Part shown: in pieces, positions 1 to 64,000 of the stretch
Layout of the letters: every line of letters begins with the position of its first letter
Numbering within the stretch: position 1 is the stretch's first letter
NCBI RefSeq assembly: GCF_038049925.1
Contig: NZ_CP145809.1
Span: 2,824,599 to 2,888,598 of the forward strand
DNA length: 64,000 nucleotides
DNA from: Georgenia sp. M64
Lineage (GTDB): Bacteria; Actinomycetota; Actinomycetes; Actinomycetales; Actinomycetaceae
Reading direction: 5' to 3'
Program-made: the position numbers and the translations under genes
Notes under the pieces: model-generated
Seen by the model: the letters and a program-made list of their open reading frames with translations, nothing else
Told to the model about the DNA's origin: nothing
Databases searched by the model: none

Positions 1-3762
<3,762 letters not shown>

Positions 3763-4078
3763 AACACTCGCCAAACCACACCCAAAAGCGCGGCCGACAA
3801 ACCATACGAAGAGCACACCCCCAACCCACCAAAGCAGGCCAAGGGCAAACCCATGACTACACACACCCAGACCCAACCGGGGGCCAGGACCAGGCGCGAT
3901 AACCAAAACAAAACAAAGACCCCAGACACCACAACCAACCCCCCACCACAAAAGCAGGAGACCAGCCACGACACCCAGAATCAAATGGCATCAAAAACTT
4001 GGCACACTGTTGAGTTCTCAAGAAACAGACACACACCACCCAGACCCGAAACAACCCTCGGACCCGAACTGGGGCAAC
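3763..4078 (-). other. rRNA operon leader
   Basis: Transcribed leader between the proximal rrn promoter and the 16S gene. It contains TTGAGAACTCAACAGTGTGC on the minus strand (about 4002-4022), an element widely conserved ahead of actinobacterial 16S genes and linked to processing and antitermination. I see no coding region in it. Confidence 0.7.
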
Positions 4079-4084
4079 CTCTCT

Positions 4085-4113
4085 AACTTATACCCCCCAC
4101 CGCACCCAGTCAA
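4085..4113 (-). promoter_or_regulatory. rrn promoter P2 (proximal)
   Basis: Minus strand: -35 TTGACT (4108-4113), 17-nt spacer, -10 TAAGTT (4085-4090). This is close to the primary sigma consensus and puts transcription start near 4078. Confidence 0.75.
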
Positions 4114-4261
4114 CTTCACCAGTTTCCCAGCTCCATCGACCGAACCACGCCGGCCAGGCACCCACCAACGACCGCAGCACAAGACCACGAACCGAAGAGG
4201 GAAAGTCTCCGCGGGACCGGCCACCATCACGGTGTCCGTACCTCCCTGGCGGGACTCAGAA

Positions 4262-4291
4262 ATATTAAGCAGCCCCCACCCCCACCGTCAA
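4262..4291 (-). promoter_or_regulatory. rrn promoter P1 (distal)
   Basis: Minus strand: -35 TTGACG (4286-4291), 18-nt spacer, -10 TAATAT (4262-4267). It is a second good primary-sigma promoter about 180 bp upstream of P2, giving the tandem arrangement usual for rRNA operons. Apart from this promoter, P2 and the terminator at 4495, I see nothing in 4114-4573. Confidence 0.7.
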
Positions 4292-4494
4292 ACCCACCCA
4301 CCATGGCCTACACCACACCCCACCAGCGCGGCCCCTCGGACGGGGCGAGCCCGCCGTGGCGCCACCTCCCGAGCACCGGCAGGCGTCGCAGGCGGCGCGG
4401 CGGTCACCGTGTCCGGGCTCCGCGGAGCTCGCCTCCCGAGGACCGAGCTCCAGTCGACCTCCCACGGTGGGCCTGCGGATGAGACCCGGTCCGG

Positions 4495-4536
4495 GACGAC
4501 GCGACCCCCCGGCCGTGGCCGGGGGGTCGCGTCGTC
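4495..4536 (-). terminator. Terminator after the LctP-family permease
   Basis: Near-perfect inverted repeat: GACGACGCGACCCCCCGGC and its complement enclose a 4-nt loop. It lies 40 bp past the permease stop codon. There is no clear U-tract, as is common in this high-GC genome. Confidence 0.75.
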
Positions 4537-4573
4537 CGTCGAGCAGCCAGCCGTGGAGGCGGCCGGAACGGGG

Positions 4574-6391
4574 TCAGAGCTTCGCGAGCTGCAGCTCCTT
4601 GTTGTCGACCTGGTGGGCGGTCCAGAGCTTCCACGCGACGACAGCGAGGACGAGGTAGACCGCGACGAAGAGGACGAGGCCGATGTTGAGGCCGATCCCG
4701 AAGATCCACATGTACGCGATGGCACCCGCGGCCAGCACGTAGTACGTCATCGGGATGATCGTCTTGCGGATGAGGTCGCCCTCACGGCCGAGGAGGCCCA
4801 CCGTGGCCGCGGCGGCCACGATGTTGTGGATGGCGACCATGTTGCCCGCCGCGCCACCGACGGCCTGGGCGGCCACGACGGTCTCGGGGCTGGACGCCCC
4901 GATCCCCTCACCGGTGGAGAACTGGAACAGCGAGAACATCATGTTCGACACGGTGTTGGACCCCGCGACGAACGCGCCGAGCGCGCCGATGGTCGGGGCG
5001 AGGATGGGCCAGTTCTGCCCCATGAGGTCCGCAGCGCCCTCGGCGAGCGTGAGTGGCATGGAGTTGTAGCCCGAGTCGTTGAAGTTGGTCCCGGAGTTGA
5101 TGAAGATCCGGACGAGCGGCAGGGCCGTGAGCAGCGCGAAGGCCGCCCCGAGCAGCTGGCCGCTGGCAACCTTCCAGGACGCGGCGATCTTCTTGCTGTT
5201 CATCCGGTGCAGCACGTAGGTGATGAGGATGGCGAGCAGGAAGATGGCGCCCGGGGAGTACAGCAGGTCCATGTTCTGCGAGATGCCCGAGCCGAAGATG
5301 TCCTGGACCTTGATGACCGCCGGACCCGTGAGGAACGCCTTGACGGCGGGGATGTTGCGGGTGATGAGGAGCAGCGCGGCGACGATGACGTACGGCGCCC
5401 AGGCGCGGGTCATCGACATGCGCTTGGTGAGGTGCGAGGCCTCCTCGAGCGGGTCCACGGTTCCCATCCACCGGGGGCTCCACCGCTCGCGGGGCGGGAA
5501 GTCCCAGACGTCCTTGGGCATGAGGAAGCCCTTGGACGAGGTGTACATGACCACGACGAGGCCGATGAACCCACCGAGCATGGAGGGGAACTCCGGGCCG
5601 AGCAGGTAGGCGACCGCCAGGTAGGGCAAGATCATGGCCAGCGCTGCGTAGAGAGCGAACGGGGCCACGGCGAGGCCGGCTCGGAAGTCGCGCTTCTCAC
5701 CGAAGAAGCCGGTCATGAGCGTCACCATGAAGAGCGGGACGAGCAGGCCCACGACGGCGTGGATCGTGGCCACCTGGGTGGCCGTGTGCGCGACGAACTC
5801 GCTCTGGTCCAGGCCGAGGGCCCCCGCACGAGCGGCGGCGTTCTCGACGAGGGTGCCGTCGGTGCCCGACAGGCCCGTGCCGATACCGACGTTCATCGGC
5901 GTCCCGACGGCGCCGAAGCTCACCGGCGTGGACTGGATGATCAGACCCGCCATGACCGCCGCCATGGCCGGGAAGCCGAGAGCGAGCAGCAGGGGCGAGA
6001 CGACGGCGGCCGGCGTGCCGAACCCGGCGGCGCCCTCGATGAACGAACCGAAGAGCCAGGCGATGATGATGACCTGCACCCGGCGGTCCGCGCTGATGCG
6101 GGTGAACCCGGCCCGGATGGTGTCCAGTGCTCCGCTCTTGGTGATGGTCTCGAGCAGCAGCAGGGCCCCGAAGACGATCCAGAGCAGACCGATGGCGATG
6201 AGGACGCCCTGCACGGTCGAGGCGGCGATGGCGTTCCAGCTCATCTGCCAGACCGCTGCGGCGATGATGACCACGGCCACCAGGCCGACCGGCATGGCGT
6301 ACTTCGCCGGCCAGCGGAATCCGATGAGGAGCGTGCCGACGATGATGATCGGCAACGCTGCGAGTAGTGCCAGTACAGCTAGGTTGTCCAC
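4574..6391 (-). CDS. lctP: LctP-family permease, probably glycolate/lactate uptake
   Basis: A 605-aa, very hydrophobic integral membrane protein of the L-lactate permease family (LctP/LldP, with GlcA as the glycolate paralogue), which imports 2-hydroxy acids with protons. It has family-length sequence, repeated membrane segments and the conserved stretch around [15 protein letters not shown] (about residue 115). The start is GTG at 6391. It follows glcDEF on the same strand after a 433-bp gap that carries its own operator pair (6436-6471), shared with the glyoxylate genes. That context favours glycolate as the substrate, which is inference; lactate cannot be excluded. Confidence 0.9.
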
Positions 6392-6435
6392 GAGCCCCCC
6401 CAGGGACCGGCACCCTCGCCGGTCATGTCCGTGAA

Positions 6436-6471
6436 TTTCACGATACGGAAACTATGGTTCACGTATCGGAG
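6436..6471 (-). promoter_or_regulatory. Paired operator of the glyoxylate regulon (site 1, lctP)
   Basis: TTTCACGATACGGAA (6436-6450) and GTTCACGTATCGGAG (6457-6471) start exactly 21 bp apart, about two helical turns. The same arrangement occurs ahead of aceB, hyi, uraD and between malic enzyme and the IclR gene. It lies 45-80 bp upstream of the permease start. IclR binding is inferred. Confidence 0.65.
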
Positions 6472-6555
6472 TAACGACAGGACAGTAGCCCGCATCACAC
6501 CGCGAGGGCAATACCCCAGACGACTTCCGATAACAAGGGTCGCAGGGCTACCCCG

Positions 6556-6601
6556 GGTCAACCGGACGAGTCGGGCGCGGTCAACCGGACGAGTCGGGCG
6601 C
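6556..6601. repeat. Direct repeat, 23 bp x 2
   Basis: The 23-bp unit, beginning GGTCAACCGGACGAGTCGGG, occurs twice in direct succession (6556-6578 and 6579-6601) in the 433-bp gap between glcF and the permease gene. The rest of that gap holds the operator pair, a terminator hairpin and GC-rich sequence with no credible gene. Confidence 0.8.
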
Positions 6602-6747
6602 GCAGCCGGGAGAGTGGGTGCAGCGGGCAGCCGGAAATGCCCCCAGCGGGCACGGGGAGCAAAGCTGACCCCAGCCGGCACGGGAGCGAGGCTGACCCGC
6701 GGGCGCGGGAACAACGGCGACCACGCGAGCCAGCGGGCGCGCGCGAA

Positions 6748-6777
6748 GGAGCGGCGCCGCTCAGGCGACGCCGCTCC
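6748..6777 (-). terminator. Terminator-like hairpin after glcF
   Basis: GGAGCGGCG (6748-6756) pairs with CGCCGCTCC (6769-6777), 48 bp past the glcF stop codon on the minus strand. No U-tract follows. Confidence 0.5.
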
Positions 6778-6824
6778 ACGTGCCAGGGTGGGCGCTCAGG
6801 GCGCCGATCCGCGGAGGGCCGGGA

Positions 6825-8345
6825 TCAGCCGCACCCACCCGCGCCGCAGGCGCACGTACCGCACCCTCCGCCCGTCGCCTCCGCGGCGGCCGGCACCACC
6901 TCCGGGGCGGGTCCCGCGCCGAACCGGCCCACCTTCGGCCGGGTCGGGTCCTTGCGCGGTGGGTTCTCCAGGAGTGTCTGGGCCGGCAGCCCGCGCAGCG
7001 ACGCGTCGAGCACGAGGATCATGTGCGCCGTCGCCATGTGCTTGCCCTGGCGCCCGAGGGCGTCGGTGATCTGCAGCAGGCACCCGGGGTTGGACGTCAC
7101 GAGCAGCTCGGCCTCGGTGGCCGCGACGTTCGTCGCCTTGCGGTCGCCCAGCTCGCGCGCCGGCTCGGGGCGCACGAGGTTGTAGATGCCGGCTGACCCG
7201 CAGCACAGGTCTCCGTCGGCGATCTCCTTGAGCGTGAGCCCGGGGATCCCGCGCAGGAGCTGCCGGGGCTGGGCCCGCACCCCCTGGGCGTGGGAGAGGT
7301 GGCACGCGTCGTGGTAGGCGATCGTGACGGGCAGCGGGTGCCGCTGGGCGACGGGACCGAGCTCGACGAGGATCTCGGAGATGTCGCGGACCTTCTCCGA
7401 GAACGCCCGCGCGCGCTCGGCGTAGGCGGGGTCGTCCGCCAGGAGGTGCGCGTAGTCCTTCATGGTCGAGCCGCAGCCCGCGGAGTTGACCACGATGCGC
7501 TCGACGCCGGCGTCGCTGAACGCGTCGATGAGGGCACGGGCGTACCGCAGGCCCTCCTCCTCGCGCCCGGCGTGGACCGACAGCGCCCCGCAGCACTCCT
7601 GCGCGGGCGGGGTGACGACGTCGCAGCCCTCGAGGTTGAGCACCCGCACCGTGGCGGCGCTGACCCCGGGGTAGAACTCCCGCTGGACGCAGCCGAGCAG
7701 CATCCCCACGGTCATCCGGCGGGGCCCCCTGGCGGGCATGACCTCCGGGATGCGCACCTGGCGCTGCACGGGCGGGGCGATGGCCTCCATCGTGGCCAGC
7801 GTCGGGGAGATCCTCTCCAGGACCCCCGAGCCGCGAACGAGCCTGGACAGCCCGCTGCGCTGGTACAGGGCCAGCGGCCCACGCATGAGCCGGAGCCGGT
7901 CCGGCCGGGGGAACAGGGCGAAGATCGCCTCGCGGACGGCCCGCTCCCCCACCGACCGGTGCTGGGAGCCGCGCCGCTGGACCTGCTGGCGGGTGGCCTC
8001 GATGAGCTTGTCGTACTGCACGCCCGAGGGGCAGGCCGTCACGCACGCCATGCACCCGAGGCAGTTGTCGATGTGCTCGACCATCGACGGGCTCATCGGC
8101 TCGCCCTCGAGGCCCTCCTTCATGAGGTAGATGCGCCCCCGGGGGGAGTCCATCTCCTCGCCCCAGAGGTTGTAGGTGGGGCAGGCCGGCAGACAGAACC
8201 CGCAGTGCACGCAGTCGTCGATGAGCTCGCGGGCGGGCGGGTGGTGGTCGTCGAAGGCGGCGAGCCCGAGCACGTCCGGCAGCGTCGTGCCCGACTGCGC
8301 CGGCTCCGCCGAGCCCATCGTCCCCTTCGTCGCGTCGACGCTCAT
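6825..8345 (-). CDS. glcF: Glycolate oxidase iron-sulfur subunit GlcF
   Basis: A 506-aa subunit of the membrane-associated glycolate dehydrogenase, which oxidises glycolate to glyoxylate with GlcD and GlcE. Two 4Fe-4S ligand sets are near the N terminus (CVHCGFCLPACP about residue 46, CLGCMACVTACP about residue 95). Two CCG-type domains follow (ECCGALS; CHLSHAQG and LCCGSAG). Its ATG overlaps the glcE stop by one base (TGATG), so translation is coupled. The protein ends in an unusual Gly/Cys tail with four cysteines (GCGTCACGAGGCG), beyond the usual GlcF end. I chose ATG 8345 over the upstream in-frame extension because of the coupling and because homologues start there. Confidence 0.93.
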   Translation of the reverse strand: MSVDATKGTMGSAEPAQSGTTLPDVLGLAAFDDHHPPARELIDDCVHCGFCLPACPTYNLWGEEMDSPRGRIYLMKEGLEGEPMSPSMVEHIDNCLGCMACVTACPSGVQYDKLIEATRQQVQRRGSQHRSVGERAVREAIFALFPRPDRLRLMRGPLALYQRSGLSRLVRGSGVLERISPTLATMEAIAPPVQRQVRIPEVMPARGPRRMTVGMLLGCVQREFYPGVSAATVRVLNLEGCDVVTPPAQECCGALSVHAGREEEGLRYARALIDAFSDAGVERIVVNSAGCGSTMKDYAHLLADDPAYAERARAFSEKVRDISEILVELGPVAQRHPLPVTIAYHDACHLSHAQGVRAQPRQLLRGIPGLTLKEIADGDLCCGSAGIYNLVRPEPARELGDRKATNVAATEAELLVTSNPGCLLQITDALGRQGKHMATAHMILVLDASLRGLPAQTLLENPPRKDPTRPKVGRFGAGPAPEVVPAAAEATGGGCGTCACGAGGCG

Positions 8346-9589
8346 CAGATACCTCCCACGAACCGGCCCGGCGCGAGGTTGCGTCCGGGGTCGAGCTGCT
8401 CCTTGATGCCTCGCATGAGGCCGAGGCCGGCCACCGGTCCCCACACGTCGAGCCCGTCTCGCAGCTCGGCCGGGGCCGTGAGGACGACGACGGTTCCCTC
8501 CCGCGGGCTCGGTGCCGCGGCGCGCAGGTCCGCCAGGACCGCCGCGACGGCGTCGGGCGCGGGGGCCGTGATGCCGGCGTGGAGGACGCCGAGGGCGCTG
8601 CCGCGCAGCGCGACGGACGCACCGTGGCGCTGCTCGCTCGAGCGCGCCGCGGTGAGGAGGTCCGCGACCCCCGTGAGAGTGGCGGTGGCCTTGGCGGTGA
8701 CGTCCCCGCCGGGCAGGCGCGCCCACCACGAGGGCTGCTCGCCGACGTCGCCGCCGACCAGGGAGAGGGTCTGCTCGGCCCGTGCGGTCACGGCCTCCTC
8801 GGTGCCCTCCAGGAGCACCGCGACCGTGGCCTCGTCGCTGCCCGCGGGGCGGTCGATCTCGACCGCGGCGGGGGCGAGCCGGGAGGCGACGACGGTGCGC
8901 GCCAGCTCGGCCGCCTCCGCGAGGGGGGCGCTGCGCAGGACGAACCGGCGGGCCGGTCGCACGGGGTGGAGCCGGAACGCCGCGCGCACGATGACCCCGA
9001 GGGTGCCGTAGGAGCCGGTCATGATCTTGGCCAGGTCGTACCCGGCGACGTTCTTGACCACCTTGCCGCCCGACGTCGCCACCGTGCCGTCCGCGAGGAC
9101 GACCGTGGTGCCCAGCACGAGGTCGCGCAGGGCGAGACGCTGGAGCCGGCGCGGGCCCGTCGCGGCGGTCGCGAGCGCGCCGCCGATCGTCGAGCCCGCC
9201 TCGAGGCGCTCGCGCGGCACGTCCGCCACGAGCTCCTGCCCGGCGCGGCCGACCTCCTCCTGGAGGTCCTTCAGCGCCAGCCCCGCCTCGGCGACGACGA
9301 CGAGGTCACCCGCCTCGTGCTCGACCAGACGGTCCAGGCCGCGGGTGTCCAGGATGAGGTCGACCCGCTCGGGCGGGACGCCCCACGTCAGCGCGGTGCC
9401 CGCCCCGCGGGCGACGGTCACCAGGCCCTGGCCGGTGGCCTCGCGCAGGAGGGCGGAGGTCGCCTCGACCGAGGTGGGCCGGGCGACGGCGGCGGCGCTG
9501 ACGCCGTCGACGGTGTCGGTGTCCTGCGCGGGGCGGACCTCGCCCGCGCCGTCGAGGCTGCGGGCGAGTGCGGTGATGTCGATGCTCAT
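8345..9589 (-). CDS. glcE: Glycolate oxidase FAD-binding subunit GlcE
   Basis: A 414-aa flavin subunit of glycolate oxidase. It has the FAD_binding_4 (VAO/PCMH-type) fold with GAGTALTWG (about residue 60), GSTIGGALATAATG (about 125) and KVVKNVAGYDLAKIMTGSYG (about 175), all typical of GlcE. It sits between glcD and glcF with one-base TGATG overlaps on both sides, so the three are one translationally coupled unit. Like other GlcE proteins it is shorter than GlcD and lacks the full FAD-oxidase C-terminal domain. Confidence 0.93.
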   Translation of the reverse strand: MSIDITALARSLDGAGEVRPAQDTDTVDGVSAAAVARPTSVEATSALLREATGQGLVTVARGAGTALTWGVPPERVDLILDTRGLDRLVEHEAGDLVVVAEAGLALKDLQEEVGRAGQELVADVPRERLEAGSTIGGALATAATGPRRLQRLALRDLVLGTTVVLADGTVATSGGKVVKNVAGYDLAKIMTGSYGTLGVIVRAAFRLHPVRPARRFVLRSAPLAEAAELARTVVASRLAPAAVEIDRPAGSDEATVAVLLEGTEEAVTARAEQTLSLVGGDVGEQPSWWARLPGGDVTAKATATLTGVADLLTAARSSEQRHGASVALRGSALGVLHAGITAPAPDAVAAVLADLRAAAPSPREGTVVVLTAPAELRDGLDVWGPVAGLGLMRGIKEQLDPGRNLAPGRFVGGI

Positions 9590-11049
9590 CAGAAGACCTC
9601 CGCCAGTCCGGCTTCCTGCAGGGGGTGGGCGCCCTGGTGACGGCCGGGACGCTCGCCGCACAGCCGCGGCGTGGGGAAGACCTTCCCCGGGTTGGAGATG
9701 CCGGCGGGGTCGAAGGCGCACCGCACCGCCTGCATGGTGGCCAGGTCGTCCTCGGAGAACATGCGCGGCATGTACTTCGCCTTGTCCGAGCCCACGCCGT
9801 GCTCACCGGTGATGGACCCGCCGTTGGCGATGCACAGGTCGAGGATGCCGCCGGCGACCTCCTCGGCCCGCTCGGCCGCGCCCTCCTCGGCGTCGTCGAA
9901 GAGGACGAGGGGGTGGAGGTTGCCGTCCCCGGCGTGGAAGACGTTGGCGACCCGGACCCCGCGCTCGGCGGACATCTGGGCGATCTCGCGCAGCACCTTC
10001 GGCAGCGCGGTGCGCGGGATGACGCCGTCCTGGACGATGTAGTCGGGGCTGATCCGCCCGACGGCGGCGAAGGCGGACTTGCGGCCCTTCCAGATGAGGG
10101 CGCGCTCGACGTCGTCGGCGGCGACCCGCACCTCGAAGGCACCGGCCTCCTGGCAGTGGCGCACCACCTCGTCGAACTCCCCCTCGACGTCCGCGGCCGC
10201 GCCGTCGAGCTCGACGACGAGGACGGCCCCCGCGCCGGCGGGGTAGCCGCAGTGGACCGCCTTCTCGGCGGCCTCGATGGCCAGGGCGTCCATCATCTCG
10301 ATGGCCGCAGGGATGACGCCCGCGGCGATGATCGCCGAGGTGGCCGCCCCGGCGTCGTCGGTGGAGGCGAAGCCGGCGAGGATCGTGCGGACGTCCTCGG
10401 GGAGGCGGGTCAGGCGCACGGTGGCGGCGGTGACGATCCCGAGGGTGCCCTCCGAGCCCACGAGGGCACCGAGGAGGTCGTAGCCGGGCGGGTCGGGCGC
10501 CTTGCCGCCGATCTCGACGAGCTCCCCGCCCGGGGTGACGAGGTCGAGCCCGGTGACGTGGTTGGTCGTGAAGCCGTACTTCAGGCAGTGGGCGCCGCCG
10601 GAGTTCTCCGCGACGTTCCCGCCGATGGAGCACACCGACTGGCTCGAGGGGTCGGGCGCGAAGTAGTAGCCGTCGGGCGTCGTGGCCTGGGTGAGGCGGA
10701 GGTTGATGACGCCGGGGTCGACGACGGCGCGCTGGTTCGCCGCGTCGATCTCGCGGATGTCGCGCATCTGGGACATCACGACGAGGACCCCCTCCGCCCG
10801 TGGCAGCGCCCCGCCGGACAGGCCCGTGCCGGAGCCGCGCGCGACAAACGGGACCCGCAGGTCCGCGCAGGCGCGCACGGCCGTCGCGACGTCGGCCGCG
10901 TCACGGGCCAGGACCACCAGGCCGGGGACCACCTTGTACTGGGCGAGCCCGTCGCACTCGTAGGTGCGCAGCCGTTGGCGGTCGGTGATGACCTGCTCGT
11001 CGCCGAGCTCGGCGACGAGCCGGGCGGTGACCTGCTCCAGCGGGTCCAT
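9589..11049 (-). CDS. glcD: Glycolate oxidase catalytic subunit GlcD
   Basis: A 486-aa FAD-linked oxidase catalysing glycolate (or D-lactate) oxidation. The N-terminal FAD_binding_4 domain shows FVARGSGTGLSGGALP and GGNVAENSGGAHCLKYG; the C-terminal FAD-oxidase_C domain has the HAGDGNLHP and GEHGVGSDKAKYM signatures. The ATG at 11049 has a strong AAGGAGG site 5 nt upstream. It is the first gene of glcDEF and lies 160 bp after aceB on the same strand. No regulon operator is visible directly ahead of it, so it may be read through from aceB. Confidence 0.94.
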   Translation of the reverse strand: MDPLEQVTARLVAELGDEQVITDRQRLRTYECDGLAQYKVVPGLVVLARDAADVATAVRACADLRVPFVARGSGTGLSGGALPRAEGVLVVMSQMRDIREIDAANQRAVVDPGVINLRLTQATTPDGYYFAPDPSSQSVCSIGGNVAENSGGAHCLKYGFTTNHVTGLDLVTPGGELVEIGGKAPDPPGYDLLGALVGSEGTLGIVTAATVRLTRLPEDVRTILAGFASTDDAGAATSAIIAAGVIPAAIEMMDALAIEAAEKAVHCGYPAGAGAVLVVELDGAAADVEGEFDEVVRHCQEAGAFEVRVAADDVERALIWKGRKSAFAAVGRISPDYIVQDGVIPRTALPKVLREIAQMSAERGVRVANVFHAGDGNLHPLVLFDDAEEGAAERAEEVAGGILDLCIANGGSITGEHGVGSDKAKYMPRMFSEDDLATMQAVRCAFDPAGISNPGKVFPTPRLCGERPGRHQGAHPLQEAGLAEVF

Positions 11050-11149
11050 GGCAGCCTCCTTGGTGCCTGCTCCCCGTCCGGGGAGGGGTCGTCACGGGCC
11101 CGGGGGTGCCGGGCCCGCACCCGCCGGCGACAGCCGGTGGGGCCGTGCG

Positions 11150-11178
11150 GGGCGCGGCGGGGAGCCCCCGCCGCGCCC
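11150..11178 (-). terminator. Hairpin between aceB and glcD
   Basis: GGGCGCGGCGGGG and its exact complement form a 13-bp stem with a 3-nt loop. It lies 30 bp past the aceB stop codon. No U-tract follows, so it may attenuate rather than fully end transcription into glcDEF. Confidence 0.55.
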
Positions 11179-11209
11179 GTGCGGCGGGCGTACCCCGCCG
11201 CGGTGCGGC

Positions 11210-12796
<1,587 letters not shown>

Positions 12797-12809
12797 ATGA
12801 CTCCCCTAC

Positions 12810-12845
12810 TTTCGCGATACGGAACGACATGTCTTCCCAGTGGAA
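12810..12845 (-). promoter_or_regulatory. Paired operator of the glyoxylate regulon (site 2, aceB)
   Basis: TTTCGCGATACGGAA (12810-12824) and GTCTTCCCAGTGGAA (12831-12845), starts 21 bp apart. The first copy matches the lctP site at 14 of 15 positions. Confidence 0.65.
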
Positions 12846-12924
12846 ACTGTAGACGTGGGCTCATCCCTGGTCAACGCGAGCCGCCAGGTAGGCCGGAGCC
12901 GTGACGCCGCTGCGCCAGACCCGT

Positions 12925-13956
12925 TCACCGGCGTTCCGCCCACCGCTGCCGGGCCTCCTCCAGCGCCTCGGCCGCGACCTCGCCCCACACCCGGAACCGG
13001 CTCAGACCGCCGTCGGGGTAGACGTCCAGACGCACGTGGGTGGCCTCGGCGGCCACCGCCGTGAGGAACCGGTGCCGCGTGTCCGGCTGGACCGCGACCC
13101 GGGGCAGGATCTCGGTCCAGGTGGCGCCCTCGAGGTCGCCGTCCAGGACGTCGGCCGCACTCACCCGCACCCAGCCGGGCGCGTTGCCGACGTAGTAGCC
13201 GGTGTCGATCTCCAGGTGGCGGGCGGTACCGCGCCGGCCGAGCGCGAAGACGGCGAAGTCGTTGCCGCCCCCCCGGCGCCGGGCGTTCTCCCACCCCTCC
13301 CCCATGTTGCGGGCCCGGCCGGGCATGATGATCTGCGCCGGCGAGGAGTAGAAGGCGTCGGACGTGGCCGCGAGGCGCCCGCCGTTCTCCGCGGCGACGA
13401 GGTCGATCGTGCCGGTGAGGAAGCGCGGGTCCTCGACCACCTCGCCGTGCACGCGCAGGCGGGCCACCCCGCCGTCGGGGTAGATCGACAGGCGCACGTG
13501 GGTCCACCAGCGACCGTCCTCGACCGCGTAGTAGTTCTTGGTGTCGCCGGCGCAGTCGGTCCTTGCGACGAGGGTGGTCCACTCGGCCTCGGCGAGGTCG
13601 GCCACGGACGGGTACCCGTCCGCCGCCGTGGCCTCGACCGAGATGAAGGGGGGATAGTTCCCGCGGAACCAGGCGGTGTCGACGACGACGCCGCGCACGA
13701 CGCCCGGCGCCCCCAGCCGGACGATCGCCCAGTCGTTGCCGGGCTCACGGCGACGGCGGGTCTCCCAGCCGTCGTACACCTTGCCCTTGTGGCCGAAGTC
13801 GCCGGGGTCGAAGGCCGCCGGCCACGGGTTGATGAGGTTCTCCCGCTGGGCGAACAGCTCGTCGTTGGCGGCGATCACGCCGGCGCCGAGCGAGCGGGAC
13901 GCCAGGTCGGTCAGGGCGGTGAAGTCGGGGGCGCCCGCGTCGGCGGCGTGGTTCAT
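12925..13956 (-). CDS. alc: Allantoicase
   Basis: A 343-aa enzyme hydrolysing allantoate to ureidoglycolate and urea. It contains the two tandem allantoicase repeats, visible as [16 protein letters not shown]...NDWAIVRLG and [11 protein letters not shown]...NDFAVFALG, each followed by an HVRL-type segment ([24 protein letters not shown]). Length matches the family. Its ATG overlaps the stop of the kinase-allantoinase gene by four bases (ATGA), so the two steps allantoin to allantoate to ureidoglycolate are coupled. No ureidoglycolate lyase or urease is in this window. Confidence 0.93.
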
Positions 13957-16412
13957 GCGTCTCCTCGTCGTAGCAGCGTCCCGGTGGGGACGTCGGTGAT
14001 GGTCCGGCCGCGCAGCAGGGTGCGCCGCACGACGCCGGTCAGGCGGCGGCCGGCGTAGGGGGTGACCGGGTTGCGGTGGTGCAGGCGCGCCGGGTCGACG
14101 TCGAAGGACTCCTCCGGCGCCAGGACGGCGAGGTCGGCGTCCTTGCCCGGCGCGATGGCCCCCTTGCGGTCCAGCCCGACCAGGGCGGCCGGCGCGGTCG
14201 ACATCCACCGCACCACCTCCTCCAGCGCCACCCCTCGGGACCGGGCCTCGGTCCACACCGCCGCGAGGCCGAGCTGGAGCGAGGCCACGCCGCCCCAGGC
14301 CTCGCCGAAGTCGCCGGTGTCGAGCGCCTTGAGGTCCGGGGTCGAGGGCGAGTGGTCGGTGACGACGATGTCGATGGCGCCGTCGCGCAGGCCCTGCCAC
14401 AGCGCGTCCTGGTTGGCGGCGCCGCGGATGGGCGGGCAGCACTTGAACGCGGTGGCGCCGTCCGGGACGTCCTCGGCCTCGAGGGTGAGGTAGTGGGGGC
14501 AGGTCTCGACGCTGACCCGCACGCCCTCGGCGCGGGCGCGGGCGATGAGGGGCAGCGCGGCGGCGTCGGAGAGGTGCAGGACGTGCACCCGGGCGCCGGT
14601 CCTCGCCGCGGCGCCGAGGAGGGTGGCGATCGCCGCCTCCTCCGCGGCGGGCGGGCGCGAGGCCAGGAAGTCCGCGTAGCGGGGGCCGTGGGGCTCGGGC
14701 GCGGCGCCGATGACGCCCGGGTCCTCGGCGTGGACGACCATGAGGGCGTCCAGCCGCGCCAGCTCGGCCAGGTCCCGCTCGAGCTCGGCGGCGTCGAGGT
14801 GGCCGAACTCCTCGACCCCGGAGTCGACGAGGAAGCACTTGAAGCCCATGACGCCCGCCTCGTGCAGCGGGGCGAGGTCGGCGGTGCTGCCCGGGACGGC
14901 GCCACCCCAGAAGGCGACGTCGACGTGGACGCCTCCCTCGGCCTCGGCACGCTTGACCTCCAGGGCCGCGACGTCGGTCGTCGGCGGGACGGAGTTCAGC
15001 GGCATGTCCACGATGGTCGTCACGCCCCCGGCGGCCGCGGCCCGGGTGGCGCTGGCGAAGCCCTCCCACTCGGTGCGGCCCGGCTGGTTGACGTGGACGT
15101 GGGTGTCCACCAGACCGGGGACGAGCACCTCGTCCTCGGCCAGGTCGAGCGTCTCGGTCGCGACGAGCCCGGCACCGAGGTCGGCGACCTCGACGACGAC
15201 CCCGTCGCGCACGCCCACCTCGGCCGCGCGCCACCCCTGCGGGGTGAGGACCCGGCGGCCGCGCACGACGAGGTCCAGCGGCGCGACGGCGGGCCGGCCG
15301 TCGAGGTGCGCGGCGGCGATCCGCTCGGCGAGACGCTCGAGCAGCGGCCCCGCCTCGGCGATGCACGTGGCGACGTCGGGCTCGAGGTCGGTGAGGGCGT
15401 GGACGGCCGCGATGCCGGCGGCGCGGGCCCGGGCCGGGTCGAGCGTGGACGACCCGCACACGGCGACCACGGGCACGGCGCCGGCGGCTGCGGCCACCCC
15501 CACCGGGGCCTTGCCGTGGAGGGACTGCTCGTCGAGGCTGCCCTCGCCGGTGACGACGAGGTCCGCCCCGGCCACGCGCGCGGCGAAGCCGGCGAGGTCG
15601 AGGACCACCTCGATCCCCGGCCGGCGCCGGGCGCCCAGCAGCAGCAGGGCGAACCCGACGCCCCCGGCGGCGCCGGCCGACGGCGCCGAGGCCAGGTCCT
15701 GCGCACCGTCCGCGCCGGCGCGCGCCAGGGCCCGCACCCAGGTGGCGAGGGCCGCGTCGAGCTCGGCGACGGCGGTGGGGTCGGCGCCCTTCTGCGGGCC
15801 GTACACCGCGGCGGCGCCGTGCGAGCCGAGAAGCGGGTTGTCGACGTCGGAGGCCAGCACGAGCGTGGCCGCGCCGAGCCCGGGGTGGAGGCCGGCCAGG
15901 TCCACGCCGGTGACGTCGGCCAGCGCCGCCCCGCCGTCGGGCAGCTCGCCGTCCGGACCGGTGAGGCGGGCCCCGAGAGCGGCGAGCATCCCCGCGCCGC
16001 CATCGGTGCTGGCCGAGCCCCCGATGCCGACGACGACCTCCCGGGCCCCGGCGTCGAGGGCGTGGGCGATGACCTCGCCCAGCCCCCGCGAGGAGGCGCG
16101 CCGGGCGGTCGTGGGGTCGGGGTCGAGCATCTGCAGACCGGTCACCGCCGCCATCTCCACCACCGCGGTCCCGCCCCGGCGGGCGTACCTGGCGTGGACG
16201 GGCTCGCCCAGCGGGCCGGTGGCCCCGACGGCGACCGGCTCGAAGCCGGCGGCGAGCGCGGCCTCGACCGTCCCCTCGCCGCCGTCGGCGACCGGCAGGA
16301 CGTCGACGTCCAGGTCCGGGACGGCGCGCCGGAGTCCCGCGGCCAGGTGGGAGCCCACCTGTGCCGCCGTCAGCGAACCCTTGAACTTGTCCGGGGCGAG
16401 GACGACCTTCAT
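13953..16412 (-). CDS. Fused glycerate kinase - allantoinase
   Basis: One 819-aa open frame encodes two enzymes. Residues 1 to about 375 are a GlxK/GarK-type glycerate kinase (start [47 protein letters not shown]), making phosphoglycerate from glycerate. From about residue 383 ([16 protein letters not shown]) to the end is an allantoinase of the cyclic amidohydrolase family, with metal ligands in [10 protein letters not shown], the GFKCFL lysine region, VHAED, VLHLSD and VTDHSP. No stop or frameshift separates them; I see no strong ribosome site at the join. Both halves keep their key residues. Either it is a true bifunctional protein or an internal start is used. The ATG (16412) is the usual glycerate kinase start, and alc follows with a 4-nt overlap. 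Confidence 0.9.
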
Positions 16413-16495
16413 GACCCCATCCCAGCAGAGGGCGCCGACGTCTGCCCGCTCTGTGCCGTGCGCCTGCTCCGCACCCCCGGACCGTTCAGCACGGC

Positions 16496-18271
16496 TCAGT
16501 CCAGCATCGCGGCGGCCGTGGTGGAGTCCTCGGCCGAGAGCACGATGTCCTCGAACTCGTTGACGCCGTCGAGCTCGGCCCCCATGGGGATGTTGGTGAC
16601 CCGCTCGAGGATGACCTCGACGACGACCGGGACGCGGAACTCCTGCGCGGTGGCCTGAGCCTTGGTGAAGGCGGTGGCCAGGTCCTCCGGGTCCGTCACC
16701 CGCATGGCCTTGCACCCGAGCGCCTCGGCGACCTTGACGTGGTCGACGCCGTAGCCGCCGCCGTCGGGGGAGTTGACGTTCTCGAAGGCGAGCGAGACGT
16801 GGTAGTCCATCTCGAAGGCGCGCTGCGACTGCCGGATGAGGCCGAGGTAGGCGTTGTTGACGACGACGTGGACGTAGGGCAGGTGGTGCTGGGCGCCGAC
16901 CGCGAGCTCCTCGAGCATGAACTGGAAGTCGTAGTCGCCCGAGAGCGCCACCACCTCGGCGTCGGGGCGGGCGGTGGCCACCCCGAGCGCGGCAGGGCCC
17001 GTCCAGCCCAGCGGCCCCGCCTGCCCGGCGTTGACCCAGTGCCGGGGCCGGTAGACGTTCAAGTGCTGGGCGCCGGCGATCTGGGACAGACCGATGGTCG
17101 TGACGTAGACGGTGTCCCGGTCGAACGCGCGGTTCATCTCCTGGTAGACCCGCTGGGGCCTGATGGGGATCTCGTCGAAGTCGGTCCGGCGCACCAGCTC
17201 GCGCTTACGGGCGGCGGTGGCCTCGACCCAGGCCGAGCGGTCCGGCAGGGCGCCGGCGTCGCGCCGCTCGCGGGCCACCTCGACGGCGAGCGCGAGGAAG
17301 GCCTTCGCGTCGGAGACGATGCCGAGGTCGGGGGCGAAGACGCGCCCGATCTGGGTGGGCTCGATGTCGACGTGGACGAAGGTGCGGCCGCAGCGGTAGG
17401 TGTCCAGGCCGCCGGTGTGGCGGTTGGCCCACCGGTTGCCCACGCCGAGGACGAGGTCGGACTCCAGGAACGTCGCGTTGCCGTAGCGCTGGGAGGTCTG
17501 GATGCCGACCATCCCGGCGGCGAGGCGGTGGTCGTCGGGAATGGTGCCCCAGCCCATGAGGGTGGGGACGACGGGGACGTCGAGGGTCTCGGCGAGCTCG
17601 ACGAGGAGGTCCTCGCCGCCGGAGTTGACGATGCCACCACCGGCCACGAGGAGCGGGCGCTCGGCGGCGCCGAGCATGTCCAGCGCCTTCTCCACCTGCG
17701 CGCGGGTCGCGGCGGGACGGACGACGGGCAGCGGCTCGTAGGTGTCGGGGTCGAACTCGATCTCGGCGGTCTGGACGTCGATCGGCAGGTCGATGAGCAC
17801 CGGTCCGGGCCGGCCGGACCGCATGAGCTGGAACGCCTGGGCGAGGACACCGGGGACCTGCCCCGCCTCGAGGACGGTCTTGGCCATCTTCGTCACGGGG
17901 GCCGCGATGGCGGCGATGTCGACGGCCTGGAAGTCCTCCTTGTCCAGCTTCGCCACCGGCGCCTGGCCGGTGATGCACAGCATCGGGATCGAGTCGGCGT
18001 GGGCGGCGTACAGGCCGGTGATCATGTCCGTCCCGGCAGGCCCGGAGGTGCCCACGCAGATGCCGATGTTGCCCGGCGCCGCCCGGGAGAACCCGTCGGC
18101 CATGTGGGAGGCGCCCTCCATGTGGCGGGCCAGGACGTGACGGATGCCGCCGTGGCGGCGCATCGCGTCGTAGAACGGGTTGATGGCGGCGCCGGGCAGC
18201 CCGAAGGCCTGGGTGGCGCCCTCCTTCTCGAGGATGGCGACGGCGGCGTCGACGGCTCGCATGCGAGGCAT
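16496..18271 (-). CDS. gcl: Glyoxylate carboligase
   Basis: A 591-aa ThDP- and FAD-dependent enzyme joining two glyoxylates to tartronate semialdehyde plus CO2. It starts [18 protein letters not shown], closely like E. coli Gcl (593 aa). As in other Gcl proteins the usual ThDP glutamate is replaced by a hydrophobic residue (RHMEGASH; Val in E. coli). The ThDP pyrophosphate region reads [13 protein letters not shown] longer in-frame extension to 18559 is low-complexity and is not used. It lies between glxR (220 bp upstream, with tandem repeats) and the kinase-allantoinase gene. Confidence 0.95.
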
Positions 18272-18380
18272 GTCGGTCTCGATTCTTCTGCGGCGGGCTG
18301 GGCCCGCTGGGTGCTCGGATGGGTGCGGCGCCGGGCGGGCCGTCACGGCGTCGTGACGAGCGCCCGTGGCGCGGGTCGCC

Positions 18381-18490
18381 GTTGTGGCCGGCGCGCGGTG
18401 GGTCGGTGCGCCCGCCGGCGTTGTGGCCGGCGCGCAGTGGGTCGGTGCGCCCGCCGGCGGTGGGGCCGGCGGGCGGTGGGGCGGGTGGCG
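18381..18490. repeat. Tandem repeat, 39 bp x about 2.5
   Basis: A 39-bp unit starting GTTGTGGCCGGCGCGC occurs at 18381-18419 and 18420-18458 with one difference, then a partial degenerate copy. It fills the gap between glxR and gcl. No function is evident. Confidence 0.75.
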
Positions 18491-18491
18491 G

Positions 18492-19370
18492 TCAGTCCGA
18501 GCGGCCGGAGAGCCGCTCGACCACGCGGAGGAGGCCGGAGTGGTCGAGCCCGCCGTCACCGTTCGCCCGGGCCGAGGCCATGAGCTGGGCGACGACCGCC
18601 CCGAGCGGGATGACGACGCCGGCCTCCCGAGCGGCGGAGGTGACGATGCCGAGGTCCTTGTGGTGCAGCTCGATGCGGAACCCGGGCTCGAAGGAGCGGT
18701 CCAGCATCTTCTGGGCCTTCTGGTCGAGCACGGCCGAGCCCGCGAGCCCCCCGCCGAGGACCTTCACGGCGGCGGCGGTGTCCACGCCGTAGGCCTCGAG
18801 GAAGATCACCGCCTCGGCGAGGAGGGCGATGTTGCCGGCCACCATGAGCTGGTTGGCGGCCTTGACGGTCTGGCCCGAGCCCGACGGACCCACGTGGACG
18901 ATCGTCTTCCCGACCGCCTCGAGCACCGGCTGCGCGGCCGCGAAGTCCTCGGCGGAGCCGCCGACCATGATCGACAGGGCGGCGTTCTTCGCGCCGGCCT
19001 CGCCGCCGGAGACCGGGGCGTCGAGCAGGCGGAAGCCCTTCTCCCGCGCCTGCTCCGCGAGCTCGGCGGTGACGTCGGGACGGATCGTGGAGAAGTCGAT
19101 GACCAGCGCGCCCGTGGCGGCGTTGGCGAAGACCCCGTCCTCGCCGGCGAGCACCTCGGTGACGTCCGGGGAGTCCGGCACCATGACGGCGACCACCTCG
19201 GCGCCGGCGACGGCGTCCGCGACCGAGGACGCGGCGGTGCCGCCGGCCTCGACGAGGGCACGGGTCTTCTCCAGGCTGCGGTTGTACCCGGTGACGTCGT
19301 GCCCGGCGTTCTGCAGGTGGACGGCCATCGGGCTGCCCATGATGCCCAGGCCGATGAATGCGATCTTCAT
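18492..19370 (-). CDS. glxR: Tartronate semialdehyde reductase
   Basis: A 292-aa member of the beta-hydroxyacid dehydrogenase family, reducing tartronate semialdehyde (the Gcl product) to D-glycerate with NAD(P)H. The N terminus is the Rossmann [10 protein letters not shown] motif; the substrate motif is [11 protein letters not shown] (about residue 118) and the catalytic lysine lies in [18 protein letters not shown] (about residue 170). It starts 25 bp after hyi and precedes gcl. Homologous 3-hydroxyisobutyrate dehydrogenases look similar, but the neighbours settle the role. Confidence 0.93.
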
Positions 19371-19395
19371 GGAGGTCCTTCCGTCTCGGTGGCGC

Positions 19396-20208
19396 TCAGG
19401 CCCGGGCGGCGCGCTGCTCGCGCGGGAGCCAGGCGAAGGGGTCGGCGTCGGTCGTCTTGTACTCCAGGCCCACGGGTCCGGCGTAACCGCCGGCGCGCAG
19501 GTCCTCGATCCAGCGGGAGATGGGCAGCTCGCCCGAGCCGGGCGCGCCGCGCCCCGGGGCGTCGGCGATCTGGACGTGCGCGACCCGGTCGCGGTAGGCG
19601 GCCAGGTCCGCGTCGACGTCCCCGCCGTTGACGGAGATGTGGAAGACGTCGAGGAGCAGCCCGAGGTTCGTCTCGCCGTGCTCCTGCGCCACCCGGTCGA
19701 GCACGGCGACGACGTCGGCGGAGGACTTCAGCGGGTACGCGGGCGTCCCGGAGACCGGCTCGAGCAGGACCGTCCCGCCGATCCGGCCCACCGCCCGGGC
19801 GGCCAGGGCGAGGTTCTCCGCACCGACCGCGTCCTGGACGGCGGGGTCGGCGCCCTCGACCCGGTTGCCGTAGAGGGCGTTGAACGCCCGGCAGCCGGTG
19901 CGCTCGCCGATGGCGGTGACGACGTCGAGGTTCGCGCGCAGCTCCTCCGAGCGCTCGGGCCACGAGACGAGCCCGCGGTCACCGCCGGGCATGTCACCGG
20001 CGTTGAAGTTCAGGCCGGTGAGCGCCACCCCGGCGTCGTCGATCGCGCGGACGAGCGTGTCGACGTCGGCGGCGTCGGGGGCCGAGGTGGGGAACGGCCA
20101 CCACAGCTCGATCCCGTCGAAGCCCGCGGCGCGGGCTGCGGCGGGGCGCTCGAGCAGCGGCAGGTCCGTGAGGAGGATCGAGCAGTTCACGGTGTACGGG
20201 ATGGTCAC
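19396..20208 (-). CDS. hyi: Hydroxypyruvate isomerase
   Basis: A 270-aa AP-endonuclease-2-like TIM barrel of the Hyi family, interconverting hydroxypyruvate and tartronate semialdehyde. Visible features are the start IPYTVNCSILLTDLPLLERP, GFDGIELWWPFP, NFNAGDMPGGDRGLVSWP, the metal ligands in LLEPVS, LLLDVFHISVNGGD and HVQIADAPGR, and GLEYKT. It starts with GTG at 20208, just 12 bp from the operator pair, and heads the hyi-glxR-gcl-(glycerate kinase-allB)-alc run. Confidence 0.93.
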   Translation of the reverse strand: MTIPYTVNCSILLTDLPLLERPAAARAAGFDGIELWWPFPTSAPDAADVDTLVRAIDDAGVALTGLNFNAGDMPGGDRGLVSWPERSEELRANLDVVTAIGERTGCRAFNALYGNRVEGADPAVQDAVGAENLALAARAVGRIGGTVLLEPVSGTPAYPLKSSADVVAVLDRVAQEHGETNLGLLLDVFHISVNGGDVDADLAAYRDRVAHVQIADAPGRGAPGSGELPISRWIEDLRAGGYAGPVGLEYKTTDADPFAWLPREQRAARA

Positions 20209-20219
20209 CCTGGCCTCAC

Positions 20220-20255
20220 TTCCACATCATGGAATGTTGCTTCCTAGTTGTGAAA
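20220..20255 (-). promoter_or_regulatory. Paired operator of the glyoxylate regulon (site 3, hyi)
   Basis: TTCCACATCATGGAA (20220-20234) and TTCCTAGTTGTGAAA (20241-20255), starts 21 bp apart. It lies between hyi and the end of the upstream aldolase-family gene. Confidence 0.65.
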
Positions 20256-20294
20256 GCCTAAGGGTGACCGCCGCACGGGTCAACCCCGGGCGCC

Positions 20295-21548
20295 TCACCC
20301 CCGCCCGGCGGCGAGCCTGGCCACCTGGGACGGGTCGAGACCGGCCGAGCGCAGCTCCTCGCCGTCCACGGCGCCGCAGTCGAGACCGCGGCGCAGGAAC
20401 CACGCCAGCGCGCGCGCCGTGGCCGGCTCGTCGAGGACGCCGCCCGCCGCGCCGTCCAGGTAGGCGCCCAGACGGTCCGTGGCCGTGGCGAGGCCCTCCC
20501 GGTAGAACGCGTACGTGGCCGCGAACCGGCTGGGCAGCTGGGCGGGGTGGAGGTCCCAGCCCTGGTAGTAGCCGCGCTCGAGCGAGCGGCGGACGAGCCG
20601 GCCGTGCAGCGACCAGGCCTCGCGCACCCGATCCGGCTCCCCCACCGGCAGGACGTTCGTGGAGCCGTCGGACAGGCGCACGCCGGTGCCGGCCGCGGCG
20701 AGCTGCATGACGGCCTTGGCGTGGTCGGCGACGGGGTGCTCCATGGACTGGTGGGCCGCGGCGATCCCCAGGGCTGCGGAGTAGTCGTAGGTCCCGTAGT
20801 GCAGCCCGCTCACCCGTCCGGCCCCCGCGTGCACCATGGCCGCGACCGGGGCCGTGCCGTCGGCGCCGAGGATCGCCTGGGGGGTCTCGACCTGGACCTC
20901 GAAGCGCAGGCGCCCGGGGGCCAGCCCGTGCGCCCGCTCGAGGGCCGCGCAGACGAGGACCATCGCCCGGACCTGGTCGACCGAGGTCACCTTCGGCAGG
21001 GTCACGACGAGGCCGGCCGGCAGGTCGCCCGAGCCGGCCAGGCCGGAGAGGAACAGGTCGAGCGAGCGCAGGCCGCGCGCGCGGGTGGGCCGTTCGAGGC
21101 TCTTGAACCGGATCCCCACGAAGGGGGTGGCGGTGCCCGCGTCGAGCTCGGCCCGCAGGTGGCGCGCGGCGGCGAGGGCGACGTCGTCCTCGGCGTCACC
21201 GTGGTCGCCGTAGCCGTCCTCGAGGTCGATGCGCAGGTCCTCGACCGGCTCGCGGTCGAGCTTCTCCGCCACCCGCCGCGCGACGTCCTCGCGCAGCGGG
21301 TCCGCCACGCCCACCGCCTCGACGAGCGCCGCCGCGCCGCCCGCGGTCTCGACCGCCTCCAGCGCCTGCCGGCCCCAGTCCTGCGCCAGCCCCGCCCGGT
21401 AGCGGTCGGCCGGCACATAGACGGTGTGGACCGGCTGGCGCGAACCGTCGTCGCCCGGGTAGGCGCCGGAGAGGTGGGCGTCGGCCGCGGCGAGGAGCTC
21501 GTCGACGGCGGCGAGGTCGGCGCCGTCCAGGACGGTGCGGGCCGTCAC
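20295..21548 (-). CDS. HpcH/HpaI-like aldolase family protein (DUF6986 type), role unknown
   Basis: A 417-aa protein with the aldolase/citrate-lyase TIM-barrel pattern: LRIDLEDGYGDHGDAEDD (about residue 130), LPKVTS, the acidic metal-binding stretch RFEVQVETPQAIL (about 210) and LHYGTYDYSAALGI. It starts with GTG, overlapping the malic enzyme stop by four bases (GTGA), so the two are coupled and share the operator at 23008. This family cleaves or forms C-C bonds of hydroxy-acid or acyl-CoA substrates, often with glyoxylate or pyruvate. A glyoxylate- or malate-linked aldol reaction is my inference. Confidence 0.75.
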   Translation of the reverse strand: MTARTVLDGADLAAVDELLAAADAHLSGAYPGDDGSRQPVHTVYVPADRYRAGLAQDWGRQALEAVETAGGAAALVEAVGVADPLREDVARRVAEKLDREPVEDLRIDLEDGYGDHGDAEDDVALAAARHLRAELDAGTATPFVGIRFKSLERPTRARGLRSLDLFLSGLAGSGDLPAGLVVTLPKVTSVDQVRAMVLVCAALERAHGLAPGRLRFEVQVETPQAILGADGTAPVAAMVHAGAGRVSGLHYGTYDYSAALGIAAAHQSMEHPVADHAKAVMQLAAAGTGVRLSDGSTNVLPVGEPDRVREAWSLHGRLVRRSLERGYYQGWDLHPAQLPSRFAATYAFYREGLATATDRLGAYLDGAAGGVLDEPATARALAWFLRRGLDCGAVDGEELRSAGLDPSQVARLAAGRG

Positions 21549-22960
21549 CGCTCGGCCTCGGCGGCGGACCCGCCCTTCTCGGCCACCGTCTGGGAGCGCA
21601 CGGCCTCGGCGACGGCCTCGGCCACGCGGTGGTCGAAGACGCCGGGGATGATGAAGGCGCCGTTGCGCTCGTCGTCGCCGACGACCTCGGCGATGGCCAC
21701 GGCCGCCACCCGCAGCATCTCGTCGCTGATGACGTGGGCGCCGGCGTCGAGCAGGCCGCGGAACAGACCCGGGAAGGCCAGGACGTTGTTGATCTGGTTC
21801 GGGTAGTCCGACCGGCCGGTCGCCACGACGGCGGCCGTCTCGCCGGCCTCGATCGGGTCCACCTCCGGGGTGGGGTTCGCCAGCGCGAAGACGATCGCGT
21901 CGTCGTTCATGGTGGCCACGTCTGCCCCGGTGAGGATGTTGCCGGCGGAGACTCCGATGAAGACGTCGGCCCCGGCCATGCCCTCCTTGAGCGTGCCCGT
22001 GAAACCCTCCTCGTTCGTGTTCTCCGCGATCCAGCGCCGGTACTCGTCGCCGTTGGTCGCCCCCCGGTGCAGGGCGCCGCCGCGGCCGAAGCCGATGATG
22101 TGGCGGGCCCCCTGGGCCTTGAGCAGCCGGATGATCGCGCTGCCCGCGGCGCCGACGCCGGAGACGACGATGCGCACGTCCTCGAGCTTCTTGTCCACGA
22201 CCTTGAGGGCGTTGATGAGCGCGGCAAGGACGACGATGGCCGTGCCGTGCTGGTCGTCGTGGAAGACGGGGATGTCGAGCTCCTCGCGCAGGCGCGCCTC
22301 GATCTCGAAGCACCGCGGGGCCGAGATGTCCTCGAGGTTGACCCCGCCGTAGACCGGCGCCAGCGCCTTGACGATGGAGATGATCTCCTCGGTGTCCTTG
22401 GTGTCCAGGCACACCGGCCACGCGTCGACACCGCCGAACTCCTTGAACAGCGCCGCCTTGCCCTCCATGACCGGCAGCGCGGCCGCGGGCCCGATGTCGC
22501 CCAGGCCGAGGACGGCGGTGCCGTCGGTGACGACCGCGACGGTGTTGCGCTTGATGGTCAGGCGCCGGGCGTCCTCCGGCTTCTCGGCGATGGCCAGGCA
22601 GACCCGGGCGACGCCCGGGGTGTAGGCGCGGGAGAGGTCGCGGCGGGTCTTGAGCGGGACCTTCGCGTTGACCTCGATCTTGCCGCCGAGGTGCATGAGG
22701 AACGTCGAGTCGGACCACTTCAGGACGTGCACGCCCTCGAGGGCGTTGAGGGCCGCGACGACCCGCTCGCCGTGCTCGGTGTCCACGGTGTCGCAGGTGA
22801 CGTCGACGGTGAGCTTCGTCGGGGAGGAGTGCGCGATGTCGACGCCCATCACCGCGGCGCCGGCCTCGGCGACGGTCGAGACGACGGTCGACGTGGCGCG
22901 CTGGGAGGCGGGGACCTCCACCCGCAGGGTGATGGTGTAGCTGGGGCTGGGCATGACCAT
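21545..22960 (-). CDS. NAD(P)-dependent malic enzyme with N-terminal ACT-like domain
   Basis: A 471-aa enzyme oxidatively decarboxylating malate to pyruvate. Residues about 5-80 look like an ACT regulatory domain (YTITLRVEVPASQRATSTVV). Catalytic and metal motifs follow: RAYTPGVARVC, KRNTVAVVTDGTAVLGLGDI, the lysine in MEGKAALF, EDISAPRCFEIE, FHDDQHGTAIV, and the NAD site VVSGVGAAGSA. I chose ATG 22960 (AGGAACG upstream); a second ATG two codons later is possible. It takes the malate made by AceB on to pyruvate, and is divergent from the IclR gene. Confidence 0.93.
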   Translation of the reverse strand: MVMPSPSYTITLRVEVPASQRATSTVVSTVAEAGAAVMGVDIAHSSPTKLTVDVTCDTVDTEHGERVVAALNALEGVHVLKWSDSTFLMHLGGKIEVNAKVPLKTRRDLSRAYTPGVARVCLAIAEKPEDARRLTIKRNTVAVVTDGTAVLGLGDIGPAAALPVMEGKAALFKEFGGVDAWPVCLDTKDTEEIISIVKALAPVYGGVNLEDISAPRCFEIEARLREELDIPVFHDDQHGTAIVVLAALINALKVVDKKLEDVRIVVSGVGAAGSAIIRLLKAQGARHIIGFGRGGALHRGATNGDEYRRWIAENTNEEGFTGTLKEGMAGADVFIGVSAGNILTGADVATMNDDAIVFALANPTPEVDPIEAGETAAVVATGRSDYPNQINNVLAFPGLFRGLLDAGAHVISDEMLRVAAVAIAEVVGDDERNGAFIIPGVFDHRVAEAVAEAVRSQTVAEKGGSAAEAER

Positions 22961-23007
22961 GGCGTTCTCGTTCCTGTCGGGCGGGGGCGACGTCGCCCCG
23001 CCGGTGA

Positions 23008-23042
23008 TTTCGTTATCTGGAAGACTAGTTCTGCCAAGCGAA
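23008..23042. promoter_or_regulatory. Paired operator of the glyoxylate regulon (site 4, between malic enzyme and iclR)
   Basis: TTTCGTTATCTGGAA (23008-23022) and GTTCTGCCAAGCGAA (23028-23042), starts 20 bp apart (21 if read as TTCTGCCAAGCGAAC). It sits in the 151-bp divergent promoter region, so it could control both the malic enzyme operon and the regulator itself. Confidence 0.6.
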
Positions 23043-23111
23043 CTCTGGTAGGCATTGTGGTGGCAGGTCGTGGGACGAGCCGGTTCCCACCGGCGGCGGG
23101 AGGAGCAGCAG

Positions 23112-23864
23112 GTGTCGAGCAGCCAGGGCGTGCAGTCCGTGGACAGGGCGATCGACCTCCTCGAGGCGATGACCGACCTCGGCGGCGACGCCACCCTCAG
23201 CGAGCTGGCGGCGGCCTCGGGACTGCCGATGCCGACCATCCACCGGCTCATGCGCACCCTCGTCGCCCGCGGCTACGCCCGGCAGGCGCCCTCCCGCCGC
23301 TACACCCTCGGCCCCAACCTCATCCGGCTCGGCGAGGGGGCCGGCCGACAGCTCGGCGCCGGGGCCCGGCCGCACCTCGAGCAGGTGGCGCGTGAGCTCG
23401 GCGAGACGGTCAACCTCGCGATGATCGACCGCGACATGGCCGTCTACGTCGCGCAGGCCGCCTCCGGGCACTCGATGCGAATGTTCACCGAGGTGGGACG
23501 CCGGGTGTTCTGCCACTGCACCGGCGTGGGCAAGGCCGTGCTCGCCCAGCTCCCCGACGCGACGGTCCGCGAGATCGTCGCGCGTGCAGGGATGCCGGCC
23601 CAGACCGAGCTGTCCATCACCGACCCGGACGCGCTCATCACCGAGCTCGACCGGATCCGCGCCCAGGGCTACGCCGTCGACGACGGCGAGCAGGAGCTCG
23701 GGGTGCGGTGCTACGCGGTCGCCGTGCCGGACGCCCCCACCCCGGCCGCGGTGTCGATCTCCGGGCCCGCGGTCCGGGTGACCGACGCGTTCGGCGAGCG
23801 GGCCGTCCCGGTGCTCCAGGAGGTCGCCGCCCGCATCACGGCCGAGCTGCTCGGCACCCACTGA
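23112..23864 (+). CDS. IclR-family regulator, probable controller of the purine/glyoxylate block
   Basis: A 250-aa IclR regulator. The winged helix-turn-helix spans about residues 6-70 (VDRAIDLLEAMTDL, SELAAASGLPMPTIHRLMRTL), followed by the IclR effector-binding domain with TGVGKAVLAQLP and a GYAVDDGEQELGVRCYAVAV segment. GTG 23112 is chosen because GGAGGAG lies 7 nt upstream; an upstream ATG at 23055 would add 19 unlike residues. It resembles AllR-type regulators of allantoin/glyoxylate genes, and a paired operator lies in its own promoter. Glyoxylate or an allantoin derivative as effector is inference. Confidence 0.88.
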   Translation: MSSSQGVQSVDRAIDLLEAMTDLGGDATLSELAAASGLPMPTIHRLMRTLVARGYARQAPSRRYTLGPNLIRLGEGAGRQLGAGARPHLEQVARELGETVNLAMIDRDMAVYVAQAASGHSMRMFTEVGRRVFCHCTGVGKAVLAQLPDATVREIVARAGMPAQTELSITDPDALITELDRIRAQGYAVDDGEQELGVRCYAVAVPDAPTPAAVSISGPAVRVTDAFGERAVPVLQEVAARITAELLGTH

Positions 23865-23873
23865 CCGCCCCGC

Positions 23874-24800
23874 TCAGCAGAAGCCGGTCACGCTCGCCCA
23901 GGCGCGGGGCTCCGGGTCTACGTCGGTGCGGCGCACCTCGGCCTCGATGAGCCCGTAGGGCCGGTCCGCCGCGTAGAAGACCTCGCCGGGGTTGTCCAGG
24001 CCGAAGGGCTCCAGGTCCACGAGGAAGTGGTGGAGGTTCGGCATGGAGAAGCGGATCTCCCCGATGTCGCCGTGCTCGGCGAGCACCCGCTCGCCCATCC
24101 GGTACAGCGTCTGCTGGAGGGCGAGGGAGTGGACGTCGGCGAAGGTCTCGAGCATGATCCGGCGGACGTCGGCGAAGACCGCGTCGTAGTCGACCTCGTC
24201 GAGGTAGCGCCAGCGGGCCGTCACCGACGTCGCGAGGATCCGGTCCGCCGTCTCCGGCAGCGTCGTGTAGCGGTCCTTCGGGAAGCCGTGGAACTCCGAC
24301 CCGGTGGACTTCAGCACCGCCAGGTCCTCCAGCCCCGCCACGACGAAGACGTCGTCGCCGTCGCGCTGGACGACGGCGGTGCGGGTCTCGGTGCCGCCCC
24401 GGACGAAGGCGTGGTCGTGCGTGCCGTCGGTGACGTGGGACGTCAGGGCGCTCGGGATGCGGTCCCAGGAGTACTGCTGGACCGCCCACCGCCCACCGGT
24501 GACCCAGTCGAAGGACGACGTGAAGTGCTCGGCCAGGCGCAGGGCGAACGCCTCGGGCGCCCCCACGCCGTCGCGGGCGAGGGCGAAGACGGTGTTCTTC
24601 TGGGTGTCGGTCGGGACGACCGGGGCGTTGTCGCCCTCGGTGTGGGCGACCGTGAACTCCCCGCGCAGCTGGGACGTGACCGACAGGTCGGTGATGCGGT
24701 GCCGCTCGGTGTCGCGGTCGATGCGCACCAGGCGCACCTCGGCCTTGCCGTACTGGTTCTCGCCCAGCGCGATCGTGGGCGTCGCCGTGCTCTCGGTCAT
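23874..24800 (-). CDS. pucL: Urate oxidase (uricase)
   Basis: A 308-aa cofactor-free oxidase converting urate to 5-hydroxyisourate. Conserved uricase blocks are visible: NQYGKAEVRLVRI, PTDTQKNTVFALA (catalytic Thr/Lys region), VLKSTGSEFHGFPKDRYTTL (about residue 165) and MPNLHHFLVDLEPFGLDN (about 255). GAGGAG precedes the ATG at 24800. It is the last gene of uraD-pucM-pucL and converges with the IclR gene, whose stop is 10 bp away. Confidence 0.96.
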   Translation of the reverse strand: MTESTATPTIALGENQYGKAEVRLVRIDRDTERHRITDLSVTSQLRGEFTVAHTEGDNAPVVPTDTQKNTVFALARDGVGAPEAFALRLAEHFTSSFDWVTGGRWAVQQYSWDRIPSALTSHVTDGTHDHAFVRGGTETRTAVVQRDGDDVFVVAGLEDLAVLKSTGSEFHGFPKDRYTTLPETADRILATSVTARWRYLDEVDYDAVFADVRRIMLETFADVHSLALQQTLYRMGERVLAEHGDIGEIRFSMPNLHHFLVDLEPFGLDNPGEVFYAADRPYGLIEAEVRRTDVDPEPRAWASVTGFC

Positions 24801-24834
24801 GCTCGCTCCTCGGTGGTCCGGTCTCGGGCGGCGC

Positions 24835-25173
24835 TCAGCTGCCGCGGTAGGTGGTGTACGCGAACGGGCTCAGCAGGAGCGGGACGTGGTAGTGCTCCCG
24901 CCCCTCCTCGACCCGGAAGTCGACGGTGACCTGCGGGTAGAAGGTCTCGGTGCCCCGGGCGGCGAAGTACGGACCCGTGGCCAGGACCAGACGGTAGGTC
25001 CCCGGCTCCAGGCGGGCCGGCCCGAGGTCGTGGCACCGCCCGTCGGCGTCGGTCACGGCGGCGGCCACCTCGGTGGTGCCGTCGGCGCCGTGACGGGCCA
25101 GGGTCACCGCGACGCCCGCGGCGGGCGCGCCGGCGACGGCGTCGAGGACGTGGGTGGTCACGTGCGAGGTCAC
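24835..25173 (-). CDS. pucM: 5-Hydroxyisourate hydrolase (transthyretin-related)
   Basis: A 112-aa protein hydrolysing 5-hydroxyisourate to OHCU. It starts with the family HVTTHVLD segment and ends with the diagnostic C-terminal YRGS; HYHVPLLLSPFAYTTYRGS holds further active-site residues. The GTG start overlaps the uraD stop (GTGA). The gap to pucL is 34 bp. Confidence 0.96.
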   Translation of the reverse strand: MTSHVTTHVLDAVAGAPAAGVAVTLARHGADGTTEVAAAVTDADGRCHDLGPARLEPGTYRLVLATGPYFAARGTETFYPQVTVDFRVEEGREHYHVPLLLSPFAYTTYRGS

Positions 25174-25676
25174 GACAGCTCTCCCTCGAGTCTCAGGACG
25201 GCGATCTCACGCAGCTGCTCGGCGGCCACCCGACGTTCCGTGGCTGGGTCGTTGCCCAGGCGCTCCTCGAGCGCCGCGAGGATCTGCGCGGCGTCCCGGC
25301 CGGCCGCCCGGATGAGGAAGACGTGGCCGAACCGGTCCTCGTACCTGCGGTTGCCCTCCTCGAGCCGCCGCGCGAGCTCCGGGTCGTGCCCGACGCCGGC
25401 CTGCTCACGCCGGGAGTGCTCGGCGTCGCGCCCGTCCGTCGTGGGGCGCTGCCCGATGCGCGGGTGCCGGGCGAGGGCGGCGTCGACCTCGTCGTCGGTG
25501 AACGGCACCGCCGCGACGCGTGCCCGCTCGAGCGCGGCGGCGACGACGGGGTACGGTCGGCCCGCCGTCACCTCCCGCGCCCAGCGCGGCACCGCCGCAC
25601 AGCTCATCGCGGTGGCGAGCGCGTCCTCCGGCGTGGCGCCGTTGAACCGCGCGAGACCGCCGGGCAGGTCGACCAT
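25170..25676 (-). CDS. uraD: OHCU decarboxylase
   Basis: A 168-aa enzyme decarboxylating 2-oxo-4-hydroxy-4-carboxy-5-ureidoimidazoline to S-allantoin. It has the conserved LARHPRIG histidine (about residue 70) and the EGNRRYEDRFGHVFLIRAAGR block (about 108). The ATG at 25676 is chosen over an upstream GTG at 25688 because GGGGGAG directly precedes it. It is first in the uricase operon, with the paired operator at 25689-25724 immediately upstream, where it could block transcription directly. Confidence 0.93.
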   Translation of the reverse strand: MVDLPGGLARFNGATPEDALATAMSCAAVPRWAREVTAGRPYPVVAAALERARVAAVPFTDDEVDAALARHPRIGQRPTTDGRDAEHSRREQAGVGHDPELARRLEEGNRRYEDRFGHVFLIRAAGRDAAQILAALEERLGNDPATERRVAAEQLREIAVLRLEGELS

Positions 25677-25688
25677 CCACTCCCCCAC

Positions 25689-25724
25689 TTCCGTCTGTCG
25701 GAACTTACGTTCCGTGCGATGAAT
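25689..25724 (-). promoter_or_regulatory. Paired operator of the glyoxylate regulon (site 5, uraD)
   Basis: TTCCGTCTGTCGGAA (25689-25703) and TTCCGTGCGATGAAT (25710-25724), starts 21 bp apart. The first copy is the most symmetrical of the set. Confidence 0.65.
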
Positions 25725-26040
25725 CCAAGCGTGCGAGGACCGCCCCTGTCAAGGTCACGTGGTCACGAAATCGCCGAAAATGTCCGGACCGGGAAATCCG
25801 GTGAGGCGTCCCAGCGGCGCGGCCCGGACCCTGACGTCGCGCCCCTCCTGGGACATCCGCGCAGGTCAGACGGGCCAGATAGCCGTTCGCGGGAGAAAGG
25901 GCCCACATGCCCCGGGAGGGACGAGCGGGGGATTTACGGCGCACCGGGACTTTCGCCCCAAGAATCGGACAATGCGCCCTGTCAGTCTTTCGTCAAGAGC
26001 TACCACACCGGCTCACCCGATGCTCACAAGGAGAGCAACC
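25725..26040. other. Intergenic region between uraD and the DoxX-like gene
   Basis: This 316-bp divergent region must hold the promoter of the DoxX-like gene. I see an AAGGAG ribosome site at 26028-26033 but no clear operator, riboswitch or small gene. Confidence 0.5.
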
Positions 26041-26586
26041 ATGGCAACCGCAACCCCGCACCGCACCGCTCCCGGGACGACGACGTTCCAGGAGGAGATC
26101 GTCACCTCCTCCGCCGTGCGCAAGACCCTGGCTGTCGGCCGCATCATCATCGGCTGGGTCTTCCTCTGGGCCTTCGTCGACAAGCTGCTCGGCCTGGGCT
26201 ACATGACCCCCACCGAGCGCGCCTGGATCAACGGCGGCACTCCCGCCCAGGGCTTCATCAAGGGCATCGAGGGCCCGTTCCACGGCGTCTTCCAGGTCTT
26301 CGCCAACCCGTTCGGCGACTTCCTCTTCATGTTCGGTCTGCTCGGCATCGGCGTAGCCATGATCGCCGGGGCGGGCCTGAAGATCGCCGCCGTCGGCGGC
26401 ACCCTGCTCATGCTCTTCATGTACCTCGCCGAGCTGCCCCTGGCCCTGGGCGGCACGAACCCCATCACGGACTCGCACTGGGTCGAGGCCATGCTCCTCA
26501 TCATCTCCGCCGTCACCCTCTCGGGCGACACGTGGGGCCTGGGCAAGTGGTGGGCCGGCAAGGTCGGCAACAGCTGGCTCCGCTGA
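26041..26586 (+). CDS. DoxX/DoxD-like small membrane protein
   Basis: A 181-aa protein with four hydrophobic segments (about residues 33-50, 85-105, 108-128 and 145-160), including VGRIIIGWVFLWAFVDKLLG at the start of the first. The pattern fits the DoxX-like family, named for a quinone-linked thiosulfate oxidase subunit but mostly of unknown role. ATG 26041 has AAGGAGAGC 8 nt upstream; the longer in-frame extension lacks such a site. It stands alone between the uricase operon and gatB. Confidence 0.75.
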   Translation: MATATPHRTAPGTTTFQEEIVTSSAVRKTLAVGRIIIGWVFLWAFVDKLLGLGYMTPTERAWINGGTPAQGFIKGIEGPFHGVFQVFANPFGDFLFMFGLLGIGVAMIAGAGLKIAAVGGTLLMLFMYLAELPLALGGTNPITDSHWVEAMLLIISAVTLSGDTWGLGKWWAGKVGNSWLR

Positions 26587-26598
26587 CACCCACGACCT

Positions 26599-26649
26599 GA
26601 ACGGAGAGAGGGGCCCCGGTCGTCACGCCGGGGGCCCCTCTCTCCGTTC
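26599..26649. terminator. Bidirectional terminator between the DoxX-like gene and gatB
   Basis: GAACGGAGAGAGGGGCCCC (26599-26617) and its exact complement (26631-26649) form a 19-bp stem around a 13-nt loop, between two converging genes. Confidence 0.85.
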
Positions 26650-26679
26650 TCGTCGCGCCACGGCGACGGGCGCGACGGC

Positions 26680-28176
26680 TCAGCCGATGCGCGCCATGAG
26701 GATCTCGCGGACCCGGCCGGCGTCGGCCTGACCGCGGGTCGCCTTCATCACGGCCCCGACGATCGCGCCGGCCGCCTGGACCTTGCCGCCGCGGATCTTC
26801 TCCACCACGTCAGGGTTGGCGGCGATGGCCTCGTCCACGGCCGCCTCGAGCGCGCCGTCGTCGGAGACGACCTCCAGCCCACGGGCCACGACGACCTCTT
26901 CCGGCGAGCCCTCACCGGCGAGAACGCCCTCGAGCACCTGCCGGGCGAGCTTGTCGTTGATGCGACCGGCATCGACGAGGGCCGCGAGCTCGGCGACCTG
27001 CGCGGGGGTCACCGCGAGCTCCTCGAGCGTGACGCCCGCGGTCTTGGCGGTCCGGGACAGCTCCCCCATCCACCACTTGCGGGCCGCGGCCGGGCTCGCG
27101 CCCGCGGCCACGGTGGCCTCGACGAGGTCGCCCGCGCCGGCGTTGACGAGGTCGCGCATCTCGGCGTCGGCAAAGCCCCACTCCGCCTGGAGCCGCCGGC
27201 GGCGCACGGCGGGCATCTCGGGCAGCGAGGCCCGGATCTGCTCGACCCACTCCCGGGGCGGGGCCAGCGGCACGAGGTCCGGCTCCGGGAAGTACCGGTA
27301 GTCCTCGGCGTCGGACTTCACCCGGCCGGGCGAGGTGGAGCCGGTGTCCTCGTGCCAGTGCCGGGTCTCCTGGACCACGGCCCGACCGGCGTCGAGGACG
27401 GCGGCCTGGCGGGAGATCTCGTGACGCACCGCGCGCTCGACGGAGCGGAAGGAGTTGACGTTCTTCGTCTCCGTCCGGGTGCCGAGCGGGGAGTCCGGGC
27501 TCGGGCGCAGGGAGACGTTGACATCGGCCCGGACGTTGCCGCGCTCCATCCGGGCCTCGGAGACGCCGAGGGCGCGGAAGATGTCCCGCAGGGCGGCGAC
27601 GTAGGCGCGCGCCACCTCCGGGGCCCGCCGGCCGGCGCCCTCGATCGGGCGGGTGACGATCTCCACCAGGGGGATGCCGGCCCTGTTGTAGTCCACGAGG
27701 GAGTACTCCGCGCCCTGGATGCGCCCGGTCGACCCGCCGACGTGGGTGTTCTTCCCGGCGTCCTCCTCCATGTGCGCGCGCTCGATCTCCACGCGGAAGA
27801 CCGTGCCGTCCTCGAGCTCGACGTCGAGGTGGCCGTCGTAGGCGATGGGCTCGTCGTACTGGGACGTCTGGAAGTTCTTCGGCACGTCGGGGTAGAAGTA
27901 GTTCTTCCGGGCGAACCGGCACGTCTCGGCGATCCGGCAGTTCAGGGCCAGCCCGATCCGCACGGCGTACTCCACCGCCTTGCCGTTGACGACCGGCAGG
28001 GCGCCCGGCAGGCCGAGCGAGACGGGGGTGACGGCGGTGTTGGGCTCCGCGCCGAAGGTCTGCGGGGCGCCGTCGAACATCTTCGACGCCGTGCCGAGCT
28101 CGACGTGGACCTCGATCCCGAGCACCGGGTCGTAGCGGTCAAGGGCCTCGTCGAGGTCCACCAGCGTCGCGCTCAT
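26680..28176 (-). CDS. gatB: Aspartyl/glutamyl-tRNA amidotransferase subunit B
   Basis: A 498-aa GatB, which activates misacylated Glu-tRNA(Gln) and Asp-tRNA(Asn) for amidation. Present are the [15 protein letters not shown] start, the GatB signature region ([15 protein letters not shown]), DVNVSLRP, the [13 protein letters not shown] segment, [13 protein letters not shown] and a C-terminal YqeY-like tail. It starts by ATGA overlap with gatA, giving the operon gatC-gatA-gatB. Confidence 0.97.
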
Positions 28177-29681
28177 CGGGCCACCTCCAGCTCCGGGGCA
28201 CGGCCGAGGATCGGCCCGCCCCACCTCTCCTCCAGCAGGCGCTCGAGCGCACCGCCCACCCGGTAGAGCCGGGCGTCCTCGCGCGCCGGGGCGAGGATCT
28301 GGAACCCCACGGGCAGGCCGTCGTCGCTCAGTCCGGCAGGCAGTGACATGCCGGGGATCCCGGCGAGGTTCGCCGGGATGGTCGCGACGTCGTTGAGGTA
28401 CATGGCGAGCGGGTCGTCGAGCTTCTCCCCCAGCCGGAACGCCGTCGTCGGCGTGGTCGGCGAGACGAGGACGTCGGCCTGGTCGAACGCCGCCGCGAAG
28501 TCGCGCTGGATGAGGGTGCGCACCTTCTGCGCGGAGCCGTAGTAGGCGTCGAAGTAGCCCGCGGACAGCGCGTGCGTACCCAGGATGACGCGGCGCTTGA
28601 CCTCGTCGCCGAACCCGGCGCCGCGGGTGGCGGCCATGACGCGCTCGGCGGTGGCCGGGCCGTCGGCCGGCTCGACCCGCAGCCCGAAGCGCATGCCGTC
28701 GAACTTGGCGAGGTTCGACGAGCACTCGGCCGGCAGGATGAGGTAGTAGGCGGCCAGGGCGTAGTCGAAGCTCGGGCAGGAGACCTCCACGACCTCCGCG
28801 CCGGCCTGCTCGAGCAGGGCGACGGACTCCTCGAACCGGGCGCGGACGCCCTCCTGGTAGCCCTCACCGCCGAGCTCGCGCACGATGCCCACGCGCACGC
28901 CGGCCAGGTCGCCGTCGCGGGCCGCGTCGGCGTAGCCGCGGGCGTGGCCCGGCAGGGAGGTCGAGTCCAGCGGGTCGTGCCCGCCGATGACCTCGTGCAG
29001 CAGGGCCGAGTCCAGCACGGTGCGCGAGACGGGTCCGGCCTGGTCGAGGGAGGAGGCCAGCGCGATGAGCCCGTAGCGCGAGACGGAGCCGTAGGTCGGC
29101 TTCACCCCGACCGTGCCGGTGACCGCGGCCGGCTGGCGGATGGACCCGCCCGTGTCGGTGCCGATGGCCAGCGGCGCCTCGTAGGCGGCCACCGCGGCCG
29201 CGGAGCCGCCGCCGGAGCCACCCGGGATCCGGTCGAGGTCCCACGGGTTGTGGGTGTTGCCGTAGGCGGAGTGCTCGGTCGAGGAGCCCATGGCGAACTC
29301 GTCGAGGTTGGTCTTGCCGAGGATCGGCATGCCGGCGGCCCGCAGGCGGGTGACGACGGTGGCGTCGTAGGGCGGGACCCAGCCCTGGAGGATCTTCGAG
29401 CCGGCGGTGGTCACCTGCCCCTGGGTGACCACGATGTCCTTGACGGCGATCGGCACACCTGCGAGGGCGTGCAGCTCCTCGCCGGCGGCGCGGCGGGCGT
29501 CGACGTCCGCCGCCGTGGCCAGCGCCTCGTCGGTGTTGACGTGGAGGAAGGCGTGGACGGCGCCGTCGACGGCGGCCGTGCGGTCCAGGTGGGCGCGGGT
29601 GACCTCGACGCTGGAGACGTCGCCGTCGCGCAGGAGGGTGGCCAGCTCGGCCGCGGTGCGGCGCGTGAGGTCGGCGCTCAT
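28173..29681 (-). CDS. gatA: Aspartyl/glutamyl-tRNA amidotransferase subunit A
   Basis: A 502-aa glutaminase subunit of the amidase-signature family. The catalytic triad is visible: lysine in [10 protein letters not shown] (about residue 78), the serine of [12 protein letters not shown] (about 155) and the nucleophile serine in [11 protein letters not shown] (about 178). ATGA overlaps join it to gatC upstream and gatB downstream. Confidence 0.97.
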
Positions 29682-29977
29682 GCGTCCTCGCCCAGGATCT
29701 GCGGGACGGCGAACATCCCGTCCTGCGCGGCGGGCGCGGCTGCCATGACGGCGTCGCGGTCGAGGGTGGCGACCACGACGTCCTCGCGCATGACGTTCGT
29801 CAGCGGGATCGGGTGGGAGGTGGCGGGCACCTCGGGCGTGGCGACCTCGCTGACCCGGGCCACCGCGGTGGCGATGACGTCGAGCTCGCCGGCGAGGCGG
29901 TCGACCTCCTCGGGCGTCAGCTCGATGCGGGCGAGGGCCGCGACGCGCGCGACCTCGTCGGAAGAGATGGTGGACAT
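29678..29977 (-). CDS. gatC: Aspartyl/glutamyl-tRNA amidotransferase subunit C
   Basis: A 99-aa GatC that stabilises the GatAB complex. It has the N-terminal helix pair typical of the family ([18 protein letters not shown]) and the late [11 protein letters not shown] segment that packs against GatA. It heads the operon. A TAGACT box ends 7 nt before the ATG, suggesting a leaderless mRNA. Confidence 0.95.
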
Positions 29978-29984
29978 GCCCGCG

Positions 29985-29990
29985 AGTCTA
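29985..29990 (-). promoter_or_regulatory. Leaderless -10 box of gatC
   Basis: TAGACT followed by 7 nt and then the ATG; no Shine-Dalgarno lies between. Confidence 0.5.
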
Positions 29991-30010
29991 GACGCCGGGC
30001 CGGGCTCGGC

Positions 30011-30445
30011 TCAGCCGGCGGCGCGGCCCACGAGGTCCAGGACGGCGAGCGCGTAGGCGTCGGCCGGCTCGGGCGCGCGGTGCTCGACCTCGACGTCCCG
30101 CGAGCCCTCCGGCACCACCGTGGTGACGACGTAGAGGTCCTCGCGCCGCAGCGAGCGGAACGTGCCGCCGAGGAGCTCGCGGAGCTGGTCCTCCCGGGGG
30201 AGCCACAGGGTCCGCTCGATCATCACCGAGTCCAGGGCCCACTCCGTCGTGCCGTTGAACGCCAGGACCGTGCCGGTGGCGTACCGGCGCGCCTCGATCG
30301 TCATCTCGGAGAGGGTGAAGACCTCCCCGGCGAGCTCGGGGGCGTCGACGAGGAACCGGTCCCCCGACGCCGGCCGCCAGAGCACGCCGGCCGCCCGCAG
30401 GCGCCGGGCCAGGTCGGTGGAGATTGTCGTCGTGGTGGTGGTCAT
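30011..30445 (-). CDS. Conserved hypothetical protein
   Basis: A 144-aa soluble protein I cannot assign. It begins MTTTTTTISTDLARRLRAAG and contains LAFNGTTEWALDSVMIE and WLPREDQLRELLGGTFRSL, which look like conserved blocks rather than random sequence. It has no membrane segment or signal peptide. It lies just upstream of gatC on the same strand and is divergent from the cardiolipin synthase gene. ATG 30445 is chosen because a GATACT -10-like box lies exactly 6 nt upstream; an in-frame extension to 30535 is proline-rich. Confidence 0.75.
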   Translation of the reverse strand: MTTTTTTISTDLARRLRAAGVLWRPASGDRFLVDAPELAGEVFTLSEMTIEARRYATGTVLAFNGTTEWALDSVMIERTLWLPREDQLRELLGGTFRSLRREDLYVVTTVVPEGSRDVEVEHRAPEPADAYALAVLDLVGRAAG

Positions 30446-30451
30446 CGCTCC

Positions 30452-30457
30452 AGTATC
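30452..30457 (-). promoter_or_regulatory. Leaderless -10 box of the 144-aa hypothetical gene
   Basis: GATACT with 6 nt to the ATG at 30445. It is back to back with the box of the divergent gene at 30522. Confidence 0.45.
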
Positions 30458-30521
30458 GCCGGGCCGGGTGTCGGGCGCGCCCCGGGGCGGCGGCCCCCGG
30501 GCCGGCCGGGGTGAGCACCGA

Positions 30522-30527
30522 TAGGTT
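30522..30527 (+). promoter_or_regulatory. Leaderless -10 box of the cardiolipin synthase gene
   Basis: TAGGTT, then GGCGCC, then the ATG at 30534. There is no ribosome-binding sequence in the 6-nt gap. Confidence 0.5.
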
Positions 30528-30533
30528 GGCGCC

Positions 30534-31823
30534 ATGACGCTCGCCCAGCGCCTCGGCCACGCCCTGCTGACCCGGCCCCACCTGACTGTGCGCCACGTGT
30601 GGCGGGCGGCCCGCCTCTACGTCGCGGCGACCGCCGCCGCGCAGACGGCCGCGGTGGTGACGGTCCTGGCCGTGGACCGGGTGCGCAAGCACCGCGAGCC
30701 ACCGACCGGGGAGTTCCCGCACAAGGACCCGGCCGAGGTCGAGGTCGCCGACTCGCGGGTGCGCACCTTCACCTACGGTGCCGACCTCTACGAGGACATG
30801 CTGGCCTCGATCCACGGGGCCCGGGACACGATCTACTTCGAGACCTTCATCTGGAAGTCCGACACGGTCGGCCAGACCTTCAAGGACGCCCTCGTCGCGG
30901 CCGCCCGGCGCGGGGTGACGGTCTACGTCGTCTACGACAGCTGGGGCAACCTCGTCGTCCCCCCGGCGTTCAAGCGCTTCCCGGACCTGCCGGGGCTGCA
31001 CGTGCTGCGCTTCCCGCTGTTCCGCCCGGGTCTGGTCACGTTCAACCTGCGCAAGACCGGCCGCGACCACCGCAAGGTCCTCGTCGTCGACGGCCGGGTG
31101 GGCTATGTGGGCGGCTACAACATCGGCGACCTCTACGCCACGCAGTGGCGTGACACCCACGTGCGGGTCGAGGGCCCGTCCGCGTGGGAGCTGGAGAACG
31201 CGTTCGTCGACTTCTGGAACGACCACCGCAGGAAGCACCACCCGCTGATCCCCGACCGGGGCGCGCGGTCCTGGGACGCCCGGATCCGTGCGGCGCAGAA
31301 CTCCCCCAACCGGCTCATCTTCCCCGTCCGGGGGATCTACCTCGAGGCGATGGACCGCGCCCAGCACCGGATCTACATCACCCAGGGCTACTTCATCCCC
31401 GACCGGGAGATCCTCGCCGGGCTGGTGGCAGCCGCCCGGCGCGGGGTGGACGTGCGGGTGCTCATCCCGGAGTACTCCAACCACATCCTTGCCGACTGGG
31501 CCGCCCGGACCTACTACTCCCGCCTCCTCGAGGCGGGGGTGAGCATCTGGCTCTTCCAGGGAGCGATGGTCCACGCCAAGACGATGACGGTCGACGGGCG
31601 CTGGACCACGGTCGGGACGACGAACATCGACCGCATGTCGATGACGGGGAACTTCGAGATCAACCTCGAGCTCCACGACGACGACCTCGCCGCCGAGATG
31701 GAGCGGATCTTCGAGGTGGACATGACCAACGCGCGCCGGCTCACCGTCGAGGAGTGGGAGGCCCGCGGTCACGTCAGCCGGCTGCTCGAACGGATCCTCA
31801 AGCCGCTGGGGCCGCTGCTGTGA
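30534..31823 (+). CDS. Phospholipase D family protein, cardiolipin synthase-like
   Basis: A 429-aa protein with two HKD motifs: H179-K181-D186 (RDHRKVLVVDGRVGYVGGYN) and H347-K349-D354 (MVHAKTMTVDGRWTTVGTTN). It has one hydrophobic segment near residues 29-47 that could anchor it to the membrane. The layout matches bacterial ClsB/ClsC-like enzymes, which join phosphatidylglycerol with another lipid to make cardiolipin. The start is set by the leaderless -10 box. It converges with the acetyltransferase gene. Confidence 0.88.
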   Translation: MTLAQRLGHALLTRPHLTVRHVWRAARLYVAATAAAQTAAVVTVLAVDRVRKHREPPTGEFPHKDPAEVEVADSRVRTFTYGADLYEDMLASIHGARDTIYFETFIWKSDTVGQTFKDALVAAARRGVTVYVVYDSWGNLVVPPAFKRFPDLPGLHVLRFPLFRPGLVTFNLRKTGRDHRKVLVVDGRVGYVGGYNIGDLYATQWRDTHVRVEGPSAWELENAFVDFWNDHRRKHHPLIPDRGARSWDARIRAAQNSPNRLIFPVRGIYLEAMDRAQHRIYITQGYFIPDREILAGLVAAARRGVDVRVLIPEYSNHILADWAARTYYSRLLEAGVSIWLFQGAMVHAKTMTVDGRWTTVGTTNIDRMSMTGNFEINLELHDDDLAAEMERIFEVDMTNARRLTVEEWEARGHVSRLLERILKPLGPLL

Positions 31824-31872
31824 CGGTCGCGCGGACCGCTCCCGTGCGGGCGGCGCCGGCCCCGCCAGAGGC

Positions 31873-32388
31873 TCAGACCCGCTGCTCGTAGAACCACATC
31901 AGCGCGGCCGGGTCCCACGCACCGATGTAGTCGCGCGCCGGCACGCGCCGGTACCCCACCCGCTCGTAGAGCCGGTGCGGGGTGCCCGGACCGTCCACCG
32001 AGAGCACGGAGAGGACCAGCGCCGGGTAGCCCTGCTCCCGGGCCCACTCCGCGGCGCCGCGCAGGAGCGCCTCGGCGACACCGCGCCGCTGCGCGGCGGG
32101 GTCGACCGCGAGCATCCGGACCTCGAGCTCGTCCCCCGCGGCGATGTCGGCGTAGCCGCTGCCGGGCGGCGCCAGCGTGACGGTGCCGAGGACACGGCCA
32201 CCCTCCCGCGCGACGAGGACCACGGTCTCGGCCGCGCGGTGGGCCACGTCGCGCAGGGTCGCCGCGTAACCACCGTCGTCCTGCGCCAGGATCTCCGCGG
32301 ACCGATAGGCGTCGACGCACAGCTCGCCCACCCGGGCGTGCTCCTCGGGCCGGACGAGGTCGACGGCCAGGCGGGCGGTACGGGTCAC
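31873..32388 (-). CDS. GNAT-family N-acetyltransferase
   Basis: A 171-aa GNAT acetyltransferase. The acetyl-CoA site is RMLAVDPAAQRRGVAEALL (about residue 85), followed by a motif B region GYRRVPARDYIG. The substrate is unknown. It lies directly after ligA: GTG 32388 is used here, but GTG 32412 would overlap the ligA stop as GTGA, a join used often in this genome. Both have weak ribosome sites. Confidence 0.85.
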   Translation of the reverse strand: MTRTARLAVDLVRPEEHARVGELCVDAYRSAEILAQDDGGYAATLRDVAHRAAETVVLVAREGGRVLGTVTLAPPGSGYADIAAGDELEVRMLAVDPAAQRRGVAEALLRGAAEWAREQGYPALVLSVLSVDGPGTPHRLYERVGYRRVPARDYIGAWDPAALMWFYEQRV

Positions 32389-32408
32389 GGCCTCATTATC
32401 GCCGGACC

Positions 32409-34772
<2,364 letters not shown>

Positions 34773-34811
34773 TCAGGCCCCCGACATCCGCCCGGGAGGT
34801 CGGGCGGCTCG

Positions 34812-34991
34812 TCAGCCCTGGACCGGCCCCGGGGCCTGCAGGACCGAGAGGAACGGTTCGAGGAACTCCTCGAGGAACCGCGCCGAGGAGTCGTACCCGA
34901 ACAGCGGCTCGGTGGGATCGAGCGCGACGCCGACGGCCTCACGCAGACCCACCGCCATCTCGGCGGCGCCCTCGCCGGCGTCCTCGGCCAT
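34812..34991 (-). CDS. Small acidic protein of 59 aa, unknown
   Basis: A short frame begins MAEDAGEGAAEMAVGLREAV and ends LQAPGPVQG. GGAGG lies 5 nt before the ATG, and the codons have the strong GC third-position bias of real genes here. The centre (LFGYDSSARFLEEFLEPFLS) is predicted to be amphipathic helix. It lies 42 bp upstream of ligA on the same strand and is divergent from the FHA-EccC gene 150 bp away. I do not recognise the family. A partner of either neighbour is possible but unproven. Confidence 0.6.
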   Translation of the reverse strand: MAEDAGEGAAEMAVGLREAVGVALDPTEPLFGYDSSARFLEEFLEPFLSVLQAPGPVQG

Positions 34992-35140
34992 GCCATCCTC
35001 CTCGACCAGGTGTGCCCATCATGCCCCACCCCGGGCGCCGGAGCCCCACCGTCCCGCCCCGGCCGTCCACAGGCGCCGGCGGCGGGCGCCGGTCCCCAGC
35101 GGGCCGGCCGGGTGGGCGGTCGGCGGACGAGGGTGTCGCC

Positions 35141-38100
35141 ATGACCACCCAGGCCACCGAGTCCGGACCGGTCCCGGCCCTGCGCCGTCCCCCGACCGAG
35201 CCGCCCGCGGTGCTGCGCTGCGCGTGGCACCTGGCGGTTCTCACCGGTCCGGGCGCCGGCGGGTGCCTGGGGCTCGAGCCGGGCACGTCGCTCGTGGGCC
35301 GCGCGGACGTCCTGGGCGACCCGCTGGTCTCGGCGCGGCACCTGGAGGTGCGGCTCCGGCGGGGCCGGGTGGAGGTCAGGGACCCCGGCTCGGCGAACGG
35401 CACGCGCCTGCGGCGGGCCGCGCACCGGTGGCCCGGGACGTGGCTCCTCCCGCCGTGGCGGCGGGCGCGTCGCCCCTGGGCGGACCGGCACGGCCGGCCG
35501 GGCCGCGGTCGCCGGCTGGGCACGCGGTGGCGGACGCTGAACGAGGGGGACGTGCTCGAGGTCGGGTCCACCCACCTCCAGCTGCGACCGCGCCCCGGGG
35601 ACACGACGCACCCCGCCCCCCTCGCCGACGGTGCGGAGCGGGCCGCCCGGTCCGGCCGGGACACCGGCCGGTTCCTCCTGCCCGGGCTCATGGCAGTGAC
35701 GACCGTCCCGATGGTCATCTCCTCCTCGGCCGGTCCGTGGCGCTGGCTCCTGGTCCTCGTGCCGGTCGCGCTGCTGTGGTCGGCGGTACGGGCCGGACGC
35801 GGCAGCGCGCCGCCCGGGCCCCTGCCGGACCCGAGCGCCGTGCTCCTCCTCGCGGGCGCCGGCCCGGGCACGACGGACGTGAGCGGGCGCCCGGGGCATC
35901 TGCTCGTCTCGGTCGACCCCGGCGGCGCGCGCCGGCCACGTCGCACCCACGGACCGCTCGACCTCACCGCCGGGTCGGTGGCCCTGGTCGGTCCGCGGGC
36001 GGTCGTCGAGGCCGTCGCCGGCTGGCTGGTGTGCCAGCTCGCCGCCCACCACCGGCCGGGCGAGCTGGCCCTCGACCTGCCGGCGTCATGGCGCTGGGCC
36101 TCCCGTCTGCCCCACCGCGCGGCCGCTGCCGGGCCGAGGGGCGGCTCGGCCGGCCCCGAGGAGGTCGCCGCACGTCTGCGCGTCGCCGCCGCCCGGCCCG
36201 ACCTCACCGCCGCGCCGGGGCTGGTCCTGGCCACGGACCTCGCCGACGTCCCCCCGTGGTGCTCGCGCGTGGTCCACCTGCCCCGCACGCCACCGGGCCT
36301 CCCGGGCCCGCGCTGGTGCGCCGCGGTCGCCGCCGCCATGACGACCGGCGGGGCGGCAGTCCCGCCGCGGGTCGTGCTCCTCGCCGACCTGCTCGGGCTC
36401 GGGACGGCCGGCCCGGGCGCCGCCGCCACGGCCGAACGGCTGACCGCGGCCTGGGACCGCGGCAGCACGGGCCTGGCCGCACCGGTGGGGATCGACGCCG
36501 AGGGGGTCGTCGACCTCGACCTCACCATGGACGGTCCCCACGCGCTCGTCGCGGGCTCGACGGGGTCGGGCAAGTCCGAGCTCCTCCTCAGCTGGTTGAC
36601 GGCCCTGGCCGTGCGCTGGTCCCCGGCGGCGCTCCAGGTCGTGCTCGTGGACTACAAGGGCGGCGCCACCTTCGCGCCCCTCGCCGGGCTGCCGCACACC
36701 GCGGGGGTGCTCACCGACCTGGACCCGGCGGGGACGGAGCGCGCCCTGAGCAGCCTGCGCGCCGAGATGCGACGGCGCGAGGCCCTGCTCGCCGGTGCCG
36801 GTGTACCCGACATCGCCTCCTACACCGCCGCCGGGAACCGGCTGGCGCGGCTGCTCGTCGTGGTGGACGAGTTCCGCGTGCTGGCCGAGGCGCACCCCGA
36901 GGTCCTCTCCGCCCTCGTCCGGCTGGCCGCACAGGGACGCTCGCTCGGCCTCCACCTCGTCCTGGCCACCCAACGGCCCGGTGGCGCCGTCGGCCCCGAG
37001 ATCCGCGCCAACCTCGGCGTCCGGCTCTGCCTCCGGGTCCTCGAGCCGGCGGACTCGGTCGAGGTCGTCGGCACGCCCCGGGCGGCCGGTCTCGAGGGCC
37101 CCGGGCGCGCGCTGCTGCGCACCGACCGGGTGCGTGAGCTCCAGGTGGCGTGGGTCGGCCCGGACCAGGGACTCGTCCGCGAGGTGGTCGCCGGGGCGGC
37201 GCTGGCCTGGGAGCGCCGCGGTGACACCGCCGCGACGGCACCATGGGCACCTCCGCTGCCCACCGTGGTGCCATTGGACGAGATCGCCCGGCCGGACGGA
37301 CCGCCGCGGCGGCCGGCAGCAGCGCCAGCCGCACCGGGTGCGGCGACAGGCCCGTCCCGCCCGGTCCGGGCCCCGGTCGCGCTGCCCCTGGCCCGCACCG
37401 ACCTGCCGGACGAGCAGCGGCTGGGCACCTGGTCGTGGTCCGGCCCCGCGCTGCTGGTGACGGGCGGGCCGGGCACGGGTCGCACCCAGGCCCTGCGCAC
37501 GGTGGCCGCCTCGGCACGAGCCGCGGGGGTCCCCGTTCATGTCGTCGCCGCCGACCCGGCGGCGTTCGCCGACGTCCACGACCGGTGCGCGGGCTCGCTC
37601 GTGCCCGCCGGCGACCCCCGGCTGGTCGCCCGCCTGCTCGACCTGCTCGGGGACGCCGGGCACGGCGCGCAGGTCCTCCTCGTCGACGACGCCGACGACG
37701 TCGCCGAGAACCTCGACCTCACCGGGCCGGGACGGGGCTCGGCCCTTCTGGGCACGGCGGTGCGCGGAGCCCGCCGCACTGGCGTCGCGGTCGCCCTGGC
37801 CGGCCCGCCGTCGCTCGCCGGGGCGCGGTGGCTCGAGGCGGTGCGGACCCGGGTCGTCCTGTCCCCCCGGGACGAGACCGAGGCCCTGCTGTCCGGGGTC
37901 CCCGCGGCGCTGCGCCTGCGCGGCGGGCCGCCTGGCCGGGGCGTGCTCCTGCGACCCGAGGGGGCGGTCCTGCTCCAGGTCGCGCTCGCCGGGCCGAGCG
38001 ATCGGCCACCCGCGCACCCGCGGGAACCACCCGCAGGCGTCCCGCTGCTGCGGCCGCTGCCGGACGTCGTGCGGCTCGCTGACGCGCCGGTGGGCGTCGG

Positions 38101-38578
38101 GGTCGTCCTCGGCCGGGGCGGGGACGACGCCGGGTGGGTCACGCTCGCGTGCGCCCCGGGCGAACGGGTGCTGGTCGTCGGTCCGCCCGGGAGCGGCCGG
38201 ACCACGGCCCTGGAGGTCCTCGCCCGGCAGCTCCGGCGTGCCGGCCGGACGGTCACCGCGGACGCCGGGCGAGCCCGACCGGGGGACGTCGTCGTCCTCG
38301 ACGACCTCGATGCCCTGGCCGTGCTGCCGGACCTCACCGGTGTCACGGTGCTGGCCGCGGTGCGTACGGAGGCGGCGGCGACCGTCCACCGCGGCCCGCT
38401 GGCGACCTGGCGCGGGCGGGCGGACCTCGTCCTGCTCCGGCCCGGCCACCCGCTGGCGGGCCAGGTCACCGACGTCGACGTCCGCGGCGCGCTCGACCCG
38501 GTGCGGCCACGCCACGCCGGGCTGGCCGTCCTCGTCCGCGGAGGTCGCGCGGTCCCGGTCCAGGTCGCGACGCCCTGA
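35141..38578 (+). CDS. FHA domain - FtsK/SpoIIIE ATPase, EccC/EssC-like
   Basis: A 1145-aa protein. It starts with an FHA phosphothreonine-binding domain (about residues 40-145; SLVGRADVLG, DPLVSARHLEV, DPGSANGT), split by an Arg/Trp-rich insert. Two membrane segments follow (about 178-215), then three P-loop ATPase modules. ATPase 1 is complete: Walker A GSTGSGKS (about 472), LVDYKGGATF, Walker B LLVVVDEF, and ATQRPGG. Modules 2 (GGPGTGRT about 775, LLVDDADD) and 3 (GPPGSGRT about 1014, VVLDDLDA) have Arg in place of the Walker lysine. The plan matches type VII secretion motors. No WXG100, EccB, EccD or EccE gene is nearby. ATG 35141 follows GAGGG. Confidence 0.88.
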   Translation: MTTQATESGPVPALRRPPTEPPAVLRCAWHLAVLTGPGAGGCLGLEPGTSLVGRADVLGDPLVSARHLEVRLRRGRVEVRDPGSANGTRLRRAAHRWPGTWLLPPWRRARRPWADRHGRPGRGRRLGTRWRTLNEGDVLEVGSTHLQLRPRPGDTTHPAPLADGAERAARSGRDTGRFLLPGLMAVTTVPMVISSSAGPWRWLLVLVPVALLWSAVRAGRGSAPPGPLPDPSAVLLLAGAGPGTTDVSGRPGHLLVSVDPGGARRPRRTHGPLDLTAGSVALVGPRAVVEAVAGWLVCQLAAHHRPGELALDLPASWRWASRLPHRAAAAGPRGGSAGPEEVAARLRVAAARPDLTAAPGLVLATDLADVPPWCSRVVHLPRTPPGLPGPRWCAAVAAAMTTGGAAVPPRVVLLADLLGLGTAGPGAAATAERLTAAWDRGSTGLAAPVGIDAEGVVDLDLTMDGPHALVAGSTGSGKSELLLSWLTALAVRWSPAALQVVLVDYKGGATFAPLAGLPHTAGVLTDLDPAGTERALSSLRAEMRRREALLAGAGVPDIASYTAAGNRLARLLVVVDEFRVLAEAHPEVLSALVRLAAQGRSLGLHLVLATQRPGGAVGPEIRANLGVRLCLRVLEPADSVEVVGTPRAAGLEGPGRALLRTDRVRELQVAWVGPDQGLVREVVAGAALAWERRGDTAATAPWAPPLPTVVPLDEIARPDGPPRRPAAAPAAPGAATGPSRPVRAPVALPLARTDLPDEQRLGTWSWSGPALLVTGGPGTGRTQALRTVAASARAAGVPVHVVAADPAAFADVHDRCAGSLVPAGDPRLVARLLDLLGDAGHGAQVLLVDDADDVAENLDLTGPGRGSALLGTAVRGARRTGVAVALAGPPSLAGARWLEAVRTRVVLSPRDETEALLSGVPAALRLRGGPPGRGVLLRPEGAVLLQVALAGPSDRPPAHPREPPAGVPLLRPLPDVVRLADAPVGVGVVLGRGGDDAGWVTLACAPGERVLVVGPPGSGRTTALEVLARQLRRAGRTVTADAGRARPGDVVVLDDLDALAVLPDLTGVTVLAAVRTEAAATVHRGPLATWRGRADLVLLRPGHPLAGQVTDVDVRGALDPVRPRHAGLAVLVRGGRAVPVQVATP

Positions 38579-38593
38579 CCGACACCGGTGGGT

Positions 38594-39508
38594 CTACCGG
38601 CGCAGTCCCTCCTCGATCTCGGCCAGCGCCTGGGCGAGGTCGACGGAGGGCGCCCACTCCCAGGCGTGGGCCCGCGCGGCGAGGATCCGACCGGTCCAGG
38701 CGGGATCGTCGTCCCAGACCGGGTCGATCCCGAGGGCGCGGGTGACCGTCCCGTAGTAGTCGCGTGCGGTGGCGGGCCCCGCCGCGACGTCGAGGGCGGT
38801 GCACCCGCCCTCGACCGGACCCTGGCCCGGGTCGGCCGACCCCACGACCCGGCCGGTGGCGACGTCCGCGGACACGGCGGCGAGGTCGGTGACGTGCACC
38901 CACCCGAACGTCGCCGACGGGTTCGCGCGCCGGGCCTCCACCGAGCGGCGCATGGTGTCCGGCCGCAGGGTGTTCCACACCGACGTCGGCCCCGGGCCCA
39001 GGATGGCCGGCGGACGAAGGAGCACCCGGGTGATCCCGTCCACGTCACCGAGAGCGGTCTCGGCATCGCGCTTGGTCACCGCGTAGGCGCCTGCCGTGTC
39101 GTCGACGAGCGCGGCGGACTCGTCGATGTCACCCACGTCCGGCCCACGCCGGTAGACCGCCGCCGTGGAGACGTGGACCAGGCGTGCGACGCCGGCGTCC
39201 CGGGCCGCGCGGGCGACCGACCTGGTCCCCTCGACGCCGATCCGGTGCTGCGTCGCCCGGTCGGAGCCCATCGGGTGCACGGTGGTGACGACGGCGTCGG
39301 CGCCCGCGACGGCGGTCGCGGCGAGGGCGGGGTCGAAGAACTCCCCCACGTGCTCCTCCACGCCGGGGAGGTCCGGGGCCGTCCCGCCGCGCCGGACCAC
39401 GGCCCGGACGCCGGCACCGCGCTCGACCAGCGCTCGGCAGACGGCCGCGCCCACCAGCCCGTTGGCCCCGGTGACCACGACGACGGATCGCTCGCTCGAC
39501 TCTGTCAC
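38594..39508 (-). CDS. NAD-dependent epimerase/dehydratase family protein
   Basis: A 304-aa extended short-chain dehydrogenase. The NAD site is VVVVTGANGLVGAAVCRALV at the start; an STAAVYRRG segment (about residue 105) and YAVTKRDAE (about 133) supply the Ser and Tyr-xxx-Lys catalytic residues. The substrate is not evident; related proteins act on nucleotide sugars or other small carbonyl compounds. The GTG at 39508 is the only convincing start near the Rossmann motif. It converges with the FHA-ATPase gene. Confidence 0.8.
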   Translation of the reverse strand: MTESSERSVVVVTGANGLVGAAVCRALVERGAGVRAVVRRGGTAPDLPGVEEHVGEFFDPALAATAVAGADAVVTTVHPMGSDRATQHRIGVEGTRSVARAARDAGVARLVHVSTAAVYRRGPDVGDIDESAALVDDTAGAYAVTKRDAETALGDVDGITRVLLRPPAILGPGPTSVWNTLRPDTMRRSVEARRANPSATFGWVHVTDLAAVSADVATGRVVGSADPGQGPVEGGCTALDVAAGPATARDYYGTVTRALGIDPVWDDDPAWTGRILAARAHAWEWAPSVDLAQALAEIEEGLRR

Positions 39509-39546
39509 GGGCTCACTGTGCCACCCGCGCCGGTCGCCGGCCCGTC

Positions 39547-39620
39547 GGGCGGCCGGCGCGGGCCACGGGCGGCCGGCGCGGGCCACGGGCGGCCGGCGCG
39601 GGCCACGGGTGGCCGGGCCG
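39547..39620. repeat. Tandem repeat, 20 bp x 3.5
   Basis: GGGCGGCCGGCGCGGGCCAC is repeated exactly three times (39547-39606), followed by a degenerate partial copy, in the gap between two minus-strand genes. Confidence 0.85.
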
Positions 39621-39660
39621 CGGGTGACCACCGGCCGACGCACCGCGGACGAGGCGGAGG

Positions 39661-40122
39661 TCAGGCCACCGCGTCGGGGGCGTTGGTCCGGGAGGCGTGG
39701 TCGCGGGAGGAGGGCCACAGCACACCGGCCACCACCACGACGGCGCCGGCCACGAGGACCACCGGCAGCCAGCCGGGGAGGGAGCCCGCCAGCGCGAGCG
39801 CGGTGGCGACCTGCAGGAGCTGCCAGGTGATGACCGGTCCGCGGCCCCACCTGCTGCCGCGCCACAGGGCCCGGCCCGCCCCGCCGAGAAGTGTCGCGAA
39901 GCCGACGAAGAAGACCGCGAGCGCCACTGCGGAGCCCACGTCGAGCGCCAGCCCACGCACCGTCTCGGCCACGAGCACGACCGCGGCGACCACGAGCGCG
40001 AGCGCCTCGAGAGCGACGACCGCCAGGGCGCCGAGGAGGGGCGGCGGCGGGGTCGGGCCGGCCCTGCCGGGCACGGCGGCCGAGGGCTCTGCGGGGCGTG
40101 TCACACCGACGAGCCTACGCAT
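39661..40122 (-). CDS. Small integral membrane protein, unknown
   Basis: A 153-aa protein with about four membrane segments (ALAVVALEALALVVAAVVLV; SAVALAVFFVGFATLL; WQLLQVATALALAGSLPGW; VVLVAGAVVVVAGVLW), preceded by a proline-rich cytoplasmic stretch. No catalytic motif is seen. ATG 40122 and GTG 40104 are both possible starts; the larger upstream extension crosses the whiB1 promoter region and is rejected. It is divergent from whiB1. Confidence 0.7.
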   Translation of the reverse strand: MRRLVGVTRPAEPSAAVPGRAGPTPPPPLLGALAVVALEALALVVAAVVLVAETVRGLALDVGSAVALAVFFVGFATLLGGAGRALWRGSRWGRGPVITWQLLQVATALALAGSLPGWLPVVLVAGAVVVVAGVLWPSSRDHASRTNAPDAVA

Positions 40123-40331
40123 CCCCGCGCGTCGCGGGAGCGGCGCCAGCCAGGCCAAAACCCTGTGAGTAACACCACCCCCGTTACCCGACGGACATTT
40201 TCCCGAAACCTCTTGTGGCCCACCGGAGGCCGTGTCAACCTTGGTGGCAGCAGCAAACACCCCTTGTCGGAAGCTGCTCCCCCCGAATGGTGAACGAGTG
40301 CTTCCGACGTGTGCCCGAAGGAGCAAGCCCT

Positions 40332-40580
40332 ATGGATTGGCGTCACCGCGCTTCCTGCCTGACCGAGGACCCCGAGCTGTTCTTCCCGATCGGGAACACC
40401 GGTCCGGCCCTCGTGCAGATCGAGGAGGCCAAGGCCGTGTGCCAGCGCTGCCCGGTGGTCGACACCTGCCTGAAGTGGGCGCTGGAGACGGGGCAGGACT
40501 CCGGGGTGTGGGGCGGCCTGAGCGAGGACGAGCGCCGCGCGCTCAAGCGCCGCACCGCGCGCGCCCGTCGCGCCGGCTGA
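40332..40580 (+). CDS. whiB1: WhiB1-type iron-sulfur transcription factor
   Basis: An 82-aa WhiB protein, nearly the length of M. tuberculosis WhiB1 and very similar to it (MDWRHRASCLTEDPELFFP; ETGQDSGVWGGLSEDERRAL). The four cluster-binding cysteines are C9, C37, C40 and C46; GVWGG and the basic tail bind sigma factor and DNA. WhiB1 carries a nitric-oxide-sensitive 4Fe-4S cluster and is essential where tested. GAAGGAG lies 8 nt before the ATG. The 209 bp upstream is its promoter region, in which I see no certain -35/-10 pair. Confidence 0.95.
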   Translation: MDWRHRASCLTEDPELFFPIGNTGPALVQIEEAKAVCQRCPVVDTCLKWALETGQDSGVWGGLSEDERRALKRRTARARRAG

Positions 40581-40593
40581 CAGACACACACGA

Positions 40594-40627
40594 ACGACGC
40601 CGCCGGGCCCACGCCCGGCGGCGTCGT
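40594..40627. terminator. Bidirectional terminator between whiB1 and pdtaS
   Basis: ACGACGCCGCCGGGC and its exact complement form a 15-bp stem with a 4-nt loop, between converging genes. Confidence 0.85.
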
Positions 40628-40652
40628 CGTGTCAGCACGCGGCGTCGTCGTG

Positions 40653-42104
40653 TCAGCGGGCGCTGAGGTCCGCACGCAGCACCACCTCCGTGCCCCCCGT
40701 GGGCACGGCCTTCCACCTGATCTTCCCGCGCAGCTCGTTGTTCACCATGGTCGAGACGATCTGCGTACCGAGGCCGGAGTGCACCCGGTCCGTGTCCAGG
40801 CCGACACCGTCGTCGCGCACGGAGACGTGCAGGTGCGTGCCCTCGCGCTCGGCGTGGACGGTGACCGTCCCCGAGCGGCCCTTGAGCCCGTGCTCGACGG
40901 CGTTGGTGACGAGCTCGGTGAGCACGACCGCGAGCGCCGTGGCCGCCTCCGCGCCCACCGCCCCGAAGGTGCCGTCGACGACGGTGCGCACGGAGGAGTC
41001 GGGCGAGGCGACGTCGGCCGCCAGACGCAGCGCCCGGCCGAACACCTCGTCGAAGTCGACGACCTCGTCGATGTTCTGCGAGAGCGTCTCGTGGACCAGC
41101 GCGATCGTCGCGACCCGCCGGGTCGCCTCGCCGAGCGCCGACTTGGTCTCGGCGTTGGTCGAGCGCCGGGCCTGGAGGCGCAGCAGCGCGGAGACCGTCT
41201 GGAGGTTGTTCTTCACCCGGTGGTGGATCTCGCGGATCGTGGCGTCCTTGGTGATGAGCTCGCGCTCGCGCCGACGGACCTCGGAGACGTCGCGGCACAG
41301 CAGCAGGGCGCCGCGCCGTTCGCCGTGGTCGGTCAGCGGCACCGCCCGCAGCGACAGGCTCACCCCGCGGGCCTCGACCTCGGTGGACCACGCGGCCCGG
41401 CCCATGATCACCACGGCGAGGGTCTCCTCCACCGTGCTGTGGTCCTCCAGGAGCGATGTGACGACCTCTGCCAGGACCTCCCCCTTGAGCTCGCCGATCA
41501 CCCCGAGGCGGTGGAAGTTGCTCACCGCGTTGGGGCTGGCGTAGACCACCCGTCCCTCGGCGTCGAGCCGCACGAGGCCGTCGCCCACGCGCGGCGCACC
41601 GCGCCGGCTGCCCGCCGGGGCCTGCGGCTGGGGGAACTCGCCACGCCCGATCATCGCGCACAGCACGTCCGCGATCTCCACGTAGGAGATCTCCAGCCGT
41701 GAGGGCACCCGGGAGGCCGGCAGCGCCGACTCCCGCGTCATGATCGCGATGACCCGGTGCTCGTGGACGACCGGGACGACGACCTCGCGGATCCCCCGCT
41801 CGGACCGGTCGTGCTCGGCGCGCAGGTGGACCCCGCCGTCGGCCATCGTCTGGCGCATGAGCTGGCGACGCGGCTCCTTGGGCACCGACCCCACGACGTC
41901 GTCGTAGTGGATGGTCGCCGACGTCGAGGGCCGGCACTGCGCGCCCGCCACGAAGGAGCCGTCCTCGGTGGGCAGCCACAGCACGAGGTCGGCGAAGGCG
42001 AGGTCGGCGACGACCTGCCAGTCACCCACCAGCTGGTGGATGCAGTCCACCTCCGCCGGCTCGAGCGGTGAGGCGATCGCGATCATGTTGGCGAGGGTGG
42101 GCAC
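40653..42104 (-). CDS. pdtaS: Sensor histidine kinase, PdtaS type
   Basis: A 483-aa soluble kinase with N-terminal GAF-like (about 1-150), PAS (about 175-285) and HisKA_2/HATPase domains. The phosphoacceptor segment is TIREIHHRVKNNLQTVSALL, with the histidine at about 294-295; ELVTNAVEHGL, DDGVGL and GLGTQIV are the ATP-binding N and G boxes. It closely follows mycobacterial PdtaS, whose partner PdtaR is an ANTAR antiterminator; no PdtaR gene is in view. GTG 42104 is chosen because a TACGCT box lies exactly 6 nt upstream. Confidence 0.93.
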   Translation of the reverse strand: MPTLANMIAIASPLEPAEVDCIHQLVGDWQVVADLAFADLVLWLPTEDGSFVAGAQCRPSTSATIHYDDVVGSVPKEPRRQLMRQTMADGGVHLRAEHDRSERGIREVVVPVVHEHRVIAIMTRESALPASRVPSRLEISYVEIADVLCAMIGRGEFPQPQAPAGSRRGAPRVGDGLVRLDAEGRVVYASPNAVSNFHRLGVIGELKGEVLAEVVTSLLEDHSTVEETLAVVIMGRAAWSTEVEARGVSLSLRAVPLTDHGERRGALLLCRDVSEVRRRERELITKDATIREIHHRVKNNLQTVSALLRLQARRSTNAETKSALGEATRRVATIALVHETLSQNIDEVVDFDEVFGRALRLAADVASPDSSVRTVVDGTFGAVGAEAATALAVVLTELVTNAVEHGLKGRSGTVTVHAEREGTHLHVSVRDDGVGLDTDRVHSGLGTQIVSTMVNNELRGKIRWKAVPTGGTEVVLRADLSAR

Positions 42105-42110
42105 CGCTCC

Positions 42111-42116
42111 AGCGTA
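42111..42116 (-). promoter_or_regulatory. Leaderless -10 box of pdtaS
   Basis: TACGCT, 6 nt, then the GTG start at 42104. Confidence 0.5.
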
Positions 42117-42217
42117 GGGGAGCCGACGACGCGGTCCGGCGGCGGGTGCGCACACCCCCCGCTAGGCTGACGGCCGGTCCCTCGCCCCGGACCGGCCGCC
42201 GCACCGAGGAGCGCCCC

Positions 42218-42709
42218 GTGCAGTTCGCCGCCACGATCGACTACCCCGCCGACGTCGAGACCGTCGCCGCCATGCTCGCGGACGAGGAGTTCGCCGGCGC
42301 ACGCGCCGAGCGGGCCGGCTCGCTCGAGCACCGGGTCGAGGTGCACCGCGAGGGGCGGGCGTTCACCGTCACCACCCGGATGAAGATGCCGACGACGATC
42401 GTGCCCGCGGCCTTCCGCTCCCTGGTCGGCGACTCCCTCGACGTGCGGATGGTCGAGGCGTGGGAGGAGCCGGGGGCGGGCGGTGCCCGGCACTCCACCC
42501 TGGCGCTGGACATCCACGGTGTGCCGGTCCGCGTCGTGGGCACCCAGCGCCTCGAGGCCACGTCCGCCGGCTGCACCGAGACCTACGCCGGAGAGGTCAC
42601 GGCGTCGGTGCCCCTGTTCGGCGGGCCGATCGAGGAGGCCGCCGTGCGGACGGTGCAGCAGGTCGTCGACGTCGAGCGCGAGCTGGGCCTGGAGCACCTC
42701 GCGCGCTGA
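42218..42709 (+). CDS. DUF2505 family protein
   Basis: A 163-aa protein with the start and overall pattern of the actinobacterial DUF2505 family, likely a START/SRPBCC-like lipid-binding fold (QFAATIDYPADVETVAAMLA at the start; TYAGEVTASVPLFGGPIEEA late). No enzymatic motif is seen. GTG 42218 has AGGAG 8 nt upstream, and a TAGGCT box lies near 42163. It is divergent from pdtaS and converges with zwf. Confidence 0.8.
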   Translation: MQFAATIDYPADVETVAAMLADEEFAGARAERAGSLEHRVEVHREGRAFTVTTRMKMPTTIVPAAFRSLVGDSLDVRMVEAWEEPGAGGARHSTLALDIHGVPVRVVGTQRLEATSAGCTETYAGEVTASVPLFGGPIEEAAVRTVQQVVDVERELGLEHLAR

Positions 42710-42777
42710 CGGCGTCGCTCAGGGCGAAGGCCGACGGGGCCGCTCGGAACGGGGCCGTGGGCGCCGCCCGCATCGAG

Positions 42778-42805
42778 GCGCCTGGCTCGCCGTTGAGCCA
42801 GGTGC
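42778..42805. terminator. Bidirectional terminator between the DUF2505 gene and zwf
   Basis: GCGCCTGGCTC pairs with GAGCCAGGTGC (one G-U) around a 6-nt loop, between converging genes. Confidence 0.65.
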
Positions 42806-42846
42806 GGCCCACACCATACCCCCTTCGTGACGTGGGCCACAGGCCT

Positions 42847-44271
42847 CTACTCCCCCAGCATCCACCGGTGCGGGGCGGCCAGGCGGTGCGCCGCGGCAGG
42901 CCCCCAGGTGCCGGTGGCGTAAGGCTCCGGCAGCGGCCGCGCCTCGCCCTGGAGCGGTGCGAACGCGGCGAACGCCGCCCGCAGGCCCTCCGCCGTCGTG
43001 AACAGGGACCGGTCTCCGATGAGGGCGTCGTGGATGAGCGAGGCGTACGGCGAGATGGGCTCGCCGCCGGGGACGTCGTCGAGCTCGAGCACCGCCTTGC
43101 CCGGGGAGAAGGTGAGGTCCGGTCCGGGGGTCTTGACGGTGATGCCCAGGCGGATCTCGCCGTCGCCGGCGAAGCAGATCTCGATGGTGTTGGGCTCGGA
43201 GAGCTCACCGGCGAGCGGGCCGAACGGCGGCTTGAGGACGAGGGTGATCCGCTGGGTCTTGCGTGCCATGCGCTTGCCGGTCCGCAGGAGGAACGGGACG
43301 CCGCGCCACCGCTCGGTGTCCACCCACAGCCGGGCGGCGACGAAGGTGTCCTGCACCGAGTCCGACGGCACGCCCTCGATGTCGGTGTAGCCCTCGAACT
43401 GACCGAGGACGACGTCCTCGGCCGGGTCGAGCGGCCGGAACGCGCGCAGTGCCGCCTCCCGGGCGGCGATGACCGACTCCGGGTCGCGCAGGTCGGTGGG
43501 CGGTTCCATCGCCACCTGCCCGGCCACCTGGAACAGGTGCGTGACGAGCATGTCGAGGGCGGCACCCGTGGCCTCGTAGAAGGCCGCCCGGTTGGCGACG
43601 TCGAGGTCCTCCGGGACGTCGATCTGGACCTGGTCGATGCTGGCCCGGCTCCACTCCGAGCCGAAGAGCTGGTTCGCGAAGCGGAGGACGTAGATGGTCT
43701 GCACGCCCTCCTTGCCCAGGAAGTGGTCGATCCGGAAGACCTGGTCCTCCGTGAGGACCTCCTTCACGAGGGCGTCGAGCTCCTCGAACGACTCCGCGGA
43801 GGTGCCGTAGGGCTTCTCGAAGACCACCCTGGCTCCCTCCGCGAGGCCGTGGGCTCCCAGCCCCTCGGTGATGGCGGGGAAGGCGACCGGGGGGACGGCG
43901 AGGAAGTGCAGGACGACCGGCTCGGTGCCGGCGGTGTCGCGGACCTCCTCGCGGACCTGCGCCAGCACCGTGGGCAGCTCTCCGGGGTCCTCGGCCGTGA
44001 AGCCCCCGCCGGCGTAGCGCACGGCCGAGGGGTCCCACCCGGCCGGCACACCGAGCTCGGAGCGTTCCAGCGAGGCGCGCACGAGGTCGCGGAACCCGTC
44101 GTCGTCGAGGTCGTCGGTGGCACAGCCGACCAGACGCCAGTGCGCCGGCATCAGGCCACGGTCGTGCACCTCGTGCAGGGCCGGCAGGACCATGCGGCTC
44201 GCGAGGTCACCGGTGGCACCGAAGAGGACGACGACGACGGACTCGGGCAGCGCGGGCTGGTTCGGGGGCAC
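42847..44271 (-). CDS. zwf: Glucose-6-phosphate 1-dehydrogenase
   Basis: A 474-aa enzyme opening the pentose phosphate pathway by oxidising glucose-6-phosphate with NADP. Visible are the dinucleotide motif GATGDLA, VFEKPYG, the active-site segment RIDHFLGKEGVQ (about residue 185) and the C-terminal domain with RWRGVPFLLRTGKRM. It is slightly shorter than most homologues (about 490-510 aa). GTG 44271 is chosen because a TACGTT box lies exactly 6 nt upstream and no ribosome site is present. There is no tal, gnd or pgl gene beside it. Confidence 0.94.
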   Translation of the reverse strand: MPPNQPALPESVVVVLFGATGDLASRMVLPALHEVHDRGLMPAHWRLVGCATDDLDDDGFRDLVRASLERSELGVPAGWDPSAVRYAGGGFTAEDPGELPTVLAQVREEVRDTAGTEPVVLHFLAVPPVAFPAITEGLGAHGLAEGARVVFEKPYGTSAESFEELDALVKEVLTEDQVFRIDHFLGKEGVQTIYVLRFANQLFGSEWSRASIDQVQIDVPEDLDVANRAAFYEATGAALDMLVTHLFQVAGQVAMEPPTDLRDPESVIAAREAALRAFRPLDPAEDVVLGQFEGYTDIEGVPSDSVQDTFVAARLWVDTERWRGVPFLLRTGKRMARKTQRITLVLKPPFGPLAGELSEPNTIEICFAGDGEIRLGITVKTPGPDLTFSPGKAVLELDDVPGGEPISPYASLIHDALIGDRSLFTTAEGLRAAFAAFAPLQGEARPLPEPYATGTWGPAAAHRLAAPHRWMLGE

Positions 44272-44277
44272 GGGGCC

Positions 44278-44283
44278 AACGTA
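44278..44283 (-). promoter_or_regulatory. Leaderless -10 box of zwf
   Basis: TACGTT, then GGCCCC, then the GTG start. Confidence 0.5.
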
Positions 44284-44394
44284 TCGGCGGGCGTGGCGGG
44301 CTGCGAGCGGTCGTCGCGACGGCGGCGAGCGGTGGTCGCCACGGCGTTGCGTGGTCGTCGCGACGGCGGCGCGGGGACGTGCGACGATCGGCCC

Positions 44395-44835
44395 ATGAGC
44401 GAACCCGACGAGACCGAGCGGCCGGCCCTGTGGGCCGAGCGCACCGGTACCCGCACCTTCACCGGCCGCAACCTCCGAGGCGCTGAGGTGCTCATCGGCA
44501 ACGGTGACGCGCCCGGCGTCTTCACCCCGGGCGAGCTGCTCCAGATCGCGCTGGCGGGATGCGTCGGGCAGTCCACCGACCACCGCCTCGCGCACGCCCT
44601 CGGCGACGACTTCCACGGCACGGTGGTGGTGTCGGTGGAGAAGAACGCCGACGAGAACCGCTACGAGTCCTTCGACGTCGAGGTCATCGCGAACCTCGCG
44701 TCGGTGGACGAGGCCACCCGGGACAAGGCCGTCGAGCGGGGCACCTCGGCGATCGAGCGCGGCTGCACCGTCGGGCGGACCCTCGGCGCCGGCGCCACGT
44801 ACCGCACCGTCTTCACGAGCGAGGCCCCCCGATGA
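44395..44835 (+). CDS. OsmC/Ohr-family protein
   Basis: A 146-aa OsmC-like protein. The first redox cysteine lies in QIALAGCVGQSTDH (about residue 56) and a second in IERGCTVGRTL (about 123), the spacing used for peroxide reduction in this family. It probably reduces organic or other hydroperoxides; OsmC and Ohr branches cannot be told apart here. A GACGAT box lies 6 nt before the ATG. It is divergent from zwf and its stop overlaps the next gene (ATGA). Confidence 0.85.
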   Translation: MSEPDETERPALWAERTGTRTFTGRNLRGAEVLIGNGDAPGVFTPGELLQIALAGCVGQSTDHRLAHALGDDFHGTVVVSVEKNADENRYESFDVEVIANLASVDEATRDKAVERGTSAIERGCTVGRTLGAGATYRTVFTSEAPR

Positions 44836-45494
44836 GGGCCGCACGGGCGGCCGTCGACCGGCTCCTCGACCGGGCCGTCGCGCGTAGCGACCGTGCCGCC
44901 GAGGTGCTCGCCGAGCTGCGGCGCGAGAACCCCGGCGCCACCCCCGCGCAGGTCCTGCGCCTCCTCGACGAGCGCTACGTCAAGCGCGTCGCCCGGCTCG
45001 GGGGCGCGGTCGGTGCCGTCGCCGCGGTGCCCGCCCTCGGGACCGTCACCGCGGGGGTCCTCACCGCCGGGCAGCTCGGGAGCTTCCTCAACGCCTCCGG
45101 TGACTACGTCATGGCCGCAGCGTCCCTCCACGGGGTCGAGGTCGACGACGCCGAGCGTCGCCGGCTGCTGCTCCTGGCCTCCCTCCTCGGCGAGGAGGGC
45201 GCCGCCGCCGTCCAGGGCCAGCTCGGCCTGGGCACGCTCTACTGGGCGAAGGGGGCACTGACCAAGCTGCCGCTCGGCACGGTCCGGGCGGTGAACCGCG
45301 GACTCACCGGTCGCCTGCTCACGTGGGGGGTGGGACGGGTCGGCGCCCTGGCGCTGGGCCGCCTGGCCCCCTTCGGCGTGGGCGCCGTGGTCGGCTTCTA
45401 CGGCACACGGGTCTTCGCCCACAACGTGGTCGAGGGCACGGCGCAGGCGCTCGGTCCGGTGCCGGCGCGGTTCGCCGACCCTCTCCCCGCCTGA
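44832..45494 (+). CDS. Hydrophobic-helix protein, possibly EcsC-like
   Basis: A 220-aa protein with long Ala/Gly/Leu-rich helices (LGGAVGAVAAVPALGTVTAG about residue 57; VGRVGALALGRLAPFGVGAV about 165) and a charged N terminus. The pattern recalls EcsC-type membrane-associated proteins, but I see no decisive motif. Its ATG overlaps the OsmC stop by four bases, so the two are co-translated. Confidence 0.7.
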   Translation: MRAARAAVDRLLDRAVARSDRAAEVLAELRRENPGATPAQVLRLLDERYVKRVARLGGAVGAVAAVPALGTVTAGVLTAGQLGSFLNASGDYVMAAASLHGVEVDDAERRRLLLLASLLGEEGAAAVQGQLGLGTLYWAKGALTKLPLGTVRAVNRGLTGRLLTWGVGRVGALALGRLAPFGVGAVVGFYGTRVFAHNVVEGTAQALGPVPARFADPLPA

Positions 45495-45604
45495 GGCGTC
45501 TCCGTGACCCCGCCGCGCGGGACACGAGCGGCCGCTCCTACCGGCGCGTAGGCACGCCCTTCGCTGCGGCGTCCCGCGCGAACGCGCGCGTAGGCGCCTT
45601 CGCT

Positions 45605-45639
45605 GCGGCGTCGCGGCCCCCCGAGAACCGCGACGCCGC
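45605..45639. terminator. Bidirectional terminator before the flavodoxin gene end
   Basis: GCGGCGTCGCGG and its exact complement form a 12-bp stem with an 11-nt loop, abutting the flavodoxin stop codon. The preceding 110 bp contains two short repeats of TTCGCTGCGGCGTC. Confidence 0.75.
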
Positions 45640-46134
45640 TCAGGTGCGGGCGTCCAGCCGACGCGCGACCGAGCGCGCCCAGTCGGCGATCTCCTCCCGG
45701 TCGCGGAAGTCTCCGTCCGGGATGTGCAGGGTCCGCACGATCGTGCGCTCCCCGAAGGCGAGCCTCGTCCTGTCGATGCGGCCGGCGAACACCTTGTGCT
45801 CGAGGGCGCCCGCCACCTCGACCGCGGCCGCACCGTCGGCCGGTTCCTCCGCGGGCCTGGGCGGGTCCCCCACCGGCCCGGAGGAGAACAGCCAGACCGG
45901 ACGGCGTGCCAGGTCCTTGCCCAGCCGCTCGACGAGCTCACGGGCCGGCGCCATCCACCGGCCGACGTAGACCGCGCTCCCGAGGACGACGGCGTCGATG
46001 CCGTCGAGGTCGGCGACGTCCTGCGGCGCCCTGGCGACCACCTCGTGGCCGGCGGCGGCGAGGACCTCGGCGACCTGCTCGCCGATCTCTGCCGTGGCGC
46101 CGTGCTTGCTGGCGACGGTGACGAGCACGCGCAT
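45640..46134 (-). CDS. Flavodoxin-domain protein (HemG-like)
   Basis: A 164-aa flavodoxin fold. The FMN phosphate loop is at the start (MRVLVTVASKHGATAEIGEQ), followed by IDAVVLGSAVYVGRWM (about residue 53) and WLFSSGPVGD (about 90), as in the Flavodoxin_5/HemG group of menaquinone-dependent protoporphyrinogen oxidases. Haem synthesis is possible, but many homologues are of unknown use. GGAGG lies 7 nt upstream of the ATG. Confidence 0.85.
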   Translation of the reverse strand: MRVLVTVASKHGATAEIGEQVAEVLAAAGHEVVARAPQDVADLDGIDAVVLGSAVYVGRWMAPARELVERLGKDLARRPVWLFSSGPVGDPPRPAEEPADGAAAVEVAGALEHKVFAGRIDRTRLAFGERTIVRTLHIPDGDFRDREEIADWARSVARRLDART

Positions 46135-46281
46135 CAAGCACCTCCTCCGGCATCCGTCCCACCACCGTGCCGTCACCGGTGCCGCGGACGACAGGGACCA
46201 AGGACCCGTTGCCGCCGGGCGGTCCACCGTCGTGACCTGTCCCGCGCCCGGCTCGCCGGCAGCTCCCCAACGGGGGATCAG

Positions 46282-46395
46282 CCGGTCGCCTGACGGCCCC
46301 CAGTCGCCAGGCGATCACCCTGTCGTCCGACGATCACCCTGTCGTCGGACGATCCCTCCGTCGCCCAACGATCACCGCGTCGCCCAACGCTCCCG
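46282..46395. repeat. Tandem repeat array, 19 bp x 6
   Basis: Six successive 19-bp units begin at 46282, 46301, 46320, 46339, 46358 and 46377, for example CTGTCGTCCGACGATCACC and CTGTCGTCGGACGATCCCT. Units diverge but keep a GTCGYC-N-RACGATC core that is partly palindromic. The array lies in the 632-bp divergent region between the flavodoxin and Hsp20 genes, which otherwise holds the HAIR and CIRCE elements and a G-rich stretch (46440-46530). Confidence 0.75.
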
Positions 46396-46603
46396 GCACA
46401 CCACTCTCGTTCGGCGACAAGGGGATCAGCCGCACAGCGCCGGGGGGGCGGAGGCGCCGGGTGGCGGAGGCGGCGGGGGCAGGGCGAAGCGGAGGCAAGG
46501 GCCGAGGCGGAGGCGGCGGAGGCACGCGGACGGGACCCGGTGGTCGTCGTCGCGCATTCGCGAGGGGACCACCGCGCACCCTTGACCTGCGACGACACCC
46601 AGA

Positions 46604-46624
46604 ATTGAGTCGGACATGCTCAAC
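46604..46624. promoter_or_regulatory. HAIR-like element (HspR operator)
   Basis: ATTGAGT-N7-GCTCAAC, close to the HspR consensus CTTGAGT-N7-ACTCAAG. A candidate -35 (TTGACC, 46582) lies just upstream, so a bound repressor would cover the promoter. Confidence 0.65.
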
Positions 46625-46658
46625 TTTTTCGTCGTGAGCGAAATCCATGGTCCGATCG

Positions 46659-46685
46659 TTAGCACTCGCACCCCAGGAGTGCTAA
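46659..46685. promoter_or_regulatory. CIRCE element (HrcA operator)
   Basis: TTAGCACTC-N9-GAGTGCTAA, a perfect match to the CIRCE consensus, in the 5' region of the first Hsp20 gene. Confidence 0.95.
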
Positions 46686-46766
46686 AACTGATGTCGGAAG
46701 CACCGCCGGACCCCGGCGGGCGACGCGGCCCGGACCGCCCGGGCCCGCCAGACGTGGAGGTGGACC

Positions 46767-47183
46767 ATGGCCAACCGATTCGACCCGTTCCGCGACATCG
46801 ACCAGATGCTGGCCACGATGCGCCAGACGCCCTCCTCCCCCGGGATGCCGCTCGACCTGTACCGCGACGGCGAGGCGTTCGTCGCGAAGTTCGACCTCCC
46901 GGGCGTGGACCCGTCGTCCATCGACATCGACGTCGACGACCGGACCCTGACCGTGCGCGCCGAGCGCACCGCCACCGCCGACGACGTCCAGTGGCTCTCG
47001 CACGAGCGGCCCAGCGGCACGTTCGCCCGGCAGCTCACCCTGGGTACCGGCCTGGCGCTGGACAAGATCGAGGCCGGCTACGCCGACGGCGTGCTGACCC
47101 TGACCATCCCGGTCGCCGAGGAGGCCAAGCCGCGCAAGATCCAGGTCGCGCACACCGGCTCCACGGCGACGATCGACCAGTAG
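46767..47183 (+). CDS. Small heat-shock protein Hsp20 (first of pair)
   Basis: A 138-aa ATP-independent chaperone with an alpha-crystallin domain (about residues 28-125: FVAKFDLPGVDPSSIDIDVD, TLTVRAER, FARQLTLG, ADGVLTLTIPV). The short C-terminal tail lacks a clear I-x-I motif. GGAGGTGG precedes the ATG. The HAIR and perfect CIRCE elements upstream imply control by both HspR and HrcA. Confidence 0.95.
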   Translation: MANRFDPFRDIDQMLATMRQTPSSPGMPLDLYRDGEAFVAKFDLPGVDPSSIDIDVDDRTLTVRAERTATADDVQWLSHERPSGTFARQLTLGTGLALDKIEAGYADGVLTLTIPVAEEAKPRKIQVAHTGSTATIDQ

Positions 47184-47255
47184 TCCGGCCGACGGGTGTC
47201 CCACCGCGGCCCGCGGTCCGGCACCCCTCGACCACCGACCACGCACCGGCCCGCA

Positions 47256-47279
47256 CCTGTCGGGCCGGTGCCCGACAGG
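47256..47279 (+). terminator. Hairpin between the two hsp20 genes
   Basis: CCTGTCGGGC and its exact complement around a 4-nt loop. It could partly terminate transcription or protect the first message; no U-tract follows. Confidence 0.5.
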
Positions 47280-47320
47280 GCCCGGGACGCCCGGGCCCCG
47301 AGCACCTGGAGGTGACTGAG

Positions 47321-47770
47321 ATGATCCTGCGAACCGACCCCTTCCGAGAGATGGACCGCTGGCTCGACACGGTCCTGCGTCAGGTGCCCACGGCTCACCC
47401 GATGCCGATGGACCTGTACCGCGACGGCGAGTCCTTCGTCGCCAGGGTCGACCTGCCAGGGGTGGACCCCGCCACGATCGACATCGACGTCGAGGACCGC
47501 ACGCTCACCATCCGCGCCGAGCGGGCAGCCGAGGAGTCCGAGAACCTGCAGTGGCTCTCGCGCGAGCGCCCCACGGGCACCTTCGCCCGTCAGCTCACCC
47601 TCGGTCACGGGGTGGACCTCGACAACATCGACGCCGGCTACGCCGACGGCGTCCTCACCCTCACCCTGCCGATGGCGGAGGAGGCCAGGCCACGCAAGAT
47701 CGAGGTGGCGCACACCCCGGCCCTCGACCGTGGCGAGGCACGCACGATCGAGTCGGGCTCGACAGCCTGA
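47321..47770 (+). CDS. Small heat-shock protein Hsp20 (second of pair)
   Basis: A 149-aa paralogue of the preceding gene, aligned end to end (FVARVDLPGVDPATIDIDVE; TLTIRAERAAEE; FARQLTLGHG; ADGVLTLTLPMAEEARPRKI). It probably arose by tandem duplication. GGAGGTGA lies upstream of the ATG. It has no heat-shock operator of its own in the 137-bp gap, so it likely depends on read-through from the first gene. Confidence 0.95.
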   Translation: MILRTDPFREMDRWLDTVLRQVPTAHPMPMDLYRDGESFVARVDLPGVDPATIDIDVEDRTLTIRAERAAEESENLQWLSRERPTGTFARQLTLGHGVDLDNIDAGYADGVLTLTLPMAEEARPRKIEVAHTPALDRGEARTIESGSTA

Positions 47771-47785
47771 CCGGGCGCAGCTCAC

Positions 47786-47812
47786 GGGCGCGGCGCACCA
47801 CGCGCCGCGCCC
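47786..47812 (+). terminator. Terminator after the hsp20 pair
   Basis: GGGCGCGGCGC and its exact complement form an 11-bp stem with a 5-nt loop, 16 bp past the second stop codon. Confidence 0.75.
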
Positions 47813-47966
47813 TCTGCACGTCCCGGCACCACGCCCCCGCACCGCGGAGTCGGCACGCCCACGCACCACGCGCTCGGCGCAGCCACACGCCGTGCCCTGA
47901 CGTGCGGGACGCGCCACGACGCGGCGCCGTGCGGCCCGGCGTGCGGAACGCGCGGTGGCCCGTGCC

Positions 47967-47972
47967 TACGAT
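47967..47972 (+). promoter_or_regulatory. Leaderless -10 box of thyA
   Basis: TACGAT, then GACCCG, then the GTG start at 47979. Confidence 0.5.
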
Positions 47973-47978
47973 GACCCG

Positions 47979-48836
47979 GTGAGCCACACCCCCGACGTCG
48001 AGACCACCGCCGCGCCCGTCGGCGCCGCCGAGCCAAGCACGGTCAGCACCGCCTACGAGGACCTGCTCCGGCACGTGCTGGCACACGGCACCGCCAAGGG
48101 CGACCGCACGGGCACCGGGACACGCAGCGTCTTCGGCCACCAGATGCGCTTCGACCTCACCGCCGGCTTCCCGCTGGTGACCACCAAGCGCGTGTTCCTG
48201 CGCGGGGTGGCCGAGGAGCTGTTCTGGTTCCTCCGCGGGGAGCACAACGCCCGCACCCTCCAGGAGCGGGGCGTGCACATCTGGGACGAGTGGGCAGACG
48301 ACGACGGCGAGCTCGGTCCCGTCTACGGCGTCCAGTGGCGCTCCTGGCCCACTCCCGACGGAGGCCACATCGACCAGGTCCAGCAGGTCCTGGACACCCT
48401 GCGCTCCGACCCGGACTCGCGCCGGATCATCGTCTCGGCGTGGAACGTCGCCGAGCTCGACCGCATGGCGCTCATGCCCTGCCACGCCTTCTTCCAGTTC
48501 TACGTCGCCGACGGCCGGCTCTCGTGCCAGGTCTACCAGCGCAGCGCGGACCTCTTCCTGGGAGTGCCCTTCAACATCGCCTCCTACGCCCTGCTCACCC
48601 ACATGATGGCCCAGCAGGCCGGCCTCGAGGTTGGCGACCTGATCTGGACGGGCGGTGACTGTCACATCTACGACAACCACGTCGACCAGGTGCGCGAGCA
48701 GCTCTCCCGCGAGCCCTTCCCCTTCCCCACGCTCGAGCTGCGCAAGGCCGCCAGCCTGTTCGAGTACACCTTCGACGACGTCGAGGTTCTCGGCTACCGC
48801 CACCACCCGGCCATCAAGGCCCCCGTGGCCGTGTGA
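47979..48836 (+). CDS. thyA: Thymidylate synthase
   Basis: A 285-aa enzyme making dTMP from dUMP and methylene-tetrahydrofolate. The nucleophile is C168 in [37 protein letters not shown] and [20 protein letters not shown] are standard ThyA blocks. GTG 47979 is chosen because of the TACGAT box 6 nt upstream. The N terminus is about 20 residues longer than E. coli ThyA. It overlaps folA by one base (TGATG), pairing the enzyme that makes dihydrofolate with the one that recycles it. Confidence 0.97.
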
Positions 48837-49327
48837 TGCTCGGCCTCATCTGGGCCCAGGCTCACGACCGCGTCATCGGCGCCGGCGGCACCATGCCCTG
48901 GCACCTGCCGGAGGACCTCGCCCACTTCCGCCGGACCACGACCGGCTCGGCCGTCGTCATGGGCCGAACGACGTGGGACTCCCTGGCCCCGCGCTACCGC
49001 CCGCTGCCCGGCCGGACGAACGTCGTCCTCTCCCGCCGCGGTGCGAGCGTCGACGGGGCCCTCCTCGCGAACGACCTCGACGTCGCCCTGTCCCTCGCGG
49101 GCCAGGGCGACGTGTGGGTGATCGGCGGGGCGGACGTCTTCGCCCAGGTCCTCGACCGGGCCGACACCCTCGTCGTCACCGACATCGACCTCGCGGTCGA
49201 CGGCGACACCCGCGCCCCGGCGATCGACGACGCCGTCTGGGCGGTGCGGTCGGCCGACCCGGACCGCGGCTGGCACACCGCGGCGAACGGCCTGCGCTAC
49301 CGCTTCACGACCTACCGGCGCGCCTGA
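48836..49327 (+). CDS. folA: Dihydrofolate reductase
   Basis: A 163-aa DHFR regenerating tetrahydrofolate after ThyA. Family motifs include IGAGGTMPWHLPEDLAHFRR, VVMGRTTWDSL and VIGGADVFAQVL. The ATG at 48836 overlaps the thyA stop; a GTG one codon earlier is also possible. Confidence 0.96.
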   Translation: MLGLIWAQAHDRVIGAGGTMPWHLPEDLAHFRRTTTGSAVVMGRTTWDSLAPRYRPLPGRTNVVLSRRGASVDGALLANDLDVALSLAGQGDVWVIGGADVFAQVLDRADTLVVTDIDLAVDGDTRAPAIDDAVWAVRSADPDRGWHTAANGLRYRFTTYRRA

Positions 49328-49446
49328 CGCCGACGGCCGGCACACGCCTGGGCCGACCGCACCCGTCACCGGGTCGGGCGGCCAGGTCACGAGGCGGGTC
49401 AGGCCGCCGAGGACGGAGCCGGTCAGGCTTCCGGTCACGGAGCCGA

Positions 49447-50376
49447 TCAGGCCGCGCGGACCTCGATGAGGTTGTTCCACGGGTCGTTGAGGCGCACGAC
49501 GGCTCCGTTGTGACGGACGTCGACGCCGTGACCGCGCATGCGGTCGGACAGTGCCGCGACGTCCTGCGCGGTGGGCAGGATGATGTCCACCGTGCCCAGT
49601 CCGAGGGCGGGCACGCGCGGCCCGGCGCCTGCGCTGTTCCAGGTGTTCATGGCCATGTGGTGGTGGTACCCGCCGGCCGCGACGAACAGCGCCTGGGTGC
49701 CGTAGGTCGTGGTCTCCTCGAAGCCGAGCTTGGCGACGTAGAAGTCCCGGGCCGTGGGCACGTCGCCCACCTGCAGGTGCACGTGCCCCACGACCGCACC
49801 CGGCAGGGTTGCGGGGAGCTTCCGGTCCGTCGTGGCGACGAGGTCACGGGCCTCGTCGGTCAGGTGCTCGGCGAGGAAGCGGTTGGGGTCGAGGTAGTTC
49901 GTGGCCATCGCGACCTGCTTGACGCGGTCGCCGGTCCACACCCAGCTCTCGCGCGGGCGGTCGACGTAGAGCTCGACGCCGTTGCCCTCCGGGTCGGTGA
50001 AGTAGAAGGCCTCGGAGACCAGGTGGTCGCTCGACCCGGCGAAGGTGCGGGGCGCCCGGACGGCGAGCGAGGCCACCACGGCAGCCAGCGACGCGTGGTC
50101 CTCGAAGAGGAACGCGGTGTGGAACAGGCCCGCGCTGCGGGGCGACCCGGGCGGGAGCGACGGGTCGTGGCGCAGCACGAGCAGCTCGACGCCGTGCCGG
50201 CCGAGCGACACCTCGTCGCCCTCGGCGCGCAGCACCTGGAGCATCACGCCGTCGCGGTAGTAGGCGGTCATGAGGTCGAGGTCGCCGACGAGCAGCGTCA
50301 CGCTGCCCATGGCGGTGGCTGCGGGCAGGAGGTCCTCGACGGGCCGGTTCGAGATCGGCGCGACGGTCTGGCTCAT
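49447..50376 (-). CDS. VOC-family dioxygenase/glyoxalase-like protein
   Basis: A 309-aa protein with two glyoxalase/bleomycin-resistance modules (about residues 20-130 and 185-300), as in CatE-type catechol 2,3-dioxygenase-like proteins. Metal-ligand candidates are H86 (GLFHTAFL), the His of VVGHVHLQVGD and the Glu near the end of WNNLIEVRAA. A MarR-type palindrome lies in its promoter, a common arrangement for quinone- or catechol-responsive genes. The substrate is unknown. Confidence 0.85.
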   Translation of the reverse strand: MSQTVAPISNRPVEDLLPAATAMGSVTLLVGDLDLMTAYYRDGVMLQVLRAEGDEVSLGRHGVELLVLRHDPSLPPGSPRSAGLFHTAFLFEDHASLAAVVASLAVRAPRTFAGSSDHLVSEAFYFTDPEGNGVELYVDRPRESWVWTGDRVKQVAMATNYLDPNRFLAEHLTDEARDLVATTDRKLPATLPGAVVGHVHLQVGDVPTARDFYVAKLGFEETTTYGTQALFVAAGGYHHHMAMNTWNSAGAGPRVPALGLGTVDIILPTAQDVAALSDRMRGHGVDVRHNGAVVRLNDPWNNLIEVRAA

Positions 50377-50423
50377 GGTGGGGTCCCTCGGTCGTCGGTC
50401 GGAATGTCCTCAACGGTACACGT

Positions 50424-50439
50424 ACTTGAAGTTTCAACT
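50424..50439. promoter_or_regulatory. MarR-type palindrome upstream of the VOC gene
   Basis: ACTTGAAGTTTCAACT, an inverted repeat with a single mismatch, 48 bp upstream of the VOC start codon. The sequence resembles operators of MarR/DUF24 redox regulators. No such regulator is adjacent. Confidence 0.5.
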
Positions 50440-50586
50440 CAATGGGGTTCAGGAGTATTCCGCATCACGCCGGGCGCCGGCTGTCACACGGTCGCGCCGG
50501 TCTCCGTTCAGCCTTGACAGCCGCCTCCTCGAAGCGGACATTTGCACCTCCCGGACCCCGGGAGCAGGCCACGACGAGGAGGCCCC

Positions 50587-51717
50587 ATGTCCCCCTACCC
50601 GCCACCACACGTCCGGCGCCAGGACGGACGCGGCCGACGACCCGCCCGAGGTGGAGGGGGTCCGCCGCGGCGCCGGCGCCGAGGGCCACGTCGCCCCCTC
50701 GCAGCGCTGATCGCCGCCGTGGCTGGCGGTGCCGTCGTCCTCGGAACGCTCCCCGCCCAGGCCGCGGGGCTCATGAAGTACCGGACGTACAAGGTGCCGA
50801 CCGACAGCAGCCAGCCGAGGTACATCACCCCCGGCTCGGACGGGAACCTCTGGTTCACCGAGGGCGGGCAGGTCTTCACGCCCGGCCCCGACCCCGATGC
50901 CGGGGGCACGTTCCACAGCACCATCGGGATGATCACGCCCACCGGCGACATCACCGAGTACCGGGTGGACTGCGACTGCTTCCTCGACGACATCGAGCAG
51001 GGCCCGGGCGACATCCTGTACTTCACCACCAACGACTTCGGCGCCCTGGGTCGCATCACCACCCAGGGCGTGGTCGACTTCATCACCCCCCAGAGGGCCG
51101 ACGGCACCGCGGCCGACTACATCCTCGGCGGCGGCATCGACGGCCGCGGTGACGACCTCTGGGGCTCGAGCGCCTTCCGCGACGTCCTCTGGCGCTACGA
51201 CGTCGGCACCGGCGAGCTGACGGAGCACCCGGCCACCGACCCCGGCGAGCTGGCCGTCGCCGCCGACGGCGTCGTCTGGTTCACGGCGCCCGGCGCCGTC
51301 CGGAGCCTCGACCCCGTGACCGGCTCGACCACGGAGGTGCTGGTCACCGGCACCCCCGCCCAGATCGCCGTCGCCTCGGACGGCAAGGTGTGGTGGACCG
51401 AGCGGTTCGCCGACGTCGTCGGCTTCCTCGACCCAGCCACCGGCGAGCTCAGCGAGTTCTCCGCCCCGGGCGCCGGACCTCAGGACATCGCCGCGGCCGG
51501 CGACGGAAGCATGTGGTTCACCCAGGCCAACATCGGGAACGCCGCACGCATCACCGCCGACGGCGTGATCACCGAGGCGGGCAAGGCCGTCGGGGACGAC
51601 CCGGACAGCGGGTTCGAGAACGCCCTCGGCATCACTGTCCGGCGTGGGCCGGAGGGCGAGTCGGTGTGGTTCACGATGGAGGCGGCGAACAAGATCGCCG
51701 CCCTGACGCCCAGATAG
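50587..51717 (+). CDS. Secreted Vgb-like beta-propeller protein
   Basis: A 376-aa exported protein. The signal region has an Arg-rich N terminus, a hydrophobic core (ALIAAVAGGAVVLGTL) and a cleavage site after AQA (about residue 60). The mature part is a six- or seven-bladed propeller of about 45-residue repeats like those of virginiamycin B lyase, with motifs such as ITPGSDGNLWFTE, AVAADGVVWFTAP and VASDGKVWWTERF. Most such proteins are not true streptogramin lyases, so function is open. GAGGAGG lies before the ATG. Confidence 0.8.
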   Translation: MSPYPPPHVRRQDGRGRRPARGGGGPPRRRRRGPRRPLAALIAAVAGGAVVLGTLPAQAAGLMKYRTYKVPTDSSQPRYITPGSDGNLWFTEGGQVFTPGPDPDAGGTFHSTIGMITPTGDITEYRVDCDCFLDDIEQGPGDILYFTTNDFGALGRITTQGVVDFITPQRADGTAADYILGGGIDGRGDDLWGSSAFRDVLWRYDVGTGELTEHPATDPGELAVAADGVVWFTAPGAVRSLDPVTGSTTEVLVTGTPAQIAVASDGKVWWTERFADVVGFLDPATGELSEFSAPGAGPQDIAAAGDGSMWFTQANIGNAARITADGVITEAGKAVGDDPDSGFENALGITVRRGPEGESVWFTMEAANKIAALTPR

Positions 51718-51734
51718 TCGTCCGTCACGGCAAC

Positions 51735-51770
51735 GACGAAGGCCCGGACCATGAGGTCCGGGCCTTCGTC
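51735..51770. terminator. Terminator shared by the propeller gene and the former tRNA gene
   Basis: GACGAAGGCCCGGACC and its exact complement form a 16-bp stem with a 4-nt loop. Seen from the minus strand it lies 4 bp past the CCA of the tRNA fragment, where a tRNA terminator would be. Confidence 0.85.
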
Positions 51771-51773
51771 ATC

Positions 51774-51811
51774 TGGTAGCGGGGGCAGGATTTGAACCTG
51801 CGACCTCCGGG
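51774..51811 (-). other. 3' fragment of initiator tRNA-Met: probable attachment-site remnant
   Basis: The minus strand carries CCCGGAGGTCGCAGG, then a T-loop, then CCTGCCCCCGCTACCA: the 3' anticodon-stem strand, variable loop, full T-arm, acceptor strand and CCA. From memory this matches the 3' half of actinobacterial initiator tRNA-Met(CAU). The next 80 bases upstream contain no matching acceptor 5' strand or D-arm, so no whole tRNA is present. Integrases commonly recombine in this part of tRNA genes, leaving such a fragment at one end of an island and an intact tRNA at the other. Confidence 0.7.
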
Positions 51812-52076
51812 CGGAATCGAGGGCCTGATGGCCACCGCCGATCAGTCCCGGGAACAGCGGATTTCCCTGTGTTGGTAAGGAAATCTCCTCGCTGACACCT
51901 CCGACTGTAGCCGATCGTTGACGCACTTTCACGGCTGAATCTGGAGGGTAAGTGGAGGGCCATTGAAACGCGAACGTTCAGCCGCGACGCCTCAGGGATG
52001 GGAGGGTTGGCGACCGCGCCGAGGCGTCGAGGCCGGTTCATGCGGATGGGCAGTGGCTGGGACATCGCGACGATGA

Positions 52077-52160
52077 CGACGCCAGCTCAACGACTTCCGC
52101 ACCCGGCCCCTGCAGGACGGTCTCTAAACGTTTGTGGCCACGGACGCCCTCGGCCACCGC
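52077..52160 (+). pseudogene. Possible IS256-family transposase scrap
   Basis: A short plus-strand stretch translates to QLNDFRTRPLQDG, a stop, then TFVATDALG. This resembles the conserved FRTRPL...Y(T)FV.DAL segment of mutator/IS256 transposases. It is only about 25 codons, so identification is tentative. The surrounding 51812-52670 has no intact gene. Confidence 0.35.
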
Positions 52161-52577
52161 GTCACCGCCATCGCATCGGCGAGGGCGAGCATGAAGACGC
52201 CGCTACCAACCACCCGACCGCGTCCGCCACCAGGTGGAACGTCCTGCCCACTGCTAGGAGCCTGCCGCCGAGTGCGCCCGCACCGACGACGATCAGGACC
52301 GAAGCCATCAGCACGATCGTGGAGTGGCCCCGGGCAAACCAGAGCCCAACCGATGATGACCCCGGGGCCGTCCCGGACGGGTCTCCGCGTTGCTCGTCGA
52401 CCGCCGCGATGTGGTCGGCGTCGAAGGTGTGGCACATCCCGAAGAGGTACGCACTGACGCCAACCCGATGCCAGCTGCCTTGGCGCTCGTGCCCACCCAA
52501 CAGCCAGCCGAGCAGATTCAAGCGACCGCGACGAACCAGGCCACAGCCCCGGCTAGCGCCTTGCGCTTCGAGTGCCG
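52130..52577 (-). pseudogene. Broken nickel/cobalt (NiCoT) transporter gene
   Basis: Three overlapping minus-strand frames together spell a NiCoT-type permease fragment: RHSKRKALAGAVAWFVAVA, then LNLLGWLLGG and SAYLFGMCHTFDADHIAAVD, then VFMLALADAMAV. The GMxHxFDADHIAA block is the family signature (HX4DH). Frame changes near 52517 and 52205, loss of the usual NTTRK after the signature, and missing ends show that the gene is dead. It lies just inside the inferred island boundary. Confidence 0.7.
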
Positions 52578-52672
52578 GTCACGACCCCGCACCCTCCGTA
52601 CGCCACTGGCCCGGATCGGACTCGGTTCACTCGCCCCCGGACCAGATCCCGTTGTGCCCGACCCAACGCCGC

Positions 52673-53686
52673 TCACGCGATTGCGTCCCTCCGTCGCGGC
52701 CTCCCCCCCAGCCTCGCGTCACCTAGGCTCGACATGAGCGCCGAAAGGACAAGCAGGGCTCCCAGCACGCCGGCCTGTACCGTCTGCGAGAACCCGGCGA
52801 GCTGGAGCCCGGAGTTCAGAACGATGACGAGCAGGACCGCCAGAGCGACGCCGCCCAGCCGTCCTCGTCCACCAAAGATGTGGATCCCGCCCAGCACGGC
52901 GATCGTCACCGCCTGCAGCTCGAGGTTCAAGCCGGCCGCGGGGCGTGCTGTGAGGAGCCACGCGTTACTAACGACCGCAGCGACCGCGGCCAGCAGCCCG
53001 CTGGTGCAGTAGAGGGACAGGCGGATCCGGCGGACGTCGATCCCCACGAGAGCCGCCGCTTCCTCGTTGTTGCCCACCTGGTAGACCCGCCGGCCGTACC
53101 GCGTCCAAGCCAGCACCGCACCGATGACGAGGAAGGCCGGGACGAGGACGAGCAGCACCTGAGTCGGGACCCCGAAGACCGTGCTGTTCCCGAGAAATCG
53201 GAAGCCGTCCCTGTCCATCCCACCGACCTGCCCGCCACCCGTCAGAACCATCGCAAGCGAGCCGTAGAGGAATAGCGTGCCCAGTGTTGCGATCAAGGCC
53301 GGGATGCCAACGACCGTGACGAGGAGCCCGTTTATTAACCCCAGGAGCACGCCGGCGATCAGTGCCACGAAGGCGGCGAGCCACGGGCTGGCTCCGGCGT
53401 CCTGAGCCACGACGCCCATGACCACGCCGCTTAGGCTCAGCGTGGAGCCGACCGACAGGTCGATCCCGCCGCCGCCCCCGAGGATGACCATCGCCTGACC
53501 GAGAGCGAGCAGTCCCACAAGAGCGCCGAACTGGGTCATAGAGAGGAGGTTGTCCACACTGAAGAAGTACGGCGACAACGCGCTCATGGCCACCATTGCC
53601 ACCACAAGGAGGACGGTCAGGACCACCCGGCGATCCGCCATCGAGATACCTCGGGGCCTCGCCCCGAAAATGGATGACACCCTCAT
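52673..53686 (-). CDS. CUT2-type ABC transporter permease (second)
   Basis: A 337-aa permease of the BPD_transp_2 (RbsC/LsrD-like) family with about 8-10 membrane segments. The family motif region GGGGGIDLSVGSTLSLSGVV (about residue 75) and GNNEEAAALVGIDV (about 205) are present. Its ATG overlaps the upstream permease stop (ATGA). It is the last gene of the importer operon; the binding-protein gene of the same operon is disrupted. Confidence 0.92.
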   Translation of the reverse strand: MRVSSIFGARPRGISMADRRVVLTVLLVVAMVAMSALSPYFFSVDNLLSMTQFGALVGLLALGQAMVILGGGGGIDLSVGSTLSLSGVVMGVVAQDAGASPWLAAFVALIAGVLLGLINGLLVTVVGIPALIATLGTLFLYGSLAMVLTGGGQVGGMDRDGFRFLGNSTVFGVPTQVLLVLVPAFLVIGAVLAWTRYGRRVYQVGNNEEAAALVGIDVRRIRLSLYCTSGLLAAVAAVVSNAWLLTARPAAGLNLELQAVTIAVLGGIHIFGGRGRLGGVALAVLLVIVLNSGLQLAGFSQTVQAGVLGALLVLSALMSSLGDARLGGRPRRRDAIA

Positions 53687-54693
53687 ACCGCTTCCTTCCT
53701 ACGCGCGTCGATCAGGCGCCGGGTTAGGACGTCCGTGGCCACCGCCAGGATGAGAGCGGAGCCGACGATTACGCCGCTGAGCAGGGACGGGACGCCCAGC
53801 AGCACGATGCCGTTCTGGAGGACGGCGATGAAGGTCAGACCTGTGAGAGTCCGCAGCACGCCACCCGATCCGCCGAGGATGCTCGTGCCGCCCAGCAGGA
53901 CGGACGCTATGGCGGGTAGCGTCAGATCGTTGCCCGCGTTCGACTGGATAACACCTAGACGCCCCGAGTACACGATCGCAGCGAGCGAGACCAGCACGCC
54001 CACGATGATGTACGCGAAGAGCACGGTGCGCTGGACGGGCACGCCCAGCAGCCGTGCACTCTCCGGGTCATTGCCTATCGCGTACAGCCGCCGGCCGAAG
54101 ACCGTGTTGCGGAGCACCCATGCGAGCACGAGGAACACGCCTACAGTCAGCAGGGTGACTGTCGGAACGGGCCCGATCCGCGAGAGAGGGCCGAGCCCTG
54201 GCACTACTGGGCCAGTGAAGAGATCCGTCTTGTCCCACAGGAGGAACAGGACCGTCCGGTAGATTGCCGCGGTGCCAAGCGTCGCGATGATGGCCGCCAC
54301 CTTGCCGAGCGCGACGATCGAGCCGTTGACGAGCCCGAGGATCGCCCCGAGGAGCACCGCCGCGGGCACGACCACGTACAGCGGCACGCCGCTCGTCGCG
54401 AGGCTCACGGCGACCCATGCCACCACACCGACCATGTTGCCCACGGACACGTCGATCCCGCCGACAAGGACCACGAGGGTGACGCCGGCCGCCACGAGCC
54501 CGATGTCCGAGGCGTTGACGGCGATATTCGCGAGGTTGTCGGCCGCCGCGAAGCCGGGCGTCGCCAGGCTGAAGAAGACGATCTCGATGACGAGCAGGAC
54601 AGGCACCAGGCCTTCCCGGACCACCCGGATGACTCGGTCGTCCACCGAGAGGGTGGGGCGCTCCGAGGTACGGTCGAGACGTTCAAGCAACAT
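53683..54693 (-). CDS. CUT2-type ABC transporter permease (first)
   Basis: A 336-aa BPD_transp_2 permease, partner of the next one; the two probably form a heterodimeric channel as in AI-2 (LsrCD) systems. Typical motifs are LVGGIDVSVGNMVGVV (about residue 75) and GNDPESARLLGVPV (about 210). Its start overlaps the ATPase gene by 11 bases. Confidence 0.92.
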   Translation of the reverse strand: MLLERLDRTSERPTLSVDDRVIRVVREGLVPVLLVIEIVFFSLATPGFAAADNLANIAVNASDIGLVAAGVTLVVLVGGIDVSVGNMVGVVAWVAVSLATSGVPLYVVVPAAVLLGAILGLVNGSIVALGKVAAIIATLGTAAIYRTVLFLLWDKTDLFTGPVVPGLGPLSRIGPVPTVTLLTVGVFLVLAWVLRNTVFGRRLYAIGNDPESARLLGVPVQRTVLFAYIIVGVLVSLAAIVYSGRLGVIQSNAGNDLTLPAIASVLLGGTSILGGSGGVLRTLTGLTFIAVLQNGIVLLGVPSLLSGVIVGSALILAVATDVLTRRLIDARRKEAV

Positions 54694-56185
54694 GCTGCAC
54701 CCCCACAGCGGCCCTCAGGACCCGCTCCTCGGTCATCTCGTCGCCAGTCAGAGACGCGACGATCCGTCCGCCGCGCATCACGTGGATTCGGTCGGAGACG
54801 GCGAGCAGCTCCGGGAGCTCGCTCGAGATCACGAGGATCGCCATGCCCTTCCGGGCGAACTCGATGATTCGGCGCTGAACGTCGACTTTGGTGGCGACGT
54901 CGATGCCCCGGGTGGGCTCGTCCAGAATGAGCAGGCTGGGCTGGACCGACAGCTGCCGGGCCAGAATCACCTTCTGTTGGTGCCCGCCGGACAGGGACGT
55001 AATCGGTGCGTTCGGACGCGATGTCTTGATGCGCAGACGCTGGATCCAGTCGGCTACTACCTGGCGCTCGCGTCGCGCCCGGATGAAGTCGGCGACGCTC
55101 GTGAGGCGTGGCAGCACCGACGCGCTCAGGTTCGTCGCGACGCTCATATACGGGAAGATGCCCTGCGTCTTCCGATCCTCGGGCAGGTAGGCGACGCCGC
55201 TTGCGATCGCATGACCCGGTGATCTTGGAAAAAACCGCGAGCCGTTCAAGCTCACGGTCCCGCCGGTCGTCGGCAGCCGACCGAGCAGGCCCATGGCCAG
55301 CTCGGAGCGTCCGGCACCGACGAGGCCGTACAGACCCACGGTTTCGCCGGCGCGCACCTCAAGGTCAACGTCCTGCACGAGGCCGCCGACCGAGTAGCCA
55401 CGCAACTCGAGCACCTGCTCGCCAGGACTCTCCGGCGGGCGGACGACGGAGCTGTCGATCTCCCGGCCCATCATCATCGTGACGATCTCGTCGTGATGGG
55501 CGGTCACCGGCAGCTCACCCACTAGGCGGCCGTCCCGCAGGACGATGAGCCGGTCGGCGACCTTGGACAGCTCGTCGAACCGATGTGTGATGTACAGCAC
55601 ACTCACACCCTCGTCGGCGAGGGTCCGCACGACCGCAAAGAGTCTGGACGCCTCGGCATCCGTGAGGATCGACGTAGGCTCATCGAGGATGAGCACCTTC
55701 GCCTGAACGTCCACGGCCCGGGCGATCAGGACGAGCTGCTGCTCCGCGAGCCGCAGGTCCCCCATCTGCCGGTCCAGCAGCGACGTCGGGAGCTCGAGCC
55801 TGCGGAACAGCTGCTCCGCCTGACGACGCACCTCGCGCCAGCGGAGGACGCCGGTCCGACTCGCAAGTTCACGTCCCACGAACAGGTTCTCCAGGACGCT
55901 GAGCCTGGGGAAGTACGACGGCTCCTGGTACACGATGCTCACGCCTGCGGCCAGTGCCTCGGCCGGAGACCTCGGCGCGTACTCGTCCCCGTCGAGCAGC
56001 AGGCCGCCGCCGTCGGGCGGGTGAACGCCCGCGATCGCCTTGATGAGGGTCGACTTGCCGGCGCCGTTCTCGCCGAGCACGGCGAGGCGCTCCCCGCCCC
56101 TCAGCGAGAACGACACGTCGTCTAGAGCCCTCGTGGCCCCGAAACTCTTGGAGACCCCTCGGACCTCTAGCCGCACCGCAGCCAT
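54683..56185 (-). CDS. CUT2-type ABC transporter ATPase (RbsA/MglA-like)
   Basis: A 500-aa protein with two fused ATPase domains. The first is active-looking: Walker A GENGAGKST (about residue 38), Walker B VLILDEPTS, but a divergent signature (GDLRLAEQQ). The second has a degenerate Walker A (GLVGAGRSE, Lys replaced by Arg), signature LSGGHQQK and Walker B LLILDEPTRGID. This asymmetry is normal for RbsA-type proteins. The transported compound is probably a sugar or sugar-containing molecule. Confidence 0.94.
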   Translation of the reverse strand: MAAVRLEVRGVSKSFGATRALDDVSFSLRGGERLAVLGENGAGKSTLIKAIAGVHPPDGGGLLLDGDEYAPRSPAEALAAGVSIVYQEPSYFPRLSVLENLFVGRELASRTGVLRWREVRRQAEQLFRRLELPTSLLDRQMGDLRLAEQQLVLIARAVDVQAKVLILDEPTSILTDAEASRLFAVVRTLADEGVSVLYITHRFDELSKVADRLIVLRDGRLVGELPVTAHHDEIVTMMMGREIDSSVVRPPESPGEQVLELRGYSVGGLVQDVDLEVRAGETVGLYGLVGAGRSELAMGLLGRLPTTGGTVSLNGSRFFPRSPGHAIASGVAYLPEDRKTQGIFPYMSVATNLSASVLPRLTSVADFIRARRERQVVADWIQRLRIKTSRPNAPITSLSGGHQQKVILARQLSVQPSLLILDEPTRGIDVATKVDVQRRIIEFARKGMAILVISSELPELLAVSDRIHVMRGGRIVASLTGDEMTEERVLRAAVGVQHVA

Positions 56186-57061
56186 GGCGCTCCCCCCTTC
56201 TCGCGACGGACGGGACGGGACGCTGCGGTCGGGCGGCCAACCGGCTCAGAACTCATAGTCATCCATGTTCTCCTTGTTGAAGACCATGGCCGGCCCGAGG
56301 AAGAGCTCACCGGTGGACTCGTCGTAGATCACTGGGTCGTCGATGCCGGGGACGGTGTTCTCGGCCTGGAACTCACGGCCCTCGACGAGCTCGTTCATCG
56401 CCCACACGGTCAGCGCGCCGAGGTCGAGCATGTTCCACAGCACCGTCGAGTACACGGTCCCACTCTCAAGGAACTTACGCGCCGTGAGCGGGCTCGTTGC
56501 GGCAACGACCTGCACCTCACCGGACTTGCCGGATGTCTCGACGGCCTGGGCGACCCCGGGCAGGGCACTAGACGGGATGGACAGCACGCCGGCGAGGTCA
56601 GGAAACGCCGTCAGGACATCCTGTGTCTCCTTCAGGGCGGTCGCGGTGTCAGCGGTGTACCGGACGCCGCCGACCATCTCCAGGCCCGGGTACGTCTCGG
56701 CGGCATAGGCATGGATTGCGTCGATCCAGCCGTTCATATTCGGCGAGTCCGGCGCGCCGGAGACGATGGCGTACTCCCCCTCCTCGCTCCCGATCGCCTC
56801 CACGAGCTGGTCGACGAGGGCCTTGCCGACCTCATCGAAGCTCGCCGGCTGCACCATGACCTGCCGCTCGCTGTCCGGCGCGTCGCTGTCGGACGTAATG
56901 ACGACGAGCCCCTTCTCGCGTGCGGCCGAGATGGCGGGGTCGAGGGACCGGGGGTCAAGCGCCGAAACCGAGACGGCGTCGTAGCCCTGCTGCACAAAAC
57001 TCTCGAAGATGCGCAGTTGCTCTGTCGCGTCGACCGTCGCCGGCCCACCCTGCGTGTAAGT

Positions 57062-57290
57062 CCTTCTGCTCCCTGGCGTGAGCGCCCTGGCGGGCTGAGA
57101 ATGGTGCTCCGGTCGCCCGTTGACGTCGTCATCCCATGGCCCCTTGAGACCGTGTGTAAGTCGGGCGCGGGGGCTGTGCTGTGGGCCCTTCACTGTCGCT
57201 TCGAGCACGAGGACTAGTTTCCTTCTCCCCTTCAGCTCCCACGGGCGACCGGTTCAGCACGGGTACTGGGAGCCTGGGGAGGTGGCGGCA
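57062..57290 (+). ncRNA. Putative bridge RNA region of the IS110 element
   Basis: IS110 elements encode in this position a structured bridge RNA with a target-binding loop followed by a donor-binding loop. Here GTGTAAGT (57154-57161) equals the left target flank plus AGT (57054-57061). TCACT (57190-57194) is complementary to the right side AGTGA (58598-58602). GGGC (57163-57166) and GCCC (57185-57188) can pair between them. Downstream, GGACTAGT (57211-57218) equals the element's right end plus AGT (58593-58600). A right-donor guide is less clear (GGGTACT, 57261-57267, one mismatch). RNA boundaries are unknown. Confidence 0.65.
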
Positions 57291-58553
57291 ATGGAGATCG
57301 CGGCCGATGAGGACGAGATCATCGAACGAGTCGCGGCGCTCGATATCGGCAAGGCCGAAGTGGTGTGCTGCGTGCGGGTACCAGCCCCGGGTCGGCGCCG
57401 CAGGCAAGAGGTGCGCCGGTACTCCACCATGACCGAGCAGCTGCTCGCGCTGGGCGACTGGCTGACTGAGGTCGGCGTGACCCGGGTGGTGATGGAAGCG
57501 ACGTCGGACTACTGGAAGGCGCCGTTCTACCTGCTCGAGCAGACCGGGATGCAGACATGGCTGGTCAACGCCCGCGATGTCAAGCACCTGCCCGGGCGAC
57601 CCAAGACCGACAGGCTCGATGCGGTCTGGTTGTGCAAGGTCGCCGAACGCCAGATGCTGCGCCCCTCATTCGTCCCGCCGGTGGAGATCCGTCAGCTGCG
57701 TGATCTGACCCGATACCGGGTCGACCTAATCGAGGCACGCACCGCGGAGAAGCAACGCGCCGAGAAGCTCCTCGAGGACGCCCAGATCAAGGTCTCGGTC
57801 GTCGTCTCCGACCTCTTCGGAGTCTCCGGGCGGGCGATGATGGCCGCGCTGATCGCCGGCCAGCGCGACCCCGCCGTGCTCGCCGACCTCGCCCGCGGAC
57901 CGATGCGCCGCAAGACCGCTCAGCTCCAAGAGGCCCTGACCGGGCACTTCACCGACCACCACGCCTTCCTGCTGGCCAAGATGCTCCACCGGGTCCAGAC
58001 CATTGACGCCGACATCGCCGAGGTCGAGAAGAAGATCGCCGAACACCTGGCCCCGTTCGTCGGCGACACCCTCCAACGGCTGGACGAGATCCCCGGGATC
58101 GGGATCGCGGCCGCCTGCGCGCTCATCGCCGAGATTGGCCTGGACATGGCCAGGTTCCCCACCCCAGGACACCTTGTCTCCTGGGCGAAGTTCGCCCCCG
58201 GAGTCAACGTCTCCGCCGGGAAGATCGTTGGCACCACCAGAACCGGGCGCGGCAACCGATACCTCGCCCGGGTCCTCGGTGAGATCGCCGTCGCGGTCGG
58301 CCGCACCAAGACCTTCCTCGGTGCCCGCTACCGCCGACTGGCACGCCGAATAGGCAAGAAGAAGGCAATCGTCGCGATCGCAAGGTCGATCCTGGTGATC
58401 ATCTGGCACCTGCTCGCCGATCCAACCACCCGCTTCCGAGACCTCGGCGTCGACTATTACGACACCCACATCAACAACAACCGCCGCGTTCGCAGCCACG
58501 TCCGCGACCTTGAATCCCTCGGCTACAAAGTCACCCTCGAACCCGCCGCCTGA
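57291..58553 (+). CDS. IS110-family transposase/recombinase
   Basis: A 420-aa recombinase. The N-terminal RuvC-like DEDD domain shows ALDIGKAEVVCCV (first Asp, about residue 17), VVMEATSDYWK (Glu, about 67) and GRPKTDRLDAVWLCKVAE (Asp pair, about 105). The C-terminal Transposase_20 domain has LDEIPGIGIAAACALIAEIG and the catalytic serine in GVNVSAGKIVG (about residue 307). It appears intact. ATG 57291 follows GGGGAGG by 8 nt; the in-frame extension into the left end overlaps the putative bridge RNA and is rejected. Confidence 0.95.
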   Translation: MEIAADEDEIIERVAALDIGKAEVVCCVRVPAPGRRRRQEVRRYSTMTEQLLALGDWLTEVGVTRVVMEATSDYWKAPFYLLEQTGMQTWLVNARDVKHLPGRPKTDRLDAVWLCKVAERQMLRPSFVPPVEIRQLRDLTRYRVDLIEARTAEKQRAEKLLEDAQIKVSVVVSDLFGVSGRAMMAALIAGQRDPAVLADLARGPMRRKTAQLQEALTGHFTDHHAFLLAKMLHRVQTIDADIAEVEKKIAEHLAPFVGDTLQRLDEIPGIGIAAACALIAEIGLDMARFPTPGHLVSWAKFAPGVNVSAGKIVGTTRTGRGNRYLARVLGEIAVAVGRTKTFLGARYRRLARRIGKKKAIVAIARSILVIIWHLLADPTTRFRDLGVDYYDTHINNNRRVRSHVRDLESLGYKVTLEPAA

Positions 58554-59016
58554 ACCACCGGCTAGCCACCCGCGCGAAGTCACCACATTCTCGGACTAGT
58601 GATGCCCAAGCGGTCCGCCTCGGCAGAGGCCCCCTGATTGAAGGCGTCGAACACGGGGATGCCCTCAATCTGCGAGACGAAGGCGACCCGGACGTCGCTC
58701 TCGCCGCCGCCATCGCTCGCGCCCGGCGCCCCGGTCGGCTCCGCCGGTGTCGTCGGAGCGCAGGCGGCCAGACTGAGGGCCAGGAAGGCGGCCACAGGGA
58801 AAGCCGCGGTCCGCAAACGCGAGCGCCGGGACGTCGAGTTGGCTGCTCTGCGGAGGAAGTGGGTCGTTGACATGGTGGTCGTGCTCCTTTGCATCAACTG
58901 AACTAAATCAACTGGACGGTGTGCGGGGACATGCGGTGGTTTCAGGGGGCGATCGGTCACCCATGCTGGAACCTTGTCTCAGACGCGACCACCTGCGGCC
59001 ACGCAAAGCGAACTGG

Positions 59017-60396
59017 TCATGCGGTCAGCGCGCTCGAGCGATCGAGCGCGTAAGGGGCGTGCCAAAGCGGCGTGTTGCTCAGCAGCAGCACAGACGGGTC
59101 GAGTTCCAGGCCGATGACCTCCCGGACGTACTCGCGACGCCGCTCGACCCGCTCCTGGGCTTCCGGGTATAGCCCGGCGAACTGGTCTCGCAGGGCTTCA
59201 TCGGCGAGCGCTAGGCCGTCCTCGATGTTGATGCCCACGTGGGGGCCCTTCGCGGCGGGGATGATGTCGCCCTGCAGGAGCACCCCGCTCGCGAGCTTCG
59301 CCGTGTTGCCGGCCTCGAAGGGCGAGTGCAGCCACTCCTCGAACCCGAGCGTATGCCCCGGGTTGAGGGCGAACTCGAAAAGCTCCGGGTCACGCGCGGC
59401 GTCGGCCGCCGCGAACACGTCGCCGCCCGTGGCATCGATGCGGACGGCCCCATACCACGCCAGCATCGTGTCGAAGTAGTTCAGCGTCGCCGCCTCGAAA
59501 AACGACGCGACGTCGGCATTGAGGTCGGCGGCGGAGCCCGCGATCATGCCGGAGCGGCACGTTAGCGAGCCTCGGAGACCCTGGGCAATCTGGTATGCGT
59601 CGCCCTTTTGCGCGCGCTGGTCCGTCGGCGAGGACAGGCCCCGCGCGGTCTTCAGACCGAAGTTGACCATGAAGTGGACCGAATGCGCGATGCCGCCGTC
59701 GAAAAGCGACCCGGCCAACTCATCCGCGCGGACTCCGACCCCCAGACCTCGCGTCGCGGCATTCACGCTGGCGCTGTTAAAGGCTGACGCGTACTCCGCC
59801 TCCGCGATCTCGTGCACCGTATTGTGGGTGCGGAGCCCGTGCTCGGGGTGCACGAACATGTCCTGCGCGTTGCTGAGGTTCTCCTCGCCGACCAGCGCGC
59901 GAAGCGTGTCGACCAGGTACGACGGCACGCCGAACGCCTTCGCGGGGTCCGCGATGAACCCCACGCCGAGGCTCTTGGCGCCGGCGACGCCCGTCCTCAC
60001 CCCGCGCTCGAGGCCGGCCGACGTCAGAAGGTCGGCGAGCTGGACCGGCTTGTGGCGGAACTGCCCCTGCGGGCTGAACTCCTGATACAGCAGCACGCGG
60101 ATGCCGAGCTCGGGGTCCGGCGCGTACCCGAGGTTTTCGTTGCCGAGCAAGACAGTCGCGTCACCGGTGCGGAGAAGGATGAAGACGCCTTCCTCGAACC
60201 GAGGGTCGACACCGGTGAGGAAGTGCAGGTCCCCAGCGTGCTCCCGGTCGCCGTACACGACTAGAGCCTCGAGCCCGTGCCGCTGCATGGCCTCAATGGC
60301 CAGCGAGCGCCGCTCGAGGAAGCGCGTGACGGGCACATAGGGCCTGGTCGTGGGCAGGCCGATGTTCGGCTCTGGAATCTGTGTAATGCGGGCCAT
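59017..60396 (-). CDS. M24/creatinase-fold protein, metal ligands not recognisable
   Basis: A 459-aa protein with a creatinase N-terminal domain (about 15-175; GLEALVVYGDREHAGDLHFL) and an M24 pita-bread domain. Where metal-dependent members have two aspartates (VD.G...G..SDxTR), it reads YQIAQGLRGSLTCRSG, so both are missing; GHTLGFEEWLHSPF and NIEDGLALAD keep the later His and Glu regions. Creatinase also works without metal, so an amidinohydrolase-like or other C-N hydrolase is possible. GGAGGCGAC precedes the ATG. It lies upstream of the binding-protein gene in the same direction. Confidence 0.8.
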   Translation of the reverse strand: MARITQIPEPNIGLPTTRPYVPVTRFLERRSLAIEAMQRHGLEALVVYGDREHAGDLHFLTGVDPRFEEGVFILLRTGDATVLLGNENLGYAPDPELGIRVLLYQEFSPQGQFRHKPVQLADLLTSAGLERGVRTGVAGAKSLGVGFIADPAKAFGVPSYLVDTLRALVGEENLSNAQDMFVHPEHGLRTHNTVHEIAEAEYASAFNSASVNAATRGLGVGVRADELAGSLFDGGIAHSVHFMVNFGLKTARGLSSPTDQRAQKGDAYQIAQGLRGSLTCRSGMIAGSAADLNADVASFFEAATLNYFDTMLAWYGAVRIDATGGDVFAAADAARDPELFEFALNPGHTLGFEEWLHSPFEAGNTAKLASGVLLQGDIIPAAKGPHVGINIEDGLALADEALRDQFAGLYPEAQERVERRREYVREVIGLELDPSVLLLSNTPLWHAPYALDRSSALTA

Positions 60397-60458
60397 GTCG
60401 CCTCCAGCGAAGTCGGTGTGCGAGGAACTTAGCAACGCTGCGCTACGTCGTCAACAAC

Positions 60459-60468
60459 GTTGCGCAAC
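60459..60468. promoter_or_regulatory. LacI-type operator upstream of the M24 gene
   Basis: GTTGCGCAAC palindrome, the core of the longer operator found ahead of the lacI gene, 63 bp upstream of the M24 start codon. A weaker relative, AGCAACGCTGCGCTA, lies at 60431-60445. Confidence 0.6.
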
Positions 60469-60608
60469 AGTGTCTGCTGCAGACGTCGCGACAACGGGTC
60501 GCCACGGAATATGACGACTCTTCGCACCAGCCCGGCAGAAGGAGCGCGCCAAGGCGCGATGCGCGGACTCGTTGGTCAGCCCCGTACGGCGGCGCGCCCC
60601 GCACCGTG

Positions 60609-61634
60609 TCACACGACCGAGCGCACGGACTCCCGGATCTGGAGGGTCACCGGGACCTGTACGGTGCGCGGCTCCTCGCCCCGCCCCTCCATGCGCTCCG
60701 TCAGCGCGGTGACGGCCGTCTTGGCCATCAGGTCCAGGGGCGTCCGCACAGTGGTGAGCTGCGGCGTGACGTGGCGGGCCTCGGGGATATCGTCGAACCC
60801 GACGAGGGAGAAGTCATCCGGGACGGACAGCCCGAGACTGGCCGCTGCGCGCAAGACGCCCAGCGCGATCACGTCGCTCGCCGCGAAGACCGCGGTGCAC
60901 TGCACCTCCGACGAGAAGACGCGGGACATCGCGGCCACTCCGAACTCCTCGGTGAATGAGCCGAGGAGCGTCACTTGATCATCGGGGTTGATGCCGTGGC
61001 GTCGCAGGACGTCGTCGAACCCCCGCTTGCGCTCCTGCGTGGAGCGCAAGCTCGCCGGGCCGCCAAGGAATGCGAAGGACCGGTGCCCTTGGGAGCACAG
61101 GAACGTCGTGGCTTGAAACGCCCCCGCGTAGTCGTCGACGAGCACGGCGTCAACAGGCGGCAGCATCCCGATTTCCTCGTCGACCACGACGATCGGAATG
61201 CCCTCCCCGATGGCGTGGGCAAGGGCGGCGTTGGTGCGGTAGTTGCCGGCATACAGGATCCCCTTCACCCCGAACTCCTCCATGAGGAACACGTAGTCGA
61301 ACTGCTTGTGCGGGTTATCCATGGTGCTGGTGACGATGGCAGAGAGACCCTGGGCGTCGGCGGCGCGGACGAGGCTCTCCGCTAGGCGTCCGTAGTAGGA
61401 GTTGCCAAGGTGGGGCACGACAATGCCGGTCGTCCTGCGGTTCCCGTTCCTTGGCATGGTCAACGCCCTCGGCAGGAACCCGGTCTCCTCGATGGCGGCG
61501 CGTACGCGCGCCTCGGTCTCAGCGGTCAGCTGGAGTTGTCCGGCAAGGTATCGGGAGATCGTCGACACCGACACACCCGCCGTGCTGGCGAGTGCGCGAT
61601 AACTCACGCGCCTGCCCCCGTCCGCCTGTCCCAT
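60609..61634 (-). CDS. LacI-family transcriptional regulator
   Basis: A 341-aa LacI/PurR-type repressor. The N-terminal helix-turn-helix reads SYRALASTAGVSVSTISRYL, followed by the hinge region and a periplasmic-binding-like effector domain (RTTGIVVPHLGNSYYGRLAE; the later FAASDVIALGVLRAAASLGL and GFDDIPEARHVTP). The effector is probably the imported sugar or its product. Matching GTTGCGCAAC palindromes lie in front of this gene and of the M24 gene, suggesting autoregulation. ATG 61634 is used; a longer extension adds Gly/Arg-rich sequence. Confidence 0.92.
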   Translation of the reverse strand: MGQADGGRRVSYRALASTAGVSVSTISRYLAGQLQLTAETEARVRAAIEETGFLPRALTMPRNGNRRTTGIVVPHLGNSYYGRLAESLVRAADAQGLSAIVTSTMDNPHKQFDYVFLMEEFGVKGILYAGNYRTNAALAHAIGEGIPIVVVDEEIGMLPPVDAVLVDDYAGAFQATTFLCSQGHRSFAFLGGPASLRSTQERKRGFDDVLRRHGINPDDQVTLLGSFTEEFGVAAMSRVFSSEVQCTAVFAASDVIALGVLRAAASLGLSVPDDFSLVGFDDIPEARHVTPQLTTVRTPLDLMAKTAVTALTERMEGRGEEPRTVQVPVTLQIRESVRSVV

Positions 61635-61675
61635 GCCGCCCCCTACGCGCCGATCTGCGCGCACTCACGCGCAAT

Positions 61676-61689
61676 ATGTTGCGCAACAT
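61676..61689. promoter_or_regulatory. LacI-type operator upstream of lacI
   Basis: ATGTTGCGCAACAT, a perfect 14-bp palindrome with a central CG typical of LacI-family sites, 42 bp upstream of the regulator's start codon. Confidence 0.7.
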
Positions 61690-61802
61690 CATGGCACCTG
61701 CCGCGCCTACCGGACTGACGCAGCGCCACAGAAGAAGTCATGTCGGCACGAAGTGCCCAGGGCTCACCCGCCGCGAGGGCCTAACTACCGGGCCCATTCG
61801 AG

Positions 61803-62888
61803 TCAACCGACGGGAAGGTGCGCCACGACGGTCAGGCGACGCGCGAGGTCCGCGAGGTCCACGCCGTTGGCGACTTGGACCTCGGCGTAGCGGTCCCGCG
61901 GCACTCCGGCGATGCCGTGCAGGGCGCCGGCAATCGAGCCCGCCATGCAGGCGACCGTGTCAGTGTCGTCGCCCACGTTGGCCCCTGCGACCACGGTCCA
62001 CCACGGGTCACCACCGGCGGCGACAAACAGTCCGATTGCTGCCGGGACGGCCTCGGCGGCCGGCAGGCCCGCCCCGATGACGTCGGCGATCCGCCGCGTC
62101 GCGACGTCCAGCGACGACGCGCTCGCCCCGATCTCGGCGGCGAGCTCGATCCGGCGGGCGACGGACGGACCGGCGACCTCGCGGCCTCGCGTGGCACCGA
62201 TCGCCGCCCCCCGCTCCGCGGACCACACCGCCGCTCGCACGACGTCGATGATGGTGACACCATCGCACAACGCCACCGACACCGCGCCGGCGACCGCAGC
62301 CGCCGCCGAGACGCCGACGCTCGTGAAGTGGCTCGGGCGGCAAGTCGTCGCCGCCTCCTCGACCGCGGCCGCGGGGTCCCCAGGCCAGACGAGGCCAGCG
62401 GGTGCCACTCGCATCGACCCGCCGTTGGACGCCCCTTCGGTCGTCTCGACGCCCTGCGCCCCGACTAGTTCAGGGTCCGCACCCCCCTTCAGCGCGGCGA
62501 TCGCCCGGCGGGTGCTCGGACCTGCAAAGTGAGGAAAGTACTCCGGCTTGCCCGACCACTCGATCAGCATGTCCGCTACAGCACGTGCGGTGATCGTCCC
62601 GCCGCCCGCGACTAAGGCCTCCGCAAGCAAGATCATCTGGCTCGAGTCGTCGGTGAACTGCCCCGCCGCGCGGCCCTTCGCGAACGGCGAGTCCTGGGGC
62701 GGGGCGTGGAACCGCTCGACCCGGCCGCCGAACCGGGCGCGGATCTGGTCGATGCTGCGCTGCTCCGTCGGGGCGCCGAGGGCGTCACCGATGACGGCCA
62801 TCGCGAGGGAGCCGTGGATGCGGTCCTCGAGCGCCGCACGTCCGGGCGCCGAACCCGGGACGATCAGGGTGTCAGTGGGGCTGGTCAT
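61803..62888 (-). CDS. ADP-ribosylglycohydrolase family protein
   Basis: A 361-aa member of the DraG/ARH family of dimetal hydrolases acting on N- or O-ribosyl bonds. Both metal-binding motifs are intact: QFTDDSSQMI (about residue 78) and NVGDDTDTVACMAGSIAGAL (about 310), with GDALGAPTE near the N terminus. GGAGG lies 9 nt before the ATG. It sits between the kinase and the LacI gene, in a transport-and-catabolism cluster, so a small imported ribosyl compound is a more likely substrate than an ADP-ribosylated protein; this is inference. Confidence 0.9.
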   Translation of the reverse strand: MTSPTDTLIVPGSAPGRAALEDRIHGSLAMAVIGDALGAPTEQRSIDQIRARFGGRVERFHAPPQDSPFAKGRAAGQFTDDSSQMILLAEALVAGGGTITARAVADMLIEWSGKPEYFPHFAGPSTRRAIAALKGGADPELVGAQGVETTEGASNGGSMRVAPAGLVWPGDPAAAVEEAATTCRPSHFTSVGVSAAAAVAGAVSVALCDGVTIIDVVRAAVWSAERGAAIGATRGREVAGPSVARRIELAAEIGASASSLDVATRRIADVIGAGLPAAEAVPAAIGLFVAAGGDPWWTVVAGANVGDDTDTVACMAGSIAGALHGIAGVPRDRYAEVQVANGVDLADLARRLTVVAHLPVG

Positions 62889-62912
62889 GACGTTGTACCT
62901 CCAGAGGTAAGG

Positions 62913-63917
62913 TCAGGCTGTGGTCAAGAGGGCACCCCGCGAGCCCACGACGCCGAGGGTGACGGCGGCGGCCTCCGCCGCCCTCGCCATCGTCGGACCG
63001 ATCGGGTGACCGGCGAGGAGACAGGCCACGAACGTCCCCGCGAACGAGTCGCCCGCGCCCGTGGAATCTACGACGCCTACGGGCCGAGCGGGCTGCCGTA
63101 GCGCGCGCCACGCGCCTGTGCCGTCCCCGTGGACGACGAGCGCCCCGCCGGACCCGAGCGTGAGGACGACCAGGCGAGCCCGTCCGGGGACTCCGACGCG
63201 GAGCATGTCCGCCGCGGCCAGAGCGGGGTCTTCGAATCCGGTGAGCCCGCGCGCGCCGCCGGCGTTGGTCACGACGATGTCGGCGTCCGTCGCCAGCTGC
63301 CGCGCCCGCGCGGTATCGTCCCGGACGAAACTCCCCTCGATGTCGACGCTAGCGAGTGCGCCGTGCAGACGGGCAATGTCGATGAGTTCCGCCGAGAACG
63401 AGATGTCGCCTAGGACGTGTAGCAAACGTGTGCCCTGCAACAGGTCGAGCGAAACGTCGGTGCGCCTGGGCAGCGACGCGGGTGTGCGCGCGCCGAGGAG
63501 CGCCTTTTCCCCCGTGGCGTCGAGCGCGACCGCGCACCACCACGTGACACCCCCCTGCTCGACGTGGACGTGCCGCGTGTCAACGCCGCGCGCTTCGAGG
63601 TCCGCAAGGCACTGACGCCCGAAGGCGTCCGAGCCCACGCGTGAGACGAGGGCGAGCCGGGCGCCGGGAAGGGCGCGGGTGGCCGCGACGGCGAAATTCG
63701 CGCCCATGCCACCGCCGAAGACACCGAGGTGCTCGCCGATCGCCTTCTCATCGCGGCCGGGCAGGGCGTCGACCCGCACCATGAGATCGACGCCGGTGTC
63801 ACCCACGACCACGACGTCATGCTCTCGCGGTGCTGGCAGCGCAGGCAGGAGGTCACTCACGGTGCTGTTCGGGTCGAGGTGGCGACCGGTCGGGACCTGG
63901 ATCTCCGACGTGCTCAT
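62913..63917 (-). CDS. PfkB-family carbohydrate kinase
   Basis: A 334-aa kinase of the ribokinase/PfkB superfamily. The first signature region is GGGMGANFAVAATRALPG (about residue 68) and the second is DSTGAGDSFAGTFVACLLAG (about 290), with the catalytic aspartate in GAGD. Substrates in this family include ribose, other sugars and nucleosides. It lies 24 bp upstream of the ADP-ribosylglycohydrolase gene, suggesting that it phosphorylates the sugar released. GGGAGG precedes the ATG, which overlaps a partial frame upstream (ATGA). Confidence 0.9.
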   Translation of the reverse strand: MSTSEIQVPTGRHLDPNSTVSDLLPALPAPREHDVVVVGDTGVDLMVRVDALPGRDEKAIGEHLGVFGGGMGANFAVAATRALPGARLALVSRVGSDAFGRQCLADLEARGVDTRHVHVEQGGVTWWCAVALDATGEKALLGARTPASLPRRTDVSLDLLQGTRLLHVLGDISFSAELIDIARLHGALASVDIEGSFVRDDTARARQLATDADIVVTNAGGARGLTGFEDPALAAADMLRVGVPGRARLVVLTLGSGGALVVHGDGTGAWRALRQPARPVGVVDSTGAGDSFAGTFVACLLAGHPIGPTMARAAEAAAVTLGVVGSRGALLTTA

Positions 63918-64000
63918 GCGGACCTCCCCACCGCAGCGAGGACCGACGTCCCCCGGGTGGCTGTCGCGGCGGCCGGCTTGGGGGGCCGCGCCAGGGCGGC
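63914..64000 (-). CDS. Probable 3' end of a further gene, cut by the window edge
   Basis: The last 28 codons of an open minus-strand frame end in TGA at 63914-63916, overlapping the kinase ATG as ATGA, the join seen repeatedly in this genome. The residues (ending GTSVLAAVGRSA) are too few to identify. Confidence 0.45.
   Translation of the reverse strand, partial: AALARPPKPAAATATRGTSVLAAVGRSA

Follow-up and report, generated by a model that had tools for sequence, protein, structure and literature searches.

Putative guides at the left end of an IS110-family element of Georgenia sp. M64 track insertion sites across related actinobacterial elements and probably belong to a small RNA encoded there

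The published excerpts on IS621 describe a bridge RNA in which the left target guide (LTG), which pairs with the bottom strand, lies 5′ and the right target guide (RTG), which pairs with the top strand, lies 3′ (PMC11208160). In excerpts of the seekRNA study, the match to the top strand lies 5′ of the match to the bottom strand in IS1111 elements, the IS110-type ISEc21 is the reverse, and the guide order was reversed between the four IS1111 members and the one IS110 member tested (PMC11187229).

The element described here was found in a 64-kb window, which is the whole stretch of 64,000 nucleotides that was analysed. As in IS621 (the described parts of PMC11208160 and PMC11208158), its left end would give a non-coding RNA with two internal guide loops around a 2-nt core, the target loop precedes the donor loop, and the transposase is a DEDD enzyme with a serine, the catalytic columns of which align. 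It differs from IS621 in that the putative RTG is 5′ and the putative LTG 3′, that the core is AG instead of CT, and that the transposase has 420 aa compared to 328 in the solved IS621 chain. The top-strand match 5′ to the bottom-strand match is the arrangement given for the IS1111-type elements ISEc11, ISPa11 and ISKpn4, whereas in the same excerpts of PMC11187229 nearly all IS1111 elements have their non-coding region downstream of tnp, and their subterminal inverted repeats (sTIRs) are usually 11 to 13 bp; the window element has its non-coding region upstream of tnp, and the one subterminal repeat seen in it measures 7 bp. ISEc21 is similar in its upstream non-coding region and in having a target within another insertion sequence (of the IS3 family for ISEc21), but there the bottom-strand match comes first, 5′ of the top-strand match (PMC11187229, excerpts). 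IS4321/IS5075, which belong to the IS1111 group, are set beside the window element on the basis of a paper title. The available portions of PMC13174815, PMC12859917 and PMC13264000 contain nothing on guide order, and no description of an RTG-hairpin-LTG order in an element of IS110 layout was found in the open-licence PMC papers searched. The six diverse bridge RNAs of Extended Data Fig. 10c in PMC11208160, among them that of ISAar29, may include this order.

The element proper is 1537 bp in length (57061 to 58597, forward strand), and the insertion adds 1539 bp including one AG core. The identity of the element rests on three identical copies, on free sites at IS256 ends in a genome of the same genus (G001), and on the frame restored at the window site. 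The core copies, to which no strand is assigned, are at 57059 to 57060 and 58598 to 58599. The initial annotation had noted AGT shared by both ends, and from the window element alone either AG or AGT is a possible core; judging from relatives, the right ends of which keep AG and then vary, the core is AG. The left target GTGTAAG (57054 to 57060, forward strand) is identical at all three copies, the right target is TGATG here (58600 to 58604, forward strand) and TGCGT at the other two copies, and the left donor GGACT (58593 to 58597, forward strand) is the right end of the element, immediately before AG. A short subterminal repeat, GAGAATG, was read by eye at 57097 to 57103 on the forward strand, with an inverted copy, CATTCTC, at 58586 to 58592. 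In several relatives the pair GAAAATC/GATTTTC is present at the same places instead, and so both element ends change together.

The insertion interrupts a reverse-strand gene for a sugar-ABC substrate-binding protein (56246 to 58873, start codon provisional), the 3′ part of which runs to 57060 and the 5′ part from 58600. The 3′ part matches Pfam Peripla_BP_4 at 9e-52, and the 83-aa 5′ part gave no Pfam match. When 57061 to 58599 was omitted, the gene became a single open frame, and a homologue in genome G183, compared by eye, was colinear across the junction.

The other two copies lie at 1,645,518 to 1,647,053 and 1,648,434 to 1,649,969 in the same genome, in opposite orientation to each other (locus L116, G000:C1:1643000-1653500), where one IS256 element (413.7 bits, cut-off 150) has a copy in each of its inverted ends; IS3-type reading frames that scored 152.7 bits, just below the cut-off of 160, adjoin that IS256 element. 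An IS256 element of 98.6% identity over 1,380 bp in G001 is without an insertion at both ends, and the IS256-end site was present only in G001 among the 213 genomes searched. At each of the three copies the left flank is GTGTAAG and the right side reads AG-TG, which gives the common 9-mer GTGTAAG^TG. No unfilled GTGTAAGTG was found on either strand of the 4.18-Mb genome. The eight occurrences of GTGTAAGT in the genome are three flanks, three guides and two free sites, and the free sites continue with T and A, not G.

The transposase gene (57291 to 58553, forward strand) encodes 420 residues that match NCBIfam NF033542 with 257.7 bits (cut-off 140) as well as the Pfam families DEDD_Tnp_IS110 and Transposase_20. 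A phmmer alignment with ISCro4 covered the catalytic D, E, D, D and S columns and that with IS621 began after the first D of the set; the N-terminal parts of these alignments were weak (i-E-values of 0.15 and 78). The layout is that of the IS110 group, with 230 bp of non-coding DNA before the ATG at 57291 and 44 bp after the stop codon. As for long subterminal inverted repeats, the 25 longest of the 41 inverted repeats include no pair located at the ends of the element. The two IS1111-group traits named above, a downstream non-coding region and an sTIR of usual length, are absent. The RTG peak is 5′ of the LTG, which is not the order of IS621 and ISEc21 and is the order reported for IS1111 elements in the excerpts of PMC11187229. 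Because IS110 layout is combined with the IS1111 order in the target loop, we class the element as a variant of the bridge-RNA IS110 elements.

The initial annotation had proposed that the left end reads out the target and donor sites of the element, and every string that it named is present at the position it gave. In the 64-kb window, GTGTAAGT occurs only at 57054 and 57154, and GGACTAGT only at 57211 and 58593, apart from one copy at 1378 in reverse complement; the sequence also reads TCACT at 57190 and AGTGA at 58598. A random 8-mer of the window falls in the 229-bp left end in 0.93% of cases (581/62,343, about 1 in 107). Two such 8-mers in order are therefore unlikely by chance, and the comparative tests given below are far stronger.

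Relatives were collected by one scan of genome contigs, which yielded 36 loci, 14 of them copies of one Kibdelosporangium philippinense element, and by plasmid and whole-genome searches that gave further elements with alignable left ends; homologue searches in other groups added little. In tests of the LTG, the three copies of the window element were counted as one element, as were the 14 Kibdelosporangium copies. Three relatives (L091, L094, L095) had no usable left junction for this test, and the flanks of two (L089, L135) were partly masked. No phage record matched the left end, a search of Rfam (E up to 1) gave no match, and a promoter and terminator scan found nothing.

The candidate LTG is GUGUAAG (57154 to 57160, forward strand), 7 nt including the core. 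In the test that the initial annotation had suggested, changes in this guide track changes in the left flank across relatives: over 26 elements, including that of the window, the guide agreed with its own left flank at 4.9 of 7 positions compared to 2.6 expected (z 9.7, 0 of 20,000 permutations), and an earlier test on 15 elements also gave 0 of 20,000. With 22 de-duplicated elements, z was 6.5 when anchored on hairpin 1 of the predicted RNA and 7.6 when anchored on hairpin 2 (both hairpins are described below). A hand-compiled list of 37 element/target pairs contained 24 that were perfect over 7 nt. Among the mismatches, 9 of 21 cells were wobble-compatible (p 0.004 relative to 2 in 12, and p 0.07 among transitions), so that wobble pairing is a possible rule for them. 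Elements with the same guides next to unrelated flanks would have argued against guiding, and what was found is that the three window copies and the 14 Kibdelosporangium copies keep guide-matching flanks, the left flank of the latter being GCGTTAG or GCATTAG, which is their own guide 7-mer or one mismatch from it.

The candidate left donor guide (LDG), GGACUAG (57211 to 57217, forward strand), equals the right end of the element. Its agreement with the right end gave z 8.6 over 23 de-duplicated elements, a value from which ancestry is not removed because guide and right end are inherited together. The 7-mer was identical to the right end in 22 of 24 elements with a right-end motif, the exceptions being L082 and L091, and no such motif was found in five further elements. 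Among nine more elements with a usable right end, seven were identical and two (L154, L163) were one base off; in L166 the right-end motif found did not match the guide. The LTG and the LDG of the initial annotation are both strongly supported by comparison. By symmetry, a right donor guide (RDG) would be expected on the 5′ strand of the donor loop (57186 to 57193, forward strand), which holds most of TCACT. An offset scan over the relatives gave no clear RDG peak (z up to 3.4 at several places), and 57186 to 57193 showed no clear pairing with the left end of the element.

A conserved fold of the homologous left ends, which the initial annotation had suggested looking for, is supported. The RNAalifold consensus on 21 left ends contained 41 pairs, with 96.1% of cells paired compared to 37 to 49% in slid controls, an advantage to be expected in part since the structure was derived from the same alignment. 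Compensatory changes on both sides were found in 23 of the 41 pairs, whereas shuffled alignments had a mean of 10.8 and 0 of 500 shuffles reached 23. The predicted outer helix pairs 57108 to 57120 with 57241 to 57253 (compensatory change in 10 of 13 pairs). Inside it, 57124 to 57127 would pair with 57164 to 57167 (100% of cells paired, compensatory change in 2 of 4 pairs) as a stem, CGYC:GRCG, that closes the target loop, an internal loop with the RTG on its 5′ strand, the LTG on its 3′ strand and hairpin 1 (UGGCC/GACCG, 57137 to 57152) in between. The predicted donor-loop stem pairs 57169 to 57177 with 57232 to 57240 (compensatory change in 9 of 9 pairs), and in this second loop hairpin 2 (UGUCGC/GCACG, 57194 to 57209) is followed by the LDG; all of these elements are on the forward strand. 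A pairing of GGGC with GCCC that had been suggested from the single sequence corresponds to no helix of the consensus fold, in which GGCG at 57164 to 57167 pairs with CGTC at 57124 to 57127 instead. The window RNA folded alone was not better than its shuffles, 158 of 200 of which were at least as stable.

The most variable stretch of the predicted RNA is immediately 5′ of hairpin 1. Before the offset scan was run, it had been noticed by eye to complement the right flank in several elements, and it is here that the scans place the candidate RTG, GUCAUCCCA (57128 to 57136, forward strand). Over 30 elements it was the best of 150 offsets, with 2.90 of 5 Watson-Crick pairs to the right target compared to 1.77 expected (z 6.8, 0 of 50,000 permutations); after 7 of the 30 were dropped as similar to others, z was 6.3 (N 23, 0 of 100,000 permutations). 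An earlier column-wise scan of the right target against the aligned RNA had given scattered top cells (z up to 3.8 for strict complement and 4.3 with wobble); it was blurred by alignment gaps, and the scan was re-anchored on hairpin 1 after individual matches had been seen by eye. The match was 5 of 5 in one element (L093), 4 of 5 in ten (L081, L090, L097, L128, L132, L142, L153, L154, L157, L163) and 2 of 5 or fewer in another ten of the 30 (L004, L080, L084, L087, L095, L125, L141, L155, L159, L161). In the window element, C57130 to C57133 can pair with G58604 to G58601, no U faces the first base, and CA is found where CU would complement the core; the score is 4 of 5 at the window site and 1 of 5 at both IS256 sites. 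The 14 Kibdelosporangium copies have 13 distinct right flanks, which scored 1 to 3, with 2 or less at most of the sites, and have no common sequence. Taken at the level of the family, these comparisons indicate that the right target guide is complementary to the right flank and changes with it. Three elements (L088, L092, L142) have similar right guides, and their adjoining right flanks all start with ACA.

The initial annotation had taken TCACT (57190 to 57194) as the right target guide and had accordingly read the guides in the IS621 order of LTG, RTG and LDG. That a bridge RNA is used in this order, with the RTG 3′ of the LTG at 57154, is improbable. TCACT does complement AGTGA at the right junction, AGTG is present at all three copies, and with TCACT in its exact register (−2 relative to hairpin 2) z was 2.3, the highest of 55 offsets around hairpin 2 over the 30 elements. 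However, z at this register was 2.0 and no longer the highest after de-duplication to 23 elements, compared to 6.8 and 6.3 for the 5′ strand in the two samples; it was 0.9 with the first anchors, and the neighbouring offsets from −6 to −1 gave −1.4 to 1.2. In addition, elements that differ in their right flanks repeatedly carry the block of which TCACT is a part, as TTCACTG or a variant of it. Its signal is thus weak at most, and the right target guide signal is at 57128 to 57136, 5′ of the left one.

Slightly less probable again is that the transposase protein itself reads a favoured DNA site and that the left-end matches are relics, for example flanks copied by recombination between the left junction and the LTG. 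The left junction and the LTG do form a direct repeat, the stretch between them is tandemly duplicated in L068, and in 35 of 39 elements (three rows read by eye) the LTG and the left junction are followed by the same two bases, as such copying would leave them. On the other hand, relics would predict neither an RTG that is complementary, not identical, to the right flank and tracks it, nor a compensated fold around the guides, and guiding has been demonstrated directly in published studies of IS621 and of seekRNAs. That the matches arose by chance in a GC-rich left end is hardly credible: the figure of 1 in 107 for a random 8-mer and the unremarkable single-sequence fold would leave room for this, but the permutation tests on the LTG and RTG across relatives do not.

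We therefore favour, with a probability of roughly 0.87, the reading that the left end encodes a bridge RNA (seekRNA) by which the 420-aa transposase chooses both of its DNA partners, and that the target loop of this RNA is swapped. The comparison of relatives establishes the positions of the candidate LTG, RTG and LDG, the AG core and the conserved fold, so that the initial proposal was borne out in part: bridge-RNA control of the window element is strongly supported, the observations are partly confirmed, and the interpretation placed on them is partly supported. The RNA would have two internal loops, one for the target and one for the donor. On the target side, the strand 5′ of a hairpin (RTG) would pair with the top strand to the right of the AG core, and the strand 3′ of that hairpin (LTG, 7 nt with the core counted) with the bottom strand to the left of the core; on the donor side, the LDG, which is the strand after the second hairpin, would pair with the right end of the element. 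From the published IS621 and seekRNA work, we infer that such an RNA is transcribed and bound by the transposase, and that it directs both the formation of a circle and the exchange of strands. Since the RTG signal is 5′ of that of the LTG, the alignments give the order RTG-hairpin-LTG. This is the reverse of the order in IS621 and ISEc21 and agrees with that of IS1111 seekRNAs; the layout of the element is that of IS110. The combination of IS110 layout and IS1111 order in one clade suggests that guide order is not tied to layout, a point of relevance to the origin of the IS110 and IS1111 groups, and the swapped target loop is a natural test of which loop features set the order of strand cleavage.

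The two bases after the LTG (UC, 57161 to 57162, forward strand) are the same as those with which the element begins and may be handshake bases. Excerpts of PMC11208158 place the handshake bases of IS621 beside the guides that pair with the top strand, and the equivalent here could be on the bottom-strand side. The identity held for both bases in the 35 of 39 elements mentioned above and for the first base in 38 of 39, with left junctions placed by eye and the three rows read by eye being L128, L161 and L167; it would also be expected from shared ancestry or from a left junction copied into the guide. On a protein tree, each of the two first-base traits changed four times; in the two cases in which a pair of changes could be placed on supported branches, the direction was the same, and two cases are too few for significance. 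It is a tentative suggestion that in this actinobacterial IS110 clade both loops of the bridge RNA are circularly permuted relative to IS621 (RTG-hairpin-LTG and RDG-hairpin-LDG), with the post-LTG bases as a bottom-strand handshake; strand exchange would then begin with the opposite strand to that used first in IS621.

The duplicated Kibdelosporangium left end in L068 (around 2180 to 2310) extends in tandem from the left junction to the LTG. The direct repeat of guide and target may recombine or slip there, or may have served as a target, with an assembly error as the alternative. The Georgenia genome also contains a diverged (72%) and apparently decayed relative, L004 (G000:C1:3609510-3610988), with guides of its own: an LTG of GTGTTAG next to a flank of GTATTAG, and an LDG of GGGTTAG that is the same as its right end, GGGTTAG. 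Three of the Kibdelosporangium insertions (L069, L071, L079) lie within a palindromic repeat (GTGAGTGGTTA... / ...TAACCACTCAC), which is possibly a REP-like repeat used as a target.
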